64,000 nt of DNA from Haloplasma contractile SSD-17B (GTDB lineage: Bacteria; Bacillota_I; Bacilli_A; Haloplasmatales; Haloplasmataceae), in contig NZ_AFNU02000002.1 of assembly GCF_000215935.2 (NCBI RefSeq), positions 310,001-374,000 on the forward strand, written 5' to 3'. Positions within the stretch are counted from its first letter, which is position 1. Each line of letters begins with the position of its first letter. The position numbers were made by a program, and so were the translations under genes. Shown piece by piece: positions 1 through 64,000 of the stretch. The notes below the pieces were generated by a model that saw only the letters and a program-made list of their open reading frames with translations, ran no database searches and was not told where the DNA came from.

Positions 1-993
1 ACGGAGTGTTTGTTCTAACATAGAGAAATCAATCATACTCTTACCTTTTGATACACCAACTTCATTTAAAAACTTTAATATTGCATCCTTTGTATATCCT
101 CTTCTCCTTAACCCTTGCAAAGTTGCTAAACGAGGGTCATCCCACCCATCTACAATTTTATGTTCCACAAGTGTTCGTAGATGTCGTTTGCTCGTTACAA
201 CACCCGTTAAATTAACGCGACCAAATTCAATTTGTTTTGGTAGTGGTGGCTTCAAGTCTAACTCGTTAATAACCCAGTCGTATAATGGTTTATTATTTAT
301 AAATTCAAACGAACACAGTGAATGGCTAATTCCCTCTATATAATCTTGTATTGGATGAGCGTAGTCATACAGTGGATAAATACACCAGTCAGTCCCTGTA
401 CGATAGTGTGGTGTATAGGATATGCGATAAATGACAGGATCTCTTAAACTCATGTTAGGACTTTCCATATCTATTTTCGCTCTTAAGATTCGTTCACCTT
501 CTTTGAAATGACCTTCTTTCATCTTGAAAAACAGATCAAGATTTTCTTCTATTGAGCGATTTCGATAAGGACTATTTCTTCCCTTTGATGTCAGGGTTCC
601 TCTATACTCTCTTATTTCACCTGAACTTAAATCACATACATATGCGCTCCCTTTTTTAATTAAGTAAACAGCATAGTCAAACAGTTGATCACTATAATCA
701 GACCCAAAGAACAACCTATCTTCAAAATCAAATCCGAGCCACTTCATATCTTCAATAATTGCATTCACATATTCATAGTCTTCCTTTTTAGGATTCGTAT
801 CGTCAAAACGAAGATTAAATTTCCCACCTAGTTTCTTAGCCATTTGATAACTAGTATTTATTGCAAAAGCACTACCTATATGAAGATAACCATTTGGTTC
901 AGGTGGAAATCGGGTATGAATTTCTTCATATACTCCATCATCTAGGTCAGCTTTAGCTAATCGTTCTAAATAGTTTACATTAATATCTATCAT
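1..993 (-). CDS. glnS: Glutaminyl-tRNA synthetase, 3' end cut off by window edge
   Basis: Class I aminoacyl-tRNA synthetase that charges tRNA-Gln with glutamine in the cytoplasm. The reading frame starts at the ATG at 993-991 behind a GGAGGT ribosome site (1001-1006) and runs 331 codons off the left edge, so the C-terminal anticodon-binding barrels are missing. Early residues contain PPEPNGYLHIGSA, the HIGH-type ATP signature of GlnRS/GluRS; the PEPNGYLHIG form is typical of GlnRS. The KMSKS-type loop appears later as VTSKRHL. The upstream T-box leader, whose candidate specifier is the Gln codon CAA, independently supports glutamine specificity. The identification as GlnRS rather than GluRS rests on these two points. 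Confidence 0.93.
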   Translation of the reverse strand, partial: MIDINVNYLERLAKADLDDGVYEEIHTRFPPEPNGYLHIGSAFAINTSYQMAKKLGGKFNLRFDDTNPKKEDYEYVNAIIEDMKWLGFDFEDRLFFGSDYSDQLFDYAVYLIKKGSAYVCDLSSGEIREYRGTLTSKGRNSPYRNRSIEENLDLFFKMKEGHFKEGERILRAKIDMESPNMSLRDPVIYRISYTPHYRTGTDWCIYPLYDYAHPIQDYIEGISHSLCSFEFINNKPLYDWVINELDLKPPLPKQIEFGRVNLTGVVTSKRHLRTLVEHKIVDGWDDPRLATLQGLRRRGYTKDAILKFLNEVGVSKGKSMIDFSMLEQTLR

Positions 994-1149
994 GTGTGAT
1001 ACCTCCATTTTTTATTTTACTTCAAACTTCAAAATCAAGCTAAATGCACTGGTAAATTTGAAGTGAATTATAATTCTTAAGGTTTACAATTGCCCCATAA
1101 AAATCACATCCTTATTTTTTATAACTTCTTTGCACTAACTTTATAAAAA

Positions 1150-1440
1150 CAAAAAAACCCTCATCCTTAAGACGTATATGCCTTAGGGACGAGAGTTATC
1201 ATCGTGGTACCACCCATTTTTATTAATATGTCACCATATTAACCTTTTCAGGTACTTGTTATAAACAGATACCCTAGTTCTTTAACGTGAACAAACGTCA
1301 TAGCATCACTCTTTAGATAAAGAGATCCGTATGAAGCTCAGAGGCTTGTTTCAATAAGTCCTACTTTACTCCTTTTCAGCACCCGGAGCTCTCTTTAAAA
1401 GATTGTACTTACCTACTCTTCTCATCAACGCTATTTGTAA
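1150..1440 (-). promoter_or_regulatory. T-box leader of glnS (tRNA-Gln sensing antitermination)
   Basis: Read on the minus strand, the region carries the conserved T-box antiterminator core GGTGGTACCACG (1203-1214). It is followed by a terminator stem (arms near 1181-1193 and 1159-1171) and a run of seven T (1151-1157). Upstream lie Stem I elements: an AGTAGG-like K-turn, a GAGAGCTCCGGG apical arm and the CCTCTGAGC closing arm. The triplet just before that closing arm, at 1346-1348, reads CAA, a Gln codon in the usual specifier position. Uncharged tRNA-Gln is expected to pair with it and stabilise the antiterminator, allowing glnS transcription. Confidence 0.92.
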
Positions 1441-1580
1441 TTTTATATTTGTTTTTATTTATTATATACATTATAGTGATACACAATACCAAAGTCAATA
1501 CATTATTCATATAGACATTATAATTTATATACTACCTATTTAATATATTCCTTATTTTAAAAGCACTTTTGAATAATGAA

Positions 1581-2528
1581 TTAATTTAAGTTGAAGAAAT
1601 TTGCAGGATTTTTAGTTAAAATTTTATTGATTACCGTTTTAGATACACCACGTTGTTCACAGTAGGACATGAAATCGGTCAGTATACTTGTACAGGGATT
1701 CATTAAACCTTTTTCATTAATCTCCTCTAAGAAATCATAATCCTGAGATAATAAAATTTTATGTGTATAATTGTTCTGAATAAGTTCATTTAACACCATA
1801 AAATACCGTTTATAGTTCTCTGGCCTAATCTGGTCTAAACCTAACCATATTCCCTTTTTCATTGCGTAATGTATCACTTCTAAATTAGGTTCATCTTCGT
1901 GAGCGATGTGAGCCCAGAGAAAGCGATCATAATTTGCATGTTCATCCTCTATTATTTTAAAGGCAACTTGGGCTGTTTCAGCTTCTAATAGATGGCAATG
2001 AACGGGTAACCCCGTTTGTTTACTTGCCCGTATAGCTGCACGTAATATTTTTTCATCAGTAGGTTCCAAAACACCTGGACCACAATCATCGCCTAACAAT
2101 ACTTTTATCTGGTTAGGTTTTATCACTACATCACCAATGATGTCTAAGCCTTCTTTAAAATCTCTCACCCAAAGACTTACTAATTCATCTGGATTAAACG
2201 TTTTATGCACCTCATAGACACTTCTAGTGAACGGAAGTCCTGTGCTAGCAATCATATGAATTCCTGTTGCATCGGATAGTTTTTTCATAAGTAGTAAATT
2301 TTGACCACCTCTAGGTGGCGATGCCTCTACAATCGCTCTACACCCTAATTCGTACAGTCTATTAAATAAGGGTAGTATTTTTTGAAAGGCAGCCTCAGTA
2401 TAATGTTGATCATAGGTTTTATAAAAGTAGTTAAATGTTGCATATCGAGAATCCCAAGCTAAATGTTCATGAGATAAACATAATCCTAATTCTTCTTTTT
2501 CTATCACGCCATTTACCGTATAAATCAT
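1581..2528 (-). CDS. Phosphotriesterase-family metal-dependent hydrolase
   Basis: A 315-residue amidohydrolase-superfamily TIM barrel of the phosphotriesterase/PHP family. Visible binuclear-metal ligands are H20 and H22 (SHEHL), a Lys in the IKVLLG segment near residue 142 that could be the bridging carboxylated lysine, His residues in VHCHL (near 177) and WAHIAHED (near 208), and the Asp of LSQDYDF near 266. Substrate cannot be read from sequence; characterised relatives include lactonases and esterases. It is cytoplasmic, with no signal peptide. It stands alone between the glnS leader and a beta-lactamase-fold gene transcribed in the same direction about 130 bases upstream. Confidence 0.82.
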   Translation of the reverse strand: MIYTVNGVIEKEELGLCLSHEHLAWDSRYATFNYFYKTYDQHYTEAAFQKILPLFNRLYELGCRAIVEASPPRGGQNLLLMKKLSDATGIHMIASTGLPFTRSVYEVHKTFNPDELVSLWVRDFKEGLDIIGDVVIKPNQIKVLLGDDCGPGVLEPTDEKILRAAIRASKQTGLPVHCHLLEAETAQVAFKIIEDEHANYDRFLWAHIAHEDEPNLEVIHYAMKKGIWLGLDQIRPENYKRYFMVLNELIQNNYTHKILLSQDYDFLEEINEKGLMNPCTSILTDFMSYCEQRGVSKTVINKILTKNPANFFNLN

Positions 2529-2665
2529 ACTCTCACCTCTACATTCAATACGTTATTAAGGAAAAATACTCCTACAAAGTCTGTAGGTTAATATAATAAA
2601 ATGAAATCAATCTTGTCAGTTACTATCCTCAACATGTACTAACAATTAGTGCCTAATTTGATTTA

Positions 2666-4234
2666 CTATACCGCAGTAAATATGATTGATTTTACTCTTC
2701 CACCTATTAGCTCAAATCCTTTAATTTCATTTTTTTCCAGGATTATTTTAAATGTTGCCCCATTTTCATTGACAAACGTATGTTGCTTTAACTCATAAAG
2801 TAATGACTTACCGTTTCTGCCATGAGTCAGATATAAAAGTCCATCTTCTTTAGTAATAGTATAAGTTGTTGCGAGTTCTTTGCTTTCATATTGACCCTCA
2901 TATATACAACCCTCTAACTCTTCCTTATATGGTTGTAATTTTTTTAGATCAAATAGTTGCTCATTAATCTTCAGGCAACACTTCTCTCCAAAAAATAACT
3001 CCCAGTCATTAGACAGTTTATAACAATTCCCTAATTGATGATAAAGCGGAATTTTACCATATTGATTAACTTCATAGAGGTTTCCATCTAAAGCACTGAA
3101 CTTAAATGTAATTCGGTAACCATTTAAGTCCACCATATAAAAACCGGGAACTGAGTTGTAATCAAGGTCCTCTCTATAATATGCTTCATCAGGACCAAAT
3201 TTACATTCCTCTTTCTTATTTTCAAATCCTAAAACAATGTTTGCAATCTGATAAGCTGCTTTATTTAGTGGAATATTTGTTGTATTAGAAAAAATGATTA
3301 TATCTAGGTCATCTTCTATAAATCTAAAAATCTGACTTCTAAACGCTGCATCTGAACCACCATGTTCAATATATGGATGACCTTGATGATCACCAACCAT
3401 CAATCCTCCTGCGTAAACACTCTTTTTTCCATCCTTTAACTCAGGCGTTTCAAGCATCGCATTAATTGTTTCACTAGTACAAATAGTTGGTTTCTTAAAC
3501 TGTTCCATCCATTTTAAAAAGTCATCAGCAGTTGTATTGAGAGAAGTCGCTCCATATGTACCATAGTTTAGTACTTTTCTAATTAGTTGTCCTGTACCTA
3601 CCTCAGAATAAGAATCGGCTCTGTTCTTAACAATTTTCCAATACGCAACCTTGAACTGTGTCTGATTCATTTCTAAAGGCTTAAAAATTCTTTGTCTAGC
3701 AAACTGATCAAATTTTTGACCTGACACTCTCTCTACAACCTCAGCTAACAATGTAAAATTTGAATTACTATACATGTATTGTGAAAGCGGCTCAAAATTC
3801 AGTGTTTTCTGTCTACCAATCATTGACAATGCATCCTCTTGTGTAATTGTATCCCTAAGTCGAACGCCTGATAAACTAAGCAACTCCCACTGATCCCGTA
3901 TCCCACTCACATTATTCATCATATTACGAATGGTCACAGGCTCATTAAATTGAATGAGATCAGGTAAATACTTCCTTACATCATCATCAATATCTATAGT
4001 ACCCTCCTCAGCTAATAACAAAATACTCATCACCGTGATCTGCTTAGATACTGATGCTACATGAAATACTGTGTCATCTTGAACAGGGACTTGATGTTCA
4101 AGATTTGCAAAGCCAAAGTTTTTACTATAAATGATTTCTCCTTTCTTTCTAACACGAATCTGTCCTCCCGGACATACCCCCTCTGTCCACCTTGAAAAAA
4201 TTGCATCTATTCTTTTTTCTATACATTTTTCCAA
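2666..4234 (-). CDS. Serine hydrolase of the beta-lactamase/penicillin-binding fold
   Basis: 522 residues. The N-terminal ~340 residues form a class C-like serine hydrolase domain: nucleophile motif SVSK (S61, K64), a Tyr-Ser-Asn motif in YMYSNSN near residue 154, and an HGG motif near 292 in place of KTG. No signal peptide or membrane segment is seen, so it is probably cytoplasmic, unlike true beta-lactamases. A ~180-residue beta-rich C-terminal part follows, as in many D-aminopeptidase or esterase-like members. Substrate is unknown; peptidase, esterase or amidase activity are all possible. The family call is firm, the function is not. Confidence 0.82.
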   Translation of the reverse strand: MEKCIEKRIDAIFSRWTEGVCPGGQIRVRKKGEIIYSKNFGFANLEHQVPVQDDTVFHVASVSKQITVMSILLLAEEGTIDIDDDVRKYLPDLIQFNEPVTIRNMMNNVSGIRDQWELLSLSGVRLRDTITQEDALSMIGRQKTLNFEPLSQYMYSNSNFTLLAEVVERVSGQKFDQFARQRIFKPLEMNQTQFKVAYWKIVKNRADSYSEVGTGQLIRKVLNYGTYGATSLNTTADDFLKWMEQFKKPTICTSETINAMLETPELKDGKKSVYAGGLMVGDHQGHPYIEHGGSDAAFRSQIFRFIEDDLDIIIFSNTTNIPLNKAAYQIANIVLGFENKKEECKFGPDEAYYREDLDYNSVPGFYMVDLNGYRITFKFSALDGNLYEVNQYGKIPLYHQLGNCYKLSNDWELFFGEKCCLKINEQLFDLKKLQPYKEELEGCIYEGQYESKELATTYTITKEDGLLYLTHGRNGKSLLYELKQHTFVNENGATFKIILEKNEIKGFELIGGRVKSIIFTAV

Positions 4235-4364
4235 TTGAAAATCCCCTCTCTATTTAACACTTGATTAATATTATACTATAGCAACCCAACTTTTCCAATA
4301 TTTTACATATATAAAATTAAATGCTATCATTAAACAAATATTAGTTAAAATTGGAGGCTATTAC

Positions 4365-4826
4365 ATGATCTTTAGAAAGGCAAGTACAAAAGACTTACCT
4401 AGTCTTGCAGAACTTAGGTGGGATTTTCATTTTGAAGACCACCAACCGGAACCTAAAGTATCAAAAGAAGTATTTATAAATGAGTTTACAGAATATCTAG
4501 AAAATAGCTTAAATACAGGTAAGTGGACAGTCTTTATTGCAGAAGATAATGGTTTCATTATATCTCATATCTATATTAGAAAAATTGACAAAGTTCCCAA
4601 ACCAGGATCCATACATAGGGAATATGGGTATGTTACTAACGTCTACACAAAACCAGCCTATCGAAATCAAGGTATTGGTAATAAACTAATTCAGCGTGTA
4701 CGTAATTTTGCAGGTTCCGAACATTTTGAATTTTTAATTGTTTGGCCTAGTAACAGAGCCATTAATTTTTACGAAAAAGCTGGATTTAAAATACACAATG
4801 AAATAATGGAATTTCGATTTGATTAA
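4365..4826 (+). CDS. GNAT-family N-acetyltransferase
   Basis: 153 residues. A good ribosome site (TTGGAGG) lies 7 bases before the ATG. The acetyl-CoA-binding motif A is visible as VYTKPAYRNQGIGNKLI near residues 91-107, followed by FYEKAGF near residue 138, the usual GNAT C-terminal signature. The acceptor is unknown. It is divergently transcribed from the beta-lactamase-fold gene, with about 130 AT-rich bases between them for two promoters. Confidence 0.88.
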   Translation: MIFRKASTKDLPSLAELRWDFHFEDHQPEPKVSKEVFINEFTEYLENSLNTGKWTVFIAEDNGFIISHIYIRKIDKVPKPGSIHREYGYVTNVYTKPAYRNQGIGNKLIQRVRNFAGSEHFEFLIVWPSNRAINFYEKAGFKIHNEIMEFRFD

Positions 4827-5007
4827 ATAACACATAGTAGACTTAAATACCCTGTTTTTTCATATTTGCTAATAATTATTATTCATAAAGTTACATTTTT
4901 AACCAAAAGTTAAGGCATAATATGAAAATACATGTTAAAATTTGAAATGGTGCAAAAACTAATATAAATAAAACATACCTGAGCAGGACTTTAATGAGGT
5001 GAGAATG

Positions 5008-5862
5008 ATGAGTAACGAAGTTATATATAAAGAAATTAAAAGAATTTTAAATCAATATGGAGTTAATATCCAACCAGTAGATTTGAAAGAGCTTTTTTTG
5101 CTTGATCTATTTGCAAACAAAGATACTTTATATAGGTATGCGTGGATTGGCGACAAGGTAATTGATATGGTGCTTGCAATTTATTCACCCAAACTATTTA
5201 ATGAGGAATATACTAATAATCAGTTAAGTAGAATGTCAAAAGACTATTGCACGAACAATCACTTTGAATATCAATTGAAAAAGATGGGCCTGGTAAAGTA
5301 TATTAAGACAACCAATTTAAAGGATATCGAAACGGTTTTTGAAGCATTAATCTATATCATCTACCGAGACGGAAATGAACAGGCTGTACTTAACTTTTTA
5401 AACAAGATCGACTTTTTTAAAAAAGAAGAATTTACGATTGAAATATTGAAATTGGACGACACCTTTACACGCTACTTAGTGGATGCTATAGAGGATATTG
5501 AATCAATTCTTCAACATGTTAAATATGAGAACTCAGTCAAAAAGTTTCAAATTATATTTAGCATCTATAAAAAAACGATTGAGCTAGCATTTTATAAATT
5601 TATTTCTAAAGATATTGAACGATTCGAATTTAAGGAAATGTTTGAAAGTGTTGTTCGAAATATAGGATTAGGAAGTAATTTAAAAAAGAGAAATATTTAT
5701 TTTATATTAGAAATTGGTGAAATTATAGAACGGTTAAGTAATGGGATTAATAAAAATGAAAAAAGACTTGAAATGTTTATCGAACCAGATAAGATACAGG
5801 TATATGTTGAAAAAATAATACTTCCTGTTCTAGTTCAAATGAAATCACTAACGAAACAGTAA
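5008..5862 (+). CDS. RNase III-like protein with incomplete catalytic site
   Basis: 285 residues from the ATG at 5008. The open frame extends to a GTG at 4999, but that overlaps the GAGGTGA ribosome site (4996-5002), and spacing favours 5008. Residues ~25-125 resemble the RNase III endonuclease domain: YRYAWIGDKVID (residues 42-53) matches the signature ERLEFLGDAVLD, and VFEALIYIIY (110-119) matches the second acidic motif. Of the four metal-binding acids only D49 and E112 remain; the first two signature Glu are Tyr and Ala, and the Asp before VFEA is Thr. There is no double-stranded RNA-binding domain; a helical, Lys/Glu-rich C-terminal half of ~150 residues takes its place. Nuclease activity is doubtful. 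Confidence 0.6.
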   Translation: MSNEVIYKEIKRILNQYGVNIQPVDLKELFLLDLFANKDTLYRYAWIGDKVIDMVLAIYSPKLFNEEYTNNQLSRMSKDYCTNNHFEYQLKKMGLVKYIKTTNLKDIETVFEALIYIIYRDGNEQAVLNFLNKIDFFKKEEFTIEILKLDDTFTRYLVDAIEDIESILQHVKYENSVKKFQIIFSIYKKTIELAFYKFISKDIERFEFKEMFESVVRNIGLGSNLKKRNIYFILEIGEIIERLSNGINKNEKRLEMFIEPDKIQVYVEKIILPVLVQMKSLTKQ

Positions 5863-5894
5863 TACATCTCAAAACACAATAAGTAAAACATAGA

Positions 5895-5932
5895 AAACCT
5901 CCTGTAGATTAAATTCTACAGGAGGTTTTTAC
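5895..5932 (+). terminator. Rho-independent terminator after RNase III-like gene
   Basis: Near-perfect 15-base arms (AAAACCTCCTGTAGA at 5895-5909, complement at 5916-5930), followed by T residues. It lies 32 bases after the stop codon. Confidence 0.9.
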
Positions 5933-5934
5933 TT

Positions 5935-6255
5935 GTCATTATTCTCTATCAAATTATATAGCCTTTTACTCAACTCTACAAATTCCAATACCAAATAGTT
6001 TTCTAGTAGCAAAATATACAAACATTACTACTAATCTATTGCTAAACCCTTCTCACTAAATCCAACCACCTATGAGTATTAAAGGACTAGTTAAACACTT
6101 TTAGGTGCTATAGATAACACTTCACAGTCTCAAAATAATATTTATATCCATCGATTAAACCATTTCTAATAAATGTGATTTATAACTTTTTTATAAGTTG
6201 GTAGAACATAATTGTTTAAACAATTTAAAAAACGCTCAAAATATAAGCAATAAAA
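5935..6255. other. Intergenic, no gene seen
   Basis: About 320 AT-rich bases between a terminator and the next ribosome site. No open frame with coding character and no convincing RNA structure were seen. It presumably holds the promoter of the small membrane protein that follows. Confidence 0.5.
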
Positions 6256-6271
6256 TATAGGAGATGATTTT

Positions 6272-6655
6272 ATGAAACTTTATTATTCAATTCATTTTTT
6301 TATAGCAGCACTAATTCAATTATTAGTGATTCTAATTGCAGAGTTATTGACTTTCACACGTCTAAACATTAATTTTTCTTTGTTTAATATCATCGTATTT
6401 TTATTTATGGGTCAAGTCTGTGGCTATGCACTACTATGGGTATATCAAAACTTAAAATTAGATAAAATTGCTACTGTTACTATTATATTAATATTCACAT
6501 TAATAAACTGGAGTTTATTTACCTCTATAAATGTGATGATCAATCAATTAGAAAACCCCTTCACTGTCGGTTTTCTTTCCATCATTATTCCTTTTATTGC
6601 ATTTTTAGTCTATGGTGCGTATATAACTTTTGTAATAAGAGACAGACACAATTAA
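6272..6655 (+). CDS. Small four-helix membrane protein, unknown function
   Basis: 127 residues with an AGGAGA ribosome site 8 bases before the ATG. Four hydrophobic segments are evident: residues ~5-27, 36-60, 66-88 and 98-122. There are short polar loops and a basic C terminus (IRDRHN). It resembles in size and layout the small four-helix proteins often encoded with LytTR regulators, but no such regulator is adjacent and no family could be assigned. Single-gene unit closed by a terminator. Confidence 0.75.
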   Translation: MKLYYSIHFFIAALIQLLVILIAELLTFTRLNINFSLFNIIVFLFMGQVCGYALLWVYQNLKLDKIATVTIILIFTLINWSLFTSINVMINQLENPFTVGFLSIIIPFIAFLVYGAYITFVIRDRHN

Positions 6656-6684
6656 GGAAGACCTTAGACTTAATAAAATAGATT

Positions 6685-6726
6685 AACAGAGTGCCTAGTG
6701 TGTTATGTGGAACTCTGTTTTTTTAT
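6685..6726 (+). terminator. Terminator after small membrane protein
   Basis: Arms AACAGAGT (6685-6692) and ACTCTGTT (6712-6719), with a run of T continuing to 6725. Confidence 0.8.
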
Positions 6727-6978
6727 TTGCTATTGTTATTTAACCCCGAATAACAGTATCTTTTAATTTCATTTATCTGTTAATTGATCATTAAATTTGA
6801 AAATAACAATTCATATTAATCCGACTCTTATTAACTAAGTGATCATTAGATATAAAGTAAAGTTTTTCTTATTCGATTCTTATTTTGTTATTAAAAAATA
6901 GTAATGAGTTCCTTTATCAACCATTAAATCTTAATAAAAATCATATAATTTATTAAGTGAAGAGAAAGGAGCTTATCA

Positions 6979-7809
6979 ATGAACAGTAAATTATTAAATC
7001 CTTGAAATGAACACTCATTTTGGTTAGAAGTTTTAGAAGACCATGCTTACTTTGTGAGAGATCACTTATCTCCTGCTGAATACCAGTCAGTCAATACTGC
7101 AAATAACTTTATTCAACTGTTTAAGTCTTACCGATTGAAGTTAAACCAAATCTCTCCTACATCTGGTGTATCGTCACACGAATTAATCTCTTTTTCAAAA
7201 GAAGTTTGGCCAGTAGTTAATAACTATTTTGAGTTTGAACGCGATATTCTATCAAATCGGATTCTAAATAATGTGAATATAAACTTAACTCCCTCGTTTA
7301 TGAGTGGGACATTATCTGAGAACTTAGAATATATTCGAATTCTAAACTACTATATGAATGGTAACGACTACCCTGAAATGCCACTTATTGATCTACTGGA
7401 TTTATGGATTCAAGATCAGGTTGGTCATGCAGTATTACTTTACAATGTGCTTGATCCAGTCGAGATTAAAATAAGAACTATGGTTGACTCAATCATAACA
7501 ATCCTTCGCGGCTATATACTACAGATACGTAAATTCAAAATTACAGGCAACTATTCACCATCTATAGAACTACGTATAAAACGTCTTGCAGTTCAGGTCT
7601 TTGAAGAAATCATGAAGTTTTATCAACTTGTAGAAAATACGATAGCTTTATATAAATCGGATGAATTACTGTCTAGAACTACCTTACGCTTCTTAGAGCA
7701 TCACATACCGGAAACGTGTTACTTTTTGAATAAACTAAGTGAGTATGCCGGGGAAATTAAACCTCAAATTGAAGATTGTCCATTAAGTAAACCGTCATTT
7801 AATATATAA
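6979..7809 (+). pseudogene. DUF2935-like gene interrupted by an in-frame TGA at codon 9
   Basis: A ribosome site (AAAGGAG, 6965-6971) precedes an ATG at 6979, but codon 9 (7003-7005) is TGA. The frame then continues without interruption for 267 codons. The residues right after the stop (NEHSFWLEVLEDHAYFVRDH) match the conserved start of DUF2935-type helical proteins, so they were clearly once translated. The longest ATG/GTG-initiated piece after the stop begins at a GTG at 7054 that has no ribosome site and would cut this motif. The body is an all-helical, probably metal-binding four-helix-bundle type protein with paired HH and EH residues. Options are nonsense mutation, sequencing error, or UGA read-through. 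Confidence 0.65.
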
Positions 7810-7867
7810 CTACCCTATGACCTTTCCTTTTCGTTGATGTATTCTTGCAAATATAGTACCTATTATA

Positions 7868-7921
7868 AAAATAAAGTAAAAACCGGTAGAGTTTATTTTC
7901 CATCGGTTTTTACTTTATTAT
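7868..7921. terminator. Bidirectional terminator between convergent genes
   Basis: Arms AATAAAGTAAAAACCGGT (from 7870) and the complementary segment ending at 7920, with A and T tracts on both sides. It serves the DUF2935-like gene and the AraC-type regulator. Confidence 0.85.
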
Positions 7922-7978
7922 CTTTAAAGAATTAGAAATTTATTTAGTTAGTCTATCACATATATTAACGCAACTCAT

Positions 7979-8875
7979 TTATACGTTTTCTAATTCTATA
8001 GGTAAATATAAATCCATACCTTCTGATGGTATGCAAAGATCATCAAATTTTAAATGTTCTTCCAACCACTGGTGACTACCGTATTTATATTTACTTACTT
8101 TTAACCAGCTCCATAAACGTCTCCAAGCATCTGTGATCACCTTGCTCTCGCCTCCATTAAAGACTAAGTTCTTCACACCACAAACTGCATATAGTCCACC
8201 CTGAACTGTTTTAGTCTTCACCTTAGAATCAGTTATGTTCAAATATTCCGGTATTGTTATCCATACTTCATATCCATAAACCTCATCTGTAATACATTCA
8301 GGGCTCGGATTATTAAAACCAAAGATTCTAATTCGATCCTTTTCAATGTCTAGTTGACTATTCTTTAACCAAGTATTCATCACTTTGAATGCTTGATATT
8401 CTGGATGTTTACCGTAAAAACAATAGTAGGCAACCTTCATTGGTTGTATTTCCTTTAACACTTTTATATCTGGGTATTCATCTAATGACTCAACATTTTC
8501 ACTTATGTCATAGTATTGGTCTAATAGATTAATTTGATCAAATGACCATTCCATATTTCTATCTCTAAATGTTGTTGGATTCACTCCTATGATTTGTTTA
8601 AAGGATTTGGTAAACGATGCATGATTACTAAAACCATATTTCATCGCTATATTTATAATCTTCTCATCCTTAGTTTTAATTTCAGTGACTGCGTTACTCA
8701 TTCTTCTCAACCGAATGTATTCTTTAACCGTATGACCAACTAAGGAAAAAAATAATCGGTAAAAGTTAGCAATCGACATATATGCTTCTTTAGATACTTG
8801 CTTTAAATCAAGTGACTGATCTAACCGATTTTCTATATAATGAATTGACTTCTGAATCCTTTCATAATAGTTCAT
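7979..8875 (-). CDS. AraC-family regulator with GyrI-like effector domain
   Basis: 298 residues. An N-terminal AraC/XylS double helix-turn-helix covers residues ~1-105; the typical second-helix signature appears as IAMKYGFSNHASFTKSFK. A C-terminal GyrI-like small-molecule-binding domain covers ~130-295. This is the Rob/BmrR-type architecture, usually a transcription activator of efflux or detoxification genes responding to hydrophobic or cationic ligands. The neighbours (GNAT, O-methyltransferase) are plausible but unproven targets. Starts at the ATG complementary to 8873-8875, preceded by a GAGGGT ribosome site. Confidence 0.88.
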   Translation of the reverse strand: MNYYERIQKSIHYIENRLDQSLDLKQVSKEAYMSIANFYRLFFSLVGHTVKEYIRLRRMSNAVTEIKTKDEKIINIAMKYGFSNHASFTKSFKQIIGVNPTTFRDRNMEWSFDQINLLDQYYDISENVESLDEYPDIKVLKEIQPMKVAYYCFYGKHPEYQAFKVMNTWLKNSQLDIEKDRIRIFGFNNPSPECITDEVYGYEVWITIPEYLNITDSKVKTKTVQGGLYAVCGVKNLVFNGGESKVITDAWRRLWSWLKVSKYKYGSHQWLEEHLKFDDLCIPSEGMDLYLPIELENV

Positions 8876-8950
8876 AACATACCCTCATTTCAGCTGTAAC
8901 TATAATCCTATTTTACTACATTAGAGACTCAATACCAATAACCCTAGAAT

Positions 8951-9442
8951 CTAATTACTCATTTCCTTTTCCAGGATATATAAGTCAAATCCACCTTGGT
9001 CCTTGATCTCTACTAACTTAAATCCACACTTATTAATATAATAGTTGTGGTTTCTTTTTGAAAATCCCGGTGTATCAGTTATCCATTTTTTTGTGTTAGA
9101 ATAATTTTTCTCTACAAGTTTCCATATTTCTGTTCCAATACCCTTATTTTCAAACTCAGGATCTAAAAATATATTCCCCAGATAATTATTACCATCATCT
9201 TTAATCCACAGTGTGATTGCTCCAATTAAATTACCTTTGTAGTATATGTTAAACGCGCTTGAATCTGCATGAAGACCCCACTTTCTCAAAAATTCTCCAT
9301 TATCATATCCAGGAGGACCTCCTTTGTCCTTCCCTAAGTGTATCTTAGTATCTTCATCAAATGCTCTTGTCATGATTGGTGATAATAATTCAATATCTTG
9401 TTCTGTCATTATACTGAATGATAGTTTATGATTTCCTTCCAA
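8951..9442 (-). CDS. GNAT-family N-acetyltransferase, TTG start
   Basis: The open frame extends to an ATG at 9466, but the strong ribosome site GAGGAGG lies inside it and is correctly spaced from a TTG at 9442, which is taken as the start (163 residues). Motif A is readable as IFLDPEFENKGIGTEIWK in the middle of the protein, followed by the NYYINKCGF signature near the end. The substrate is unknown. It lies about 75 bases upstream of the AraC-type gene in the same direction and may be cotranscribed. Confidence 0.83.
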   Translation of the reverse strand: MEGNHKLSFSIMTEQDIELLSPIMTRAFDEDTKIHLGKDKGGPPGYDNGEFLRKWGLHADSSAFNIYYKGNLIGAITLWIKDDGNNYLGNIFLDPEFENKGIGTEIWKLVEKNYSNTKKWITDTPGFSKRNHNYYINKCGFKLVEIKDQGGFDLYILEKEMSN

Positions 9443-9779
9443 TAAAAACGCCTCCTCATTTCTCATTTAATTTCTAGTTATAGTATACTAGAATCTAAAC
9501 AATTCGACTTATCATTTTTTCTAATTATGTATTATATTACAAGAAAATGATCCTGTTTTAAAAGATAAAATACTCTAGTAAGTAGGTTTAATCTATACCT
9601 TTACCACATTTAAAGAGAGCATAAGTAGACTTTATGTAAGCTACTCCTTATTTAACTGTATCAGCATGGTATCTTGATCTTTATTTTTGTATCTATTATA
9701 GATATTAATCTTATTCGTTTGACTATAAGCAAACAATTTATTATAATGTTTATATAGAGGTTTGGGGAGGTGATTTTTA

Positions 9780-10397
9780 ATGGATGTATTTAATTATATT
9801 AAATCCTTTTTATCTAGTGACCATACAAGTTTAGACTATTTAGCTAAAGAATATGATGTAAGGCGTGATATTCAACCAAGTGTGGGCCTTGAGGTGGGTA
9901 AATTTCTTGGTATGTTAATTCGCCTAACAGGAGCAACACGTATTTTAGAACTAGGTTCTTGTATTGGGTATTCTACTATGTGGCTATCAGAGGGTATGAA
10001 ACAGACTAATGGAAAAGTGATCTCAATTGAATATAATAAGAAACTATATGACGAGGCTAAAGAAAATCTTGCACATGCTAACTTATTGGAATATGCAGAA
10101 CTTATTCACGGCGATGCTAATAACATTGTTAAGCAACTTCCTGGGAAATTTGATATAATCCTACAAGATTCTAACAAATTACTTTATCCTGATCTGCTTG
10201 AACAATGTATTAAATTAACACGAAAAAATGGTATCATTATTGCTGATGATACACTGTTTAAGCCAATGGATATCCCTAATGAATTGAGTGATCCTGTTCA
10301 CCGATACAACGAACTAGTTTTTAGTGATAAGCGTCTTTATAGTACGATACTACCTATAGGAGATGGTATAACAGTTAGTGTTAAATTAGATGATTAA
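9780..10397 (+). CDS. SAM-dependent O-methyltransferase (family 3 type)
   Basis: 205 residues behind GGGGAGGTGA. Class I Rossmann fold: ILELGSCIGYSTMWLSEGM (SAM glycine loop) near residues 59-77, ISIEYN (acidic ribose-binding strand), IILQDSNKLLYPDLLEQC and GIIIADDTLF. This matches the catechol/caffeoyl-CoA O-methyltransferase-like family (PF01596), bacterial members of which methylate small hydroxylated aromatics or tRNA hydroxyuridine (TrmR). Length fits the family. TrmR-like function is possible, but sequence reading alone does not decide it. Confidence 0.83.
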   Translation: MDVFNYIKSFLSSDHTSLDYLAKEYDVRRDIQPSVGLEVGKFLGMLIRLTGATRILELGSCIGYSTMWLSEGMKQTNGKVISIEYNKKLYDEAKENLAHANLLEYAELIHGDANNIVKQLPGKFDIILQDSNKLLYPDLLEQCIKLTRKNGIIIADDTLFKPMDIPNELSDPVHRYNELVFSDKRLYSTILPIGDGITVSVKLDD

Positions 10398-10468
10398 TTT
10401 CCATTGAATTATTTATTAACCCAATAATAATGATGTTCGATATTAAATTACTTAGTACATGATTTAAA

Positions 10469-10508
10469 TAAGCCTTTAGTTCCGTCAATTGAACTAAAGG
10501 CTTTTATT
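10469..10508 (+). terminator. Terminator after O-methyltransferase gene
   Basis: 13-base perfect arms AAGCCTTTAGTTC (10470-10482) and complement (10491-10503), then TTTATTATTTAT. Confidence 0.88.
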
Positions 10509-10624
10509 ATTTATCTAACTTTTTTTATAAAGTAGAACATCTTACATCTTTATAGGATTTATTAGTATTCATATAACTATATTATACGGCTGAGAGAAAG
10601 CACTGCTCTCTGTGAACGTTTCTT

Positions 10625-12247
10625 CTATTTCTTTACTAAATGATCGATTAACAAATTGTTACCCTGTATTAAGTCTGGTCCACACTGTTTTTCGGATTTA
10701 TCTGCTATAAAATGACTCGTATAGTATGGAAAGTACTCAAAAATATCCCCTTGTGTGTCTATATAACATTGTTCTTGTTTGTATTTATTTGTTATGAATC
10801 TTAGCCCCTTTTTTTCATACGAAAAATGTTTTACTTTGTATCCATACTCTTTTTTTTCGAATAAATGTCTATACTGAAGTGTCATATTTTCTTTTTGATC
10901 AATCCTAATTATGTTTCCATTTACATTAAATTGTGTATTAAATGTAAATTTTCGGTTATTTTCCTTATTTCTGTAAGATTCAATCACGTCTAAGTCAATT
11001 TGTTCCTTATAGTTAATTTTAATACTATAATCTTCTATTGACGAACCATAATATTTAATTGTGTTATTATCATCAAATATTAAATGATAATAGCCCATTG
11101 CATGATAACCCAATGACTGATCCGTTTCATTATTTAGAACCCATTCTCCACCTATCTCTGTAACTGCATCTTCCATCCTCTGTTCTCTATCCTTGATATT
11201 TCTATGTAAATTTTTTATATATTCACTTGCATCACTACAGCCATCATAACAATATAGATGCTGATCTTTTGATTTTAATAAATTAAAATATTCATCGGTA
11301 AAAACCTGACTTCTTAAATAATTATCATCAACAAGTAACGTAGGATGAAATTGATTACCTACATTAATTTGTATTACTTCATTCTTCTGTTTAGCAAGTC
11401 TGAGTTCATGTTTAGTAGCTAATATAATTTGCTCATCGTTTAGTATATTATGAATATACTCTTTCTCTTGTACAATTACATTATTTTCACCATATATAAA
11501 TTGAGTTTCTCGACTGGTATGCGAGTAATAGATTCCTAAACGATGTACTTTAGTATGTTCTAAATCATGTGAATTTGCCTGATACTCATGAACCACTCGC
11601 TTTATGATTTTTCTTGACTTATATGTATATTCATACTTATAGTTTATATCATGATCTGTATTAATATGGTGTGTTCTAAATGATAAGTATTCTAAATTTC
11701 CATCCTCATCAACTTTGTATTCTTCTTTTGTAATGTTACACCGATTTTGAAATGGGATTGATGTATCTACTAATTTGTTTCCATACATATCGTAATAAGT
11801 ACAAGTTTCTAATGGAGCATTAATATAATGTTCAATATAGAAAATATGGAAAAGGCCAATAATTATAACTGTAATTATTCCACTCGCAAATGTAAACTTT
11901 GATAATACCATTCTAAAATTCGGATGAGTCCTACCAAAGAATTGTTTATATTCCTTACTAATGTTTTTATCAATTATAAATATAAAATTAATCAGTATGT
12001 ATGAACTCAATATAAAAGTTATAATCAATGAAAAGTATATTACGTTTTTAAACAGATTCATATAAGCCAATAATATAATAGTTAAAATCATACTAAATAA
12101 TAGTATCCATAATAGCCTCGTTTCAAATAATGATTTAAGAGCTACTTTGTAAATTCTAGGTAATGACCAAAACTTACTACCCTTAGATTTTTTATATTGT
12201 TTTAAATCCCTTTTAATTTTTTTATAGTTGTTAGATTTTAATTTCAT
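10625..12247 (-). CDS. Large membrane protein with extracytoplasmic domain, unknown
   Basis: 540 residues. A basic N terminus is followed by four hydrophobic segments (about residues 42-62, 70-95, 112-135 and 115-140 region) and then a ~390-residue polar domain rich in Tyr, Asn and charged residues. That domain contains short YDMYGNKL and YKVDEDGNL stretches resembling YD/WG-type beta repeats, and scattered Cys. No known family was recognised. It is the second gene of a probable two-gene unit with the small membrane protein upstream; the ribosome site (AGGAGG) is flanked by a perfect hairpin that may control its translation. Confidence 0.72.
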   Translation of the reverse strand: MKLKSNNYKKIKRDLKQYKKSKGSKFWSLPRIYKVALKSLFETRLLWILLFSMILTIILLAYMNLFKNVIYFSLIITFILSSYILINFIFIIDKNISKEYKQFFGRTHPNFRMVLSKFTFASGIITVIIIGLFHIFYIEHYINAPLETCTYYDMYGNKLVDTSIPFQNRCNITKEEYKVDEDGNLEYLSFRTHHINTDHDINYKYEYTYKSRKIIKRVVHEYQANSHDLEHTKVHRLGIYYSHTSRETQFIYGENNVIVQEKEYIHNILNDEQIILATKHELRLAKQKNEVIQINVGNQFHPTLLVDDNYLRSQVFTDEYFNLLKSKDQHLYCYDGCSDASEYIKNLHRNIKDREQRMEDAVTEIGGEWVLNNETDQSLGYHAMGYYHLIFDDNNTIKYYGSSIEDYSIKINYKEQIDLDVIESYRNKENNRKFTFNTQFNVNGNIIRIDQKENMTLQYRHLFEKKEYGYKVKHFSYEKKGLRFITNKYKQEQCYIDTQGDIFEYFPYYTSHFIADKSEKQCGPDLIQGNNLLIDHLVKK

Positions 12248-12256
12248 ATTACTCCT

Positions 12257-12286
12257 CCTAATTTTTATTTAATAATAAAAATTAGG
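12257..12286 (-). promoter_or_regulatory. Intercistronic hairpin next to the ribosome site
   Basis: A perfect inverted repeat, CCTAATTTTTATT / AATAAAAATTAGG, with a 4-base loop. In the minus-strand transcript its 3' arm (ATTAGG) runs directly into the AGGAGG ribosome site of the 540-residue protein gene, so folding would partly occlude ribosome binding or stabilise a processed end. Confidence 0.6.
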
Positions 12287-12290
12287 ATTC

Positions 12291-12680
12291 TCAACACCTT
12301 ATCACACAAGTTTTTACACATCTTGGAATTCGTATTATATAGTCAAAATGACAGACTCGTTCTTCTACTTGTATATTAATATTGTTATAGTCACGTAACC
12401 AAAAACAATCAATGTGTGGAAAATGAAAGAAGCTTACAAACGAGAAGAGGAAGAGCGTATATAGAAGAAATGAAATTAAAATACTTAAAAAGAAGAATAA
12501 GATTAAGAGGCTATTAAAGGTATCGTCTGTGTATAAGTAGGGTGAGTATGCATAATAGATTTTTAACATGATATATCCAATTATAAATATTAATGGCGTA
12601 AGAAAACTTAGTGTAAATTTTCCATTTAATAATTCTTTATTCTTACTTAATGGACAAACAAGCTCTATAAATCGATTCAT
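12291..12680 (-). CDS. Small membrane protein, unknown
   Basis: 129 residues from the ATG at 12680. The open frame reaches 12710, but the ribosome site (GAGGGTGAT) sits inside that extension. Hydrophobic segments lie at about residues 24-44 and 57-85. The C terminus contains CVKTCVIRC, three Cys in nine residues, then a TGA stop. No recognisable family. It is 43 bases upstream of the 540-residue membrane protein gene and probably cotranscribed with it. Confidence 0.6.
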   Translation of the reverse strand: MNRFIELVCPLSKNKELLNGKFTLSFLTPLIFIIGYIMLKIYYAYSPYLYTDDTFNSLLILFFFLSILISFLLYTLFLFSFVSFFHFPHIDCFWLRDYNNINIQVEERVCHFDYIIRIPRCVKTCVIRC

Positions 12681-12845
12681 ACGATCACCCTCTCCCTCAC
12701 CTATTCCCATATTATGTAATATAATTATATAGCCTGGTTAAGTATCCGTCAACCAATAGTAAATCAACATTAAGTATTTTGATAATTTATCGCTTTATTT
12801 GGTAATCTTCTTTCATTTTCTTCAATATGTAAAGGTATTTTTCTA

Positions 12846-12877
12846 TTAAAAAATCCCTTAGAAAGCTAAAGGATTCA
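12846..12877 (-). terminator. Terminator after Cys-motif protein
   Basis: On the minus strand, ATCCTTTAG / CTAAGGGAT arms are followed by TTTTTTA. It lies downstream of the gene ending at 12932. Confidence 0.7.
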
Positions 12878-12931
12878 TTAAGTTATTTAATTGATCTATC
12901 ACGTAGTTAGTTCAGGTTTTTCCGACTATAA

Positions 12932-13651
12932 CTATGATAAAAACTTTTCGCCTAGTTCTTTCATACGTTCATAACGCGCCTTTAATACTGGTATTTTGTT
13001 TTCAATAATATAGTTAATTAACTCATTATGGTCATCGTCACTGTTATATTTAAGGATTTCATATTTATTAGTCGTAATGTCTAATCGAAAAATAAATTCA
13101 GATCGCTGTGCGTTAGGCTTATAGACAACTAGAATCACTTCATTACATAAGCAGGTTGGTTTCATGCAATATTGATCTTCTATTAAATAGCTTTCATCAT
13201 TATAATCAATAATGATTTGATTAATCTTTCCAAATAATTTTTGATAATCAACGCAATTATTACCAGTTATTAGACTTGTGACATCATCGGGTAATGTAAT
13301 GTCTTGATAAGTTGAAAAATAATGTTTAACCTTTTCATTATTTTCATTTAGATGATCACTAAATTGATAGAAATGTTGATTGAATTCACCAATAATCGCA
13401 CCCGCATTAACAGATGGGTCTACTACAGTCTTGTCTAACACTTGTCCACTCTTTAAATCTATTTTTAAATTTAATAAATTGTTCGTAATCTTATTTTCTT
13501 CATTTAACTGTGCAAAGTTTAATAGCACTTCATTGCAATTGCAGTCTGGGTCACTACAGTAATTTTCTAACATTAAGATATTTTTATAATCTTTAAACTG
13601 TATAACAAGATAATTCGGTTTATCTATATGATGAAATGGTACCATATTCAT
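12932..13651 (-). CDS. Protein with two C-x4-C-x-C motifs, unknown
   Basis: 239 residues from the ATG at 13651, chosen because GGAGTGA lies 5-6 bases upstream, whereas the longer frame to 13678 lacks a ribosome site. The protein has two repeats, each with a C-x4-C-x-C-N-E-V core: CSDPDCNCNEVLL early, and CMKPTCLCNEVIL about 130 residues later. Both are followed by a beta-strand-like segment and an ILK/LKIDL stretch, which points to an internal duplication. The spacing suggests a small metal site shared by the two halves. No family recognised; cytoplasmic. Confidence 0.7.
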   Translation of the reverse strand: MNMVPFHHIDKPNYLVIQFKDYKNILMLENYCSDPDCNCNEVLLNFAQLNEENKITNNLLNLKIDLKSGQVLDKTVVDPSVNAGAIIGEFNQHFYQFSDHLNENNEKVKHYFSTYQDITLPDDVTSLITGNNCVDYQKLFGKINQIIIDYNDESYLIEDQYCMKPTCLCNEVILVVYKPNAQRSEFIFRLDITTNKYEILKYNSDDDHNELINYIIENKIPVLKARYERMKELGEKFLS

Positions 13652-13894
13652 ATTAATCACTCCATTAATTGTATTCATTATTCAATTATACATCAAATAT
13701 GACTTTTAGCAAACTAGTATACTTTTAGCAGATTTCTTCCGATGCATACATGAAAGTCTATATCCCTTTGCAATAACAGATCAGATTTACATAATTGTTT
13801 ATCTACTTTATCCTATTGTTAAACTTCGAAAGCACTGAACTTCTCTCACAAAGTATTGTGTCCTAAGTCAGAGTACAATATGTTTTTTACTATA

Positions 13895-13946
13895 AAAAGA
13901 AAACATCCTATGGTTTCATATTATAGTAGAATCATAGGATGTTGTT
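13895..13946 (-). terminator. Terminator after BMP lipoprotein gene
   Basis: Arms AACATCCTATG and CATAGGATGTT around an AT-rich loop, followed on the minus strand by TTCTTTTT. It belongs to a stem family found several times in the window. Confidence 0.85.
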
Positions 13947-13972
13947 TCGTTATAATTAAAATAATTACAGTT

Positions 13973-15319
13973 TTATCGTTCTTCAATTATTACCTTACTT
14001 GTATCTAAATCAATCATTTCTACAGTATAGTCAGTCACAAGATTCGTTCGTATTGAGTCTTGATTATCTTGTAGTTTACTGTATATGACTTCATACTCGT
14101 CTTCAGTAAAAGTATGAAAACGATCTAATACTAATCCTACACCATTATTTGTTACATCAAGGATAGTCCTCTCGCCTGTTTTATATACTAGAGACGTTCC
14201 ATTGTAATGCTCCGTTAACGCACCATAAACTGAATTTCCTATCTCTTTTATGGCTGATGACATAACTGTTTGAGACATAGTAGTTCCATCTACATCAGGA
14301 GTAATCACATAACCGTTAAAGTCTTCTGCTTCGGAAACGACAGACAAATCTCCTCCTCCTGCTGCAGTAAAGATCAATTCAGTGCCTAAATTATACAGGT
14401 GATTTGCAGATACGATTGTATCGGATGGTAGAAAGCCACATACATAACTATAACGCACCGTAATCGAGTGATCTGCTAATCCCATTTCGTTTGCTGCGTA
14501 ATCCGCTCCTTGAACAAATCCTTGAACATAATTTATAATTGGAGGGATTTCAAGACCACCTATAAACCCTAACTCAGTAAATCCTTCTTTAACAGCAGCA
14601 TATCCAGCTAAGAAACCTGCCTGTACTTCGGAATAAAAGATTGTATATACATTATCATTAGTCTTATATTCATAACCAGCACTATGAGGAGTACCATCAA
14701 TTAAAATGAAAGTAATTTTAGGATATAGATCCTGTGCCTCATAAATTGTTTCTTCGAATAAGAAGCTTGGAGTCACAATGACTTTCGCTCCATTTTCAAT
14801 AGCCGTAGCGATCGAATCTAGAAAACCATTTTTAGTAAGTAGTTCAGGGATATAGTATTTATAAGTTCTGTTATGTTCTTCCGCATACGCTTTAACACCT
14901 TCCCAAGCTAGTTGATTATAATTCCCATCATTAACAGTGCTTTCATATGTGATTAGAGCAATTTCATATGCATCATCTTTATCAAATCTAGCATATAAGA
15001 TCAGATCCTCTGTTAAGGGTTTATTATGGTCAAATTCTGTATTCATTCTTGTTTCATGGGTATACCATCCTTTAAAGGTATATCCCTCTTTTTTTATAGA
15101 TGGTAATTCATAAAGTTGATCGCCTTTGTCTAATGATATAGGGTTTTCGTAGTTATCCGATATCTGGCCTCCACCCAGTGATAGCGTAACGGTAATTAAA
15201 TCGTTTTGTTCTTCTGTAGATTCCTCTGATGATGTATCACTTTGAAAGGTTATTTCTGAGCATCCCCCTAGTACTGTAACACTAATAGCTATAAATAATG
15301 TTAATAATGCCTTTTTCAT
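13973..15319 (-). CDS. BMP/PnrA-type lipoprotein with an InlB-type repeat inserted after the lipobox
   Basis: 448 residues behind TAGGAGGAAAT. A signal peptide ends in the lipobox VLGGC (lipidated C20), so the protein is anchored outside the membrane. After a Ser/Glu-rich linker, residues ~42-112 form an InlB B-repeat-like module (EGYTFKGWYTHETRM is diagnostic of the Listeria-Bacteroides repeat). Residues ~115-440 form a basic-membrane-protein/PnrA-type substrate-binding domain (ALITYESTVNDGNYNQLAWEG), a family that binds purine nucleosides for ABC import. No nucleoside permease genes are adjacent. The domain combination is unusual; the import partner must be encoded elsewhere or the protein acts as a sensor. 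Confidence 0.85.
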   Translation of the reverse strand: MKKALLTLFIAISVTVLGGCSEITFQSDTSSEESTEEQNDLITVTLSLGGGQISDNYENPISLDKGDQLYELPSIKKEGYTFKGWYTHETRMNTEFDHNKPLTEDLILYARFDKDDAYEIALITYESTVNDGNYNQLAWEGVKAYAEEHNRTYKYYIPELLTKNGFLDSIATAIENGAKVIVTPSFLFEETIYEAQDLYPKITFILIDGTPHSAGYEYKTNDNVYTIFYSEVQAGFLAGYAAVKEGFTELGFIGGLEIPPIINYVQGFVQGADYAANEMGLADHSITVRYSYVCGFLPSDTIVSANHLYNLGTELIFTAAGGGDLSVVSEAEDFNGYVITPDVDGTTMSQTVMSSAIKEIGNSVYGALTEHYNGTSLVYKTGERTILDVTNNGVGLVLDRFHTFTEDEYEVIYSKLQDNQDSIRTNLVTDYTVEMIDLDTSKVIIEER

Positions 15320-15517
15320 AATATTTCCTCCTACTAATCAAATTACTTATAGTATATTATAATTTAAGCAGTTATTCAATTCTTAATAAATCGTGATAAA
15401 AATACCACTACTTAACCTATTTTTCCTCTTTTTGTGTATACACATGGCATCAAATATCTTATAATAAGTGTATTATTGTTAAATTTTAACTATTAATCAC
15501 ACAATTAGGAGGCCATT

Positions 15518-16606
15518 ATGCTCAGCATACGATTTAAACGATTTTTAGAAATTAGTGCGATTATATTTGTGATCTGTTCATTGATCATAATCATGAATTA
15601 TACGTTACCTATTGTTATAACTACAATTAATTTCATCTTAAGTTTATTCGCGCCATTTATCGCAGCCTTTTTCATTGCGTTTTTACTGAGTAATCTTATT
15701 GATCGATTAGAAGCCACTGGGATTAAGAGGATTTTTGCCGTTTTTATTGTCTTTATTGCCTTTATTTCACTCTTAGTTTTTTCTATCATGTCTTTAATTC
15801 CACTCATTACAGAACAGTTAACCAGCTTTATAGAGGATGTTCCGGGGCGGTTCGGGAAGTTAGATGAACTTTTAACTGATTTATGGACTCGATTTGACTT
15901 TATTCCTATTGAGTACCGATATACCCTACATGATGTTGGAAATTTCATAGCCAATTTCTTTAAGAATAACTTGAAACTTAATGTATCCGGTATTTTTAAC
16001 ATATTTAATATAATTGTCCTTGTACCGATTATTACCTTTTACTTTTTATTAGAATTTAATAAGATTAAAGAACGTATTCGCAAATACTTAAGAAAAAAGA
16101 AATGGTTTTATTTTCATCGGTATTTACACCAATTAGATAAAGGAATGGGGAGTTATCTTAAAGGGCTTTTATTAGTAATTTTAAGCTTATCCTTAATTGC
16201 ATCGTTATTATTCTACTCTGTAGGCTTAAAGTATGCGATCCTTTTTGGAGTAATTATTGGTTTTACAAATATTATCCCATTCATAGGACCTTTTATCGGA
16301 GGGGCTCCTGCAGTTTTATACGGACTCACTCAATCTCCTGAAACTGCAGTATTTGTTCTCATAATTATTCTTGCCTTACAAGCCATTGAATCAATGGTCT
16401 TAACTCCTTTTATACAGTCTAAATCAATTTCTGTACACCCGCTATACATTCTTCTTGCATTATTTGTATTCGGAAAAGTATTAGGATTATTTGGTATGAT
16501 TATTGCCATTCCTCTACTATATTTTATTATTGTAACTACGCATTACCTTAGAGTTTACTACCGGTGTAAACGGATTAAGAAACAGCAAGCAAACAAAACT
16601 CCATAG
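15518..16606 (+). CDS. PerM/AI-2E-type exporter family membrane protein
   Basis: 362 residues behind TTAGGAGG. About eight hydrophobic segments: two pairs in the N-terminal 90 residues, one near 155-180, and a cluster at 210-345. The family hallmark is NIIPFIGPFIGGAPAVLYGL near residue 250 with the VHPLYILLALFVFGKVLG segment after it. Members (AI-2E transporter/YtvI/YdbI) are membrane permeases with exporter or Na+/H+ roles in different species, so the substrate is not assigned. Ends with a terminator at 16617. Confidence 0.88.
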   Translation: MLSIRFKRFLEISAIIFVICSLIIIMNYTLPIVITTINFILSLFAPFIAAFFIAFLLSNLIDRLEATGIKRIFAVFIVFIAFISLLVFSIMSLIPLITEQLTSFIEDVPGRFGKLDELLTDLWTRFDFIPIEYRYTLHDVGNFIANFFKNNLKLNVSGIFNIFNIIVLVPIITFYFLLEFNKIKERIRKYLRKKKWFYFHRYLHQLDKGMGSYLKGLLLVILSLSLIASLLFYSVGLKYAILFGVIIGFTNIIPFIGPFIGGAPAVLYGLTQSPETAVFVLIIILALQAIESMVLTPFIQSKSISVHPLYILLALFVFGKVLGLFGMIIAIPLLYFIIVTTHYLRVYYRCKRIKKQQANKTP

Positions 16607-16616
16607 TTTTAACGCT

Positions 16617-16651
16617 AAGAATCCCATATTTTAATCAGGGGATTCTTTTCA
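16617..16651 (+). terminator. Terminator after PerM-like gene
   Basis: AAGAATCCC (16617-16625) pairs with GGGATTCTT (16639-16647), followed by TTC. Confidence 0.7.
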
Positions 16652-16725
16652 TTAGTTGAACATTGACATTCAATCAATAATTAATATAAAAGTATTCTTT
16701 ATTTTTTTATAAGTTTTTTACAAAC

Positions 16726-16756
16726 AAAAAGAGAACGTCATATAACATTCTCTTCA
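16726..16756 (-). terminator. Terminator after DUF2085 gene
   Basis: On the minus strand, AGAGAATG / CGTTCTCT arms are followed by TTTTTG. Confidence 0.75.
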
Positions 16757-16787
16757 TCCTGGTAATACTGATTCTATACTTGTTTAT

Positions 16788-17186
16788 TTACGTTAATCTA
16801 TTCATAATACTAGTAGGTAATTGATTCTCGGCATATGCTCTTCCATGCATATATCCAAAGTAGAAAATTGCAAAGATCATGTACAAAATCGCAATTCCAC
16901 CTAGTATACCTGTTATTAAACGAATTCCATTTTTACTTTCATAACGCGTTCTTGACTGTATGCTTCCATCAATCACCATTGGAAGTATAAGCAAAATCAT
17001 ATATCCTTTAAAACCAATTAAGAATGCAATTGGAATAAATAATATATAGCCAATTAATAGACCTGTACAACGTGCACAGATAGGAAATTGTTTGCCTTTA
17101 TAAAAAAAAGAGCGGCTTGGAATTTGATGACACATAAACATACGGTTTAATAACTTGTTCCAAAAAGTTAATTTCACGCTTCTCAA
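16788..17186 (-). CDS. DUF2085 family membrane protein
   Basis: About 130 residues with no ATG at the start. TTG (17186) or the GTG three codons later (17177) are the options, both behind AGGGG. The family signature is clear near residues 18-45: CHQIPSRSFFYKGKQ followed by PICARCTGLLIG. The conserved Cys/His residues suggest a metal or heme-like site at the membrane face. Three hydrophobic segments follow. The function of the family is unknown. Confidence 0.85.
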   Translation of the reverse strand: MRSVKLTFWNKLLNRMFMCHQIPSRSFFYKGKQFPICARCTGLLIGYILFIPIAFLIGFKGYMILLILPMVIDGSIQSRTRYESKNGIRLITGILGGIAILYMIFAIFYFGYMHGRAYAENQLPTSIMNRLT

Positions 17187-17193
17187 CCCCTAT

Positions 17194-17226
17194 TAAAAAA
17201 CATCTCATAAAAGAGATGTTTTTTTA
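17194..17226 (-). terminator. Terminator between the two small membrane protein genes
   Basis: Arms AAAAAACATCTC and GAGATGTTTTTT (17195-17206 / 17213-17224), T-rich on both strands. Confidence 0.85.
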
Positions 17227-17231
17227 TCCTA

Positions 17232-17444
17232 TTATCCTACAAAGACACTCATTGATGCCATTCCAACAACAAATGAAATGATGTAGAAGAATGCACCTAC
17301 TATTACTGAAACTAATGCACCTACACCTGCCATTTTAGCATCTCCTGGCTTTTCGTCTTTCCATACTAGGAATAAAATAAGCCCTACTAATGGAATACAA
17401 AATCCAAGAATACCATAACCTATATTACCTTGTTGATTACTCAT
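17232..17444 (-). CDS. Small two-helix membrane protein, unknown
   Basis: 70 residues. Hydrophobic segments at ~8-27 and ~42-66 are joined by a charged loop with WKDEKPGDAKMAG. A strong ribosome site (AAGGGGGGAT) precedes the ATG. It resembles the C-terminal membrane part of small zinc-ribbon/DUF4190-like proteins of Firmicutes, here without the zinc ribbon. Function unknown. Confidence 0.75.
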   Translation of the reverse strand: MSNQQGNIGYGILGFCIPLVGLILFLVWKDEKPGDAKMAGVGALVSVIVGAFFYIISFVVGMASMSVFVG

Positions 17445-17591
17445 CTTTAAATCCCCCCTTTTATGTTCTGTAATATCCTAATTTTAACATATTTTATAGA
17501 TGAATACTATATATTTCACAAATATTTATCACCTAAAATGTTAGTTTAGAACTTCTATTAACATAGACTAGCGTTAATTTTGGGATATAAC

Positions 17592-18467
17592 TCATCTGTA
17601 ATCTTTTATTCCACTTTCAAACGCTTCAGGATCATTATTTTCAATTCCATGTAGCGCTTCTTGTAGAGCAAATGTGCTTTTATAAAATGTCACGCGCTTT
17701 GATATTTCTTTTCCACTTGGGTACAATTCCAAGCACATATTATAGAACGCTTCACCGTAACTAGATAAAAGTCCTGCAAAGTCATAAGCAGGGTCTCCTA
17801 CACCAGAGCCTCCAAAATCGATTATACCAGAAACTTCAGATTCTACAGGGTTATAAATAATATTTGAAGCACCAAAGTCTCCGTGTATAAGCGTTGTTTC
17901 TAAGTTTAAGAAAGACGGACTCTCTAAAAATTCTTTAAACGACTTTGTAATTTGTTTTTTATGTTTGTCTGAAATTAAAGGATAGATCTTAGACTTAATT
18001 TTTTCAAATAAAACAATCATATCTTTTTGAGGGTTATTTTCCATTTGTTCAAAATTAGGATAACACCTGTCCTTCGGTATAGAGTGAAGTTCTTTAAGAA
18101 AGTTTACAAGTTGTACTGCTATATTCTTTACACTGCCCTTATTCTTAATTTTATATAACTTCTCTTTCCATAAAGGAGAACCAGGAATTAATTCATATCC
18201 AGTAAACGCTTGACCTACATCCATTTGATCAAAAGATAGGTAGATAGGAGATGGAACTGTTAGGCTTACTTTGCTTTTAATGCAGCTTAATATTCTAGTT
18301 TCTTCCTTAAGTATTGAGATTCCGTCTTTATATTTAGGAAAACGAAATACGAGGTTTGTATTTATAATTAACACATCGTTATTTTGACCAATATCATTTT
18401 TTTCATATTCACGGATTGTTAGTTTTGGATAAACCTGATTAATTCGTTTAATATAGGTATTTACCAT
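17592..18467 (-). CDS. Aminoglycoside phosphotransferase-like kinase
   Basis: 291 residues of the APH fold. The nucleotide-binding lobe starts with VFRFPKYKDG (ATP-anchoring Lys). The catalytic loop LIHGDFGASNI lies near residue 196, and the metal-binding IIDFGGSGVGDPAYD follows. Layout and motifs are closest to APH(2'')-like and related small-molecule kinases. Actual substrate is unknown; many chromosomal members do not confer resistance. The stop codon is TGA (17592-17594), one of the few TGA stops in this window. It lies about 50 bases downstream of the methyltransferase gene, same direction. Confidence 0.8.
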   Translation of the reverse strand: MVNTYIKRINQVYPKLTIREYEKNDIGQNNDVLIINTNLVFRFPKYKDGISILKEETRILSCIKSKVSLTVPSPIYLSFDQMDVGQAFTGYELIPGSPLWKEKLYKIKNKGSVKNIAVQLVNFLKELHSIPKDRCYPNFEQMENNPQKDMIVLFEKIKSKIYPLISDKHKKQITKSFKEFLESPSFLNLETTLIHGDFGASNIIYNPVESEVSGIIDFGGSGVGDPAYDFAGLLSSYGEAFYNMCLELYPSGKEISKRVTFYKSTFALQEALHGIENNDPEAFESGIKDYR

Positions 18468-18516
18468 ATAATATCACCTTACTTTTCACCTTCCAAATAA
18501 ACTTCCGCATTTTTAT

Positions 18517-19227
18517 TTACTTATCTCCTAAAATAAATAGCTCAGTTGCTGAACTAAATCCATTCTCTCTGATCCAGTTCTTAGTCATTTCACACTTCTC
18601 ATTATACTGATCATAATTTTCATGTTTTTTAACACGAGCCAAGAGCTGATCACACAAAGACGTAAGATGATTGATTAATTTCTCCTCTTTCGGATCTTTT
18701 TGACTATGTGCATAATCGAAAACTTCTACATTGCTTAACTCTATTTTATTACCAATATTAAGTATATGAGTTCTTGTATACGTTTCCTCATGATAGCTAC
18801 CTAATGCTTGATCTATTTGAGCACTAAAATGGTGTAACTTAACATGAGACATTTGTTCAGGAGTTTGATTATCCGAAAACATTTCAACAATAATAAAACG
18901 ACCACCTGGCTTTAATACGCGTTTCATTTCCATTAAAACAGCTTCTTTATTTGGTAAATGATGAATCGAGTTCGAAATACAGACTGTATCAAAAACATCA
19001 TTATCATAATCTAAACTTTCTGCATCCATTTGTTTAAAATAAATATCACTTTCTTTGAATTGCTCCTCACAATGCTCTATTGCACGTTTCATATGATCAA
19101 TTCCAATAATTTCATCGTAGTCTTTTAAATATGCTTTTAGATGACGAATAAACTCTCCTCTACCTGTTGCAACATCTAAAACTTTACCGCCTGAAAATGT
19201 TGATAATTTATTAATTAAATTATCCAT
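18517..19227 (-). CDS. SAM-dependent class I methyltransferase (UbiE-like)
   Basis: 236 residues from the ATG at 19227, which has GGGGGAT 8 bases upstream; a longer frame to 19269 lacks a ribosome site. SAM-binding motif VLDVATGRGEF near residue 20, acidic strand IIGIDH, motif CISNSIHHLPNKEAVL (methyltransferase 11 type), then LKPGGRFIIVEMF. Small-molecule substrate unknown. Probably cotranscribed with the APH-like kinase downstream. Confidence 0.85.
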   Translation of the reverse strand: MDNLINKLSTFSGGKVLDVATGRGEFIRHLKAYLKDYDEIIGIDHMKRAIEHCEEQFKESDIYFKQMDAESLDYDNDVFDTVCISNSIHHLPNKEAVLMEMKRVLKPGGRFIIVEMFSDNQTPEQMSHVKLHHFSAQIDQALGSYHEETYTRTHILNIGNKIELSNVEVFDYAHSQKDPKEEKLINHLTSLCDQLLARVKKHENYDQYNEKCEMTKNWIRENGFSSATELFILGDK

Positions 19228-19345
19228 TTTAAATCCCCCTATCTTAAAAAACATACTAATTTTATTCAACAGTAGTACTGTAGTATTCTTATGTCATTAT
19301 ATCATTTTATTACATCAATTGGTAAATAATCTCTGTATGGGCATA

Positions 19346-19380
19346 AAAACAGGTTATCTTTATAAAAGATAACCTGTAAT
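19346..19380 (-). terminator. Terminator of the LytTR-lipoprotein unit
   Basis: Arms AAACAGGTTATCTT (19347-19360) and AAGATAACCTGT (19366-19377), with a T-rich minus-strand exit. Confidence 0.85.
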
Positions 19381-19421
19381 TTAAATTATTTGTCTACTCC
19401 TAAACTACTATAATAGCCTGT

Positions 19422-20621
19422 TTACTCAATTAAACTTACCTTTTGCAAACCATAGTAGCCTTTTGCATTTTTATAGTAAGTATACTCGGTATTAACATCA
19501 ACAAGTACTTTCTTACTATCCACTTCCTTAGTGTCACCAAGTGATATAACAAATATAGAACGTTCTTCTCCATCATCAGTTATAAAGCACTCTACTAAAT
19601 AACCAATTTGTAATCCATTGTAATCCGTTTCTTTTTCTTTTAGTTCTATGTTACAGCGGTCGAATTCAGCTGCATTTGGGTATACGAATGACATAGCGTC
19701 TAAATGATACTTCTTGTCATCATCAACAAGCACAAAAATAAACGTTATATCATCACTATTTTGCTTATCAAGATAAACTTCCTGCCTACCTCTTGATGAT
19801 AATAATTCATAGTTATTATTTTTAAACTTAGGTAGATAATAAGTAGAATTTTCTTTTACCTCATAATAAATGAAGTTATTATTATACAAGTTTATTTTTT
19901 CTTCATATAATCCAATTAATATAACAATTGTTATACAACTAATACCGAATAGTAGAATCATCACTTTGCTTAATTCCGGTAGTTTTCTTACTCTAGTTCC
20001 TTTTACAAAGTTATTCATATTTTGTTTATATATAAGGCTGTATATAAAAATAAGTGTTACAGCAAGGATTATTATTAATGAAATATATATAAACAAGCTT
20101 ATATTTTGTTTTATATATATGATCGTATTTCCTTCATTGACATCAGTAACATGTTCCCACTCTAACTTATCTGACTCCCCTCTATAAATCTTTATATTTT
20201 CCTTTACGTCAGTTCCAGGTATAGATAACTCAAAATGAGTAGAGTCCCCACAATAATCTTCTATTTCTTCACCACTAATCAAGTAATATTTATTTCCACC
20301 TTCATGCCAAAAATGATAACCACTGTACAGTGCGTAATTTCCACAGGATAAATTTAAACCCTCAACATCATTAACGTTCCATTTTACTATATAATTTATA
20401 TAGGGATAATTATTACTGTCTACTATTTCATCACTTCTTACAGCAATCATGGATAAATCATATTTGTTATTTTTATAAATTAAAGAATAGTCATCAAAGT
20501 ACTTCTTTTTCGTATCATTATATCCATTATAATATAAAAAAGTTTCTTTATTGAAGTCGCTACACCCACTTAAAAATAGAATTGAAATAATAAGAATTAG
20601 AGTCCCTAACAGTCTTTTCAT
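19422..20621 (-). CDS. Membrane lipoprotein with two related outer modules
   Basis: 399 residues from the ATG at 20621; the open frame runs on to a TTG at 20639 that overlaps the preceding gene. Signal peptide with lipobox LFLSGC (C20). An outer domain of ~155 residues is followed by two membrane helices (about 180-205 and 220-240) and a second outer domain of ~150 residues. Both outer parts begin alike: FLYYNGYND then KNNKYDL in the first, and FIYYEVKENS then KNNNYEL in the second, suggesting duplication. It follows the LytTR gene by 7 bases, so the two are one operon; LytTR regulators are often paired with a membrane protein that modulates them. Confidence 0.72.
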   Translation of the reverse strand: MKRLLGTLILIISILFLSGCSDFNKETFLYYNGYNDTKKKYFDDYSLIYKNNKYDLSMIAVRSDEIVDSNNYPYINYIVKWNVNDVEGLNLSCGNYALYSGYHFWHEGGNKYYLISGEEIEDYCGDSTHFELSIPGTDVKENIKIYRGESDKLEWEHVTDVNEGNTIIYIKQNISLFIYISLIIILAVTLIFIYSLIYKQNMNNFVKGTRVRKLPELSKVMILLFGISCITIVILIGLYEEKINLYNNNFIYYEVKENSTYYLPKFKNNNYELLSSRGRQEVYLDKQNSDDITFIFVLVDDDKKYHLDAMSFVYPNAAEFDRCNIELKEKETDYNGLQIGYLVECFITDDGEERSIFVISLGDTKEVDSKKVLVDVNTEYTYYKNAKGYYGLQKVSLIE

Positions 20622-20628
20622 CGTCCCA

Positions 20629-21078
20629 CTACCTTTCAATAAACTCTTTAAATTGATAATAATAACTTCTAGTGACGTGTACTTTGTAATTATTCTTCAT
20701 TTTTAAAATAAATTTTCGATTAATTGTAGGTGTAATACTCGTGATTTGGTTTAGATTCACTATAAATGAGTTACTTACCCTCATAAACTCAGACTCTTCT
20801 AGAAGGTTTTCAAGTTCATATAGTTTGTATTTTACATCTAACTCATGCTCTTCTGTATGACATATGACATCGTTCCCATAACTCTCAAAGTAAATAATGT
20901 CATCTGGTTTAATCAGAAAGATCTCATTGGCTTTTGTCCCAACTATTTTTTTTATCTTATGATTCTTTTCTACTAGTGTATAATCAAAATTTATTTGATT
21001 TATTTCAATCCCTAAATGCTCAAAATAAGCCTTCAAATCATTATACTTCTCATCGTCTACAACAAGTCTTACCTTCAC
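20629..21078 (-). CDS. LytTR-family DNA-binding regulator
   Basis: 149 residues from the GTG at 21078, since GAGGTGA is 5 bases upstream; the longer frame to 21087 would overlap the ribosome site. The C-terminal ~95 residues are a LytTR DNA-binding domain (DDIIYFESYGNDV, then FMRVSNSFIVNLNQI). The N-terminal ~50 residues are a short non-receiver domain, as in the stand-alone LytTR regulators that sit with membrane partners rather than in two-component systems. Likely autoregulates this operon. Confidence 0.87.
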   Translation of the reverse strand: MKVRLVVDDEKYNDLKAYFEHLGIEINQINFDYTLVEKNHKIKKIVGTKANEIFLIKPDDIIYFESYGNDVICHTEEHELDVKYKLYELENLLEESEFMRVSNSFIVNLNQITSITPTINRKFILKMKNNYKVHVTRSYYYQFKEFIER

Positions 21079-21197
21079 ACTGATCACCTCTACTATTATA
21101 ATATCATTTGAAAAATTAAAAATCAGTAATATAATCTACTTTGCATATATTCATATTTACATTGCACGTTATGACTATTATTGAACATTACAGTAAT

Positions 21198-21243
21198 AAA
21201 GGCTGTGTCAACAACCACTACTTAGTTGTCAACACAGCCTTCA
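21198..21243 (-). terminator. Terminator after aspartate decarboxylase gene
   Basis: Arms AAGGCTGTGT (21199-21208) and ACACAGCCTT (21232-21241), plus inner ACAAC/GTTGT pairing. Confidence 0.85.
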
Positions 21244-21253
21244 TTCTTAAAAA

Positions 21254-22924
21254 TTAAACCGCTGATAACGCTAATTCTTCCATTCTTTCTTCCTGTTCTT
21301 GTTCGTTCAACTGTTCTCTCCATATTGCAGTATATACATTCATCATTCGATTAAGTGCTTGTCCAATTTTAGTGTAGGCTTCATCATTCAAGTTAGCAAG
21401 TGATACCCTTATAGACCACTCTGAACTACTGAACGCATCACCGTTCAATAAAACGACTGATTCTTTTTCAGCTAAGTGAAGGATTAAATCGATTGGCTTA
21501 TACTTTGTTTGTAAAAATTCAGCAAAATCTGAACCCTTTAGATAAAACGCCAATTCTAGTATATTAATTTCTGTGTAATAGGCGGCACCATAAGGGTTAC
21601 TTTCTACTCTTACGCCTAAACCGTCAAATAATAGGTTTTGTCTTTTTCGACAGATGTCTTTTGTTCGTTCTTTGTACTTATGTTGTTTGTCTAAAACTGC
21701 GAAAATCGAGAAGAATGCCATCTGTATTTGTTGTGGTGTTGATAAACCAGCTGTATGATTTAAGGCAACCTGTCTACTATCAGCAACAATCCGATCAATA
21801 AAAGGAATGGATTCTGGATTTACTGTTAGAGATTCGTATCGTCTATCAACTAATTCCTTCAAAGGTTTAGGCAGCTCACGTAACTTCTGATCAAAGATAT
21901 TGTTCTCCTGAAGAGCAATTGTTCCTAACCGCCAACCTGTTACACCAAAATACTTTGAGAATGAATAGACCCCAATTGTATTGTAAGCTAAATCTCCAAC
22001 TAAAGAAGAAAAGTCATCAACAAATGTTCCATAAACATCATCTGATATAATCATCAATTCTTTATGATCGTTCTTTACAATTTGAGTCAAATAATTAATC
22101 GATTCAGATTTAATCGCAACAGACGATGGGTTACTTGGGTTCACTACAAATACAGCTTTAATATCTTGATCTTTTAGTTTATCAAGTTCTTCTTCAGGGT
22201 ATTGCCACGTACGAGTTCCATGATTATTTGTTTCACATGCATTAATTTTAACGATATCAAAGTCATATCGAGGTAAAAGTGGAATCTCTAAATACGGTGT
22301 AAATATTGGGACCATTAATGCAATTTTATCTCCTTTATGAAGGAGCTCATTTGCAATTAATGAATCAAAAATATAACACATCGTTGCAGTAGCTCCCTCA
22401 ACAGCAAATAAATTAAATTTTTCATTTGATTGATAATCGCCATAAGACAACTCTTGATGTAGGTAGTCACCAACAACCTGTTCAACATGTGAAAGCATGC
22501 GATCAGGAACAGGGTAATTATCTCCAATAATCGCATCTGTTAATTCAAATACCCAATCGTCAGCATTATACCCCTTATCTTTTATTCCATAATCTATTAT
22601 TTCTTTTAACAACTCTACACCAGGGGCACCTAAATTCGACTCTACATAACTGTAGAACCGATTTGCTATACCCTTCTTTTTAGGCATTCCTGCTAAATTT
22701 CCCTCTGCCCATGTGCGACGTGTTTCCTCAACTGCAAAATGACCGAATGTAAAAAAGGCATCTCTAGGGGTAGAAGCAGTCCAATTAGGATTCCCTCTCC
22801 CGGCATCTAATAAAGTTTTTCCTGGCTCTTTAGCTAGTTCAATTAACTTGTCCTTTAATTCAAAGGCACTTACCTCTCCATATAATTCTCTAATTTCCTC
22901 ACTTTTAGCATCTTGTGCATGCAT
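21254..22924 (-). CDS. aspD: Aspartate 4-decarboxylase / bifunctional aspartate aminotransferase
   Basis: 556 residues, the length of the large PLP fold type I aspartate beta-decarboxylases (L-aspartate to L-alanine + CO2). The long N-terminal extension contains the family-specific LDAGRGNPNW. The PLP-lysine segment is YSFSKYFGVTGWRLG and the Asn/Asp cofactor contacts lie in VVNPSNPSS and IISDDVYG. In lactic acid bacteria this enzyme, with the AspT antiporter, makes a proton-motive cycle; no antiporter gene is adjacent here. Followed by its own terminator, preceded by a ~450-base region, so a single-gene unit. Confidence 0.9.
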   Translation of the reverse strand: MHAQDAKSEEIRELYGEVSAFELKDKLIELAKEPGKTLLDAGRGNPNWTASTPRDAFFTFGHFAVEETRRTWAEGNLAGMPKKKGIANRFYSYVESNLGAPGVELLKEIIDYGIKDKGYNADDWVFELTDAIIGDNYPVPDRMLSHVEQVVGDYLHQELSYGDYQSNEKFNLFAVEGATATMCYIFDSLIANELLHKGDKIALMVPIFTPYLEIPLLPRYDFDIVKINACETNNHGTRTWQYPEEELDKLKDQDIKAVFVVNPSNPSSVAIKSESINYLTQIVKNDHKELMIISDDVYGTFVDDFSSLVGDLAYNTIGVYSFSKYFGVTGWRLGTIALQENNIFDQKLRELPKPLKELVDRRYESLTVNPESIPFIDRIVADSRQVALNHTAGLSTPQQIQMAFFSIFAVLDKQHKYKERTKDICRKRQNLLFDGLGVRVESNPYGAAYYTEINILELAFYLKGSDFAEFLQTKYKPIDLILHLAEKESVVLLNGDAFSSSEWSIRVSLANLNDEAYTKIGQALNRMMNVYTAIWREQLNEQEQEERMEELALSAV

Positions 22925-23305
22925 GAATCAATTTCCTCCTATACTTTTTTAAACCACATACTTATACTATAAAATTGGAAGTATCAAAATAATATATATA
23001 TTTAAACATTTTTCACACTTCTTCACAATGTATAATTCTAACAAGATAATCCCGTTCTGTCCAATCATAAGACATCTTAAAAACTCAGGTATATCTTAAT
23101 AATTGACAGTAATGGAATTAGTTCGACATAGCAATATCGACCATATAACTTAATGAAAACGGTATTATTACTTCAATGAATATGGCAGTAAAAGTGTTAA
23201 ATATTTTTTTGTGTTTTTTTATTTTCTATTAATAAAATCAATAACAATAATTAAGTTAATTTAATATAAACATTAAAATACCTAGTCTCCAACTTGAATA
23301 CATAT
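22925..23305. other. Intergenic, no gene seen
   Basis: About 380 very AT-rich bases upstream of the aspartate decarboxylase gene. No coding frame and no recognisable riboswitch. It presumably includes the promoter and leader of that gene. Confidence 0.5.
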
Positions 23306-23307
23306 CA

Positions 23308-23352
23308 AACAATAAATCCTATGATTCAATTTTAGAATCATAGGATTTATTT
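23308..23352 (-). terminator. Terminator after tandem GNAT gene
   Basis: Arms AAATCCTATGATTC (23314-23327) and GAATCATAGGATTT (23335-23348). Same stem sequence as the terminators near 25490 and 60800. Confidence 0.88.
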
Positions 23353-23381
23353 TACATATTGGCACGTATAGTTCTTTAAAT

Positions 23382-24236
23382 CTATAACTTAATCTCTAAA
23401 CAAATATAATTACTATATACTTTAAACCCTAATTTTTCAGAGTATGCTCTTGCATTATGATCATTAGACTCGATAAAGAAAACAACGTCTTCAAGCTCAC
23501 CCTTTTCAAATCCCTCTTTTATAGTTGCAGTAATTAGATCTGATTCTACATCGGTTCCCTCTAAATCTTCATCAATTAATAGAGCATAGATTTCTAACTC
23601 TGTTTTAACGTTTAATTTCGCAGCAATACTTGCCTTGATTTTATTTTCAGAGTAAAAAGCATAAATAAGCCACTTATCCATGACCTCTTTAATTCTACTA
23701 CTATTCCAATAAATATCACCCGCATAATAATCATGAAATGTTGCAAAATCTTCATAATTCGTTTCATCTATTTTTACTATTTTATTTTTCATCTGACTCG
23801 GTTTAAAGTCTTCTATTTCAAGCCTTTGATCAATATCTGAGCCAATAATTTCAAACCCGTGACCTAACAAACTATTAATTGAAACCTTATTTTCTTTTGT
23901 TAGGCCTATATTAATTTCATAGCCACTATAGTTTTCTCGTAGATATTTTAAAAACTCAGTTATAACAGTTTCTATATTGCTCTTTATGAAAAAACCATTT
24001 GTTGATATATACGATTCCTTTTTTAATACATTGAGATAAGTAACAGCAATCAGGTCATTAGCAATAAAGTACCCCAGTATTTCATCATCAGGCTCGTATA
24101 ATGAGCGTTTATATCGCTTGAAAAACTCTTCCTGAGAATCTCTTAATGGATAACTATTTGTTATCGAACTTTTTGACAATGAGTATGCCAAATGTGATGC
24201 TTCATCTATTTCGTTTGGTCTTAATTTTCTTAACAT
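23382..24236 (-). CDS. Tandem GNAT-like acetyltransferase
   Basis: 284 residues forming two GNAT-like halves. The N half (~1-140) has NSLLGHGFEIIGSD where the final GNAT strand is expected. The C half (~150-284) ends in NARAYSEKLGFKVYSNY. Glycine-rich acetyl-CoA loops are poorly conserved in both halves, so only one half, or neither, may bind acetyl-CoA well. Ribosome site AAGAGGG/AAAGGA upstream of the ATG. Substrate unknown. Confidence 0.75.
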   Translation of the reverse strand: MLRKLRPNEIDEASHLAYSLSKSSITNSYPLRDSQEEFFKRYKRSLYEPDDEILGYFIANDLIAVTYLNVLKKESYISTNGFFIKSNIETVITEFLKYLRENYSGYEINIGLTKENKVSINSLLGHGFEIIGSDIDQRLEIEDFKPSQMKNKIVKIDETNYEDFATFHDYYAGDIYWNSSRIKEVMDKWLIYAFYSENKIKASIAAKLNVKTELEIYALLIDEDLEGTDVESDLITATIKEGFEKGELEDVVFFIESNDHNARAYSEKLGFKVYSNYICLEIKL

Positions 24237-24421
24237 GATATTGATCCTTTCCCTCTTCAGTTATAATTACTTTACACTATCATACCATTTTCTCCCAGTT
24301 AATTCTAACATTTATTATTTAATACTATTCTTCATCTTATGATAGTGGTAGTATTTGTAATACACTGTGTTATAATAAAAACTAAAGATTTATATCTACT
24401 AATAGAAAAGAGGGCTTATAT

Positions 24422-25468
24422 ATGAACAATGAATTTTTAAATGAATTATTATCAACTTCATCTCCATCCGGAAACGAGGAAGCAATTCAACTTAAGTGGA
24501 GAGATTACGTAAAGGCCTTTGCTGATGAAGTTAGAACAGATATGGCAGGAAATGTGATTGGAGTTCTTAATCCAAATGCTCCTTTTAAAGTACTGATAGC
24601 AGGTCACTGTGACGAAATTGGGTTTATGGTGAAACGTATTGATGAAAATGGATTTATCTACGTTGAAAAAGTAGGAGGCATTAGTCCTAAGATTGCCATT
24701 GGGATGAAAGTCTCGATTTTAGGGTATAATGGCCCTATAACGGGTGTAATTGGGGCAAATGCCGAGCATCATGGTGGCGTTAAAGAACAGTTATCATTTG
24801 AGGATTTATACATCGATTGTGGGGCAAAAAATAAAAAAGAGATGGAGCAATTTGTTCAAATAGGCGATTTAGGTGTATACAAGAGAGACCTCGAGCATCT
24901 AATGAATAATCGAATCAGTGGTAGAGGTCTCGATAATAGAACAGGTGCTTTTATTGTAGCTGAAGTCCTAAGAGAACTTGCTAATCAAGATCTCAACGTT
25001 GGAGTTTATGCAGTAAGCACAGTAAACGAGGAAACAAATATGGGTGGTGCTTACTTTGCAGGAGCAGGAATCGAACCAACCATGGCAATAGCATGCGATG
25101 TTACGTTTTCAACAGACTATCCAAGTGTCAGTCGTGCTAAACATGGTGAAATTGATTTAGATAAAGGACCTGTACTAGCTAAAGGGGCTCCAATTAATAA
25201 AAAAATCAATGCTTTACTTGAAAAATCAGCTAAAACTTTAAATATAGAGCTTCAATATGAGTTAACACCGCGTAATACAGGGACAGATGCAGATAAGATG
25301 AGACTATCAGGAAAAGGTGTTCCTGTTGCATTAGTATCATTACCTCTACGATACATGCACTCTCCTGTTGAAACGGTAAGTCTAACCGATATTGAAGAGG
25401 AAATCAAACTTTTATCAACCATGATTAAGCATTTAACGGGTGATGAGGATTTAAATCCATTATCATAA
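24422..25468 (+). CDS. M42-family metalloaminopeptidase
   Basis: 348 residues. The dinuclear metal site is visible: AGHCDEIGFMV (first His and Asp, near residue 60), GRGLDNRTGAF (bridging Asp, near 180), NEETNMGG (catalytic Glu pair, near 210) and CDVTF (near 230), with MHSPVE near the C terminus providing the last His. Members form large tetrahedral dodecamers that trim peptides in the cytoplasm (glutamyl or broad aminopeptidases). A second member of the family lies at 38110-39174. Confidence 0.92.
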   Translation: MNNEFLNELLSTSSPSGNEEAIQLKWRDYVKAFADEVRTDMAGNVIGVLNPNAPFKVLIAGHCDEIGFMVKRIDENGFIYVEKVGGISPKIAIGMKVSILGYNGPITGVIGANAEHHGGVKEQLSFEDLYIDCGAKNKKEMEQFVQIGDLGVYKRDLEHLMNNRISGRGLDNRTGAFIVAEVLRELANQDLNVGVYAVSTVNEETNMGGAYFAGAGIEPTMAIACDVTFSTDYPSVSRAKHGEIDLDKGPVLAKGAPINKKINALLEKSAKTLNIELQYELTPRNTGTDADKMRLSGKGVPVALVSLPLRYMHSPVETVSLTDIEEEIKLLSTMIKHLTGDEDLNPLS

Positions 25469-25486
25469 TATCGCCTTGTTTTACTA

Positions 25487-25525
25487 GAAAAAAATCCTAT
25501 GATTCTAAAATCATAGGATTTTTTA
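25487..25525 (+). terminator. Terminator after M42 peptidase gene
   Basis: AAAAAATCCTATGATT / AATCATAGGATTTTTT arms with a 4-base spacer. Confidence 0.9.
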
Positions 25526-25636
25526 GTTTTAATCTGAGGTGTATTCTTATCATTAATACGAATGTGGTTAATGCTTACTGTATATGAATATATAATATTA
25601 TACTTATTTATATACTAAAAAAAGATGAATCTCCTT

Positions 25637-27271
25637 TTAAATGCATAGTTCATGTATTGGTTTTGGTTTACTTAATAAATATCCCTGATATTTATGACAC
25701 CCAAGTTTTCTCAGGAAAGCTAATTGTTCATCAGTTTCTACACCTTCAGCAACCACTTCGAACCCACGTATCTTAGATAAGTTAATAATCATTTCAATCA
25801 TTGTTTGGTCTACTTTATTATTAATGATGTTATCAATAAATGATTTATCAATTTTGAGATCATTAAAGTAAAATTCTTTAATATACGTCATTGAAGAATA
25901 CCCTTTACCAAAATCATCAATCGATATTTTTATATTTCTTACTCGTAATTCCTTAATTACTTCCTTTGATAAGTTAATATCATTTAGTGCAATATTTTCA
26001 GTAATCTCTAGTTGTAGATTACTTGGATTTACTACATATTTTTTAAGAACGCGATCGACTGTTGGGATAAAATGTGTTGATAAGAAGAATTGTGGTGAGA
26101 TATTAATTGATATGTTATATTTTTTCTTTCCTTGTTTGTTCCACTCACTAAGTTGCTGTGCAGCTATCTCTAAAACAGTTATGTCAATTTGTGAGATTAA
26201 ACCAGTTTCTTCAGCACAGGAAATGAATGCATCTGGATAAATTATCCCTTTAGTAGGATGATTCCATCGAACTAGAGCCTCTAAGCCTGTAATTTTATTC
26301 GTTTCTATACATGCTTTTGGTTGATAATGAATAATAAATTCCTTATTTTCTATTGCACTCTTAATTTCATACACTTTTTTATAATGATTATTAAAGTTTT
26401 CCCATAAGTCATCATTAAAAATGACATATCGATTCTTTCCTTGTCTTTTAGCAAAATATAAAGCAATATCAGCCTTTTTTAAAATTTCATCTAGACAATC
26501 TCCGTTTTCAGGATAGACTGCAACACCCACACTGATTGATATCTTCATATTCTTTTCATTAATAGTTGCAGGTTGTCCAGCAATATCTTGGATCTTATTC
26601 AAAAAAGGTATAATCGATTTTGTATTTATACACGATCGATTTTCACTGATAATGACAAACTCATCCCCAGATATACGACATACGATATCATCTTTATCAA
26701 CTACTTGTTGTAATCGATTCGCTATGAGTTTAAGCACCTCATCTCCACCTATATGACCACAATAATCATTTATAAATTTAAAATCATCAACATCGATATA
26801 AAGAAGCGCCATTTGGGTATTTATATCCTTGTAATTTGATAATAAATAATTTCGATTTGGCAAATTTGTTAAGGCATCATAGTAGGCTATTTTTTCTAAC
26901 TGCTTATTTAAAGTGATATAATTATATAAGACAGTTATTGCACCTATAATAATAAAACATAGCCCTAAAAAAAGAGTAGCCCTGTAGATATTTAAGTAAA
27001 TAGACTGCTTTAAAAACATGTAATCAAATAGATAAAAGTCTACAAAACTAAACATATTGGTTAAGATAATAAATAGAAAACCCAGAGATAATTTTTTCGA
27101 TTTTAAGCTAATAGTGATTAAATAAATGTTGACTAATAAGGCAATTAATAACCCACTGTAATATAAACTAAATAGACGATTTTTTTCTGTAACCCCTTGA
27201 ACAAAAATAATACCTATTAAGATGAGTAAATTTGCAATAAGTATTCTGATTTTAACTCTATTTGTAAACAT
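25637..27271 (-). CDS. Membrane GGDEF-EAL cyclic-di-GMP protein
   Basis: 544 residues. N-terminal membrane region with five or so helices (1-125), then a GGDEF domain (~130-285) whose active-site motif reads SGDEF, and an EAL domain (~300-544) with intact LEALVRW and DDFGKGYSS motifs plus the TGLEALVRW/PEEF-type entry. The allosteric RxxD site upstream of SGDEF is not present (DKDD). The EAL domain looks catalytically complete, so phosphodiesterase activity (c-di-GMP to pGpG) is likely; the cyclase may also work because SGDEF variants can be active. No sensory domain other than the membrane part. Confidence 0.9.
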   Translation of the reverse strand: MFTNRVKIRILIANLLILIGIIFVQGVTEKNRLFSLYYSGLLIALLVNIYLITISLKSKKLSLGFLFIILTNMFSFVDFYLFDYMFLKQSIYLNIYRATLFLGLCFIIIGAITVLYNYITLNKQLEKIAYYDALTNLPNRNYLLSNYKDINTQMALLYIDVDDFKFINDYCGHIGGDEVLKLIANRLQQVVDKDDIVCRISGDEFVIISENRSCINTKSIIPFLNKIQDIAGQPATINEKNMKISISVGVAVYPENGDCLDEILKKADIALYFAKRQGKNRYVIFNDDLWENFNNHYKKVYEIKSAIENKEFIIHYQPKACIETNKITGLEALVRWNHPTKGIIYPDAFISCAEETGLISQIDITVLEIAAQQLSEWNKQGKKKYNISINISPQFFLSTHFIPTVDRVLKKYVVNPSNLQLEITENIALNDINLSKEVIKELRVRNIKISIDDFGKGYSSMTYIKEFYFNDLKIDKSFIDNIINNKVDQTMIEMIINLSKIRGFEVVAEGVETDEQLAFLRKLGCHKYQGYLLSKPKPIHELCI

Positions 27272-27511
27272 ATAATTTCTCCCCTAACCTTTCATAATTC
27301 GACATTATAATACCATAATTTAGGTTTTATTTCTACTTGATTTAATATATATTATTTCGAATTTCTTAGCTCATTTAAACCTATAATTTATCTTTTTCGT
27401 ACTCATTTATTAACATAACCTATCTAACATCATAATGAATATATGCGGCCTGGCCTCGTATGTCTACAATCAATATGGAAATGAGTTATATTTGGGTATT
27501 TCATTTTAACT

Positions 27512-27546
27512 AAAAAAAACCGATAGTAATCATACTATCGAAGTTT
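27512..27546 (-). terminator. Terminator of iron importer operon
   Basis: CGATAGTA (27521-27528) and TACTATCG (27533-27540) arms, followed on the minus strand by GGTTTTTTTT. Confidence 0.87.
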
Positions 27547-27554
27547 AGTTACTA

Positions 27555-28358
27555 TTAAGTTGTACTCTTTATCATTCTACCTTTTCCATGTGGGATACAA
27601 AGAGGTGTACCAAAGATAGTATCAACACCAATGCTACAATCCATATTAAATACTTGTTTAATCATTTCAGGTGTTACTATATCCTCAGGCTTTCCCTCAG
27701 CAAAGATGTTTTTATCCTTAATTGCAACCATATGATGGGCATAACGGCAAGCAAGATTTAAATCATGCAGTACCATAATAACCGTACATTTATTTTCGCG
27801 ATTTAATTCGAATAATAAGTCGAGTACTTCAATTTGATGTGCCATATCTAAATAGGTTGTTGGTTCATCTAATAGAAGAATATCTGTTCCTTGTGCTAAA
27901 GTCATGGCAATCCATGCTCTTTGACGCTGACCTCCTGATAAAGCTTCGATAGGCCGATCAGCGTACTCTGTCATTTTAGTATCTTCTAACGCTTTTTGTA
28001 CCATCATTTCATCTTCTTCAGACCACTGCTTCAACCAACTTTGATGGGGATATCTTCCTTGTTTCACTAATTGCATGACAGTTAGTCCCTCTGGTGCTAC
28101 CGGTCCTTGTGGTAGAATCGCAAGTTTTTTGGCAACTTCTTTCGTGTGCAATTTAGAAATCTCTTCTCCGTTTAGAATCACTGAACCACTTTGCGGTTTT
28201 AGTAAGCGTGCCATTGAACGAAGTAATGTAGATTTTCCACATCCATTACTACCAACAAATATGGTAATTTCACCTTCTGGAATTTTTAAACTGAGGTTTT
28301 CAATTACTGGATCTTTCCCGTATGATAATGTTAATAAACTCGTCTCAATCGTCTTCAT
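27555..28358 (-). CDS. Iron-siderophore ABC transporter ATPase (FecE/FhuC type)
   Basis: 267 residues. Walker [12 protein letters not shown] near 36-46, ABC signature [18 protein letters not shown], Walker [13 protein letters not shown] and switch HDLNLA, all standard for ferric-siderophore/cobalamin importers. The protein powers the two permeases encoded immediately upstream (gap of 11 bases) and works at the inner face of the membrane. Last gene of the four-gene operon, followed by a terminator. Confidence 0.93.
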
Positions 28359-28369
28359 AATATGCCTCC

Positions 28370-29404
28370 TTAATGATGATCCTTATAAAGTAAGTAAATA
28401 AAGAAAGGCGCACCAATCCCAGAAACAAAAATACCAGCAGGTAAATCTAGTGGTAAGAATGCAGTTCTAGCAATTACATCGGCTAGAAAAACGATTAACC
28501 CACCTACTATGGCTGATACAAACACTAAGCCGCCAAATGAACGACCAATTAGTTTTCTAGATATATGCGGTGCGATTAAACCGACAAACCCAATTCCTCC
28601 TGCATATGCAACTGCAGACCCTGCCAATGTGACACTTATAATTAGTAGTATTAATCGCTTTAACTGTAGTTTTACCCCTAATCCAATTGCAATAGAGTCT
28701 CCTAATTCAAATGCATCAGCTGTTTTTGAAAAGAATAACGTTAAGGGAATAAAAATTAAAACCCATGGTAACATCGCAAACACATCATCCCACGTTGCAC
28801 CGTAAACACTACCTGTTAACCACAAATAAGCTTGTGCTGTGGAATACTCATTTCCGATTACAAGCATCATGGTAATCAGTGCACTTAATGCTGCAGATAT
28901 TCCAATCCCAATCAGTACTAATCGCATTACTGTAATTCCTTTATTATATGATAATACATATATCAGTAACGCTGTTACAAATGCTCCCGTTATTGCTATA
29001 AAAGGAAGCCATTCAATGCTGTATGTGCCAGCATAAAATGTTATAAAAATTACTGCACTTAACGAAGCACCACCTGTAACGCCAATAATATCTGGCGACC
29101 CTAATGGATTTCTTATAATGCCTTGCATGATTAAACCCGATACTCCTAGTGCTCCTCCAACAAGAAGTGCCAGTACAATTCTAGGGAAGCGTAGTGTTTC
29201 AATAATAAACGTATAGTCTTCTCTTTGACCAATTATGTGTTCGAGCACAGTAACTGGATTGATCATTGTACTTCCGATTGATAATCCCATTATTACAAGG
29301 AGTAACGTAGAGAGAATTAATACTGAAGTGACAAATAACACTCTTTTTTCAAATAAAAAACTAATAGAACCAGATTTGTTTCGTACTTTAATGTATTTAT
29401 TCAT
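28370..29404 (-). CDS. FecCD-family iron-siderophore permease, second subunit
   Basis: 344 residues from the ATG at 29404 (AAAGGGG upstream); the open frame extends to 29452 but this would cut into the preceding gene. About nine to ten membrane helices. Family motifs include [20 protein letters not shown] and [16 protein letters not shown]. It overlaps the end of the preceding permease gene by 8 bases (ATGAATAA), showing translational coupling; the two permeases form the heterodimeric channel. Confidence 0.92.
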
Positions 29405-30413
29405 TTCGGAACAACCCCTTTCTTGCAATGTGAATAAAGAATGGCGTTCCAATTAGAGCGGTCATTACACCAATCGGTACCTCTCTTGGCATAATAATAA
29501 ATCTAGCACTAACATCAGCAATTAATAATAAACTAGCTCCTAATAAAGCACAATACGGTATGATCCATCTATGATCATTTCCCACAAGGCCACGCGCAAT
29601 ATGAGGAATAATTAAGCCAATAAAACCAATAGCACCACCAACAGCTACTGAACCACCAGCAAGTACAATAATTACTAATGCTGACAATAGTTTAATGAGG
29701 GTTGTATTTTGTCCTAATCCTTTTGCAACATCTTCACCTGATGCTAAAATATTAATCGGGCGGGCTAAGAAAAAGGCTACAATAGTCGCTCCTATTATAT
29801 AAGGAACAATTGGCTGTAACATATCCATCGAACGTCCTGCTACAGACCCAGCTAACCAAAATAACACACCTTCTAAATTCTGACTATTTATCACAAGTAA
29901 CCCTTGTGTCAGTGATACAAATAGTGCAGTGATTGCTGCTCCAGACAATACAATCCGCACTGGAGATAAAGCGTCCCTTCCAAGTGAAGCAAGTAGATAC
30001 ACCATAATAGTCGATGTACTAGCTCCTAAAAAAGCAATCCACATATAGTGCTCCATAGACGATACGGAAAAAAAAGACATAGAAAAAACAATAAAAAATA
30101 TAGCACCTGCATTTATACCGAAAATACTTGGAGACGCTAATTTATTTTTTGTTAAAGCTTGCATCAGTGCTCCCGCTATAGCTAGACTAGATCCAATGAC
30201 AAGCGCAATTACTGCTCGTGTAAGCCTAGATGTTGTAATAATCAGATGTTCTGTAGACTCAGGATTAAAATCCAAAAAAGCCTCGATCACTGTACCGAAT
30301 GATATAGGCGTTTGTCCAAATGATATACTAAAAACAAAGGAAACGATCAATAATGCAAAGCCTAGGATTAAGCCAAACCATTTTGCTTGCCTGGTTGATA
30401 ATAAGTGTGTCAT
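29397..30413 (-). CDS. FecCD-family iron-siderophore permease, first subunit
   Basis: 338 residues with about ten membrane helices. Motifs GSSLAIAGALMQALTKNKLA and GGAIGFIGLIIPHIAR match the family. It follows the binding-protein gene by 80 bases, which contain a stable hairpin, and overlaps the next permease gene by 8 bases. Confidence 0.92.
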   Translation of the reverse strand: MTHLLSTRQAKWFGLILGFALLIVSFVFSISFGQTPISFGTVIEAFLDFNPESTEHLIITTSRLTRAVIALVIGSSLAIAGALMQALTKNKLASPSIFGINAGAIFFIVFSMSFFSVSSMEHYMWIAFLGASTSTIMVYLLASLGRDALSPVRIVLSGAAITALFVSLTQGLLVINSQNLEGVLFWLAGSVAGRSMDMLQPIVPYIIGATIVAFFLARPINILASGEDVAKGLGQNTTLIKLLSALVIIVLAGGSVAVGGAIGFIGLIIPHIARGLVGNDHRWIIPYCALLGASLLLIADVSARFIIMPREVPIGVMTALIGTPFFIHIARKGLFRNE

Positions 30414-30449
30414 ATTCTCACTCCATAAAACTATTCTAGAAAATCGAAC

Positions 30450-30473
30450 AGAGGCTTGTTTTATTAAGCCTCT
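30450..30473 (-). promoter_or_regulatory. Hairpin between binding-protein and permease genes
   Basis: AGAGGCTT / AAGCCTCT, 8-base perfect arms in the transcript between the first and second operon genes. Such hairpins commonly stabilise the binding-protein mRNA or cause partial termination, giving more binding protein than permease. The T content after the stem is modest (GTTCGATTTTC). Confidence 0.6.
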
Positions 30474-30492
30474 CTTCGCATTCTATTTTAAT

Positions 30493-31440
30493 TTATTCTT
30501 CTAATTTAAAGTGTTCGTAAAGTTGGTCTAACATGATATCAGCTGATAGATATCCACCTGCCATGTTCCAAGCCACTTCATCGATTATATAAACTTGATC
30601 TGCCTTAACTGCATCTAAGTTATTCCATAATGCATGATTAGTCCATTCATTATAAGTCTGTTTTACTTGATCATCGTCTGACATAAATATAAAGAATACA
30701 TCAGCATTCATACTAGGAATACCTTCTTTATCAGTTAATGAAACAACAACTGTTCCTTTATCGGCTTCTTGTTGTTGATACTCTGAACGAATAAAACCAA
30801 GTTCCTGTAAAACATCTCCTGCAAAACCTGTTACATAGATACGTGCATGATCGGCTCTAAAGTTCAGTACAGATGCTTCAATTGGCCATGAATCTCCTAA
30901 TTTGACCTGCATTTTTTCTTTAAAGTCAGCAACTCTATTATCCCAATCTGTAAGTAGTTGATCTGCTTCATCTTGTCTATTCATCGCTTCTCCCATAAGT
31001 TCAACTGTATCCTTAAATTTATATACTGTTTCGTGCGTTACAGTCGGAGCGATTTCTGATAATTGATCATAGATTTCTGAGTGGCGTAATTCAGATGCAA
31101 TAATTAAGTCTGGATTTAGTTTAGCGATTTCCTCTAAGTTAGGTTGCGTTTCTAATCCAACATTTTTAACCCCTTGTAAGTCATCTCGTAAATACTCATA
31201 CACTGGCTTTTGCACCCATGATTCAACGGCACCTACAGGTGTCACTCCTAAAGCGATCGCTACATCCGTAGCACCTTGATATAAAGTAACAACTCGAGTT
31301 GGTGTTCCTTCTATAGCTGTTTCACCCATTGCATGCGTAACAACACGTCCCTCAGATTTATCTTCCTCTTGGCTACCACAAGCCACTAAAGTAAACATAA
31401 ATAAAAACACAAATAATGATAACGATAATTTTCTAGTCAT
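30493..31440 (-). CDS. Iron-complex binding lipoprotein
   Basis: 315 residues behind AGGAGG. Signal peptide with lipobox LVAC (C21), then a class III periplasmic-binding-protein fold with the TonB-box-less Gram-positive layout: an N lobe with RVVTLYQGATDVAIALGVTP, a long backbone helix in the middle (EAMNRQDEADQLLTDW) and a C lobe ending in the AADIMLDQLYEH-like helix. It captures ferric citrate or a siderophore and delivers it to the permeases. Sequence style is that of the YfmC/FecB ferric-citrate group, but the ligand is not proven. Confidence 0.9.
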   Translation of the reverse strand: MTRKLSLSLFVFLFMFTLVACGSQEEDKSEGRVVTHAMGETAIEGTPTRVVTLYQGATDVAIALGVTPVGAVESWVQKPVYEYLRDDLQGVKNVGLETQPNLEEIAKLNPDLIIASELRHSEIYDQLSEIAPTVTHETVYKFKDTVELMGEAMNRQDEADQLLTDWDNRVADFKEKMQVKLGDSWPIEASVLNFRADHARIYVTGFAGDVLQELGFIRSEYQQQEADKGTVVVSLTDKEGIPSMNADVFFIFMSDDDQVKQTYNEWTNHALWNNLDAVKADQVYIIDEVAWNMAGGYLSADIMLDQLYEHFKLEE

Positions 31441-31457
31441 ACTACTAGTCCTCCTAA

Positions 31458-31552
31458 GTGATAATGATTATCTTTTATGCTTCCCATTATAAGTAATTAA
31501 CCATCAAATGTCAATTAATATTATAATGTTTTTTGATAATTATTATCATTTA
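31458..31552 (-). promoter_or_regulatory. Two Fur boxes upstream of the iron importer operon
   Basis: TGATAATGATTATC (within 31459-31477) and TTGATAATTATTATCATT (within 31532-31551) both match the 19-base Fur consensus GATAATGATAATCATTATC. They flank the expected promoter, so iron-replete repression by Fur is inferred. Confidence 0.85.
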
Positions 31553-31894
31553 AATAGTGTCTAAAGGCTTTTATGTGAGAAAATTATACATATCACTTGA
31601 ATATAGACTGTTATTATGATTGATCTAACGATGATATTAATTAACCAATCGTCGCTTTGTCAACATCGCTTTGAGAAATTTGTAATCCTTTAAAAAAATG
31701 TACCAGTCATTGAAATAAATGTAAACTATATAAAAAAAAAAGCATATTGTTGTACCAGATTCTTAGAAATCAATATCATTTATTAATTTAATGTGTTTAG
31801 CATACATGCAGACAATAATAAAAGAAAAATTCTGATAATACTTGTGGTATTTAAACTAAAGTAGAAAATTTTAAATTTCTTAGTACCGCTTGCT

Positions 31895-32077
31895 TCAAGT
31901 AACTCTCGTACTTAGATAGATTATATAAGCATAATAATTTCCCAAACTTTCAAATTCACGCATGGAAATTGCTAATAGTACAGGTAGTGATGTAGGTCCT
32001 TCATATACAACAAAAAATTGAATGACAAGTATACTATTTGTAAATGCTCTTATATCACTAAAAATTTCTAAGAATAG
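31895..32077 (-). pseudogene. Possible decayed membrane-permease fragment
   Basis: An open stretch of 60 codons without an ATG start or ribosome site on the minus strand. The peptide has transporter-like character, for example FTNSILVIQFFVVYEGPTSL then PVLLAISMREFESLGNYYAY. Flanking sequence has stops in all frames. Too short for a firm family; it may be the remnant of an ABC or secondary permease. The remainder of the ~870-base gap (31560-32180) shows nothing else recognisable. Confidence 0.2.
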
Positions 32078-32181
32078 CTATAGCATGATTATTAGTAATA
32101 TTTTTCACTTATAAATCCAAAAGAACATGGCAAGTAAGATGATGTCATTGGTATATCTCCTAGCTTAACGATTACTATAAA

Positions 32182-32228
32182 TAACCCTATAGTATTTCTT
32201 TTTAAAAGTTTCCATACTATAGGGTATA
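32182..32228 (-). terminator. Hairpin downstream of hydrogenase operon
   Basis: Perfect 12-base arms ACCCTATAGTAT (32183-32194) and ATACTATAGGGT (32213-32224). The minus-strand exit is TTATTTATAG, a weak T tract, so terminator function is likely but not certain. Confidence 0.65.
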
Positions 32229-32306
32229 TTCTATTAATAATACTAACTTAATTCCTTAGAATCTCCTATGTGAGTATCATAATAGTGCACATAGTGTTTT
32301 TTAACT

Positions 32307-34108
32307 TTATTCTTCTGTTCTTAAGTAGGGATATTTGCCGCGTTCTACATAACTAGTATGTAAATACTTTTTAGAAGTTTCGGATAACGGTTTTCCTAAG
32401 AACTCATCATATATTTTTTTGACTCCTGGATTCTTATGTGATTGACGTATTTCCATATCTTTATCAACATTAAATAAGGAATCAGCGCGATTATGACGGT
32501 AGTCTAAAGATATTTTTTTATGATTTTTACTGCCTAGTATTGGTTGACCTCCACCACCAACACAACCTCCTGGGCATGCCATCACTTCCATGTAATCAAT
32601 TTTCTTTTCACCACTTTTGTGGCTATCCAAAGCTTTTTTAGCATTTCCCGTTCCATGTGCAATTGCAATAGATAACGTTTTTCCATCTAGTTGAACTTCA
32701 CCATACTTCAGCCCACTTTGCGATCTAGTATCAGAATAATCTGGTATATCCATTTCTTCACCCGTCTTAAAATAATGTGCTGTTCTAAGGGCCGCTTCAA
32801 AAAGTCCTCCAGTTGCGCCAAAAATTGTTCCTGCTCCACTGAATTGATCAAACGGTTCATCATACTTAGTATCTGGTAGATTTGCAAAGTCGATTCCAGC
32901 TTGACGAATCATTCGTGCTAATTCTCTTGTTGTTAACACAAAGTCCACATTTCTGTATCCATCAGATACCATTTCAGGTCTAGCAGCTTCATATTCTTTA
33001 GCAGTACAAGGCATAATTGCAACATTTATTATGTTTTCTGGATTTATTTCATATTTTTGTGCATACCATGTTTTGGTCAATGCGCCACACATTTCATGAG
33101 GTGATTTACATGATGATAAATTTGGTAAAAACTCCGGATAAAAATGCTCAGCAAATTTCACCCATCCAGGACAACACGAGGATAACAAGGGTAGTTTTTC
33201 CGTATTGTTAATACGATCTAATAACTCACTTGCTTCTTCCATAATCGTAAGATCTGCGGTTACATCTGTAGCAAATACTCGATCAAATCCTAGTCTCTTC
33301 AGGGATGTCACTAGTTTTCCTCTTACTAATGAACCAATCTCCATTCCAAACTCCTCACCTAATGTAACTTGAATTGAAGGAGCAGTCTGCGCTACTACAT
33401 GCTTGGTCGGATCAGATAGTACATCCCATACATCTGATATGGCTTCTTTTTCTGTTAGGGAGGCAGTTGGGCACGCTATAACACACTGCCCACACATAAT
33501 ACAGCTAACTTCTATCAAATCCTTTTTAAATGCAGGTGCAATTATTGTATCTAAGCCTCTGTTTAATGGAGAGTAAACATGGCATTCTTGAATTTTATTA
33601 CAGATTGCCTGGCACCGTCTACAGTTAATGCACTTGTTATAATCGCGTTCTATTGCTGGATTATCATTGTGAAAGCCATAATCATACATCTCACCCGTGT
33701 ATGGGATATCTCTCACACCTAGTTGATCAGCAATATTTTGCAGTTCACAATTTAAGTTTCTTTTACAAGTCAAACATTCCCTGTGATGGTTTGAGAGAAA
33801 TAGCGTTACTGCGGTCTTTCTTGACCGTCTTACTCGTTCTGTGTTCGTTTTGATTATCAGTCCTTCACGTACTGGATAAACACAGGATGCTTGTAACGCT
33901 CCGATGCCTTCTATTTCTACCAAACAGACTCGACATACACCAATTTCATTGATTTCCTTTAAATAACATAGACTTGGAATGTCGATATGTACCATACGTG
34001 CAGCCTCTAAGATGCTAACCCCTTCTGGTACCTCATAATCATTACCATTTATCTCTATCTTAACTCGTTTTCTAATTCTTTTTCTTTTTGTTCTGTAATG
34101 TTTTCCAC
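32307..34108 (-). CDS. hydA: [FeFe] hydrogenase catalytic subunit, start and body in different frames
   Basis: Makes H2 from protons in the cytoplasm. Ordered clusters: N-terminal [2Fe-2S] domain (SLCYLKEINEIGVCRVC), His-ligated cluster (HHRECLTCKRNLNC), two [4Fe-4S] sets (CINCRRCQAIC, CIMCGQCVIAC), then the H-cluster motifs SSCCPGW, MPCTAKEYE and MACPGGCVGGGGQP. The ATG-initiated frame starts at 33995, but that removes the start of the [2Fe-2S] domain. The same frame stays open upstream and encodes VKIEINGNDYEVPEGVSIL, typical family sequence, with no start codon. The good start (GTG at 34108, AGAGGTGA upstream) is one frame off and hits TAG at 34057-34055. A -1 shift in the A-rich stretch around 34075-34092 joins them into a ~600-residue protein. 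Third gene of the operon, 14 bases after its partner. Confidence 0.85.
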
Positions 34109-34122
34109 TTTAAATCACCTCT

Positions 34123-36018
34123 CTATCGCTTATATATCGCATCAACAGGACACTTTGGAATACAAGCGCCACATTTTATACAAATTTCCTGATCAATTAC
34201 ATATGGTGGTTTTTTTCTCTCACCTGATATTGCACTCACCGGACATATTCTAGCACAGATTCCACAAGCAATACATTTTTCTTCTGATATAACGACTTGT
34301 AAGAGGGCATTACATACACCGGCAGGACACTTTTTATCATTTATATGGGATAGGTATTCTTCCTTAAAATATTTTAATGTGCTTAAGATTGGATTTGGAG
34401 CGGTTTGACCAAGCCCACACATTGAGGAGTCTTTTATATCATAGCAAAGTTCTTCCATGATTTTTAAGTCTTCTTCTGACGCCTTACCTTCTGTTATTTT
34501 ATTTAAAAATTCTAATAAACGTTTTGTACCGACACGACATGGTACACACTTTCCACAAGATTCATCTTGCGCAAACTCAAGGTAGAACCGTGAAATGTCT
34601 ACCATGCAGTCTGTTTCGTCCATAACAATTAAACCACCGGATCCCATCATTGAACCAATATCTGATAATGATTTAAAATCGATTGGCGTATCAATTAGAG
34701 ACGCTGGTATACAGCCACCAGATGGTCCACCAGTTTGAACCGCCTTAAATTCCTTCTGATCATGGATTCCACCACCAATATCATAGATGATCGTTCGTAA
34801 CGTTGTTCCCATTGGTACCTCTATTAAACCTGTATTCTTAATTTGACCAGCAAGTGCAAAGACCTTTGTTCCTTTACTATCTTCTGATCCAATTTGATTA
34901 TACCAATTTGAACCCTTTTCTAATATAATCGGAATATTGGCATATGTTTCTACATTATTATTTAACGTCGGCTTTTCCCATAGTCCTGCTTCTGCTGGAA
35001 ATGGAGGTCGCGGTCTAGGTTCACCACGCATACCCATAACAGATTGTAATAATGCAGTTTCCTCTCCACACACAAACGCTCCCGCTCCAAGTCGGATTCC
35101 GAGTTCAAAATCAACTCCACTATTTAATATACTTTTACCAAGGAAACCGGCTTTTTTCGCTTGATCAATCGCAATTTCTAGACGTTCAACTGCTATTGGG
35201 TATTCTGCTCTTACATATACATAACCCTGTTTCGCACCAATTGTATAACCTGCAATAATCATGGCCTCTATGATACTATGAGGATCTCCCTCTAGAATTG
35301 AACGGTCCATAAAGGCTCCTGGATCTCCTTCATCAGCATTACAAATAATAAACTTATCTTCATTTTCGTATGATTTAGCAAACTGCCACTTCTTACCCGT
35401 TGGAAATCCTCCGCCACCTCTCCCCCTTAATCCTGATTCACTGATCTCATTGATAATATCATCAGGCGATTTTTTTTCAGTTAAGATTTTTGATAATGAC
35501 ATATATCCGTTTATAGCTATATATTCAAATATGTCTTCTGGATTGATTACGCCACAATTTCTTAGCGCTATTCTTTGTTGGTCATTAAAGAATTCTAAAT
35601 CATCAATCCTTTTATTGTTTCCCTCATCTTTCCCCTTATAAAGTAGTTTTTCAACTATTTTTCCTTTGCCTATATGTTCATCAATTATGTCATCTACATC
35701 TTCAACATCTACCTTACAATAGAACGTTCGGTCTGGATGTATAACAATAATAGGTCCAAGTTTACAAAAACCAAAACAACCTGTTTTAAATACTTTAACT
35801 TTTTCTTTAATATTTCGCTTTTCAATTTCTTTATCTAACTGCTTAAGAATTTTTTGACCTTTCGATGCAGTACATCCAGTTCCCGAGCAAACAAGAATAT
35901 GGTATTTATTTATTTCACCTTCTACATCGTTAGAGTTTAAACGCATTTCAATCTTTTTATAAGCTTCTTCTTTTAATTCATTTAATCTCTCTATGCTATC
36001 AATTTTATTTAATTCCAT
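34123..36018 (-). CDS. hydB: NuoF-like NADH-binding subunit of bifurcating hydrogenase
   Basis: 631 residues behind AGGAGGTG. Order: N-terminal thioredoxin-like [2Fe-2S] domain (CSGTGCTASKG and CFGFCKLGP); NuoF core with FMN loop GRGGGGFPTGKKW and NAD-site Glu-rich stretch; [4Fe-4S] motif ESCGKCVPCRVGT; and a C-terminal double ferredoxin domain (CIACGICARICP, CIKCGACIPKCP). This is the HydB/HndC architecture that oxidises NADH (or NADPH) and passes electrons to HydA, in bifurcating enzymes together with reduced ferredoxin. It lies between the NuoE-like and HydA genes with 14-15-base gaps. Confidence 0.94.
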   Translation of the reverse strand: MELNKIDSIERLNELKEEAYKKIEMRLNSNDVEGEINKYHILVCSGTGCTASKGQKILKQLDKEIEKRNIKEKVKVFKTGCFGFCKLGPIIVIHPDRTFYCKVDVEDVDDIIDEHIGKGKIVEKLLYKGKDEGNNKRIDDLEFFNDQQRIALRNCGVINPEDIFEYIAINGYMSLSKILTEKKSPDDIINEISESGLRGRGGGGFPTGKKWQFAKSYENEDKFIICNADEGDPGAFMDRSILEGDPHSIIEAMIIAGYTIGAKQGYVYVRAEYPIAVERLEIAIDQAKKAGFLGKSILNSGVDFELGIRLGAGAFVCGEETALLQSVMGMRGEPRPRPPFPAEAGLWEKPTLNNNVETYANIPIILEKGSNWYNQIGSEDSKGTKVFALAGQIKNTGLIEVPMGTTLRTIIYDIGGGIHDQKEFKAVQTGGPSGGCIPASLIDTPIDFKSLSDIGSMMGSGGLIVMDETDCMVDISRFYLEFAQDESCGKCVPCRVGTKRLLEFLNKITEGKASEEDLKIMEELCYDIKDSSMCGLGQTAPNPILSTLKYFKEEYLSHINDKKCPAGVCNALLQVVISEEKCIACGICARICPVSAISGERKKPPYVIDQEICIKCGACIPKCPVDAIYKR

Positions 36019-36032
36019 ATGAACACCTCCTT

Positions 36033-36545
36033 TTATTTTTCTTCGATTACTTCTTCAGTTTTTTTAGCATATTGATGGATTAAGGATGGAATATCAGATG
36101 GTGACAGTCTACCGTGAACGTCCTCATTAATCATGACAACTGGTGCAAGTCCACAAGCACCTATACACCTTGTAGCCTTAAGAGTAAACTGCTGATCCAG
36201 AGTTGTTTCTCCAACGTCAAGACTTAATTCTTCTTTAATTGCATCAAGTACATCCTGTGCCCCTTTTACATAACAGGCTGTACCAAGACATACACCAATT
36301 GTATACTTACCTTGTTTTTCCTGTGAAAATAGTGAATAGAAGCTGACTACACCATTCACAGTAGAAATCGGTATATCTAGTTTTAATGATATATGAGACT
36401 GGACATGTTCAGGTAAATAACCAAATATATCTTGTGCTTTCTTAAGTATTCGAATTAACGTTCCTTGTTCATTGCCTTGTTCTTCAATTATTACATCTAG
36501 TTTTTTAAAGTTTTCTTGCTCGGATTCTTTTATGTATGTCTCCAC
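36033..36545 (-). CDS. hydC: NuoE-like [2Fe-2S] subunit of bifurcating hydrogenase
   Basis: 170 residues from the GTG at 36545, which has GTAGGTGT upstream; the open frame continues to 36617 without a ribosome site. Thioredoxin-like [2Fe-2S] ferredoxin with the four ligands in CLGTAC and CIGACGLAP. N-terminal helical bundle includes YLPEHVQSHIS. The subunit transfers electrons within the HydABC trimer. First gene of the operon. Confidence 0.93.
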   Translation of the reverse strand: METYIKESEQENFKKLDVIIEEQGNEQGTLIRILKKAQDIFGYLPEHVQSHISLKLDIPISTVNGVVSFYSLFSQEKQGKYTIGVCLGTACYVKGAQDVLDAIKEELSLDVGETTLDQQFTLKATRCIGACGLAPVVMINEDVHGRLSPSDIPSLIHQYAKKTEEVIEEK

Positions 36546-36865
36546 AGCTATAACACCTACCTTAACTATTTTATGAATATAAAGTATAGTATTTGGAATT
36601 AAATTAGACATATGCAATTTTTTACATAATCTCTACAAGACAACTAAATAAAATACATTACATTAAGTTAATTTCAGATAAGCCTTTATTAAAATCTCTA
36701 AAAGGTTATATTTAGTCACTATTTATATCAATGGTCTGGTGTGATTTAATTTAAAAATTTATAATTTACTCATCTTAATAGCGTAGTTTCTTAGTAGGTA
36801 GCATATAATCACCAATTTTCTACAATACTCTACCTCTATTATGTCATTTTCTGTGTTTTCAGAAT

Positions 36866-37005
36866 ATAAAAAATCACCAATAATAGAATATACTTATCTT
36901 CTCTTATTGGTGATAGTATCTAAGACTTTTTCAGCAGTCTCGTTTGTTTAGTTATCTTTTTATAAAAACATCCACTATGCTTTAAACAAAGTGGATGTTT
37001 TTATA
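36866..37005 (-). terminator. Two tandem terminators after the kinase-like gene
   Basis: First: AAAAACATCCAC (36964-36975) with GTGGATGTTTTT (36991-37002). Second, further downstream: AAAATCACCAATAA (from 36869) with TTATTGGTGATA (to 36915) and a TTTTTTATA exit. Both act on minus-strand transcription and shield the hydrogenase promoter region from read-through. Confidence 0.82.
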
Positions 37006-37012
37006 ATGACTA

Positions 37013-37849
37013 TTATTTCATAGAAGTTGTATTTATTATATCATTGATTAAGTTAATACGTTCTTTTAGTTCTACATCACTTTCATATTCAAGTGCAATT
37101 TTATAGAAAAATACTTGAAATAAAATAAGATAATAGTTTAATGTTTTTTGACAATAGGTATGATATTTTCTGTACGATTTTAAAAATATTTTATACTCGA
37201 TTAAAGTCTTCAAAAATTTTTGACCCGGTCTAAGTGCTAATGCCCATGCTAAATCATATTCTCTGCTCCCATAACCAGACAACTCAAAATCTAACAAGCA
37301 AGACACTTGATTATTATCCCATAATATATTGGCATAATGACAATCTCCGTGGATAAAACAATAAGAATCATTTCTCTTAATGGTATTAAGATATTTGCTA
37401 ATATACCCTAAATCATGCTTCTCATAAAACTTGTTATCCAATGTAAAATCTCTAGGTTTTACTGGTTCACAATCAATCTTAACATTATGGATTTTTGCTA
37501 ATAACTCTCCATATAAATCCATGTATTTACACGATTCTAAATTCTCATTATTTCCTAGTATATAGGATAGCCTTTCTCCTTTAGATTCTTCAGTTAATAA
37601 ATATCTTGGCTTGTTATCAATTGAATAATCTAATAGTTTGGGCATAAACGAAAAACATAATTGGTTTATAATGCTGACTTCTCGTTTTATATCCGCTGTT
37701 TTTTGTCGTTCTACTTTTAGAAAAGCTTTCTTTGCTTTTCCATCTTTATAGATCCCATTTACATAAAATACATCGTTCCCTGCATGTGGGTACCCTAATA
37801 TTTCTCTTAGTTCATACTCCTTTAGTGTTAATGTAAAGGGATCCATCGT
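37013..37849 (-). CDS. APH/choline kinase-like phosphotransferase
   Basis: 278 residues from the ATG at 37849 (GTGGAGAG upstream). The open frame runs on to a TTG at 37876, and the upstream codons (WWELLKQPDKWRE) look coding, so the longer start is possible. Kinase motifs: FLKVER (nucleotide Lys), CFIHGDCHYANILW (catalytic loop) and LLDFELSGYGSREYDLAW (metal-binding Asp). Relatives phosphorylate aminoglycosides, choline or other small alcohols; substrate unknown. Single gene followed by two terminators. Confidence 0.78.
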   Translation of the reverse strand, partial: TMDPFTLTLKEYELREILGYPHAGNDVFYVNGIYKDGKAKKAFLKVERQKTADIKREVSIINQLCFSFMPKLLDYSIDNKPRYLLTEESKGERLSYILGNNENLESCKYMDLYGELLAKIHNVKIDCEPVKPRDFTLDNKFYEKHDLGYISKYLNTIKRNDSYCFIHGDCHYANILWDNNQVSCLLDFELSGYGSREYDLAWALALRPGQKFLKTLIEYKIFLKSYRKYHTYCQKTLNYYLILFQVFFYKIALEYESDVELKERINLINDIINTTSMK

Positions 37850-38109
37850 TTCTCTCCACTTATCTGGTTGCTTCAATAATTCCCACCACTCTTTATAAAA
37901 ATTAAAAGTCTAGTTCGCCTAAAATTCAAGATTATTATTAATTGAGAAAAACGGATAAATAGCTTTATATTACTTATCAAATCATAAAATGGCTCTTATT
38001 TATGCTTCTCATCCATAAACACTGATCATAATAAAATCACTTATAAATTGAGATTTATCAATACCAGTTTTATAGTCTAATTGATAGTGTTCAATGGCTT
38101 TGACTTTTA

Positions 38110-39174
38110 TTAAATAAATGAAAAATCATCTTTATCTTTTAATGCTAAAATGAATTGCTTTAATAGTTCTTTACTATTTTTTAAATCTTCTAAATCTATT
38201 ACCTCTACCGGAGAATGTGCATAACGTGATGGTATGGAAATTACTCCTGAAGGAACTCCGGCCTTTGCTTGATGTAATGACCCTGAATCGGTACCTATAC
38301 CAGTAAAGATTTCTAATTGGTAAGGAATATTGTGTTCTTTTGCAATTTTAATTAACTTATTTCTAACTGCAACACTTGCTATTAGGCTACTATCCATGAC
38401 CTTAATGCCAGGACCCTCACCTATAAATAATGTTTGATCCATCATCTCTTCAAATGTATCGCTTACTGCCGTTGTATCTACAGCAATAGCTACATCAGCA
38501 TTTAATTGTTGTCCCGCTACTTTTGCTCCACGAAGTCCAACTTCTTCTTGTGTAGAGAAAACGCCATACACTGTTCCAGATACTTCATTAAAGTTTATTT
38601 CTTCTAGCGTCTTTAATAAAACTGCACAACCAGCTCGATCATCAAAACCTTTTCCAATAACTCGATTTTTACCAAATACTTGATAGTCTGTTGCCCATGT
38701 TATAGGATCACCAACATTAATACCTAACTCTTTAACCTCTTCTTTACTACTAACACCAACATCAATATATAGACTTGAGTATTTCCTTATTTTAGATACA
38801 TCATCAAACTTTTTCATATGGGCTGAAATGGTTCCAATAACACCATATTGAATTCCCTTATTCGTTCTTATTTTTACTCTTTGTGCGAGTAGAACTCTGT
38901 CATCATGTCCACCTAAGTTCTCGAATCGGATGAGTCCATTTCCTTCAATTTTCTTAACTATAAATCCAACTTCATCCATATGAGCAGATACAACTAAACT
39001 CGGTCCTGGTTTTTTCCCTTCCTTCACTACTATTACATTCCCAATACCATCTACCCAATAATCATCTGCCAGGTCCTTAACTCGATCTACCAAATACCGA
39101 ACAACATCATGTTCAAAACCACTTGGACCAGATCGTTCAATTAATTCTTTTAACGTCTCTTCCAAATACCTCAT
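38110..39174 (-). CDS. M42-family metalloaminopeptidase (second copy)
   Basis: 354 residues. Metal and catalytic motifs: SAHMDEVGFIV, GKGFDDRAGCAVL, TQEEVGLRGA, AVDTTAV and the terminal AHSPVEV. It is clearly paralogous to the protein at 24422-25468 but diverged, so the two probably have different side-chain preferences. Start uncertain: the ATG at 39174 lies almost on top of its AGGGAG ribosome site, and a TTG three codons later is an alternative. Confidence 0.92.
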   Translation of the reverse strand: MRYLEETLKELIERSGPSGFEHDVVRYLVDRVKDLADDYWVDGIGNVIVVKEGKKPGPSLVVSAHMDEVGFIVKKIEGNGLIRFENLGGHDDRVLLAQRVKIRTNKGIQYGVIGTISAHMKKFDDVSKIRKYSSLYIDVGVSSKEEVKELGINVGDPITWATDYQVFGKNRVIGKGFDDRAGCAVLLKTLEEINFNEVSGTVYGVFSTQEEVGLRGAKVAGQQLNADVAIAVDTTAVSDTFEEMMDQTLFIGEGPGIKVMDSSLIASVAVRNKLIKIAKEHNIPYQLEIFTGIGTDSGSLHQAKAGVPSGVISIPSRYAHSPVEVIDLEDLKNSKELLKQFILALKDKDDFSFI

Positions 39175-39255
39175 CTCCCTATATAATATACTAATTTATA
39201 GTTTAAAAATAAGCGCAGAGCTCATAAAGTTACGTTGAATTCAGATATAGAAATC

Positions 39256-40305
39256 TTACGAAAGTTCAGAATACCTAGGACAGTCTCTACCATCTATAAG
39301 GTACTTACATCTTGGTTTACAATGGTAGCACTTATTTATAGGTAAACCATTAATTGCTTTATTTGTCCATTCAGGGTCCGCAAGAAGACCTCTCCCTACA
39401 GCCACTAAGTCTGTAAGATTATTCTCAAGTAAATATTCCGCTTGTTCTGGTTCTCTTATACCATTCACACAAGCTACAGGTATACTTACTACATCGTGAA
39501 TCACTGTCCCCATGTAAACAATTTTATTAAATGGAAAATCATCTGGAACTTCAATATCGTTTGCTCCGATACCAGCAGACACATTTAATACATCAACACC
39601 ACTTGCTTCAAGTTTCTTTGCAAAATATTTATCTTCCTCACTGCTTGGATCATTCACACCTAGTCGATAACAGATAATAAAATCATCTCCTACGGCATCT
39701 CTAACTTCCTTTACAATTTCTAATGATAATTGAATCCTTCTATCTAATGATCCACCATATAGATCAGTTCTTTTATTTACTTCTTTTGAAGTAAACTGAC
39801 TTAATAAGTATCCATGTGCACCGTGAATTTCAACACCATCTAGTCCTGCCTTTTTCGCTCTAATAGCAGCAGAAACAAAGTCTTTTTTTACTTGTTTAAT
39901 CATCTCAAGAGGCATCTCTAGACATTCTTTCTTCTCTAATTCTATCCGAGATGACGAGTAAACTGGATTCCCTATTGCAGCTTTACCTGCATGTACTAAT
40001 TGAACAATAACCACTGATTCCTCATCATGACAACGTTTAGCAATTCGCTCGAACTGAGGAATGTGTTCATCTTTCCAAAGTCCTACTTCTTCACGTACGA
40101 TCCTAGCTTCTTCTGATATTGCTGACGCTTCTACAATTATTAAACCTGTTCCTCCTTTTGCCCGCTTTCCATAGTGTTCAGCACGATCGATTGTTTCAAA
40201 TCCATCCGTATCTGCCCAGTTAAAACATACAAGAGGTGGCATTATAATTCTGTTCTTAATCGTATACTGATTGATTTTAATTGGTTGATTTATTAAATTC
40301 ATCAT
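39256..40305 (-). CDS. Old Yellow Enzyme-type NADH:flavin oxidoreductase
   Basis: 349 residues of the FMN TIM-barrel OYE family. Visible: N-terminal IKNRIIMPPLV, active-site segment VQLVHAGKA, substrate His/His in DGVEIHGAHGYLLSQF, FMN-phosphate region VAVGRGLLADPEW. Start set at the second Met in MSMMN because the AGGGAGA site is too close to the first. The C terminus carries C-x2-C-x3-C-x8-C (CYHCKPRC then DGRDC), reminiscent of the [4Fe-4S] loop that follows the barrel in 2,4-dienoyl-CoA reductase, but the flavodoxin-like domains of that enzyme are absent. Confidence 0.87.
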   Translation of the reverse strand: MMNLINQPIKINQYTIKNRIIMPPLVCFNWADTDGFETIDRAEHYGKRAKGGTGLIIVEASAISEEARIVREEVGLWKDEHIPQFERIAKRCHDEESVVIVQLVHAGKAAIGNPVYSSSRIELEKKECLEMPLEMIKQVKKDFVSAAIRAKKAGLDGVEIHGAHGYLLSQFTSKEVNKRTDLYGGSLDRRIQLSLEIVKEVRDAVGDDFIICYRLGVNDPSSEEDKYFAKKLEASGVDVLNVSAGIGANDIEVPDDFPFNKIVYMGTVIHDVVSIPVACVNGIREPEQAEYLLENNLTDLVAVGRGLLADPEWTNKAINGLPINKCYHCKPRCKYLIDGRDCPRYSELS

Positions 40306-40445
40306 ACTCATTCTCCCTTATAATTTTATTAAATCAATAGCTTTTAACCTTTTAACTCAAGAGCTATCTTCTATTCTCATATACTTAACATGATTATACC
40401 ATATTTTTCTAAATAGTTAATGCCATTATTAGGGCAAATATAAAT

Positions 40446-40472
40446 AGGAAAAGTCTCTGAGACCTTCCTTGT
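40446..40472 (-). terminator. Possible terminator after hypothetical gene
   Basis: On the minus strand, GGAAGGTCTC and GAGACTTTTCC pair imperfectly with G-U pairs, then TATTTATATTT. Confidence 0.5.
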
Positions 40473-40475
40473 CAT

Positions 40476-41081
40476 TTAGTAACACCTATTACTGTATATC
40501 CATTTAATAAATTCATCTACGACACCGTCAGGGTTTGCTATTCTATTTTGCTCTGCAATCAATCCATAGTATTCTAGTTCATGAATAAGAATGGGTATAT
40601 TATGATTAAATTGATTTTTAATTATATTGTTAACAAATAATTTTTGTACGACCCTCACTACAATATCGTACACAAAATGTTTAGTAATTTCTTTTTCTTC
40701 AGTTAATTCATCTAATTTATTAGCATATTGACAAGGGTCATCTATTTTTGGAAGATCAAAATATAATTTATTTTTAATTTCCCAATCTAATATAAGGACT
40801 TGTTCCATTTTAAACCCATACCTTAATTCTTCATTCTGTAAATGGAATGCATAATTCCATTTGGCTTCCTTTTCATCTGAAGCCTTATTTATTGATTCTT
40901 TATATTGAGTTAAAGTATTATAACCTAGTGTAATAGTAGGAAATCTAGGATCATCATTAAAATCATAAATGAATAAAGATATTACATAAATATCATCTAC
41001 TACGCCACTTTCCCATGATAGTATTACTGTTTTTATTTTATTATAAATATCATTAATTAAACGCTCTGCTGGTAAATTCAA
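40476..41081 (-). CDS. Conserved-looking hypothetical protein
   Basis: 201 residues, no membrane segment or signal peptide, acidic and aromatic. Contains DDPRFPTITLGYNT and AKWNYAFHLQNEEL, which have the look of the DUF4303-like/immunity-type proteins that appear beside polymorphic toxins, but no toxin gene is nearby and the match is not certain. Ribosome site AAAGGGGG about 12 bases before the ATG. Confidence 0.65.
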   Translation of the reverse strand: MNLPAERLINDIYNKIKTVILSWESGVVDDIYVISLFIYDFNDDPRFPTITLGYNTLTQYKESINKASDEKEAKWNYAFHLQNEELRYGFKMEQVLILDWEIKNKLYFDLPKIDDPCQYANKLDELTEEKEITKHFVYDIVVRVVQKLFVNNIIKNQFNHNIPILIHELEYYGLIAEQNRIANPDGVVDEFIKWIYSNRCY

Positions 41082-41450
41082 TTTTTAATACGCCCCCTTT
41101 AGATTAACCTAAATTGATTCTCTCTATAAGTACCCACCTAACAAAAAACTTCACAATAAACACTTACAGTACTATTATAGACCATAGATGTGATCAATTC
41201 TATAATAACTTAAATTCATTGCAGTCAGGCATATAATCTAGAGATGCCCTTGACATATTATGATATTAAGTGTGACCTCACAACATTATACGTATATATT
41301 TGTCATAATTGTCATATTTATTTTATTATACAATAGTATATTATTAGGAGAGTTATTTAAAAAGGGGTAGTTACAAGTGATTTTGCTTGTATGAATAACA
41401 AACTGAACTGATAGTTATGGTATTAACCATTTAACTATACTAATTTCAAG
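41082..41450. other. Intergenic between divergent genes
   Basis: About 370 bases with promoters for both sides presumably. No coding frame or structured RNA was recognised. Confidence 0.5.
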
Positions 41451-41469
41451 CTGAGGGAGGAATATTAAT

Positions 41470-41835
41470 ATGAAATTCTTAGGAAACTTATTATGGTTTT
41501 TGTTTGGAGGGGCAGTTTACTCGATCATTTGGTACCTCATAGGGATTCTGTATTGTATAACAATCATTGGGATTCCATTTGGTAAGCAAGCGTTCAAACT
41601 AGGTAAATTAACATTCACACCATTCGGTAAAAAGTTAGAGAAAACAAGTAGTGGAGCAGGAAGTACTATTGCGAATATCATATGGTTCATTTTTGGTGGT
41701 ATTGAGTTGGCAATCTTTTACTTCATTACAGCTATTTTATCTTACATTACAATCATAGGAATTCCGTTTGGAAAACAATACATGAAACTAGCTAAACTGT
41801 CAATAGCACCATTCGGTGTAAAGGTAACGAAGTAA
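41470..41835 (+). CDS. YccF domain membrane protein
   Basis: 121 residues behind GAGGGAGGAAT. Two copies of the YccF motif: GNLLWFLFGG with ITIIGIPFGKQAFKL, and NIIWFIFGG with ITIIGIPFGKQYMKL. Each is a hydrophobic helix pair followed by a positively charged amphipathic stretch (PFGKK / PFGVK). Inner-membrane protein of unknown function. Followed by a very long-stemmed terminator. Confidence 0.9.
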   Translation: MKFLGNLLWFLFGGAVYSIIWYLIGILYCITIIGIPFGKQAFKLGKLTFTPFGKKLEKTSSGAGSTIANIIWFIFGGIELAIFYFITAILSYITIIGIPFGKQYMKLAKLSIAPFGVKVTK

Positions 41836-41844
41836 CTTAAATTA

Positions 41845-41895
41845 AATAGAATTAGGTCGTTAAACAGTATCCTGTTTAGCGACCTAATTCTATTT
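41845..41895 (+). terminator. Terminator after yccF-like gene
   Basis: Arms of about 20 bases (AGAATTAGGTCGTTAAACAG and complement) with one mismatch and a 4-base loop, then TTTC. Confidence 0.9.
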
Positions 41896-42043
41896 CTTTA
41901 TATACACGCAGTTATATAATCTAAATCTTTTTAAAATTACTATTAGCAATCATTTTATTCTAAAGACTCAGTGCTATCTTAATTATAAAATAACTGTAAC
42001 GAACATTCATCATTATATAGTTAGATAACTAGAATCTTTGAAA

Positions 42044-42073
42044 ATACAAAAAACCGACAGTAATAACCGGTTC
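42044..42073 (-). terminator. Terminator after tRNA-Cys
   Basis: On the minus strand, AACCGG-TTATTACTGT-CGGTT is followed by TTTTTG. Confidence 0.7.
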
Positions 42074-42076
42074 TAA

Positions 42077-42150
42077 TGGAGGTGCCAATCGGATTTGAAC
42101 CGATGCTCAGGGAGTTGCAGTCCCATGCCTTACCACTTGGCTATGGCACC
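42077..42150 (-). tRNA. tRNA-Cys (anticodon GCA)
   Basis: 74 bases on the minus strand. Acceptor arms GGTGCCA / TGGCACC, discriminator T and encoded CCA end. D-arm AGCCAAGTGGTAAGGCA, anticodon loop CTGCAAC (GCA), T-loop GGTTCAAATCC. Single tRNA gene with its own terminator. Confidence 0.97.
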
Positions 42151-42214
42151 ATTCACTTTATAATATGCTTCTATTTATTTTGTGTTAATTTTATATTATT
42201 ATTTGTACTCTTAT

Positions 42215-42385
42215 CTAATTATTGATTCTTTTAATCATTATTTCTAACTCTAGAACACTATTAATAATTATTACATCATGAACGACACTGAGGTCATAAT
42301 CGCAACTTAAATGATTCTCTAATTCTATTGCTAAAAGATCAAATGCAAACATTGAGTATTCAGTTTCAGGATAAGATTGCTTCAT
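42215..42385 (-). CDS. Small ORF, weak acyl-carrier-protein resemblance
   Basis: 56 codons from the ATG at 42385. The peptide (YSMFAFDLLAIELENHLSCD then a helical LELEIMIKRIN end) follows the helix pattern of an ACP from helix II on, but the phosphopantetheine Ser of DSL is not there and there is no ribosome site. Could be a decayed gene or chance. The rest of the gap 42386-42640 shows nothing. Confidence 0.25.
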   Translation of the reverse strand: MKQSYPETEYSMFAFDLLAIELENHLSCDYDLSVVHDVIIINSVLELEIMIKRINN

Positions 42386-42647
42386 GCTTCAGTAAAAATA
42401 TTATTAACTGATAATTAGCTTTACATGGGTTTCCTTGCTAAATATTTTATATACAATATATGATGATCTTATTCACAAATAGATGACTCTCTTCTTAATT
42501 CCATTAGCCTGATAGAATCTAATTATAATTATCTCTTTTTTAATTAGGGGTACCTCTACGATTTATTAAATCATACGAGTTTAATCAATAAATCTTTAGT
42601 TTATTACTATTACATTCTTAGTCATATGATTCCCTTGATTTTATAGC

Positions 42648-43613
42648 TTATATTTCCTGCAGTGTTTTCCCCATAATATTCCATCCATATATTCCGTCTA
42701 CTTTTACAGCCCTTTTATGATTATGAAATTCAAAATCTAGTGTGATCGGAAATGATTGAATCTCAAACTGATCATTTCCGAGATGTATCAGTTTCATATT
42801 TTCCCACCAGAATACCCTACAATATAACTGTCCATCTACCTCTTTAATCTCAATTTCATGTTGATGCCCATCAATCTTTACACCGTATGTTCCACAATAT
42901 TTCTTTGGGTTATCAACAGGGGTTTCTTTTGAATCCTGACGGAACTTAATTCCTAAATATGATGTTATTTTTTTCATATGTTGATCCCACAAATGGTCTG
43001 ACGTATCAACTTGTATTTTATATCCTTGAAAACGGTCAGACATTGAACGGGCAATGTCTTGATAGTCTTCTTCCATCTTAAAGATACTGTCATCACCTTC
43101 ATAGCTATGTTTTGAGAAATAACCCTTCATATCTGGTTTAAGTATTATATTCTTCCATCTTTGACCTCTTATTTTAAACGCCTCTTCAAATGATGCTTTT
43201 ACATTCGGTCTATATAAATGAATAATCGTTGGTTTTACGGGTTTCAGAATTTCCATTACTCGGTCATAGTAATGAGTGATTTTATTAATTGGATAGTTAC
43301 AATCAAAGAAATAACGGATGATACTTTGGTATAAACATCCTTCTATTATATAGACATCTTCAGATAGCATAACCTCGTAAACTAATTTTTCCCATCTCTT
43401 ATACATTTCCTCAACATTGAGGTCCATATCCGCCTCAGAGTAAGTACTCCCTATACTAAATTCTCCATCACGAATTGGATGATTCGCTATTTCTTCATGA
43501 AGCCACTTATGTTTAATCTTATTATTCTGATATTGTTTTGCTAAATTTTTACTTGTAGTCGACTTTCCTACTCCACTCATCCCAACTACAAACACTAACT
43601 TTGAGTCTCTCAT
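42648..43613 (-). CDS. P-loop kinase-like NTPase with extra C-terminal domain
   Basis: 321 residues. Walker A GMSGVGKST at residues 11-19; a second strand-end Asp/Glu in VYIIEGCLYQ; helical lid region rich in Arg (RGQRW). This is the adenylate kinase/thymidylate kinase-like small-molecule kinase fold to about residue 225. The last ~95 residues form a beta-rich domain (YCGTYGVKIDGHQHEIEI) like the C-terminal beta domain seen in some peptidase and kinase-like hypothetical proteins. Substrate unknown. Confidence 0.72.
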   Translation of the reverse strand: MRDSKLVFVVGMSGVGKSTTSKNLAKQYQNNKIKHKWLHEEIANHPIRDGEFSIGSTYSEADMDLNVEEMYKRWEKLVYEVMLSEDVYIIEGCLYQSIIRYFFDCNYPINKITHYYDRVMEILKPVKPTIIHLYRPNVKASFEEAFKIRGQRWKNIILKPDMKGYFSKHSYEGDDSIFKMEEDYQDIARSMSDRFQGYKIQVDTSDHLWDQHMKKITSYLGIKFRQDSKETPVDNPKKYCGTYGVKIDGHQHEIEIKEVDGQLYCRVFWWENMKLIHLGNDQFEIQSFPITLDFEFHNHKRAVKVDGIYGWNIMGKTLQEI

Positions 43614-43681
43614 TATACTCTCCCCCTAGCTCTTAAAAAATAATAAAAATGATAAAGATATTTAAACACATGATTCTAGTT

Positions 43682-44050
43682 TTAATTAATTCTTTTTTTA
43701 ATAAATAAGTAATATAAAATCAAGAGTTGAAACAATAAGAATACTCCAAACATGACAATAAATATAAAATCATTTGTTTGCAAATAATATCCTGCACTAT
43801 TTACTAATGTATAACAAAGCATACCACTTGTAAATAAATATAGGTTATCAGACCAATTGGTTCTTTTTAATAACCCAACCCCTGAAGTAATCAACAAAAT
43901 TGCTGTTATCGATTCGATTAGTATGTGCATTATTATTTCTTTAGGAATCGTTTCTAATTCCGGTATTTGCCCCGTGACCAAAAACATAATCCACATACTT
44001 AACATACAAGTGCCGATAATCATTGAAAAAATTGAAGCTACTTTTCTCAT
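43682..44050 (-). CDS. Four-helix membrane protein, unknown
   Basis: 122 residues from the ATG at 44050, preceded by an excellent GGAGGG site; the longer frame to 44089 has none. Four hydrophobic segments, at ~7-27, 38-58, 67-88 and 93-115. The Lys-rich C terminus (KKRIN) suggests a cytoplasmic end. No family recognised. Confidence 0.75.
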   Translation of the reverse strand: MRKVASIFSMIIGTCMLSMWIMFLVTGQIPELETIPKEIIMHILIESITAILLITSGVGLLKRTNWSDNLYLFTSGMLCYTLVNSAGYYLQTNDFIFIVMFGVFLLFQLLILYYLFIKKRIN

Positions 44051-44209
44051 AATAAACCCTCCTATTAATAAACAACGTATTTTTACCATAGCTAATTTAA
44101 GAATAATTACGGTGAGGATGATCTATGCTAAATTTATATTATCACACTCACTTTTAGAATTCCATGTACCATTTAATTATTTAATTGTTATGGTCTTTAG
44201 TAAAAGTAT

Positions 44210-44746
44210 TTAACCACTCTTCGGAAGAGTAGAACGTACATATTTATAAAAAGTTTCTTTATTTTTAATGAATCTTTCTTTTAATGTAGTTACAAAAAGG
44301 TCTTCAGATATAAACTGTTCAAATATGTTTAATGGAATCCATTTATAGTCTACCGTTTCTCCTTCTTGAAGAATAATTGTCTGGTCTTGCATATTTATAA
44401 ATGTCAAAAAACCTCTATATAAGCGATCATCGCTAGTATCTTTGTAAAATAATTGCAAGTCATTCTCTTCGACCATGATTCCTGTTTCTTCTTTAAGTTC
44501 TCTTATGGCACCTTGATATATTGTTTCTCCTTTTAATACTGAACCACCCGATGTTTCCCAGTGAAGGGGAAAAGTTTTCATGGGATGTCTTTTTGTTACT
44601 AATAGTTCACCTTTTTCATTTATTGTAAAAATATCCACAACCAAGTGGTATAATCCTTCTTTATGTTTTTGTCCCCTAATCAGATCAATATCTAACTTAT
44701 TTTCATTGATATCATAAGCATCGAATAACTCTACTTTATTAGACAT
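44210..44746 (-). CDS. NUDIX hydrolase
   Basis: 178 residues. Complete Nudix box at residues 68-90 (G68, E74, R82-E83, E86-E87, G89). The N-terminal LFDAYDINENKL and 'RGQKHKEGLYHLVV' form the typical start of the isopentenyl-diphosphate-isomerase-like/YfcD-type Nudix enzymes. Hydrolyses a nucleoside diphosphate linked to another moiety, substrate unknown. Confidence 0.9.
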   Translation of the reverse strand: MSNKVELFDAYDINENKLDIDLIRGQKHKEGLYHLVVDIFTINEKGELLVTKRHPMKTFPLHWETSGGSVLKGETIYQGAIRELKEETGIMVEENDLQLFYKDTSDDRLYRGFLTFINMQDQTIILQEGETVDYKWIPLNIFEQFISEDLFVTTLKERFIKNKETFYKYVRSTLPKSG

Positions 44747-44887
44747 TCATTTCACCCCTTATTTTATAGTATGGTAGGACAGTCTTCTCCCCTAATCCTA
44801 TCCACTTTTTATTTCAATATAATTACACTAAATCTAAATTATCTTAGTTTATATCGAATATATGTTAAACATATCAACTGCGAAAAG

Positions 44888-45655
44888 TTATATCGTTTCA
44901 GATATTTCTTTCTCTAATACATCAGCGAAACTTTGAATATAAGGACCCAGAGTACCTAACCAATTCGTAACTTCTTTGTCTTCTTTATATTTATTAGGGT
45001 CTTGGCGAATACTTATGACTTTCTCTATCACTTCTGGATTTGGGACTAAATTATGATCTAATGCCCACTTTCCACCCATAGTTTTAGCAATAATTTTACC
45101 TGTCCTAAGTGTATAGATACATCTTGCAATATTTAAAAACCAACCTGCAGAATAAAGGCTTCTACCTGTTGACCCTGCACATCTCCTAATTGTTTGATAA
45201 TGATCTATAACTGCTTTTAAAATACTTTCTTTAGATGGATAGTTGAATTGGTTTCTAACTTCATTCCCATATAATAGGAACCCATCTTCAATGAGTTCTA
45301 TTCTAGAAAAAGAATCGAAAGTAAATTGATTCGTGATCCTTTGACCGCTTGTCCCCCAATAAACAACAGTGCTAGGCCTATTATTAATAAATTCATTAAT
45401 TGCTAACATGCCACCTTCAAATGAACGAAAGTATACATTATTAGTATATTTTTTTAAAAGTTCTTGTCTCAGATTTAGTAACTTACTAGCTTCTGTATCT
45501 GAAATTTTCGATTTAGTTAAACATAATAGATCTATATCACTCCAGCCTAGTTTAAAGTCATCGAGCACTACTGAACCAAAAAGATAAATTGAAGGATTGT
45601 TATTTTTCAGAATACTTACTATATTATTTTTCATTATTTCAATAGACTGTTTCAT
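44888..45655 (-). CDS. Aminoglycoside nucleotidyltransferase-like protein
   Basis: 255 residues. N-terminal nucleotidyltransferase fold with YLFGSVVLDD (G27, S28) and the metal-binding SDIDLL (D40, D42). A C-terminal helical DUF4111-type domain has a substrate-site-like GRSLYSAGWFLNIAR segment. Architecture is that of ANT(3'')/ANT(9) enzymes that adenylylate streptomycin/spectinomycin, but chromosomal relatives may have other roles. AAAAGGGG ribosome site. Confidence 0.82.
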   Translation of the reverse strand: MKQSIEIMKNNIVSILKNNNPSIYLFGSVVLDDFKLGWSDIDLLCLTKSKISDTEASKLLNLRQELLKKYTNNVYFRSFEGGMLAINEFINNRPSTVVYWGTSGQRITNQFTFDSFSRIELIEDGFLLYGNEVRNQFNYPSKESILKAVIDHYQTIRRCAGSTGRSLYSAGWFLNIARCIYTLRTGKIIAKTMGGKWALDHNLVPNPEVIEKVISIRQDPNKYKEDKEVTNWLGTLGPYIQSFADVLEKEISETI

Positions 45656-45700
45656 TTAGATACCCCTTTTATATAAGGATAGTCGTTTCTTATATCTACA

Positions 45701-46543
45701 TTAACATTTCTTATTTAACTGTATTTCTTCGAGCAACTGATGTTTTAACTTTTTATAGAACGAGTTATTAAGTTTACTTTTTTTATGCGTCATTTTAGAA
45801 AGAATGATAGCGGAAGTTATGCACTGATGCACACACTTAAAGCAAAATTCGCAATTTTGTATTTCCCATATCCGAGAATTGTTTTCTTGTCGCCAACAGT
45901 CTCTTATGCATGCATTAATACATTTATTACATCCAATACATTGATCCTCAATTATTGTAAGTTTGTGCTTATACTTCTGCCCTAGTTTTTTATTTGGGTA
46001 ATTTAATATAGTGTATAACTTAAACCTAGGTTTATAAGAACTAGTCTTGTTTTTATTCATTATTAGATTGCGTATCAGTTCCTCATCATTTTTAACTTTT
46101 TTTGAGACATTTTTGCCATACTTAAACATAAACTTCAATGGCGGAAAAAGTAAAACACCATCCGTTGCCGGAGCCTTATACGCATTACTCCCACAAACAT
46201 CTATATTTTTTTCTTTGCATAATTTAATAAAGATTCGTTCTGTATTCCCAGAAAATAAACCATATGTCGTGAAAATAAATGCATTCTTTACTTTTGTAAA
46301 CTTTGGTAAATTACCTATAAAATCCATTATTGATTGACTTGGTTCGCAGTGATACGTAGGAAAGCCTATAATTAATAAATCATATTCTATTAATTTATCA
46401 TAATTGTAGACCAGATTTATAGCGTTTAACTCACATATAAATTCTTTACTAAGTGTTTCATAAAATACCTCTGCAATCGTCTTAGTACTACCAGCACCAG
46501 AGTGATATAAAATAATCACTTTAGATTTACGATTTAAATTCAA
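45701..46543 (-). CDS. EFR1-family flavodoxin-ferredoxin fusion
   Basis: 280 residues, TTG start behind AAGGGGAG. The N-terminal flavodoxin-like domain (~1-150) has the FMN-phosphate loop as HSGAGSTKTIAE. A C-terminal two-cluster ferredoxin (~200-250) follows: CIGCNKCINAC and CEFCFKCVHQC. EFR1 ferredoxins are cytoplasmic electron carriers of anaerobic Firmicutes and Archaea, partner unknown. The Lys-rich tail after the clusters could make it membrane-surface-associated. Lies 45 bases upstream of the nucleotidyltransferase-like gene. Confidence 0.87.
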   Translation of the reverse strand: MNLNRKSKVIILYHSGAGSTKTIAEVFYETLSKEFICELNAINLVYNYDKLIEYDLLIIGFPTYHCEPSQSIMDFIGNLPKFTKVKNAFIFTTYGLFSGNTERIFIKLCKEKNIDVCGSNAYKAPATDGVLLFPPLKFMFKYGKNVSKKVKNDEELIRNLIMNKNKTSSYKPRFKLYTILNYPNKKLGQKYKHKLTIIEDQCIGCNKCINACIRDCWRQENNSRIWEIQNCEFCFKCVHQCITSAIILSKMTHKKSKLNNSFYKKLKHQLLEEIQLNKKC

Positions 46544-46634
46544 ATTTAAACTCCCCTTTTTATAGAAACCCTACTTTACACAAATTTTAAAATTGTGAAA
46601 AACTCTTAAAAATATATTTCAAATAAATGTTTAA

Positions 46635-46757
46635 CTAATAAACTTTATTAATTGATTTACTAGCCCACCATAGTCTAAATGTAATAACTAACTTGATATA
46701 ACCCACTATATCGTTAACTCCTCTCCGACTTTTTTTCACTTGTCTATAGCCGTATAT
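46635..46757 (-). mobile_element. Remnant of IS3-type transposase (OrfB)
   Basis: A 40-codon open stretch on the minus strand beginning IYGYRQV and continuing with RRGVNDIVGYIKLVI. This follows the IS3 OrfB helix-turn-helix consensus (YGYRRV, Gly-Val-Asn, then a recognition helix). No start codon, no other transposase part and no terminal repeats were seen, so only a fossil. The rest of the gap 46544-46960 is featureless apart from an AT-rich promoter region. Confidence 0.3.
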
Positions 46758-46978
46758 CTACTTATTGTATTTCCATAAATATCCAATATACTTATTATAT
46801 CATCTATATTCATGCTTGTGTAGATGTATTATTCATTGTATTGTTTAAGTTTTATGTTGTTTCCTTTTCGTAAGTAATAGATTATAATATCATCTTGTTT
46901 TTTGATATAATCCTATACCTTATTATTTAGATTTATGTTAAAATAATAGTAAATTACCAATCTTTAGGAGGGTTTATT

Positions 46979-47422
46979 ATGAAAAAAGAAATTCAATTTA
47001 CACTAGATTCCCCTGATTCTAATGTCTATGAAAAAATAATAACGTTTTGGGAAGAAAGAGGGTTTACCTTCACAGAAAAGAACAAAAATTATTTGATAGG
47101 AAATCGTGGAAATATCATACATAATCTGTATACTTTTAAGATGCAAAAGTTAGATACAAAAGTATCAATTAAGATCTCCAATAATGAAATAAATACTACT
47201 TTAGACATTAATACAATGTTTCAAATGATCACGGCTGCAAATAAACGATATTGGGAGTTAGAATTACAAACGTATAAGAGTGCTATTTTAAATAATGATT
47301 ATAGAGAAGACGACTGGATTGATTTTAAACAACAACAAAACAAAAGCAATATTGGATGGACACTTTTATTTGCCTTCATAGGGTTCATATCTGGGTTAAT
47401 CTTCATTTTTCTATTCTTATAG
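46979..47422 (+). CDS. Tail-anchored hypothetical protein
   Basis: 147 residues behind TAGGAGGG. A soluble ~120-residue N-terminal domain of alternating strands and helices (IQFTLDSPDSNVYEKIITFW) is followed by a polar linker and a single C-terminal membrane helix (~126-147), giving tail-anchor topology. No family recognised. Ends before a clear terminator. Confidence 0.72.
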   Translation: MKKEIQFTLDSPDSNVYEKIITFWEERGFTFTEKNKNYLIGNRGNIIHNLYTFKMQKLDTKVSIKISNNEINTTLDINTMFQMITAANKRYWELELQTYKSAILNNDYREDDWIDFKQQQNKSNIGWTLLFAFIGFISGLIFIFLFL

Positions 47423-47512
47423 TTCTAACTATTAAAAAACCATTTTTCAAACATACCGTTCAATAAAATTGAAAAATTTATTTTATTTCAATAACAAGAG
47501 AAACACATACTT

Positions 47513-47549
47513 AAACACACCCTCACTTCACACACAGGGTGTGTTTTTA
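47513..47549 (+). terminator. Terminator after tail-anchored protein gene
   Basis: AACACACCCT and AGGGTGTGTT arms, followed by TTTAC. Confidence 0.88.
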
Positions 47550-47774
47550 CTTTAATGATATTTTATTATCTTATCAATACTACGCAATTTTAAAGTTATT
47601 ACAGTTAATATGATCTATTCCTTATTATAATAAACATATTAATTCGTCTTTTTAATGATCATAATCGTAATATATCAGGAGTCTATTTAAAGAAAACATA
47701 AAAACCTTATTTTAAGGTGTTTCAATCTTTATGTTAGTAGGTAAACTATTATACATTTTTGCTATGGCATAACT

Positions 47775-48284
47775 TTATTTGATTTTAATCCTTGTATAAT
47801 ATTCTTTTTCATCAGAGTGATGAATATAAGCGCCACTTTTTAATTGGACTTTTAATGAAGCTTTATTGTCTAAATGACAAGATAGGTATATCTCATCCTC
47901 TTCTGGACATCTTATATTTTTAAATTCTTCAATTGCTAAGGATAATCCAATATAAGCATATCTTTTTCCTCGATGATTCGGGTGAATTGCAAATCCAATA
48001 TGTCCAGGACCATTTCTCAAGAAATCATTTAAATAATGTCTAACTTTAAAAATCCCTACAATCTCTTTGTCATCCCATAAGAAATAATATGTATCTGGAA
48101 CTCGCCCTATTTTTAATCCAACACCTGCTGAGTAATTGATTCTTGTTGGTATAGAACTATTAATAAATTCATCAAAAGAAATATTATAATACTCATTTGT
48201 AAATCCATTTTCCGGTGGAGTATCTTGAAAAAATTTATACTCTTTTTGAGCATCTTCTATATTCAATTTTTTTAAATAAATCAT
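47775..48284 (-). CDS. GNAT-family N-acetyltransferase
   Basis: 169 residues. Motif A: GHIGFAIHPNHRGKRYAYIG near residues 94-113, then SCHLDNKASLKVQLKSGA, which is the usual C-terminal GNAT pattern for the YitI/predicted acetyltransferase group. Substrate unknown. Confidence 0.87.
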   Translation of the reverse strand: MIYLKKLNIEDAQKEYKFFQDTPPENGFTNEYYNISFDEFINSSIPTRINYSAGVGLKIGRVPDTYYFLWDDKEIVGIFKVRHYLNDFLRNGPGHIGFAIHPNHRGKRYAYIGLSLAIEEFKNIRCPEEDEIYLSCHLDNKASLKVQLKSGAYIHHSDEKEYYTRIKIK

Positions 48285-48598
48285 GTAATTCTTCCTATCT
48301 CCTTGATCTAATAAAGTTATTTTATATTATATAATTTCATAGATACATTTACCACATTAACTATGATTCCATAAGTCATAAGTTACTGTCCTCATTAAAT
48401 GTATTTCTCAGGCACTATTATAATCGCATACTAAATCACAAGATATTACTCTATTGTTTTATTGTTTTTTAAAGTGGATATTTTAATTATAATAGCAATT
48501 TAATTTATAACATCTTCTTCAAACCAATGTTAAATGATATTCTTGCATTATAATTTAAATTTTATAAATAAAGCCAAGGCTTATAACTTTGACTTTAT
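48285..48598. other. Intergenic, no gene seen
   Basis: About 310 AT-rich bases with no coding signal or conserved RNA that I could recognise. Confidence 0.5.
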
Positions 48599-48615
48599 TA
48601 AATATTAAAAACTGT

Positions 48616-50388
48616 CTATATTTGACCTGTATCATTATCTACTATTCCAATTAATCTCATCAAAAACTTCGCATTAGTAGTTGTACATCTTCCTTTGTTT
48701 ATTTTGTAGGTGAACTTGATCTCATTTCCTTCATAATATTCACTAAAGTTATAGTTGAATAGATTCGGCGTTTTAATGTCGCACAATTCAAAATCATGTG
48801 TTGTGATCATAACGATTGATTTAGGCGTATTAAGCTTATTAATTAATGAGATTGCTCCGTTTATACGGTCATTAGAATTCGTTCCTTTAAACACTTCATC
48901 TATTAAAGTAAGCATGTTCTTGTTTTCTTTCTGATAGTCAATCGCTTCCTTAACTCTTAATAATTCAGCATAGAATGTAGATATTCCATGGGTAATATCA
49001 TCGGTAATTCTCATTGAAGTAAAAATCTTAAAGTATGCTGCTGAGAAATAACTTGCATTGACAAATGTTCCTGCATTCATTAATACTAAGTTGATTCCCA
49101 CTGTTTTCATGAATGATGTTTTACCACTCATGTTAGATCCTGTTACTATGTTAATTCCTTGCGGTGTATAGAAATCATTCGGGATTGCTCGTTTTTCTGT
49201 TAAAAGTGGATGTTGAATATTTTTAAAATTAATAGTTATTTTGTTAGTTCGCTCTGGTAAACAAACATTCTCTTTTACTTGACCAATGATACTTAAACTT
49301 AATAATGATTCAAATTCTTCGAACGATTCAATCCCTTCCTCAATTACTCTTGAGTATTCTTTGATGGTTCGGTCATATAGAATTAATATTAGTATTGATA
49401 ATGGAAAAATAGCATTTGTAATTATAATTGTAAAACCATTATTTCTAAAGGAGTCCCATGAGGCCAGATTTGAAATTTTCTTTAATCCTACTAGTGAACG
49501 TTCTATACTCGTATTTATATCTGTCAATTTAGTTGAATTAAACTTTTTATTTTCTTTGATTGAAAACACATTATATAATGTTCTGCTAGATAATATTGTC
49601 TTTTGAATTGTTGATAGTAGAGATTTACTTGTATAATGAAAAATAAACACGTTTAAAATTTGAATCACAATCGGAATCAATGTATAATTTCTGTTTATTT
49701 CACGAGTATAGCTTAAGATTAATAAAATGATAAATCCAATCGTTGCTATTAGTCCAACAACAAAGTGACTAAAAATCACTTTGGGATTCTGAAATGACTC
49801 AGTCACATGATCTAACTTGAACTCTTGATTAATAGATTTAACTTTTGCCTGAAAATCTATACTGAAGTCAAATTTCTCACTTAACTCTGAAATACTCTCT
49901 TGATTTATTCTAAAATGTTCATCATCTATATAATTATTACACAACTTTTCAAAGAGTCTTTTCTTTCCACCGCCCGTCACAGCAACATTTAAATAAGAAA
50001 ACAATGAAGCGTCACCAACTATATTTAAATCTTCAAGCATCCGATTATTTTTTATATTAAACTCATTTCCCGTTTCCTCAAGTCTATAAATCCATTCACC
50101 ATTGATTCTAGATATATAATCCTCAATGACAAACATTCTATTTAAGTAGTATTTTTTTTGTGTACCTACACGCTCATGTAGATAAATCAAAACTATAAAA
50201 ATTAAACTAAAAATAATTGTAGTCAATAACCACAAAAAGTCTTTATGTCTAAAAAATAAAACTAGAGAAAATAGTAAAAGCATAAAATCAACTAACCTAA
50301 AGTAGGAAATAGTATTAAATCTTTTTTTATAAAAATTAAATTGTTCATTACTAAGCTTTCTTAATCTTAATAATTCATTACTATTCAT
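48616..50388 (-). CDS. Membrane-anchored MutS-like ATPase
   Basis: 590 residues. The C-terminal ~190 residues are a MutS-type ABC ATPase: Walker A TGSNMSGKTSFMKT, Walker B MLTLIDEVFKGTNSNDR (with the MutS-typical FKGTN/S motif), and ITTHDFEL as the switch. The N-terminal mismatch-recognition and connector domains of MutS are absent. Instead there are two hydrophobic pairs (about 27-70 and 210-255) and another near 320-345 around a helical clamp-like region. This belongs to the poorly characterised MutS-family group with membrane segments found in Firmicutes; a role in mismatch repair should not be assumed. Confidence 0.85.
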   Translation of the reverse strand: MNSNELLRLRKLSNEQFNFYKKRFNTISYFRLVDFMLLLFSLVLFFRHKDFLWLLTTIIFSLIFIVLIYLHERVGTQKKYYLNRMFVIEDYISRINGEWIYRLEETGNEFNIKNNRMLEDLNIVGDASLFSYLNVAVTGGGKKRLFEKLCNNYIDDEHFRINQESISELSEKFDFSIDFQAKVKSINQEFKLDHVTESFQNPKVIFSHFVVGLIATIGFIILLILSYTREINRNYTLIPIVIQILNVFIFHYTSKSLLSTIQKTILSSRTLYNVFSIKENKKFNSTKLTDINTSIERSLVGLKKISNLASWDSFRNNGFTIIITNAIFPLSILILILYDRTIKEYSRVIEEGIESFEEFESLLSLSIIGQVKENVCLPERTNKITINFKNIQHPLLTEKRAIPNDFYTPQGINIVTGSNMSGKTSFMKTVGINLVLMNAGTFVNASYFSAAYFKIFTSMRITDDITHGISTFYAELLRVKEAIDYQKENKNMLTLIDEVFKGTNSNDRINGAISLINKLNTPKSIVMITTHDFELCDIKTPNLFNYNFSEYYEGNEIKFTYKINKGRCTTTNAKFLMRLIGIVDNDTGQI

Positions 50389-50543
50389 AAAATTACTCCT
50401 TGTATTCAGAAATTTTTTTATATGATAGCACTAATTGCTAATTTTTTCAATATATCGTAAAATTATATCTACTCTAATACCATTTAATATTCTTATATCA
50501 TGCATATTAAGTGTGGCTAGCAAATAAAATTCCTTTCAATCGG

Positions 50544-50580
50544 TAAAAACCGGAAGATAATTTTTCTTCCGGCTTTTATA
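50544..50580 (-). terminator. Hairpin upstream of the MutS-like gene, terminator for the lipoprotein gene
   Basis: AAAACCGGAAGA (50546-50557) and TCTTCCGGCTTTT (50565-50577), 11-base stem. Minus-strand exit GGTTTTTACCG. Confidence 0.82.
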
Positions 50581-50669
50581 TATTGATATTGCTTTTTAAG
50601 GGTCACATCCTTATCAATATATATCCTAATTTGATACTGTTAGTTATGAGCTTTTAAGTCTTAAACTGA

Positions 50670-51308
50670 TTATTCAATACCATATTTACTTTTTATTTCA
50701 TCAGGTAGAACGATCGATGTATTATTCCAATTTGAAAACTCTCTTGTTATTTTATGTGTGTTATCTTTATAATAGGAATAACGTTGAAAATCCCAAGTAA
50801 TATAACCATCTTCGTTAATTTGAATGCAGTATTCTTTTAGAGTTGCTAAACTTACAGTATTTTTAATTTTTGTCAGATAGTCATTCTTAACACAGTAAGA
50901 TTCACCATTATATTCAAACCAATTAGAATGCATTTTTGTAAGCGATATGTCACCTTTTATTTCTAGGCTGGTTTCTGCAACAACATATTCCTTGGTTTTA
51001 GTACCATAATCTCTCTCATACACTTCACTTCCATCTTCAGTATATATAGAAAACTTTATAACTCCATTACTATTATTCACAGACTTTTTATAACTTAGAA
51101 CATCATTCAGTATAATATAATGATCAGTATATAGGACCTCTTGAGGACCGTAATGGTCGAAAAACATAGTTGTTGATGCTGTTCTTGAATTAAATTCCTT
51201 ATTTAATGCTTCTTTAAGTATTTTTTCTTCCTTATTTTCTTTAGTGTCACACCCCGCTAATACTAGCACATATATAGAAATAGCTATTAATACATATAAA
51301 TTCTTCAA
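50670..51308 (-). CDS. Lipoprotein, unknown function
   Basis: 212 residues, TTG start behind GGGGG. Signal peptide with lipobox VLAGC (C20), then a Lys/Glu-rich linker and a beta-rich domain with Tyr and Asp (YTEDGSEVYERDYG). Exported and lipid-anchored; no family recognised. Probably cotranscribed with the membrane protein gene just upstream (51396-51947). Confidence 0.75.
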   Translation of the reverse strand: MKNLYVLIAISIYVLVLAGCDTKENKEEKILKEALNKEFNSRTASTTMFFDHYGPQEVLYTDHYIILNDVLSYKKSVNNSNGVIKFSIYTEDGSEVYERDYGTKTKEYVVAETSLEIKGDISLTKMHSNWFEYNGESYCVKNDYLTKIKNTVSLATLKEYCIQINEDGYITWDFQRYSYYKDNTHKITREFSNWNNTSIVLPDEIKSKYGIE

Positions 51309-51395
51309 TTATATTCCCCCTGTAATATACCATTTTAATATGTTTAATCTTTATTGAGCGTATAACGCTTAAAAACTATCTCCTCCTTATTTTTA

Positions 51396-51947
51396 TTACA
51401 ATACGGTATATTTTTCAGTCCATTTTACACTTAATTTATTTAACATCTTTTTAAATTTATTTTCCTCACAGAACGGAACTTTAAAATATGCCTTATGTTC
51501 ACTTTTTACTATAAGCGCAATTAGTACTTCAGGTTTATAGAAGTTATTAAATAAAAATTTAAATTTATTTAATGTTTTATAGTCTATATGATTAATATAT
51601 TGAATGATGGTCATTACATCATTAGTATTCATATCGTCTATTCCGTTTACATAAGCCTGTAATATTTTTTGTTCGTCATACACTGTATTATTGATAACTG
51701 TAATATGATTACCATACGATAACACATAATTCTCATTTTCTTCTATATTTACATCTATATCTTTTATATCAATCTCGAACATTCTTCCCACGTTCTTCTT
51801 TTCTTTAAATACAGATAACAGTTGAAAGAAAATAATTTTTTTATAAGTAATTAAAAATAATATTATATAACTAATATGGATATATACTAGATATTTGAAT
51901 GGTAATAGTTCATGTAAACTAAAATAAAAAATTAAACCATAAGCCAT
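51396..51947 (-). CDS. Hypothetical membrane-associated protein, likely N-terminally broken
   Basis: 183 residues from an ATG at 51947 without a ribosome site. Two hydrophobic segments at the start (~1-35), then a polar domain with EIDIKDIDVNIEENENYVLS. Upstream, a different frame is open from ~52035 to 51919 and encodes coding-like sequence (SVKVAPKKNMPTVYNG) that would join this one after a frame change near 51930-51950. The true gene may therefore start further upstream. Function unknown. Confidence 0.5.
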   Translation of the reverse strand: MAYGLIFYFSLHELLPFKYLVYIHISYIILFLITYKKIIFFQLLSVFKEKKNVGRMFEIDIKDIDVNIEENENYVLSYGNHITVINNTVYDEQKILQAYVNGIDDMNTNDVMTIIQYINHIDYKTLNKFKFLFNNFYKPEVLIALIVKSEHKAYFKVPFCEENKFKKMLNKLSVKWTEKYTVL

Positions 51948-52192
51948 TATAAACGGTAGGCATGTTCTTCTTTGGTGCTACTTTTACACTCGGTGAATAA
52001 TCACCAATCATCACACAGTCATACTCATAGTATCACCTCATCACATTTATTCCTAATATGCACTACTTTTACAGGACCACTCACTCCCCTCGAAAGTACT
52101 GTTATGTCTCATCTCAAATTTAATTTCTATTTTAAGCATAATATACTCTAATCAACCATTTTAACCACTCGGGAGCATAAAATCACTTGTTT

Positions 52193-52429
52193 TTACAACA
52201 ACTCTCCCTCAATAATTCTATAGTTATCATTATTAATCTCATAGTCATTAACGTTTATTTTATGTTTACTGAATTTATAACACTTAAAAACCAAATATTT
52301 ATTACACCGTACAAACCCTAGAGTATCACCTCTAACATATGATTGATAAGCTAAAATTAGTTCATTATTGATTCTGCAATGATCATATACAAAAGAGTTT
52401 AGTACCCAAGCACCCCTAAGTATTAGCAC
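52193..52429 (-). CDS. Small hypothetical protein
   Basis: 78 codons from a GTG; AAGG immediately upstream is a weak ribosome site. Basic, with Cys and Tyr; no membrane segment. The start lies inside a DNA block that is repeated at 55071-55248, where the corresponding frame is not open. Coding status is uncertain. Confidence 0.35.
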   Translation of the reverse strand: MLILRGAWVLNSFVYDHCRINNELILAYQSYVRGDTLGFVRCNKYLVFKCYKFSKHKINVNDYEINNDNYRIIEGELL

Positions 52430-52585
52430 CCTTAGATTCTAATTAATGTATATATAAAGTAGTTCTTTATCTTAAGATAATTATACCATAAATTTCCATA
52501 TATTTACTCTTAGATTTATAAAATGATTAGAGCCCATAAAAATAAAGAAAGTTTTTATAACCTTCTCCATTTTTTATTTATATAC
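52411..52585. repeat. Intergenic repeat, copy A
   Basis: About 170 bases that align with 55071-55248 over their full length with short indels (roughly four of five bases identical by eye). Shared landmarks: CCTAAGTATTA, ATTAATGTATATAT, AGTTCTTTATCTTA, CCATATATTTACT, AAAGTTTTTATAACCTTCTC. It holds a promoter-like AT block and a hairpin (AGAAGGTTATAAAAACTTTCT on the minus strand). Confidence 0.8.
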
Positions 52586-52617
52586 TTTTGCCGACACAGA
52601 CGTAAATAATATAATAT

Positions 52618-52660
52618 GATTAGGTTACCAGTAGCGTAATCATTGTCTGGCAACCCTTTT
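52618..52660 (-). terminator. Terminator after the 11-mer repeat protein gene
   Basis: GGTTACCAG (52623-52631) and CTGGCAACC (52647-52655) arms, 8 of 9 paired. Confidence 0.72.
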
Positions 52661-52661
52661 T

Positions 52662-53624
52662 TCATGACCTTCTAAATAGGTTAATGATGAAATTTATGAC
52701 ATTAAACGTTTCCTTTATAATTTGTTTAAATGTAGTGTAGATAGATGTAAAAATAGAGCCAATCGTCTTATACAATAATTTTATGATTGCAAAAATCCAA
52801 AGAAAAGGATATTTAAAGAACTTATCATACAGTTTACAGATCGCCTTATAACACATTCTGAAAACATATATAAAAAATCTATATGTCTGAGAAAATACAT
52901 ATTTTACTGCTTTGTATACTGAGATAACTACCTGCTTTATGGGCGTATAAAGCAATAAGATCAGTTGCCAAATTGGATTAAATATAATTTTGAATGCTTT
53001 AGAAATAATCTGATATACTAGCGTTATGAGATTCCAGATTTGCTCAAAAGATTTTTGTAGAAACACATGCACTTTTTCGATTATAATCCTTAGTATGTAG
53101 TAGATATAGCGAACTAATTTAAAAACTGGAACAAAAATAAAATGAATGAATCGAATAAATTGACGATATAGTATCTTTAAACCAATAACTAGTAATCGTA
53201 GTAATTGTTGAATCCATTTAAATATAAACTTAAAAGCAGTTATAAACGGTCTGAATAAGTACCTTATAAATCTAAAGAATGGATTAAAGATGCTCTTTAT
53301 CCCTTCTATGATCTTTCCCCATACTTTCACAAATAGTTCAGAAATAAATCGTATACCGCTTACTACAAGTCTTACTATAGGCTTCAAAATATCATTAATT
53401 TTACTTAGAAAATTAATAAACCTTTTTAACATTTCACCCAAGTAGTTAACAATCTGCTTATAGACTCTACTAAAAACATCAAATAATTGTTTAACTCCTT
53501 CATATAACGTAATTAGAATAAAGGCAATCGGGTAGACAACTACTTTAAAAGGAACTAGTAAAACGTGTTGAATAAACGATTTTTCATTTTTATTGTCTTT
53601 TGGATTGTTTTGTTGTTCATGCAT
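52662..53624 (-). CDS. Giant amphipathic protein of 25 eleven-residue units
   Basis: 320 residues behind CAAGGGGGCATT. After a polar N terminus (1-16) the whole chain is hydrophobic, aromatic and basic, with very few acidic residues. From residue 47 to 320 it divides without gaps into 11-residue units. Position 4 of every unit is V, I, L, F or Y (residues 50, 61, 72 ... 314), and position 11 is hydrophobic in nearly all units from residue 79 on. Lys/Arg recur between. An 11-residue period is that of amphipathic 11/3 helices lying on membranes or lipid droplets (perilipin, synuclein type). It is not a standard multi-pass layout because no run exceeds ~15 residues without a charge, though insertion cannot be excluded. 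No bacterial family was recognised. Confidence 0.85.
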   Translation of the reverse strand: MHEQQNNPKDNKNEKSFIQHVLLVPFKVVVYPIAFILITLYEGVKQLFDVFSRVYKQIVNYLGEMLKRFINFLSKINDILKPIVRLVVSGIRFISELFVKVWGKIIEGIKSIFNPFFRFIRYLFRPFITAFKFIFKWIQQLLRLLVIGLKILYRQFIRFIHFIFVPVFKLVRYIYYILRIIIEKVHVFLQKSFEQIWNLITLVYQIISKAFKIIFNPIWQLILLLYTPIKQVVISVYKAVKYVFSQTYRFFIYVFRMCYKAICKLYDKFFKYPFLWIFAIIKLLYKTIGSIFTSIYTTFKQIIKETFNVINFIINLFRRS

Positions 53625-53670
53625 TATTATAATGCCCCCTTGTTTTGAATCAATATAAAGTATATAACTT
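53596..53670 (-). repeat. Gene-start repeat, copy A
   Basis: Contains the ribosome site and first nine codons (MHEQQNNPK) of the 11-mer repeat protein gene. About 75 bases that recur at 55402-55475 with few differences. Confidence 0.85.
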
Positions 53671-53827
53671 AATAGCTAATCTGAAAATCAATATATATTT
53701 GAGAGGAAATTATTAATTTCATTTATGCATATTATTCTTGCCATATAACGAAAAAATTCATTAAATACAATATACATAATTTTTACTCTCTAATAATTTT
53801 CTGAGTGTAACAGTATGCTTTAATTAT

Positions 53828-53998
53828 TTAATCTGAAGATTTCCATGCCGTTACAACCCTGTAAGTCATATATACGAATAGTCCAAAAATTCCGATCATT
53901 AAATACAGTTCTTCGTTGTAGTGCCTTAATATAAGATATAGACTTATCCCCAAAAGTATACTGATCATTAATTCAATAAATAGTTTTTTCACCTTCAC
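53828..53998 (-). CDS. Small two-helix membrane protein
   Basis: 56 residues from a GTG at 53998, with AGTGGAG 5 bases upstream (a second GTG at 54004 overlaps that site). Two hydrophobic segments (LMISILLGISLYLIL and LMIGIFGLFVYMTY), short loop with HYNEE, and C-terminal AWKSSD. Length and amino-acid use look coding. Function unknown. Confidence 0.55.
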   Translation of the reverse strand: MKVKKLFIELMISILLGISLYLILRHYNEELYLMIGIFGLFVYMTYRVVTAWKSSD

Positions 53999-54157
53999 TT
54001 TCACTCCACTTCATTAAAATAGTATAATACTAAGTTTATGTTTAAAGCAGCCTGTAAACACATCTAATAGCAAATACTAAACCAGTTACATTAAGGTCAT
54101 ATTTTGCAGTTTATAGACATATTATAGACATATTAATTGCTTCTTTCTTGATGATTT

Positions 54158-54818
54158 TTAATCATTGCTAAGTAAAAATAATCGATTATATTGTTCAAAC
54201 TTAGAGTAATAAATATCCTTATAACTCTTAATACAAAAGTATTTATTGAACAACTCTTTCCATTCCTCCGTAGTTTGATTCCATAAAAATAGGCCATCAT
54301 CTAGAAAATTATCATCTATAATTTTAATATTCCATTCTTCAATTTGTTTATCAGAAATGAAAGGATTGAGTTTAACAAGTATCTTACCATGTGGTTTTAC
54401 TATACGTTTAATTTCTTTAAGAACTTCAGTTGTATCTGTAGGTATTAAATTATCAATTATATTGGAGAGCACAATAGCATCAACTGACTGATCAGTAATA
54501 TAATGTAAAACTTTCCACCCCTCCTACAGTAAAAGTAAATGTTCCCTTTCCTGTATCTTGAAAAATTTCATTAGCAACTCGTATGCCTTCATGTGAAATA
54601 TCGATTCCAATATGTACTTTTGTTCCTCTTAGAAAACATTTATATAACCAGACTCCATTGCCACATCCAAAATCAAGTATAGTATTCGACCCTTGACAAA
54701 GCCAATCTAAACCATAGTCTACATCATCCTGTCCAATACTTTTTGATGTAATCATTTTACCATTTTCTTTTTTAAAAATTTCATTCCAATAATTTGTATT
54801 TCTACTATATGTTAACAT
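54158..54818 (-). pseudogene. SAM-dependent methyltransferase with a frameshift
   Basis: Two consecutive frames give one class I methyltransferase. The first part (54818 to 54492), behind GGGAGTG, carries TILDFGCGNGVWLYKC (SAM loop) and HIGIDIS. The second part (54472 to 54158, open upstream to about 54510) continues with VDAIVLSNIIDNLIPTD and VKPHGKILVKLNPF. The join lies in GGAAAGTTTT (54507-54516): removing one A gives an uninterrupted ~219-residue protein. So either a recent single-base insertion or a sequence error. Confidence 0.75.
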
Positions 54819-55070
54819 TAACTACACTCCCTTACTTGTATAACATAGTTAGTTTTAATTGACTAATTTCTTTACTTATCTTTACTCTCTAATTATATAA
54901 CCACTGTAAAAGCTCCTCTACCTTTTATCAACATTTAAGCTTCTCCTATATCGAAAATAGAACCTGCATACGTATAAATCATGTAATAGTTCATTATTAT
55001 ATTAAGCTGTTCTTACTTTTAAGTATCTACTCTTCTCCATATATCAAAAATCTCCTAAACATCGATACTA

Positions 55071-55248
55071 GGTTACTCCTAAGTATTAATACCATTAGAG
55101 TCTGATTAATGTATATATTATAGTTCTTTATCTTATGATCATTATATCATAATTTCCCATATATTTACTTTTAAAAAAATAAATAACGTAAAGGCATAAA
55201 AATAGAGAAAGTTTTTTATAACCTTCTCTATTTCTTTTCTATATATTA
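55071..55248. repeat. Intergenic repeat, copy B
   Basis: Counterpart of 52411-52585 with the same order of landmarks, including the hairpin AGAAAGTTTTTTATAACCTTCT. Lies between the frameshifted methyltransferase gene and the deleted gene copy. The surrounding 54820-55640 contains no intact gene. Confidence 0.8.
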
Positions 55249-55365
55249 GTCCACTATAAGTCAATAAATTCATACATGTTATTCTAACCACTAATCCTTC
55301 ATTCGCTATAACGTCCCGCTCTGTATAAACTGCTACCTCTTAGAAATAGTGTTTGTATCCAATAA

Positions 55366-55400
55366 AAGAGGCTTGTCTCAATTTTTGAGAAAGCCTCTTA
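55366..55400. terminator. Hairpin inside the deleted gene copy
   Basis: Long stem AAGAGGCTT-G-TCTCA / TGAGA-A-AGCCTCTT with TTTTATT on the minus-strand exit. It overlaps the last codons of the 17-codon ORF. Confidence 0.82.
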
Positions 55401-55431
55401 TTCCTTTTGGATTGTTTTGTTGCTCATGCAT
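55378..55431 (-). pseudogene. Deleted second copy of the 11-mer repeat protein gene (17 codons left)
   Basis: ATG at 55431 with GGGGGAG upstream. The first nine codons encode MHEQQNNPK, identical to the protein at 52662-53624, then diverge (GIRGFLKN) and stop. The upstream 40 bases match the intact gene's leader (repeat 55402-55475). It is a remnant after deletion of nearly the whole body; a leader-peptide role with the overlapping hairpin is a less likely alternative. Confidence 0.65.
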
Positions 55432-55475
55432 TATTAAACTCCCCCTTGTTTAAAATCAATAAATGTATATCACTT
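55402..55475 (-). repeat. Gene-start repeat, copy B
   Basis: Matches 53596-53670: CTTTTGGATTGTTTTGTTG, CATGCATTATT, CCCCCTTGTTT and AATCAATA are shared in order. Confidence 0.85.
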
Positions 55476-55646
55476 TAAAAATTTCCTGACTTTGTATATA
55501 AAAAATTAGCGGTTTGTCACACTATATATGCAGAAATGCGTCATTGTTATGGTCTTAATATATAAACTCAAATAAACTTGAATTATAACATAAATAGGAT
55601 ATTTTATGTCACTATAAAAACAGCTGTATTAATTAAATATATAACA

Positions 55647-56516
55647 TTAAAATAAACTCAGTTGTTCACCATGATATCGACTATGGAATGTTTGAAGATA
55701 CGGAAAAATTTCCTGATGATCTGTTATTATTCCATACTTTCTACATTCATCATGAAAAATACGTAATAAAGCAGAATTATGATCACTCATTACTTCATAG
55801 CTATTTCCATAGCGGTGCTGGTATCGTTTTTTAAGTCCTGGAAAATACTGATCTAGCTTCTCATAAAAGTATTCTCGGTTACCCTCACGCAATGTAAGTC
55901 CAAACCCAAAACAGATAATGCCATATACTTTGGCTTCAATACAGTAATTTAAAATTCCTAAAAGGTTCTCTTTTGTATCATTTATAAAAGGGAGAATAGG
56001 ATCTAACCAAACGACTGTTGGAATATGATGATCACGCAAAACTTTCAAGACCTCGAAACGTTCTTTTGTCGTACTTACATTAGGCTCTAAAATTTTACAT
56101 AAATCTTCATCATAAGTTGTTAGTGTCATCTGAACCACACATTTCGCACGATCATTGATGCGTTTTAACAGATCTAAATCACGTAAAATTCGATTTGATT
56201 TTGTATGGACCGTAACACCAAAACCATATTGATTAATTAATTCTAAACTTTGTCTAGTATATTGAAGTTTGGTTTCAAGTGGGATATAGGGATCAGTCAT
56301 AGACCCAGTAGCAATCATACACTTCTTTCTTTTGCGAACTAAACGCTCTTCTAAAAGCTCTAGCGCATTTATTTTTACTTCTATATCATGAAAATCATGA
56401 TCCATTTGGTAACATGTACTCCTTGAATCACAGTAAATACATCCATGGGTACAACCACGGTATAAATTCATTCCATTTGAAGCGGATAAAATACCTTTTA
56501 CTTCTTTGTAGTGCAT
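55647..56516 (-). CDS. Radical SAM protein, SplB-like (COG1533 type)
   Basis: 289 residues. The [4Fe-4S]-SAM motif CTHGCIYC lies near residues 22-29 and is followed by DSRSTCYQMD. The TIM-barrel body includes MIATGSMTDPYIPLE (the GGE-like SAM-contact strand). This is the group of spore-photolyase-related radical SAM proteins that occurs in many non-spore-formers; the photolyase-specific C-terminal Cys region is not obvious, so DNA repair is not claimed. The C terminus ends in QLSLF. Single gene with AAGGGTGATC ribosome site. Confidence 0.85.
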   Translation of the reverse strand: MHYKEVKGILSASNGMNLYRGCTHGCIYCDSRSTCYQMDHDFHDIEVKINALELLEERLVRKRKKCMIATGSMTDPYIPLETKLQYTRQSLELINQYGFGVTVHTKSNRILRDLDLLKRINDRAKCVVQMTLTTYDEDLCKILEPNVSTTKERFEVLKVLRDHHIPTVVWLDPILPFINDTKENLLGILNYCIEAKVYGIICFGFGLTLREGNREYFYEKLDQYFPGLKKRYQHRYGNSYEVMSDHNSALLRIFHDECRKYGIITDHQEIFPYLQTFHSRYHGEQLSLF

Positions 56517-56587
56517 AAGATCACCCTTATAATATTATAAACCCATTATACCAAACAATTGTTCGTTTTTGTACCATTAAAAATATA

Positions 56588-56704
56588 TTATTTTCGTAAG
56601 TCGATCAAATATTCGTATAATTCAGTATGAACCCCTTTAATGTAACAACGATTATCATCTTTTGTAATAAAATAACTGTAGATGATTCCGATGACACAAT
56701 AATT
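56588..56704 (-). pseudogene. C-terminal fragment of an unknown gene
   Basis: 38 codons open after a TAA, ending in TAA. The peptide reads coding-like (YSYFITKDDNRCYIKGVHTE then LYEYLIDLRK). No start codon or ribosome site. Confidence 0.35.
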
Positions 56705-56763
56705 TTACTTACGGAGTGTTCTTAGTCCTAAATAGGGTAATTTAATTTCTCAAAACAGATAAA

Positions 56764-56925
56764 TTAGTTTATTATTTTTCGAAAGGTCAGGTTCTCTGTA
56801 TTGTATTCAAATCCTAAACTCTTGTATAAATTTTCAACCTTCTCATTTTGATCTAAATAACATAGGAGGACATAATCATGCCCTGCCTCAAGCACTTTGT
56901 TCAATTCGTTTATGTGGTTTTTACC
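56764..56925 (-). pseudogene. C-terminal fragment of a GNAT acetyltransferase
   Basis: 53 codons without a start, ending in TAA. The peptide (LEAGHDYVLLCYLDQNEKVE then NLYKSLGFEYN) is the last strand-helix-strand of a GNAT protein, with the characteristic Tyr-x3-Gly-Phe. The upstream part of the gene is gone. Confidence 0.5.
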
Positions 56926-57215
56926 TTATCGCTTGATCATGTTTATATCCCTTCTATATTTAAACATTTTATTTTTTAGTTATTTACAGATATTTACATT
57001 ATAGCATACATATTCATGTTACTAAAAACTATCTATTATGTAGTTAACGATGAATTTCTAGGTGAAGGTACTCAATAAAAAACACAATTTATTTAAAGTC
57101 GTTTCTCTGATAACTTTTTGTTTTTATGTAATAAAAGATAGGATTCATTATTAAACTCCTTCTAATGTCATATACATTATAAACACACAATGATGCATTG
57201 GGAGGAAATATAAAA

Positions 57216-58112
57216 ATGAAAGTAATTAGTATACTAAATAGTAAAGGTGGGGTCGGTAAAACAACCATAACTGCAAACCTAGGGGCTCAGCTAGCAAAAC
57301 TAGGTTATTACACACTACTGATTGATACAGACCCTCAATCAAATTTGACATTTTCATTCCTAGACGATGAGATTTATCATAAAAAGTATTTGCGTACAAA
57401 CACGATTTATAATTCATTTGATACCTATATTGTTCATAATAGAACAACACCACTAAGGCAGCTGATTATCAAGCCTGATAAAATTAATCAAGAAGTAAAT
57501 GATAACCTTGATTTACTATGCTCTCATGTTGAACTAAACGATATTATGAATAATCTAATGACAGTTCATAACAAAAAGAAAACATTTCATCTATCAGAAT
57601 TGAATCTTCAGTCTATATTGAGAACTGCAGTTAAACAACTAAAAAATAAATATGACTTTATATTAATTGATTGCTCACCTGGCTTGAACTTAATGACACA
57701 AAATGCTATTGTTGCGAGTGACTATTACACCATACCTGTTAAATTAGATTTCCTATCTACCGATGGTCTATTTCAACTAACTCAGCAAATTAAAAAACTG
57801 AAGACTAATTATAATCGCAGTGCTTTAAATGATCAGTTCAGAAGACATAATTGTATTGATCCTAAATTACTTGGTGTGGTTACAAACATGGTTAATATGC
57901 GAAACAATGAACTGATCAGTACACAACAAGAGTATCTAAATAAAATTGCTAATCATTTTCCGGTCTTTGATACAAAATTACGCTTAAACAGTTCTTATTA
58001 TAAAGCGCCTCAAACGTTAATGCCAGTTGTAATAAACAATGGAGATAAGAAAATTCAAGAAGAGCTCATAGCCTTAACGGACGAGATATTAGAGAAGGTG
58101 GGATTGAAATGA
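57216..58112 (+). CDS. parA: ParA/Soj-type partition ATPase
   Basis: 298 residues from the ATG at 57216 (GGGAGG 9 bases upstream; the frame extends to a TTG at 57198 that overlaps the ribosome site). Deviant Walker A KGGVGKTT near residue 11, Walker A' LLIDTDPQSN, Walker B FILIDCSPGL. Type Ib/Soj-like length without an N-terminal DNA-binding extension. It moves DNA or protein cargo over the nucleoid in cycles of ATP binding. No ParB gene follows; instead a small SAP-like protein overlaps its end by 4 bases. Confidence 0.9.
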   Translation: MKVISILNSKGGVGKTTITANLGAQLAKLGYYTLLIDTDPQSNLTFSFLDDEIYHKKYLRTNTIYNSFDTYIVHNRTTPLRQLIIKPDKINQEVNDNLDLLCSHVELNDIMNNLMTVHNKKKTFHLSELNLQSILRTAVKQLKNKYDFILIDCSPGLNLMTQNAIVASDYYTIPVKLDFLSTDGLFQLTQQIKKLKTNYNRSALNDQFRRHNCIDPKLLGVVTNMVNMRNNELISTQQEYLNKIANHFPVFDTKLRLNSSYYKAPQTLMPVVINNGDKKIQEELIALTDEILEKVGLK

Positions 58113-58501
58113 AAGATCACTATCTAAAAATGACCGGGATTATAATGAAGTCTTTAACAAAATTAACACCTAAACAGTATCAACAATTATTAGACGGTAA
58201 AGGAAGGCTTGTATTCGAAGAATTAGAACAAAAGCAAAAGCAAGAATATACAAGTAAGACAGATCCTACATTATTAGATCAATATAAAGAGACATTAACA
58301 TCATTTGAGTCTAAAAATGAAGCATATAGGTACTTAATGAAATTCAAGAAAAAGCAATTAACAGACTTGGCAAAACACCTTGATATACGTGTTTTATCAA
58401 ATGATACGAAAGCAAAATTATCAAAAAAAATAGTAGATAATCAGGTTGGTATAAAATTAAGAAAAAAGTTGTTTGATACTATTAAAGCATCTGATAAATA
58501 G
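58109..58501 (+). CDS. Small SAP-like partner of ParA
   Basis: 130 residues; ATGA overlap with parA shows translational coupling. Lys-rich. Residues ~88-125 (QLTDLAKHLDIRVLSND then TKAKLSKKIVDN) match the SAP/Rho-N-like helix-extended loop-helix that binds DNA. The N-terminal ~80 residues are helical with a Gln/Lys-rich segment that could form the ParA-contact region. Likely the centromere-binding or adaptor partner in a two-gene partition unit of plasmid or integrative-element origin. Confidence 0.7.
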   Translation: MKDHYLKMTGIIMKSLTKLTPKQYQQLLDGKGRLVFEELEQKQKQEYTSKTDPTLLDQYKETLTSFESKNEAYRYLMKFKKKQLTDLAKHLDIRVLSNDTKAKLSKKIVDNQVGIKLRKKLFDTIKASDK

Positions 58502-58534
58502 CTCTTAAACTTACTATTACAAAATAAGACGATA

Positions 58535-58578
58535 TAAAAAAACTTCCTAGATTTACAACTTACAAGGAAGTTTTTTGT
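58535..58578 (+). terminator. Terminator of the ParA unit
   Basis: AAAAAACTTCCT and AGGAAGTTTTTT arms around a 15-base AT-rich loop. Confidence 0.88.
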
Positions 58579-58786
58579 ATTTTCAAGTTTATCTATATAA
58601 TTTTTAATAATCATATCTTTACATCATTTATTAATTCGTACAATTAAACTCTATAGAGAAACCAAGAATCCTATAATAAAAAATATACATGACTAATGAA
58701 ATTTTAGTTTACATTTTTAAAAAAAGGTTTAACAGTTTTAAACTGAACCTGTTCACCTACTACTTATTTAGCTACTTGTTTAGTTC

Positions 58787-59548
58787 CTATTTTATATTCG
58801 CTTCATAATGCTTTTCGTTAAGTCTCACTACTTCAAGTTCTTTTATAGTCTCATTCAATTTTAATGCTAAACTTTCAACTCCAAAGATTTCTGTGAACGT
58901 ATGACTTCCTATAATTAAATTGATCCCTTTAAACTGAGCATATTGAATTGTATACAAATTACACTCTCCCGTAATATATACATCACAGTCAAATTGGTTT
59001 GCTTCCTTAAGACAGGCTGTTGGCGCTCCATTACCACAGACTAAACCCACTCGCTTTATCTTTTTATCATTAAATCGCCAAGATCTAACAGGTTCTCCAA
59101 GAAGATTTTCAATATTATTTACTAATTCATCCAAATTAATTTCTTCATCATATTCTGCAATTCTACCAAAATATAACCCTTCCCATTCATGGGTTCTTTT
59201 ACTATTCTCTAAATTTATTTTTTTTAATAAACTATCGTTTGTTCCAAAGTTACAATCATCAAGTGGTAAGTGATTATAGTAATGACTTATCCCATACTGG
59301 GCTAGTTTTTCGTTGCATGCCTCTTTTAATCCATATAGTTCATCCCACGCAGGGTGATGAGTCACCATCAGATCAACTCCATGAATTTTTGCTTCCTCTA
59401 TAGTTTCAAGGGTGAGGTTAACACAATATCCTATTTTTTTAACTTTACTATTTGCATGATATGTAAGTCCAGATTCACTAGAATAGATTTCCTTATTTGT
59501 TATTTTAAAAAAGCCATTAATTCTTTCAACAATATGTAAAACATCCAT
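58787..59548 (-). CDS. Nif3-like dinuclear metal protein (DUF34)
   Basis: 253 residues. Metal ligands are visible in MVTHHPAWDE (His-His) and near the C terminus in IGSHTFTEIFGVESL (His, Glu). The barrel core includes NHLPLDDCNFGTND. Members are annotated as GTP cyclohydrolase I type 2 on thin evidence; some act as metal chaperones or NIF3 homologs. Function therefore uncertain, fold firm. Shorter than the ~370-residue members that carry an inserted PII-like domain. Confidence 0.88.
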   Translation of the reverse strand: MDVLHIVERINGFFKITNKEIYSSESGLTYHANSKVKKIGYCVNLTLETIEEAKIHGVDLMVTHHPAWDELYGLKEACNEKLAQYGISHYYNHLPLDDCNFGTNDSLLKKINLENSKRTHEWEGLYFGRIAEYDEEINLDELVNNIENLLGEPVRSWRFNDKKIKRVGLVCGNGAPTACLKEANQFDCDVYITGECNLYTIQYAQFKGINLIIGSHTFTEIFGVESLALKLNETIKELEVVRLNEKHYEANIK

Positions 59549-59603
59549 ATAGTTACCTCCTCAATTTCCTTTTACTTTATTACATTCGAAATTTATGAAA
59601 TAA

Positions 59604-59641
59604 AAAACTCCTATAGTTCTATTATAAACTACAAGAGTAAT
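59604..59641 (-). terminator. Terminator after plsC-like gene
   Basis: On the minus strand, ACTCTTGTAGTTT and AACTATAGGAGT arms are followed by TTTTTTATT. The stem resembles that at 63472-63511. Confidence 0.75.
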
Positions 59642-59752
59642 CAGTTCTATACTTAATTGCTTATTTAATCAAGACTGCCTTGGCTATATAGAGTTGATCG
59701 ATGACATAGTATATACCTACATATTAATCAACTAATTTAATTATAAAATATT

Positions 59753-60457
59753 TTATTTATATATACCACGATATTTAGAGTCTAAAAGTTTTGCGATTTT
59801 CTTCATAGAATATTCTGTAGCTAGTTCTGTCCATGCAACTTTATTTTCCTTAGTTTTTTCAGGAAGGTTAAAGGGTTCTCCAAATGTTACCTTAACCTTT
59901 GAATGATTAAAATTTTCCTTGCTCATACTATCGCTGTTTATAGGTAAAAGTTGTTCAGTACCTTCTACACCTACAGGAACAAGCGCGGCCTTTGACATTT
60001 TAGCTAATAGTACAAAACCTTTTTTAGCCTTTATCATAGAGCTAGATCTACTTCTAGTACCTTCAGGAAAAATAAATATAGACCCGCCGTCCTTTAAGTA
60101 ATTTATTGCTTCCTTTATTGCTTTTTTGTCAACAGAATTTGGCGTTATGTGTATGGTTTTTGTAGTATCAAGAATTAAGTTGGTCATTTTATTTTTACTT
60201 AATTTCACTCCCGCCATGAAAGCTACATCATTGTTCTTTAACAATTTATTTAGTATTACACCATCAATATTACTAAGATGATTCCCTATGTATATTGTCG
60301 GAACTCCTCTTCTTTTTTCGATTATTTCTTTATTTATAACATCGATTTCAGAATATTTATCTAAAATCCTATCAATTAATTTATTAGTTAAGCTTATCCT
60401 TATATTTTTAGGCAATATTCTAGATGCATTAGCAAACCCTTTTAATATTAAACTCAT
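59753..60457 (-). CDS. plsC: 1-acyl-sn-glycerol-3-phosphate acyltransferase
   Basis: 234 residues. Motif I NHLSNID (NHx4D) near residue 58 and motif III FPEGTRSRSS near 133, with FxxR-type VGVEG motif IV. Adds the second acyl chain to lysophosphatidic acid at the inner membrane face. The N terminus is short and lacks a clear membrane helix, consistent with monotopic binding. Single gene. Confidence 0.9.
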   Translation of the reverse strand: MSLILKGFANASRILPKNIRISLTNKLIDRILDKYSEIDVINKEIIEKRRGVPTIYIGNHLSNIDGVILNKLLKNNDVAFMAGVKLSKNKMTNLILDTTKTIHITPNSVDKKAIKEAINYLKDGGSIFIFPEGTRSRSSSMIKAKKGFVLLAKMSKAALVPVGVEGTEQLLPINSDSMSKENFNHSKVKVTFGEPFNLPEKTKENKVAWTELATEYSMKKIAKLLDSKYRGIYK

Positions 60458-60790
60458 TGTATTAGCCGGTAGTAACCAGCTCCTCCTCTCAAAAGTTAAA
60501 ATCTATATTCACATATGATCATATAGGGTTACTGAGACCCATGGATCAATAAGTAACCTAATCATAGATACTGTTTCAATAGCACTAGATGTTTCTTTAT
60601 AGTTTGAAGTTACTAAATTGTTTATAATCTAATGCCTTCTTATTCAGAATTTTCTCCATTCACTTTATGAAGACATATTACATTATACCATCTTTGATTT
60701 AAGATATAAATACAAACGTTATATACTATTAAATCTAATTTTTACTCAAATCAATTAGAAGCATATCAATTTATTAACTATTATTAAAAA
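60458..60790. other. Intergenic, no gene seen
   Basis: About 330 bases upstream of the plsC-like gene. AT-rich, with no coding frame longer than chance. Confidence 0.5.
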
Positions 60791-60829
60791 GTAAAAATCC
60801 TATGATTATTGAAATCATAGGATTTTTAT
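60791..60829. terminator. Terminator downstream of GNAT gene
   Basis: AAAAATCCTATGATT and AATCATAGGATTTTT, near-perfect arms; T-rich on both strands. Same stem as near 23314 and 25490. Confidence 0.9.
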
Positions 60830-60908
60830 TTTATTCTAAACGTTTTTAAAAGAACTTTGGGCGTAGTTCATACTTTTAGTCAGACATATTTTATAATTTT
60901 ACACAATA

Positions 60909-61463
60909 CTATTTGTTTGTATTTATCTGATCTACAAAACTTGATTGCCAATCTTCTCTTATTAGTGATAACAGTTCGACATCGTGATAGACTCCTCTTG
61001 AAAAAGAGGCCTTTCGTTTTAACCCTTCTAATTGAAAACCACATTTTTCAGCAACTTTTCGGCTACCTATGTTATCAACAATGACTTCAATTTCTAATCG
61101 TTGTATAGGTTTCGCTTTAAACAAATAATCAACAAATAGATTTAATGCTTCTGATCCATAACCTTTGCCTCGATCTTCTTTACGATAAATTTGATATCCA
61201 ATTTCATAGCCTGGCATATACCAGAGTCCTTTAAAATAAGTAATTTCTCCAACACGTCTTCCTTGCTTATTTACGATTAACAACGTTCCAAAGTCATCTG
61301 TCCAAAACCCATTCTCATTAAATCGCTTTTTATATTGCGGATAACTTGATAAATTATAAGGCCAATAGTTTCCGCGTTCTTGTAAATCACTCGTTAACGT
61401 AAAGATTTCGTTTATATCATCTTCCATAATAACTCTTAAATCAACTGACTTTCCTTTAATCAT
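60909..61463 (-). CDS. GNAT acetyltransferase, RimJ/RimL type
   Basis: 184 residues. N-terminal VDLRVIMEDDI, substrate region FWTDDFGTLLIVN, motif A YRKEDRGKGYGSEALNLFVDY and the terminal NIGSRKVAEKCGFQLEG, the full RimJ/RimL-type signature set. The acceptor (protein N terminus or small molecule) is unknown. Confidence 0.9.
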   Translation of the reverse strand: MIKGKSVDLRVIMEDDINEIFTLTSDLQERGNYWPYNLSSYPQYKKRFNENGFWTDDFGTLLIVNKQGRRVGEITYFKGLWYMPGYEIGYQIYRKEDRGKGYGSEALNLFVDYLFKAKPIQRLEIEVIVDNIGSRKVAEKCGFQLEGLKRKASFSRGVYHDVELLSLIREDWQSSFVDQINTNK

Positions 61464-61646
61464 ACATGATCCCTCTCTTACTAATTTAAAGTTACAAGAA
61501 GTTTACCATGAATTTTATCTTTTGACAATTAAAGGAATTATGATTTTATTGAACCTAAAAATCATAACTTCAATTTTATCGAATAAACGACACTATTCAA
61601 TCATATTTTTATATTAAGAACGATATAAAAGGGAGGGGGATATTAC

Positions 61647-63083
61647 TTGGAAACTATAAAAGTTGGTTTGCAACCTATTTTTAGTGGTATTAATTTGCCA
61701 ACCGTTATAAAAACCGCTATTCTACCAGGTGAGCATACGGAAAGATTGTTTATTGCAACCCAGGTAGGTGAGATTTATTATAAAGAAAATGGCAATATGA
61801 ATAACTTTTTAGATATACGTTCACGAATAATAAAGTTAGGTACTAATGGTGGTTATGATGAACGCGGATTATTAGGACTCGCCTTTCATCCTAACTTCTC
61901 AAATAACGGACTGTTTTATCTTCATTATTCAGTAGCCGGAACAAAAGGTCCAGGTGCACTTCCTTACTCAGAAACAACAGATGAAGTACTAGACTCCTTT
62001 GCCCCTAATCCGTGCGACATAAACACTTTAAATCTTAAGTGGATTAATCGTGAAACACAATACGATCATATCGATACCGTTGAAGAATGGATCTATCAAG
62101 TTGATAGTAAGCCACTTAAACGACGAACCTTACTTAATTTAAGACGACCCTTTATGAATCATAATGGGGTCAACAGTTTAAACTTTTCACCAGAAACAGG
62201 TAAGTTAGTTTTATCAACTGGAGATGGTGGTTCTGGTTATGATCCTTTTAATTTAGCTCAGGTTGATATGGAAATCCCAGGTAAAATAATTGAGATTGAT
62301 GTCGATCAGCAAGTAAATGTCACTGACCCTCCGGTAGTCACTCGGTTTAACGAACTGCCACTACCTATTCAGTATACACTAACGATAATTGTTAAAGGTG
62401 GACGAAATTATAACGGTATTTCCTATTTGAGACATAATAATCAATTCATCAAATATGTAGGAAATGTTGGGCAACACCTAGTAGAGTCAATTTATTCTTT
62501 TATTGACTATAAACCGGTACCTGTCACATTTCTTGTTCAAAAAAATGTGATGAATTCTAAACGGAATGAAGAAGATCTTATTAACCTCGGATGGAGAGGA
62601 TGGGAAGGTAGTTTACCAACACTGCTTATTAAAGACTGTCCTGAAATTAAGTCTATAGATAAAAAAATAACTGCCTTTTATGATGAAATGATTGACTATT
62701 CGACTGAGCGGCTAAGACCATTAACTTGTTATTATCATCAGGAGCCACGAGTAGGTAAGTTTAGTGGATCAGCACTGACAGGTGTAAAGCCATATATGGG
62801 CACTCAAATTCCAAATTTAACAAATTGTATTGTATTTACGGACTGGTCCACAAGAGATAACTCACATAAAGGGAAAGGCGTTTTAGCTTATACCCCATTT
62901 AGAAATAATGGCCAACTTAATGATTATGGCATGATTGAAATAGAAAGTGATTCTTTATCATCCCCGGCATATTATGTCAGTTTGGGAACGAACTCAGAAC
63001 AAACCAAACTATATTTAGGCGTTTATGGTTCAACAAATGTTACGGATTATAACCAAGGTACAGTTTTTGAAATTGTTCAGTAA
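61647..63083 (+). CDS. Soluble glucose/sorbosone dehydrogenase-like beta-propeller protein
   Basis: 478 residues, TTG start behind GGAGGGGGA. Six-bladed propeller of the PQQ-dependent sugar dehydrogenase family: ERGLLGLAFHPNFSNNG, HNGVNSLNFSPETGKLVLST, GDGGSGYDP and LGWRGWEGSLPT. Active relatives oxidise aldoses with PQQ outside the cell. Here no signal peptide or lipobox is present, the usual GHRNPQG loop is replaced by GGRNYNGISY, and no PQQ synthesis gene is near, so a non-redox or PQQ-scavenging role is possible. Confidence 0.82.
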   Translation: METIKVGLQPIFSGINLPTVIKTAILPGEHTERLFIATQVGEIYYKENGNMNNFLDIRSRIIKLGTNGGYDERGLLGLAFHPNFSNNGLFYLHYSVAGTKGPGALPYSETTDEVLDSFAPNPCDINTLNLKWINRETQYDHIDTVEEWIYQVDSKPLKRRTLLNLRRPFMNHNGVNSLNFSPETGKLVLSTGDGGSGYDPFNLAQVDMEIPGKIIEIDVDQQVNVTDPPVVTRFNELPLPIQYTLTIIVKGGRNYNGISYLRHNNQFIKYVGNVGQHLVESIYSFIDYKPVPVTFLVQKNVMNSKRNEEDLINLGWRGWEGSLPTLLIKDCPEIKSIDKKITAFYDEMIDYSTERLRPLTCYYHQEPRVGKFSGSALTGVKPYMGTQIPNLTNCIVFTDWSTRDNSHKGKGVLAYTPFRNNGQLNDYGMIEIESDSLSSPAYYVSLGTNSEQTKLYLGVYGSTNVTDYNQGTVFEIVQ

Positions 63084-63113
63084 TTTTATTGGTTAGATTT
63101 ATAATTCACTTCA

Positions 63114-63146
63114 CTTAAGAGGGAACTGTAATGTTCTCTCTTTTAA
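63114..63146 (+). terminator. Terminator after sugar dehydrogenase-like gene
   Basis: AAGAGGGAAC and GTTCTCTCTT arms (one G-U pair), then TT. Confidence 0.82.
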
Positions 63147-63265
63147 CTTAAGGAGGAAATCAAAGGAAACATAATAAATCTAGTAGATGTATTAGTTTAG
63201 AAAGTGTTTTAATTTCCTTAGTATTTCCAGCAACGAATGGATTGATTGTAAGTCGAAGTATTTAA

Positions 63266-63421
63266 AGGAAAGAGGATATAACATTATATCAATTATGTCT
63301 CTCTATAAAAAAAGTTAGAATGACGTATCCTTTTGAAAATGTATTTCACCTTGGTTCTATAGATAAGAATTATGATAAATCAAATTTAAAGAGAAAATCA
63401 AAACTATCCATTATGTGTTAG
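63266..63421 (+). pseudogene. Gene remnant, possibly arylamine N-acetyltransferase-like
   Basis: 51 codons open between stops, with no start. The peptide EDITLYQLCLSIKKVRMTYP followed by FENVFHLG resembles the conserved N-terminal part of NAT enzymes (xxVPFENL). The preceding frame (CKSKYLKERGYN) resembles the residues expected just before it, offset by a frameshift. Assignment is tentative. Confidence 0.25.
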
Positions 63422-63471
63422 AACTAGAGACTATTCTATTCTTAAGTGGTAGGTAGACACGAAATAAACTT

Positions 63472-63512
63472 AATAACTCTTGTAGTTTTATTATAAACCA
63501 CAAGAGTTATCA
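63472..63512. terminator. Hairpin in the 3' intergenic region
   Basis: ATAACTCTTGTAGTTT and AAACCACAAGAGTTAT, nearly perfect arms. Similar to the hairpin at 59604-59641. Confidence 0.75.
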
Positions 63513-63781
63513 AATTTATATTTACATTATTTAGTTAATAATGTGGACATGACTGGAGAAGGAGTTTACCTACTATAATGATATCATTTTCAATAGTGAA
63601 TTATAGAACCATCTACATATATAGACAATTTTAAAACTAATAATGTCTATCTAGGTAGAGTAAATGATAGTAAAAGCATTTTTTATTTCTTCTCTTATTA
63701 ATCTAAATAGATATTTTTATCTTCCTACTAACTCACAGATCTGAGGTTTACAGTCCTTAATGATCAAATTATATAAACTAA

Positions 63782-64000
63782 TTAAAGATTATTTGCTTCA
63801 ATTGTTTTTTTATAATAACTTGTATGTGTGTATATTTCTTCTTTTAATGGGTTCTTTTTATATTTTGTGATTGTTGACATCATATAAACAAATACTCCTA
63901 TATTAAATACTAAAGAAATAATACTAATCATATACAACACATGTTCACTGTATGTAGGTATTACCTGAAAATATTCGCTTTTTTGATAGTCAATGGACAG
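63782..64000 (-). CDS. C-terminal part of a membrane protein, 5' end outside window
   Basis: 72 codons open to the right edge, ending in TAA at 63784-63782. One membrane helix (YMISIISLVFNIGVFVYMM) followed by a basic cytoplasmic tail (TKYKKNPLKEE) ending in IEANNL. Too little for a family call. Confidence 0.6.
   Translation of the reverse strand: MSIDYQKSEYFQVIPTYSEHVLYMISIISLVFNIGVFVYMMSTITKYKKNPLKEEIYTHTSYYKKTIEANNL

Follow-up and report, generated by a model that had tools for sequence, protein, structure and literature searches.

Do bacteria make giant amphipathic helices that lie along a membrane surface? To our knowledge, such helices are known from eukaryotic lipid-droplet, lipoprotein and synaptic proteins and not as a bacterial family. 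The question is raised by a gene in a 64,000-nucleotide stretch of the Haloplasma contractile SSD-17B genome (NZ_AFNU02000002.1, positions 310,001 to 374,000; hereafter, the window). An initial annotation of its product (the window protein), made from the letters alone, described 25 consecutive 11-residue units and proposed an extended 11/3 helix that shapes membranes or coats lipid bodies. Here, we report the periodicity of this protein, its relatives and the reading of its function that we prefer.

The gene and its product

The features of the gene are given in Table 1. The window protein holds 47 lysines and arginines and 13 aspartates and glutamates (net charge, +34). No signal peptide was seen in its N-terminal tail (residues 1 to 16), which is longer than in most relatives and equal in length to that of the nearest one. 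Searches of Pfam, NCBIfam and PADLOC returned no family above threshold for the protein, TMEM169 (PF15052) scoring 19.7 bits against a curated cut-off of 27, and no paralogue was found in its own genome. The remark that no known bacterial family has this layout was thus borne out, there being no Pfam or NCBIfam entry.

Table 1. Positions in the window of the gene, its probable ribosome binding site and the parts of its predicted product
Feature	Position	Strand	Basis
Whole CDS, 320 aa, predicted giant amphipathic helix protein	52662..53624	-	ORF, periodicity, six relatives
Probable ribosome binding site CAAGGGGGC, ~10 bases before ATG	53634..53642	-	read from sequence
Residues 1-16, hydrophilic N-terminal tail	53577..53624	-	sequence
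Residues 17-48, conserved N-terminal module, putatively membrane-bound, P-F-K-V-V-V-YPIAF-I-L-I-T-L-Y-E	53481..53576	-	invariant residues in 7 members
Residues 49-262, predicted amphipathic helix of variable length, recurrent F-x-P motifs at P115, P126, P166, P217	52839..53480	-	alignment, motif positions
Residues 263-320, conserved C-terminal module K-L-Y-D-K-F-F-K-Y-P..., basic residues at end	52665..52838	-	F[KR]YP in 6/7 members

Upstream on the same strand, the window encodes a 58-aa small membrane protein (53828-54004) with a weak, sub-threshold resemblance to holins (PF16083). At window 54158-54818, two short ORFs in different frames look as if one SAM-dependent methyltransferase gene had been split between them, possibly by a frameshift. 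The same genome encodes a 399-aa protein with internal repeats of the type VVDQFGNTVE (L003:1066-2265).

Helical periodicity

The block counts of the initial annotation are exact: V, I, L, F or Y stands at position 4 of all 25 blocks of 11 residues counted from residue 47, and position 11 is hydrophobic in 21 of the 22 blocks counted from residue 79. At a spacing of 11, hydrophobic residues form runs of up to 25 (random shuffles: mean, 8.6; maximum, 20; n = 5,000), a value reached by 0.2% of the shuffles that keep the helical phase. The proposed Fourier and autocorrelation analysis was run and gave a spectral peak far above those of shuffles, at a period of 3.642 residues instead of about 3.67. 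This single dominant spectral peak had a power of 49 (shuffles, at most 11), and the autocorrelation of hydrophobicity was as strong at lags of 18, 29, 40 and 51 as at 11. A helix with 3.64 residues per turn completes approximately a whole number of turns at each of these five lags. The undecad is thus one view of an uninterrupted alpha-helical stripe, 11 being the short integer closest to its repeat, and no 11-residue unit is locked.

All seven members of the family described below have spectral periods of 3.638 to 3.652. Joint power over five of them was 215 at 3.644, 124 at 11/3 and 44 at 3.6, with none at the heptad period of 3.5; a 3-11 helix has a period of 3.667. The true period is 3.64 residues (98.9 degrees), which is that of a coherent, ordinary alpha-helical stripe with no 11/3 lock. 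What stands of the proposed 11/3 helix is a very long, amphipathic, basic helical chain; its 11/3 period does not. Power per residue was 0.135 to 0.19 in six members (all then known), at most 0.08 in tape measure proteins and at most 0.06 in nearly all other ORFs of the 185 examined.

A family of relatives

A single-protein query against 84,980 species genomes found no relatives. Within the same class, 395 genomes were searched and yielded two stand-alone ORFs with ~30% identity, L004 (245 aa) and L005 (248 aa, in a metagenome-assembled genome [MAG] labelled Bacillales UBA3566), and profiles built from these then led to L020 (~261 aa, encoded directly after rpsO), L049 (254 aa, Mycoplasmatota strain zrk7), L050 (245 aa, in a MAG labelled Phytoplasma sp.) and L060 (419 aa). 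Of these six relatives (245 to 419 aa), L060 is by far the nearest, scoring 171.6 bits and aligning with the window protein at 38% identity; the others score 40 to 47 bits, apart from L020 at 22.5. The layout is as undescribed as first claimed, but the protein is not a single oddity, since relatives exist in other genomes.

Membership was assessed with profiles each built without the member scored, using 120 helix-phase shuffles, reversed members and two tape measure proteins as controls. Left-out scores were 191 bits for L049, 166 for L060, 152 for L005, 135 for L004, 121.0 for the window protein and 64.8 for L020, against control maxima of 61.6 (phase shuffles), 41.5 (reversed members) and 61.4 (the better of the two tape measure proteins). 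With the window protein left out, the best of 120 phase shuffles reached 45.9 bits and the best reversed sequence 32.3; with L020 left out, phase shuffles reached 49.0 and a tape measure protein 57.4. Judged by these profile scores, the YPIAF giant amphipathic helix family is secure except for L020, whose membership is marginal by score and which carries the N-terminal module without the C-terminal motif. In the close pair L004/L050, dN/dS was 0.26 (NG86) or 0.45 (YN00), and the protein is therefore under selection. On these comparisons, the window gene is one member of an undescribed bacterial protein family. In the gene neighbourhoods of its members no common partner was recognised, except in the L004/L050 pair, where a conserved small hydrophobic ORF (75 to 77 aa; L004:2171-2404 and L050:207-434) lies just upstream of the family gene.

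All members start with a short hydrophilic stretch, followed by an N-terminal module in which K-x3-YP[IV]AF is common to all seven and K27, Y31, P32, A34, F35, I38 and Y41 (window numbering) are invariant (7/7); a 14-residue charge-free run occupies the same place of this module in the members measured. A C-terminal F[KR]YP module (FKYP at P273 in the window protein) is found in six of the seven and is absent from L020. Between these ends, F-x-P motifs recurring at intervals of 40 or 51 residues often mark a repeat module: the prolines are 51 residues apart in the window protein (115, 166 and 217) and L060 (210, 261 and 312) and 40 apart in L004 (97, 137 and 177). The window protein and L060 differ by 99 residues in length, which the alignment assigns to net indels of 44 (12.1 turns), 51 (14.0 turns) and 4 residues (1.1 turns), with the caveat that aligners bias gap lengths of periodic sequences towards whole turns. 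Automatic alignment of members made the whole-turn indel test noisy and biased; hence, only the L060 comparison was used, and it is suggestive of indels between relatives that keep the hydrophobic stripe in phase.

Distribution

Of 395 genomes sampled evenly across the class, 4 carry a family gene; it occurs in 3/49 genomes of one family and 3/88 of another. Seven other genomes of the window host's family gave no confident match and one weak N-terminal match (17 bits, G004). Six of the seven host genomes lack PF00905, the domain of the penicillin-binding transpeptidases required for cell-wall synthesis; the seventh, that of the window's host, has it. As 221 of the 395 genomes of the class (56%) also lack PF00905, this wall-less bias is not significant (p ~0.11, by a binomial estimate that ignores phylogeny), and an association of the family with hosts lacking penicillin-binding transpeptidases is only suggestive. 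The patchy distribution, together with the closest relative (L060) lying in another family and in a genome without the transpeptidase, suggests lateral transfer into the window's host.

Membrane geometry and alternative readings

The helix axis was set only by I, L and V against K, R, D and E, and no residue contributed to the estimate of its own angle. Median angles from the centre of the hydrophobic stripe were 40 degrees for I, 43 for V, 51 for L, 68 for F, 102 for Y, 104 for W, 133 for K, 150 for R, 158 for E and 159 for D. The hydrophobic face is ~180 degrees wide and rich in F and I, W and Y fall in the 60- to 120-degree belt more than in any of 400 permutations, and no K or R of the window protein lies within 90 degrees of the stripe centre. 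Charged residues hold one helical phase across 300 residues. In a lipid bilayer, aliphatic residues occupy the core and aromatic residues the interface, lysines snorkel and acids lie outermost; the residues around the helix follow this depth order, as they would if half of the helix were sunk in a membrane. Nothing in a soluble coiled coil would call for such an arrangement. Flat-on-membrane geometry is well supported, this residue order being the strongest clue, and that part of the initial annotation which placed a very long basic amphipathic chain on a membrane surface agrees with it; the lipid-body coating added to it found no specific support.

AlphaFold2 models consist of long helices only, with breaks at about 110, 190-215 and 272; their pTM is low (0.31 to 0.35), and they say nothing about the membrane. 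Foldseek against the PDB returned no match to the fold.

The window protein is probably a giant cytoplasmic amphipathic helix on the membrane surface, ~45 nm long, with the N-terminal module as its anchor and a scaffold role. We infer its membrane location, topology and scaffold role from the sequence. As a single alpha-helix of ~300 residues, 45 nm in length when straight and bent at a few prolines, it would run parallel to the plasma membrane within its inner leaflet, held there by the conserved hydrophobic YPIAF module. Its polar face would bind anionic lipids, the net charge of +34 being suited to an anionic inner leaflet, and length changes among relatives would keep the hydrophobic stripe in phase. 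The likeliest role would be that of a passive membrane scaffold or stiffener, mostly in wall-less bacteria, and the walled host of the window, whose wall-building enzymes count against this reading, may have acquired the gene laterally.

Alternatively, several helices could associate through their hydrophobic faces, forming an oligomeric bundle or pore that is either soluble or embedded in the membrane. The hydrophobic face is broad, designed helical bundles match the family profile weakly, and the breaks in the long model helices could be read in this way. However, the ~180-degree face is rich in F and I, W and Y border it, and the opposite face carries a net +34, an arrangement that follows membrane depth and not the narrow a/d core of coiled coils. 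The lack of heptad power and of any fold match whatever in Foldseek also argues against a bundle, which we consider unlikely.

That the protein is simply polytopic, crossing the membrane in short segments, is more doubtful still. On the octanol scale, 159 of 302 19-residue windows of the protein score as possible transmembrane segments, so that hydrophobicity alone cannot exclude short membrane segments, and the YPIAF module itself could be a short transmembrane or re-entrant hairpin. Nevertheless, the longest charge-free run is 17 residues in the window protein and 14 in the other members measured, compared with 32, 33 and 50 in polytopic proteins of the same window, and thus falls short of the charge-free hydrophobic segments of at least 18 residues by which a polytopic protein would be recognised. 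The single helical phase of the charges over 300 residues and the absence of a family match (Pfam, NCBIfam) point the same way.

It is improbable that the protein is a perilipin- or phasin-like coat of lipid bodies or storage granules, for which a general likeness to giant droplet-coating amphipathic helices (PMC5889406) could be cited. The lipid-droplet selectivity of the perilipin 4 helix rests on low hydrophobicity (PMC5889406), and the face of the window protein (I, L, F) is far greasier. A face this hydrophobic, in a protein so positively charged, is better suited to anionic bilayers than to lipid droplets, and no lipid-storage genes were recognised beside the loci read.

Tape measure proteins of phage tails have membrane-active segments, and a domesticated fragment of one, captured by the chromosome, was considered as the source of the gene. 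PHROGs tape measure families match the window protein with E values down to 1.3e-9, 279 phage records match (among the matches listed, mostly annotated tape measure proteins), and tape measure proteins in the PDB match the family profile at 4e-14 to 1.6e-13. The plasmid search gave one match only, a Lactobacillus tape measure protein. Moreover, 11- and 18-residue aromatic repeats have been described in tape measure proteins (PMC3271669, PMC5099701). The reversed query, however, matches these families equally (4.2e-10, against 1.3e-9 forward), and helix-phase shuffles reach 1.5e-5; with family profiles, tape measure proteins score at most 61.4 bits and phase shuffles 61.6, against 121 to 191 for real members except L020. 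Because reversed and phase-shuffled controls score alike, tape measure homology was rejected: the match reflects a shared helical pattern, not shown ancestry. Tail genes were recognised neither in the window nor around those relatives whose surroundings were readable, the conserved end modules were not seen in tape measure proteins, and the viral contigs searched yielded no relative; such a capture is hardly credible.

Comparison with known systems

With its conserved ends and a middle that varies in length, this small, nearly all-stripe protein offers a clean natural system in which to relate helix length, charge and hydrophobicity to membrane binding. Should larger samples confirm the bias towards wall-less hosts, the family would bear on membrane support in such cells.

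Two large chromosomal proteins of the same class, both from genomes without penicillin-binding proteins (L056:1549-4074, 841 aa; L057:5305-8613, 1102 aa), contain ~200 to 480 residues of basic amphipathic helix and a common C-terminal part, with 25% identity over ~800 residues. The 1102-aa protein is adjoined on the opposite strand by a gene (L057:4194-5258) for a MACPF (perforin-like) domain protein (PF01823 at 2.8e-6). Like the window protein, these two have a long basic amphipathic helical N-terminal part and no Pfam or NCBIfam entry. They differ in their long shared C-terminal part, which the window protein lacks, in a period of up to 3.75 and in scoring no higher than shuffled background against the YPIAF family profile. 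It is conceivable, if speculative, that giant amphipathic helices of several protein families form a previously undescribed bacterial membrane corset class, coating the inner leaflet, mechanically supporting wall-less membranes and adjusting their length through insertions of whole turns.

Tape measure proteins (PHROGs 58, 1272 and 5493; PDB 9j1k FtbJ and 6v8i gp57) share with the YPIAF family a long helical chain, 11/18-residue hydrophobic-aromatic spacing and strong profile scores. The YPIAF family is unlike them in being chromosomal and 245 to 419 aa long, in having its own conserved ends and no tail genes, and in its far more coherent stripe.

Perilipin 4, alpha-synuclein and apolipoproteins, for which no sequence relationship to the YPIAF family was shown, are alike in having a very long amphipathic helix (on a lipid surface, as is predicted for the YPIAF family) with quasi-11 periodicity and a variable repeat number. 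The YPIAF family is bacterial and strongly basic, with a period of 3.64 and not 3.67 and with conserved end modules. Its hydrophobic face is built of I, L, V and F with a W/Y belt, whereas theirs carries small or weak residues. Judged by sequence, this undescribed bacterial family thus resembles the giant amphipathic helices of perilipin 4 in kind and differs from them in period, hydrophobicity and charge.

Follow-up and report, generated by a model that had tools for sequence, protein, structure and literature searches.

The best-known giant amphipathic helices are those of lipid-coating proteins in eukaryotes. For the synuclein, perilipin and apoA-I helices, hydrophobic moments of 0.26-0.39 and aromatic contents of up to 6.5% have been tabulated (PMC5889406 Table 1). 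The gene P0001, located in the window (the whole stretch of 64,000 nucleotides of Haloplasma contractile DNA analysed here), encodes a protein that resembles perilipin 4, alpha-synuclein and apoA-I in its very long amphipathic helix with an 11-residue register (best period 3.64, slightly off 11/3) and apoA-I also in its punctuation by prolines. Unlike these proteins, however, P0001 combines a mean hydrophobicity of 0.77 and a moment of 0.53 with 22% aromatic and 4% acidic residues, is strongly basic and carries an N-terminal anchor. The moderate hydrophobicity with few aromatics that marks lipid coats was not found in P0001, and the Pfam models of the synuclein, perilipin and apolipoprotein families gave no sequence match. 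The analogy with synuclein, perilipin and apolipoproteins drawn in the original prediction therefore stands for length and period but not for hydrophobicity, moment, and aromatic and acidic content, which are far off.

The same prediction had known of no bacterial family with such a layout, but the tape-measure proteins of phages and tailocins share both the periodicity and the hydrophobicity. Their period of about 3.60-3.67, mean hydrophobicity of 0.5-0.9, moment of 0.4-0.57 and length-variable middle are all similar to those of the P0001 family, whose hydrophobic helical period likewise falls near 3.6-3.7, whereas the tape-measure proteins found are 600-1100 aa long, are poor in K/R and have neither the YPIAF anchor nor the KYP block described below. 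In Pfam and NCBIfam, no family covers P0001. One of the seven members of its family has a weak Pfam match to TMEM169 (PF15052; residues 12-73, E 0.001), but its 19.7 bits fall short of the gathering score of 27 and the other six members gave no match.

The gene and its parts were read as follows.
52662..53624, minus strand: whole gene P0001, 320 aa plus stop codon (ORF with ATG start, homologues, purifying selection within the family).
53634..53641, minus strand: Shine-Dalgarno-like AAGGGGGC (AAGGGGG), read directly, with the ATG 10 nt downstream.
53499..53576, minus strand: hydrophobic anchor at the N-terminus, spanning residues 17-42 around VLLVPFKVVVYPIAFILITLYE (Kyte-Doolittle, alignment invariants).
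52833..53498, minus strand: amphipathic core of period 3.64 (residues 43-264), whose six internal prolines all lie on one edge of the hydrophobic face.
52665..52832, minus strand: C-terminal block (residues 265-320; LYDKFFKYP...), conserved among the relatives but not clear in G193, the most divergent one.
A scan for promoters and terminators gave no signals above those of shuffled sequences.

When the chain is cut into 11-residue blocks from residue 47, as in the original prediction, the two counts claimed there prove exact: position 4 is occupied by Ile (nine), Phe (seven), Tyr (six), Val (two) or Leu (one) in all 25 blocks, the last of which has 10 residues, and of the 22 blocks from residue 79 onward, 21 have a hydrophobic residue at position 11. 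The basic, acid-poor composition was also recovered (47 K+R against 13 D+E, net charge +34), with F+W+Y accounting for 20% of the residues. Fourier analysis of the hydrophobicity gave a single, dominant peak at 3.65 residues (98.6 degrees) with a power of 50.9, which was reached by none of 5000 shuffled sequences (mean maximum 6.4, highest 13.95), and the autocorrelation at lag 11 was 0.44 compared to a shuffle standard deviation of 0.058. A finer scan placed the period at 3.643 (51/14 or 40/11). At the strict 11/3 period originally proposed the power is only about half (24 vs 51), and the signal at lag 11 is equalled by those at lags 18, 29 and 40, indicating that the "25 undecads" are a convenient approximation; P0001 has the straight alpha-helical amphipathic period of 51/14 or 40/11, not a strict 11/3 undecad. 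This period is unbroken over about 300 residues in P0001, and all seven members of the family share it (3.64; Fourier power 28-70, shuffle means 5-6). On helical wheels of the family, large hydrophobic residues reach fractions of 0.86-0.97 across about 120 degrees with K/R centred opposite, and P0001 has no K/R at all within this face.

Of the predicted unbroken helix of ~270 residues, the continuous amphipathic phase was borne out; the chain is not uniform, however, given the six internal prolines (residues 82, 115, 126, 166, 217 and 228) and the separate anchor at residues 17-42. The phase passes through the prolines without a loop, and their spacing is mostly 11, 33, 40 or 51 residues, near whole numbers of helical turns, with conserved hFxPVY motifs every 33-51 residues. 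Across all members, the 30 internal prolines lie on one edge of the hydrophobic face (mean -99 degrees, R 0.96), a placement that differs from random polar positions in each protein (p 0.0006-0.04), the members being related to each other. As a feature unique to the family, this placement is weakened by the prolines of tape-measure proteins, which lean less strongly to the same side (mean -135 degrees, R 0.58); because of this and of the relatedness of the members, it is in part general to helices.

Homologues were sought by sequence and by profile. A single-sequence search of the class returned two short stand-alone relatives apart from tape-measure proteins, and the remaining relatives were found by profiles built from these first finds, a three-member profile being needed to reach named genomes; single-sequence scans of genome contigs and viral contigs gave no relative. 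The search yielded seven members, namely P0001 (320 aa), G460 (419 aa), G171 (245 aa), G396 (245 aa), G337/UBA3566 (248 aa), zrk7 (254 aa) and G193 (261 aa), with no paralogue of P0001 in its own genome (34-contig, 3.40 Mb assembly, with the window on contig 2) and no member among the plasmids and viral contigs searched. All seven carry an N-terminal YP[IV]AF anchor followed by a basic core of period 3.64, and K27, Y31, P32, A34, F35, I38 and Y41 of the anchor are invariant. Leave-one-out profiles gave 67-197 bits for whole proteins against 21-35 for reversed sequences, and 29-48 bits against 3-7 for the N-terminal 45 residues alone. Six members also have a C-terminal [KR]YP block (24-44 bits in leave-one-out, 3-12 reversed), which is missing from G193 (20 vs 16 bits reversed), the weakest member, whose C-terminus is not clearly homologous. 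The only pair that could be tested for selection, G171 and G396, gave a dN/dS of 0.26, in agreement with purifying selection. As judged from these profile scores and the dN/dS value, the giant-amphipathic-helix proteins form a real, conserved, small and previously unnamed family.

Members of the family vary in length without losing the register of the hydrophobic face. The distance between the YP of the anchor and that of the tail block is 241 residues in P0001 and 340 in G460, its closest relative, a difference of exactly 99, or 9 × 11, and the two proteins share their N-terminal offset (32) and tail length (47). In the other block-bearing members this distance is 187 or 194 residues, 7 apart. 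The N-terminal anchor, the C-terminal block, the in-phase prolines, the length variation and the occurrence in wall-less lineages are new here, none of them having been seen in the original prediction. Separately, an 841-aa protein of an Acholeplasmataceae-like genome of family f9 (G143, L082:2549-5074) has a basic amphipathic N-terminal part of 180 aa with ISIFLWDNLLKYP and LAPVGRLL motifs and scored 52 bits against the family profile (24 reversed), but it differs in the absence of the YPIAF anchor and continues into a large C-terminal part without a Pfam match. This joined part may hint at a partner function.

The cores of the family have a mean hydrophobicity of 0.69-0.87, an 18-residue moment of 0.47-0.54, 15-19% K+R, 3-5% D+E and 18-23% aromatics. 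Their net charge is +12 to +17 per 100 residues, and such a composition fits an anionic bilayer better than a soluble coiled coil. Kyte-Doolittle analysis identified the N-terminal segment as the only membrane-spanning-like segment common to all members; in P0001, nine of the ten 19-residue windows above 1.6 start within residues 17-42. AlphaFold2 gave a near-continuous helix, interrupted by short breaks, both for P0001 (residues 9-112, 117-123, 125-214 and 216-319; pLDDT 65) and for a relative (3-133 and 138-253; pLDDT 75), in models built without a membrane and by a method for which a single helix is the default for such sequences, and the low pTM (0.24-0.27) leaves the packing undefined. 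Foldseek with the predicted structure gave no PDB match and one viral match that is meaningless.

The reading we favour, with a probability of roughly 0.58, is that P0001 is a stand-alone giant amphipathic helix lying flat in the membrane. The very long, amphipathic and basic membrane-surface helix of the original prediction is thus retained as the best explanation, and no match to a polytopic membrane family was found. In this model, the N-terminal anchor would be inserted in the cytoplasmic membrane. The 200-380 residues that follow it would form a straight helix, punctuated by prolines and running within the cytoplasmic leaflet parallel to its plane, with an expected length of about 45 nm in P0001 and 35-60 nm across the family. 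F/I/V/L would be buried among the acyl chains and K/R would face the anionic head groups; the cytoplasmic side is suggested by the basic face together with the positive-inside rule. Such a helix may stiffen a wall-less membrane in its plane or give it shape, although a specifically mechanical role is proposed here as a tentative and rather doubtful part of this reading. Compared with the eukaryotic coats, this bacterial family is more hydrophobic, anchored and length-variable and has so far been found almost only in lineages described as wall-less, and it offers a simple, testable protein for the stiffening or bending of a naked bacterial membrane.

The same hydrophobic face could also pack against other helices. 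A homo- or hetero-oligomeric helix bundle, tube or filament, in which the wide hydrophobic face packs as in tape-measure proteins and alpha-helical barrels and the length serves as an assembly ruler, is consistent with a period and hydrophobic moment equal to those of tape-measure segments, with profile matches that include designed helical bundles and barrels besides tape-measure proteins, and with constant ends around a variable middle. We nevertheless consider it unlikely, given that about 20% aromatics, nearly no acidic residues and +12-17 charges per 100 residues would create a strongly repulsive surface, whereas most tape-measure segments are K/R-poor and range from neutral to acidic; moreover, the conserved hydrophobic anchor suggests a place in the membrane and no partner genes were found.

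A multi-span or re-entrant membrane protein, such as a channel or transporter accessory, built of short helices broken at the prolines, is quite improbable. The high overall hydrophobicity and the regularly conserved Pro motifs would fit this proposal, as would a second region in G460 with many Kyte-Doolittle-19 windows above 1.6 (zrk7 also has one further hydrophobic region). However, one face is charged every 4-7 residues, the amphipathic phase crosses the prolines without a loop, and neither Pfam, NCBIfam nor PDB gave a match to a membrane protein. Past the anchor, charge-free stretches of at least 15 residues are nearly absent (one in P0001 and one in G460), which makes further transmembrane spans unlikely.

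Little credence can be given to a perilipin- or apolipoprotein-like coat of lipid droplets or lipid bodies. The long 11-residue-like periodicity and proline punctuation of P0001 do recall apoA-I, but its moment and aromatic content are far above those of long natural coats (PMC5889406 Table 1), which speaks against a weakly, reversibly binding coat of lipid bodies. A hydrophobic anchor is more typical of residence in a bilayer, and these organisms have no lipid-body biology shown here; for the binding to lipid bodies suggested originally, no evidence at all was obtained.

That P0001 is a remnant or domesticated phage tape-measure protein would explain its tblastn and PHROG matches to such proteins (E about 1e-5 to 1e-9), yet we regard this as extremely improbable. 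Across the tblastn, PHROG and PDB profile searches, all of which pointed to tape-measure proteins, the lowest E was 1.8e-16, obtained with the forward seven-member profile, a value that is not strictly comparable to those of the reversed profile because the latter has fewer rows; the proteins and families matched were 80alpha gp57 (6v8i), FtbJ (9j1k), CD1366 (8v3w) and PHROG 58, 305, 1272, 4200 and 5493. Reversal keeps composition and helical phase but makes homology impossible. Reversed P0001 matched the same PHROGs as well as or better than the forward sequence (4.2e-10 vs 1.3e-9), a reversed four-member profile matched FtbJ (1.3e-11) and gp57 (4.7e-8), and with local tape-measure proteins another reversed profile reached 50 bits, compared to 54.7 for the forward one. 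Column and block shuffles, with maxima of 35 and 32 bits compared to the 66 and 55 observed, would on their own suggest homology because they blur the phase that reversal retains. Collinear homology beyond the periodicity was therefore not found in comparisons in which reversed sequences and profiles score comparably. In addition, the charge is opposite (most periodic segments of tape-measure proteins are neutral to acidic, and their K/R content is 1-8%, reaching 11-16% in a few), the family has conserved ends of its own, and no phage tail gene or tail module was found in the neighbourhoods of members that were read. Given the reversed controls and the opposite charge, we did not file the family under tape-measure proteins; the similarity is a resemblance and no demonstration of descent, and the two may rest on one physical principle, a long helix with a hydrophobic face. 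No relevant paper came up in literature searches for 11-residue repeats of tape-measure proteins or for bacterial membrane helices of the hendecad type. The reversed-sequence controls expose that helical periodicity alone can yield strong tape-measure matches (E below 1e-9), and as reversed helical sequences reach E 1e-10 to 1e-11, it is unsafe to annotate a long amphipathic protein as a tape-measure protein from profile matches alone. Finally, a chance ORF of AT-rich DNA, although the local GC content of 27% does favour frames rich in F/I/K/N/Y, is refuted by homologues in three bacterial families and is further opposed by the purifying selection in one pair of members, the ribosome-binding site and the length of 320 aa, leaving a practically negligible probability.

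The carriers of the family are patchily distributed: one of eight genomes of the family of P0001's own host, three of 88 in f9 and three of 49 in f12, which argues against an essential structural role; many wall-less relatives lack the gene. The family f9, a large group of genomes of 0.3-0.9 Mb that includes a "Phytoplasma sp." MAG by identical sequence, appears to be Acholeplasmataceae, and f12 probably belongs to Izemoplasmatales. Evenly drawn class and phylum samples contained no clear member outside the families in which members were found. No PF00905 transpeptidase was detected in the six other carrier genomes; three walled-type relatives of the class have one. H. contractile has been described as lacking a wall although it carries peptidoglycan genes (PMC7301438), and the dcw cluster of its published re-assembly lies at Contig3:198625-229704 (PMC3855842). 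Its genome contains four PBP-type transpeptidases and eight Mur-ligase-type matches, with the Mur ligases and PBPs clustering on contig 3 at around 228-236 kb, and a simple "no wall genes" reading of the carriers fails accordingly. The association with a wall-less way of life is no more than suggestive, as f9 and f12 were searched because members had surfaced there (an ascertainment bias).

An extended form of the favoured membrane-lying helix, a length-tuned in-plane "membrane beam" limited to wall-less bacteria that would take over part of the mechanical role of the wall, is an unlikely proposal; it would account for a constant anchor and tail around a middle changing in whole helical turns and for prolines that might impose a consistent in-plane bend, and in Haloplasma the beam would possibly act in the contractile protrusions. 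A correlation of the family with expansion of MreB was also considered. H. contractile has seven MreB_Mbl matches on contigs C9, C15 and C26, several in tandem clusters, and the same test gave 0 to 9 for the other genomes of its family, but the sampled f9 genomes have none and no link was found.

No neighbour gene is common to the distant members in the neighbourhoods read, so no process is indicated. By reading of the translations, P0001 is next to MutS-like, lipoprotein and split methyltransferase genes, the zrk7 member to a repeat protein and an oxidoreductase, the G337 member to a nucleotidase, the G193 member to ribF-rpsO and a permease, and the G460 member to a von Willebrand-type lipoprotein and a phosphoglycerate-mutase-type gene. 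The methyltransferase-like gene adjoining P0001 (54158-54818, minus strand) is divided into two ORFs (54158-54472 and 54492-54818) and is probably a pseudogene or a frameshift. In G171, two near-identical XRE-type regulator/membrane proteins (L083:5175-6374 and L083:11106-12308), a recent duplication, are located at a distance on both sides of the family member. Elsewhere in the window, a ParA-like gene followed by a small gene (57198-58501, plus strand) resembles a partition cassette of the plasmid type, here on a large chromosomal contig, and a trio of NuoE-, NuoF- and hydrogenase-like genes (32307-36617, minus strand) resembles an electron-bifurcating [FeFe]-hydrogenase.
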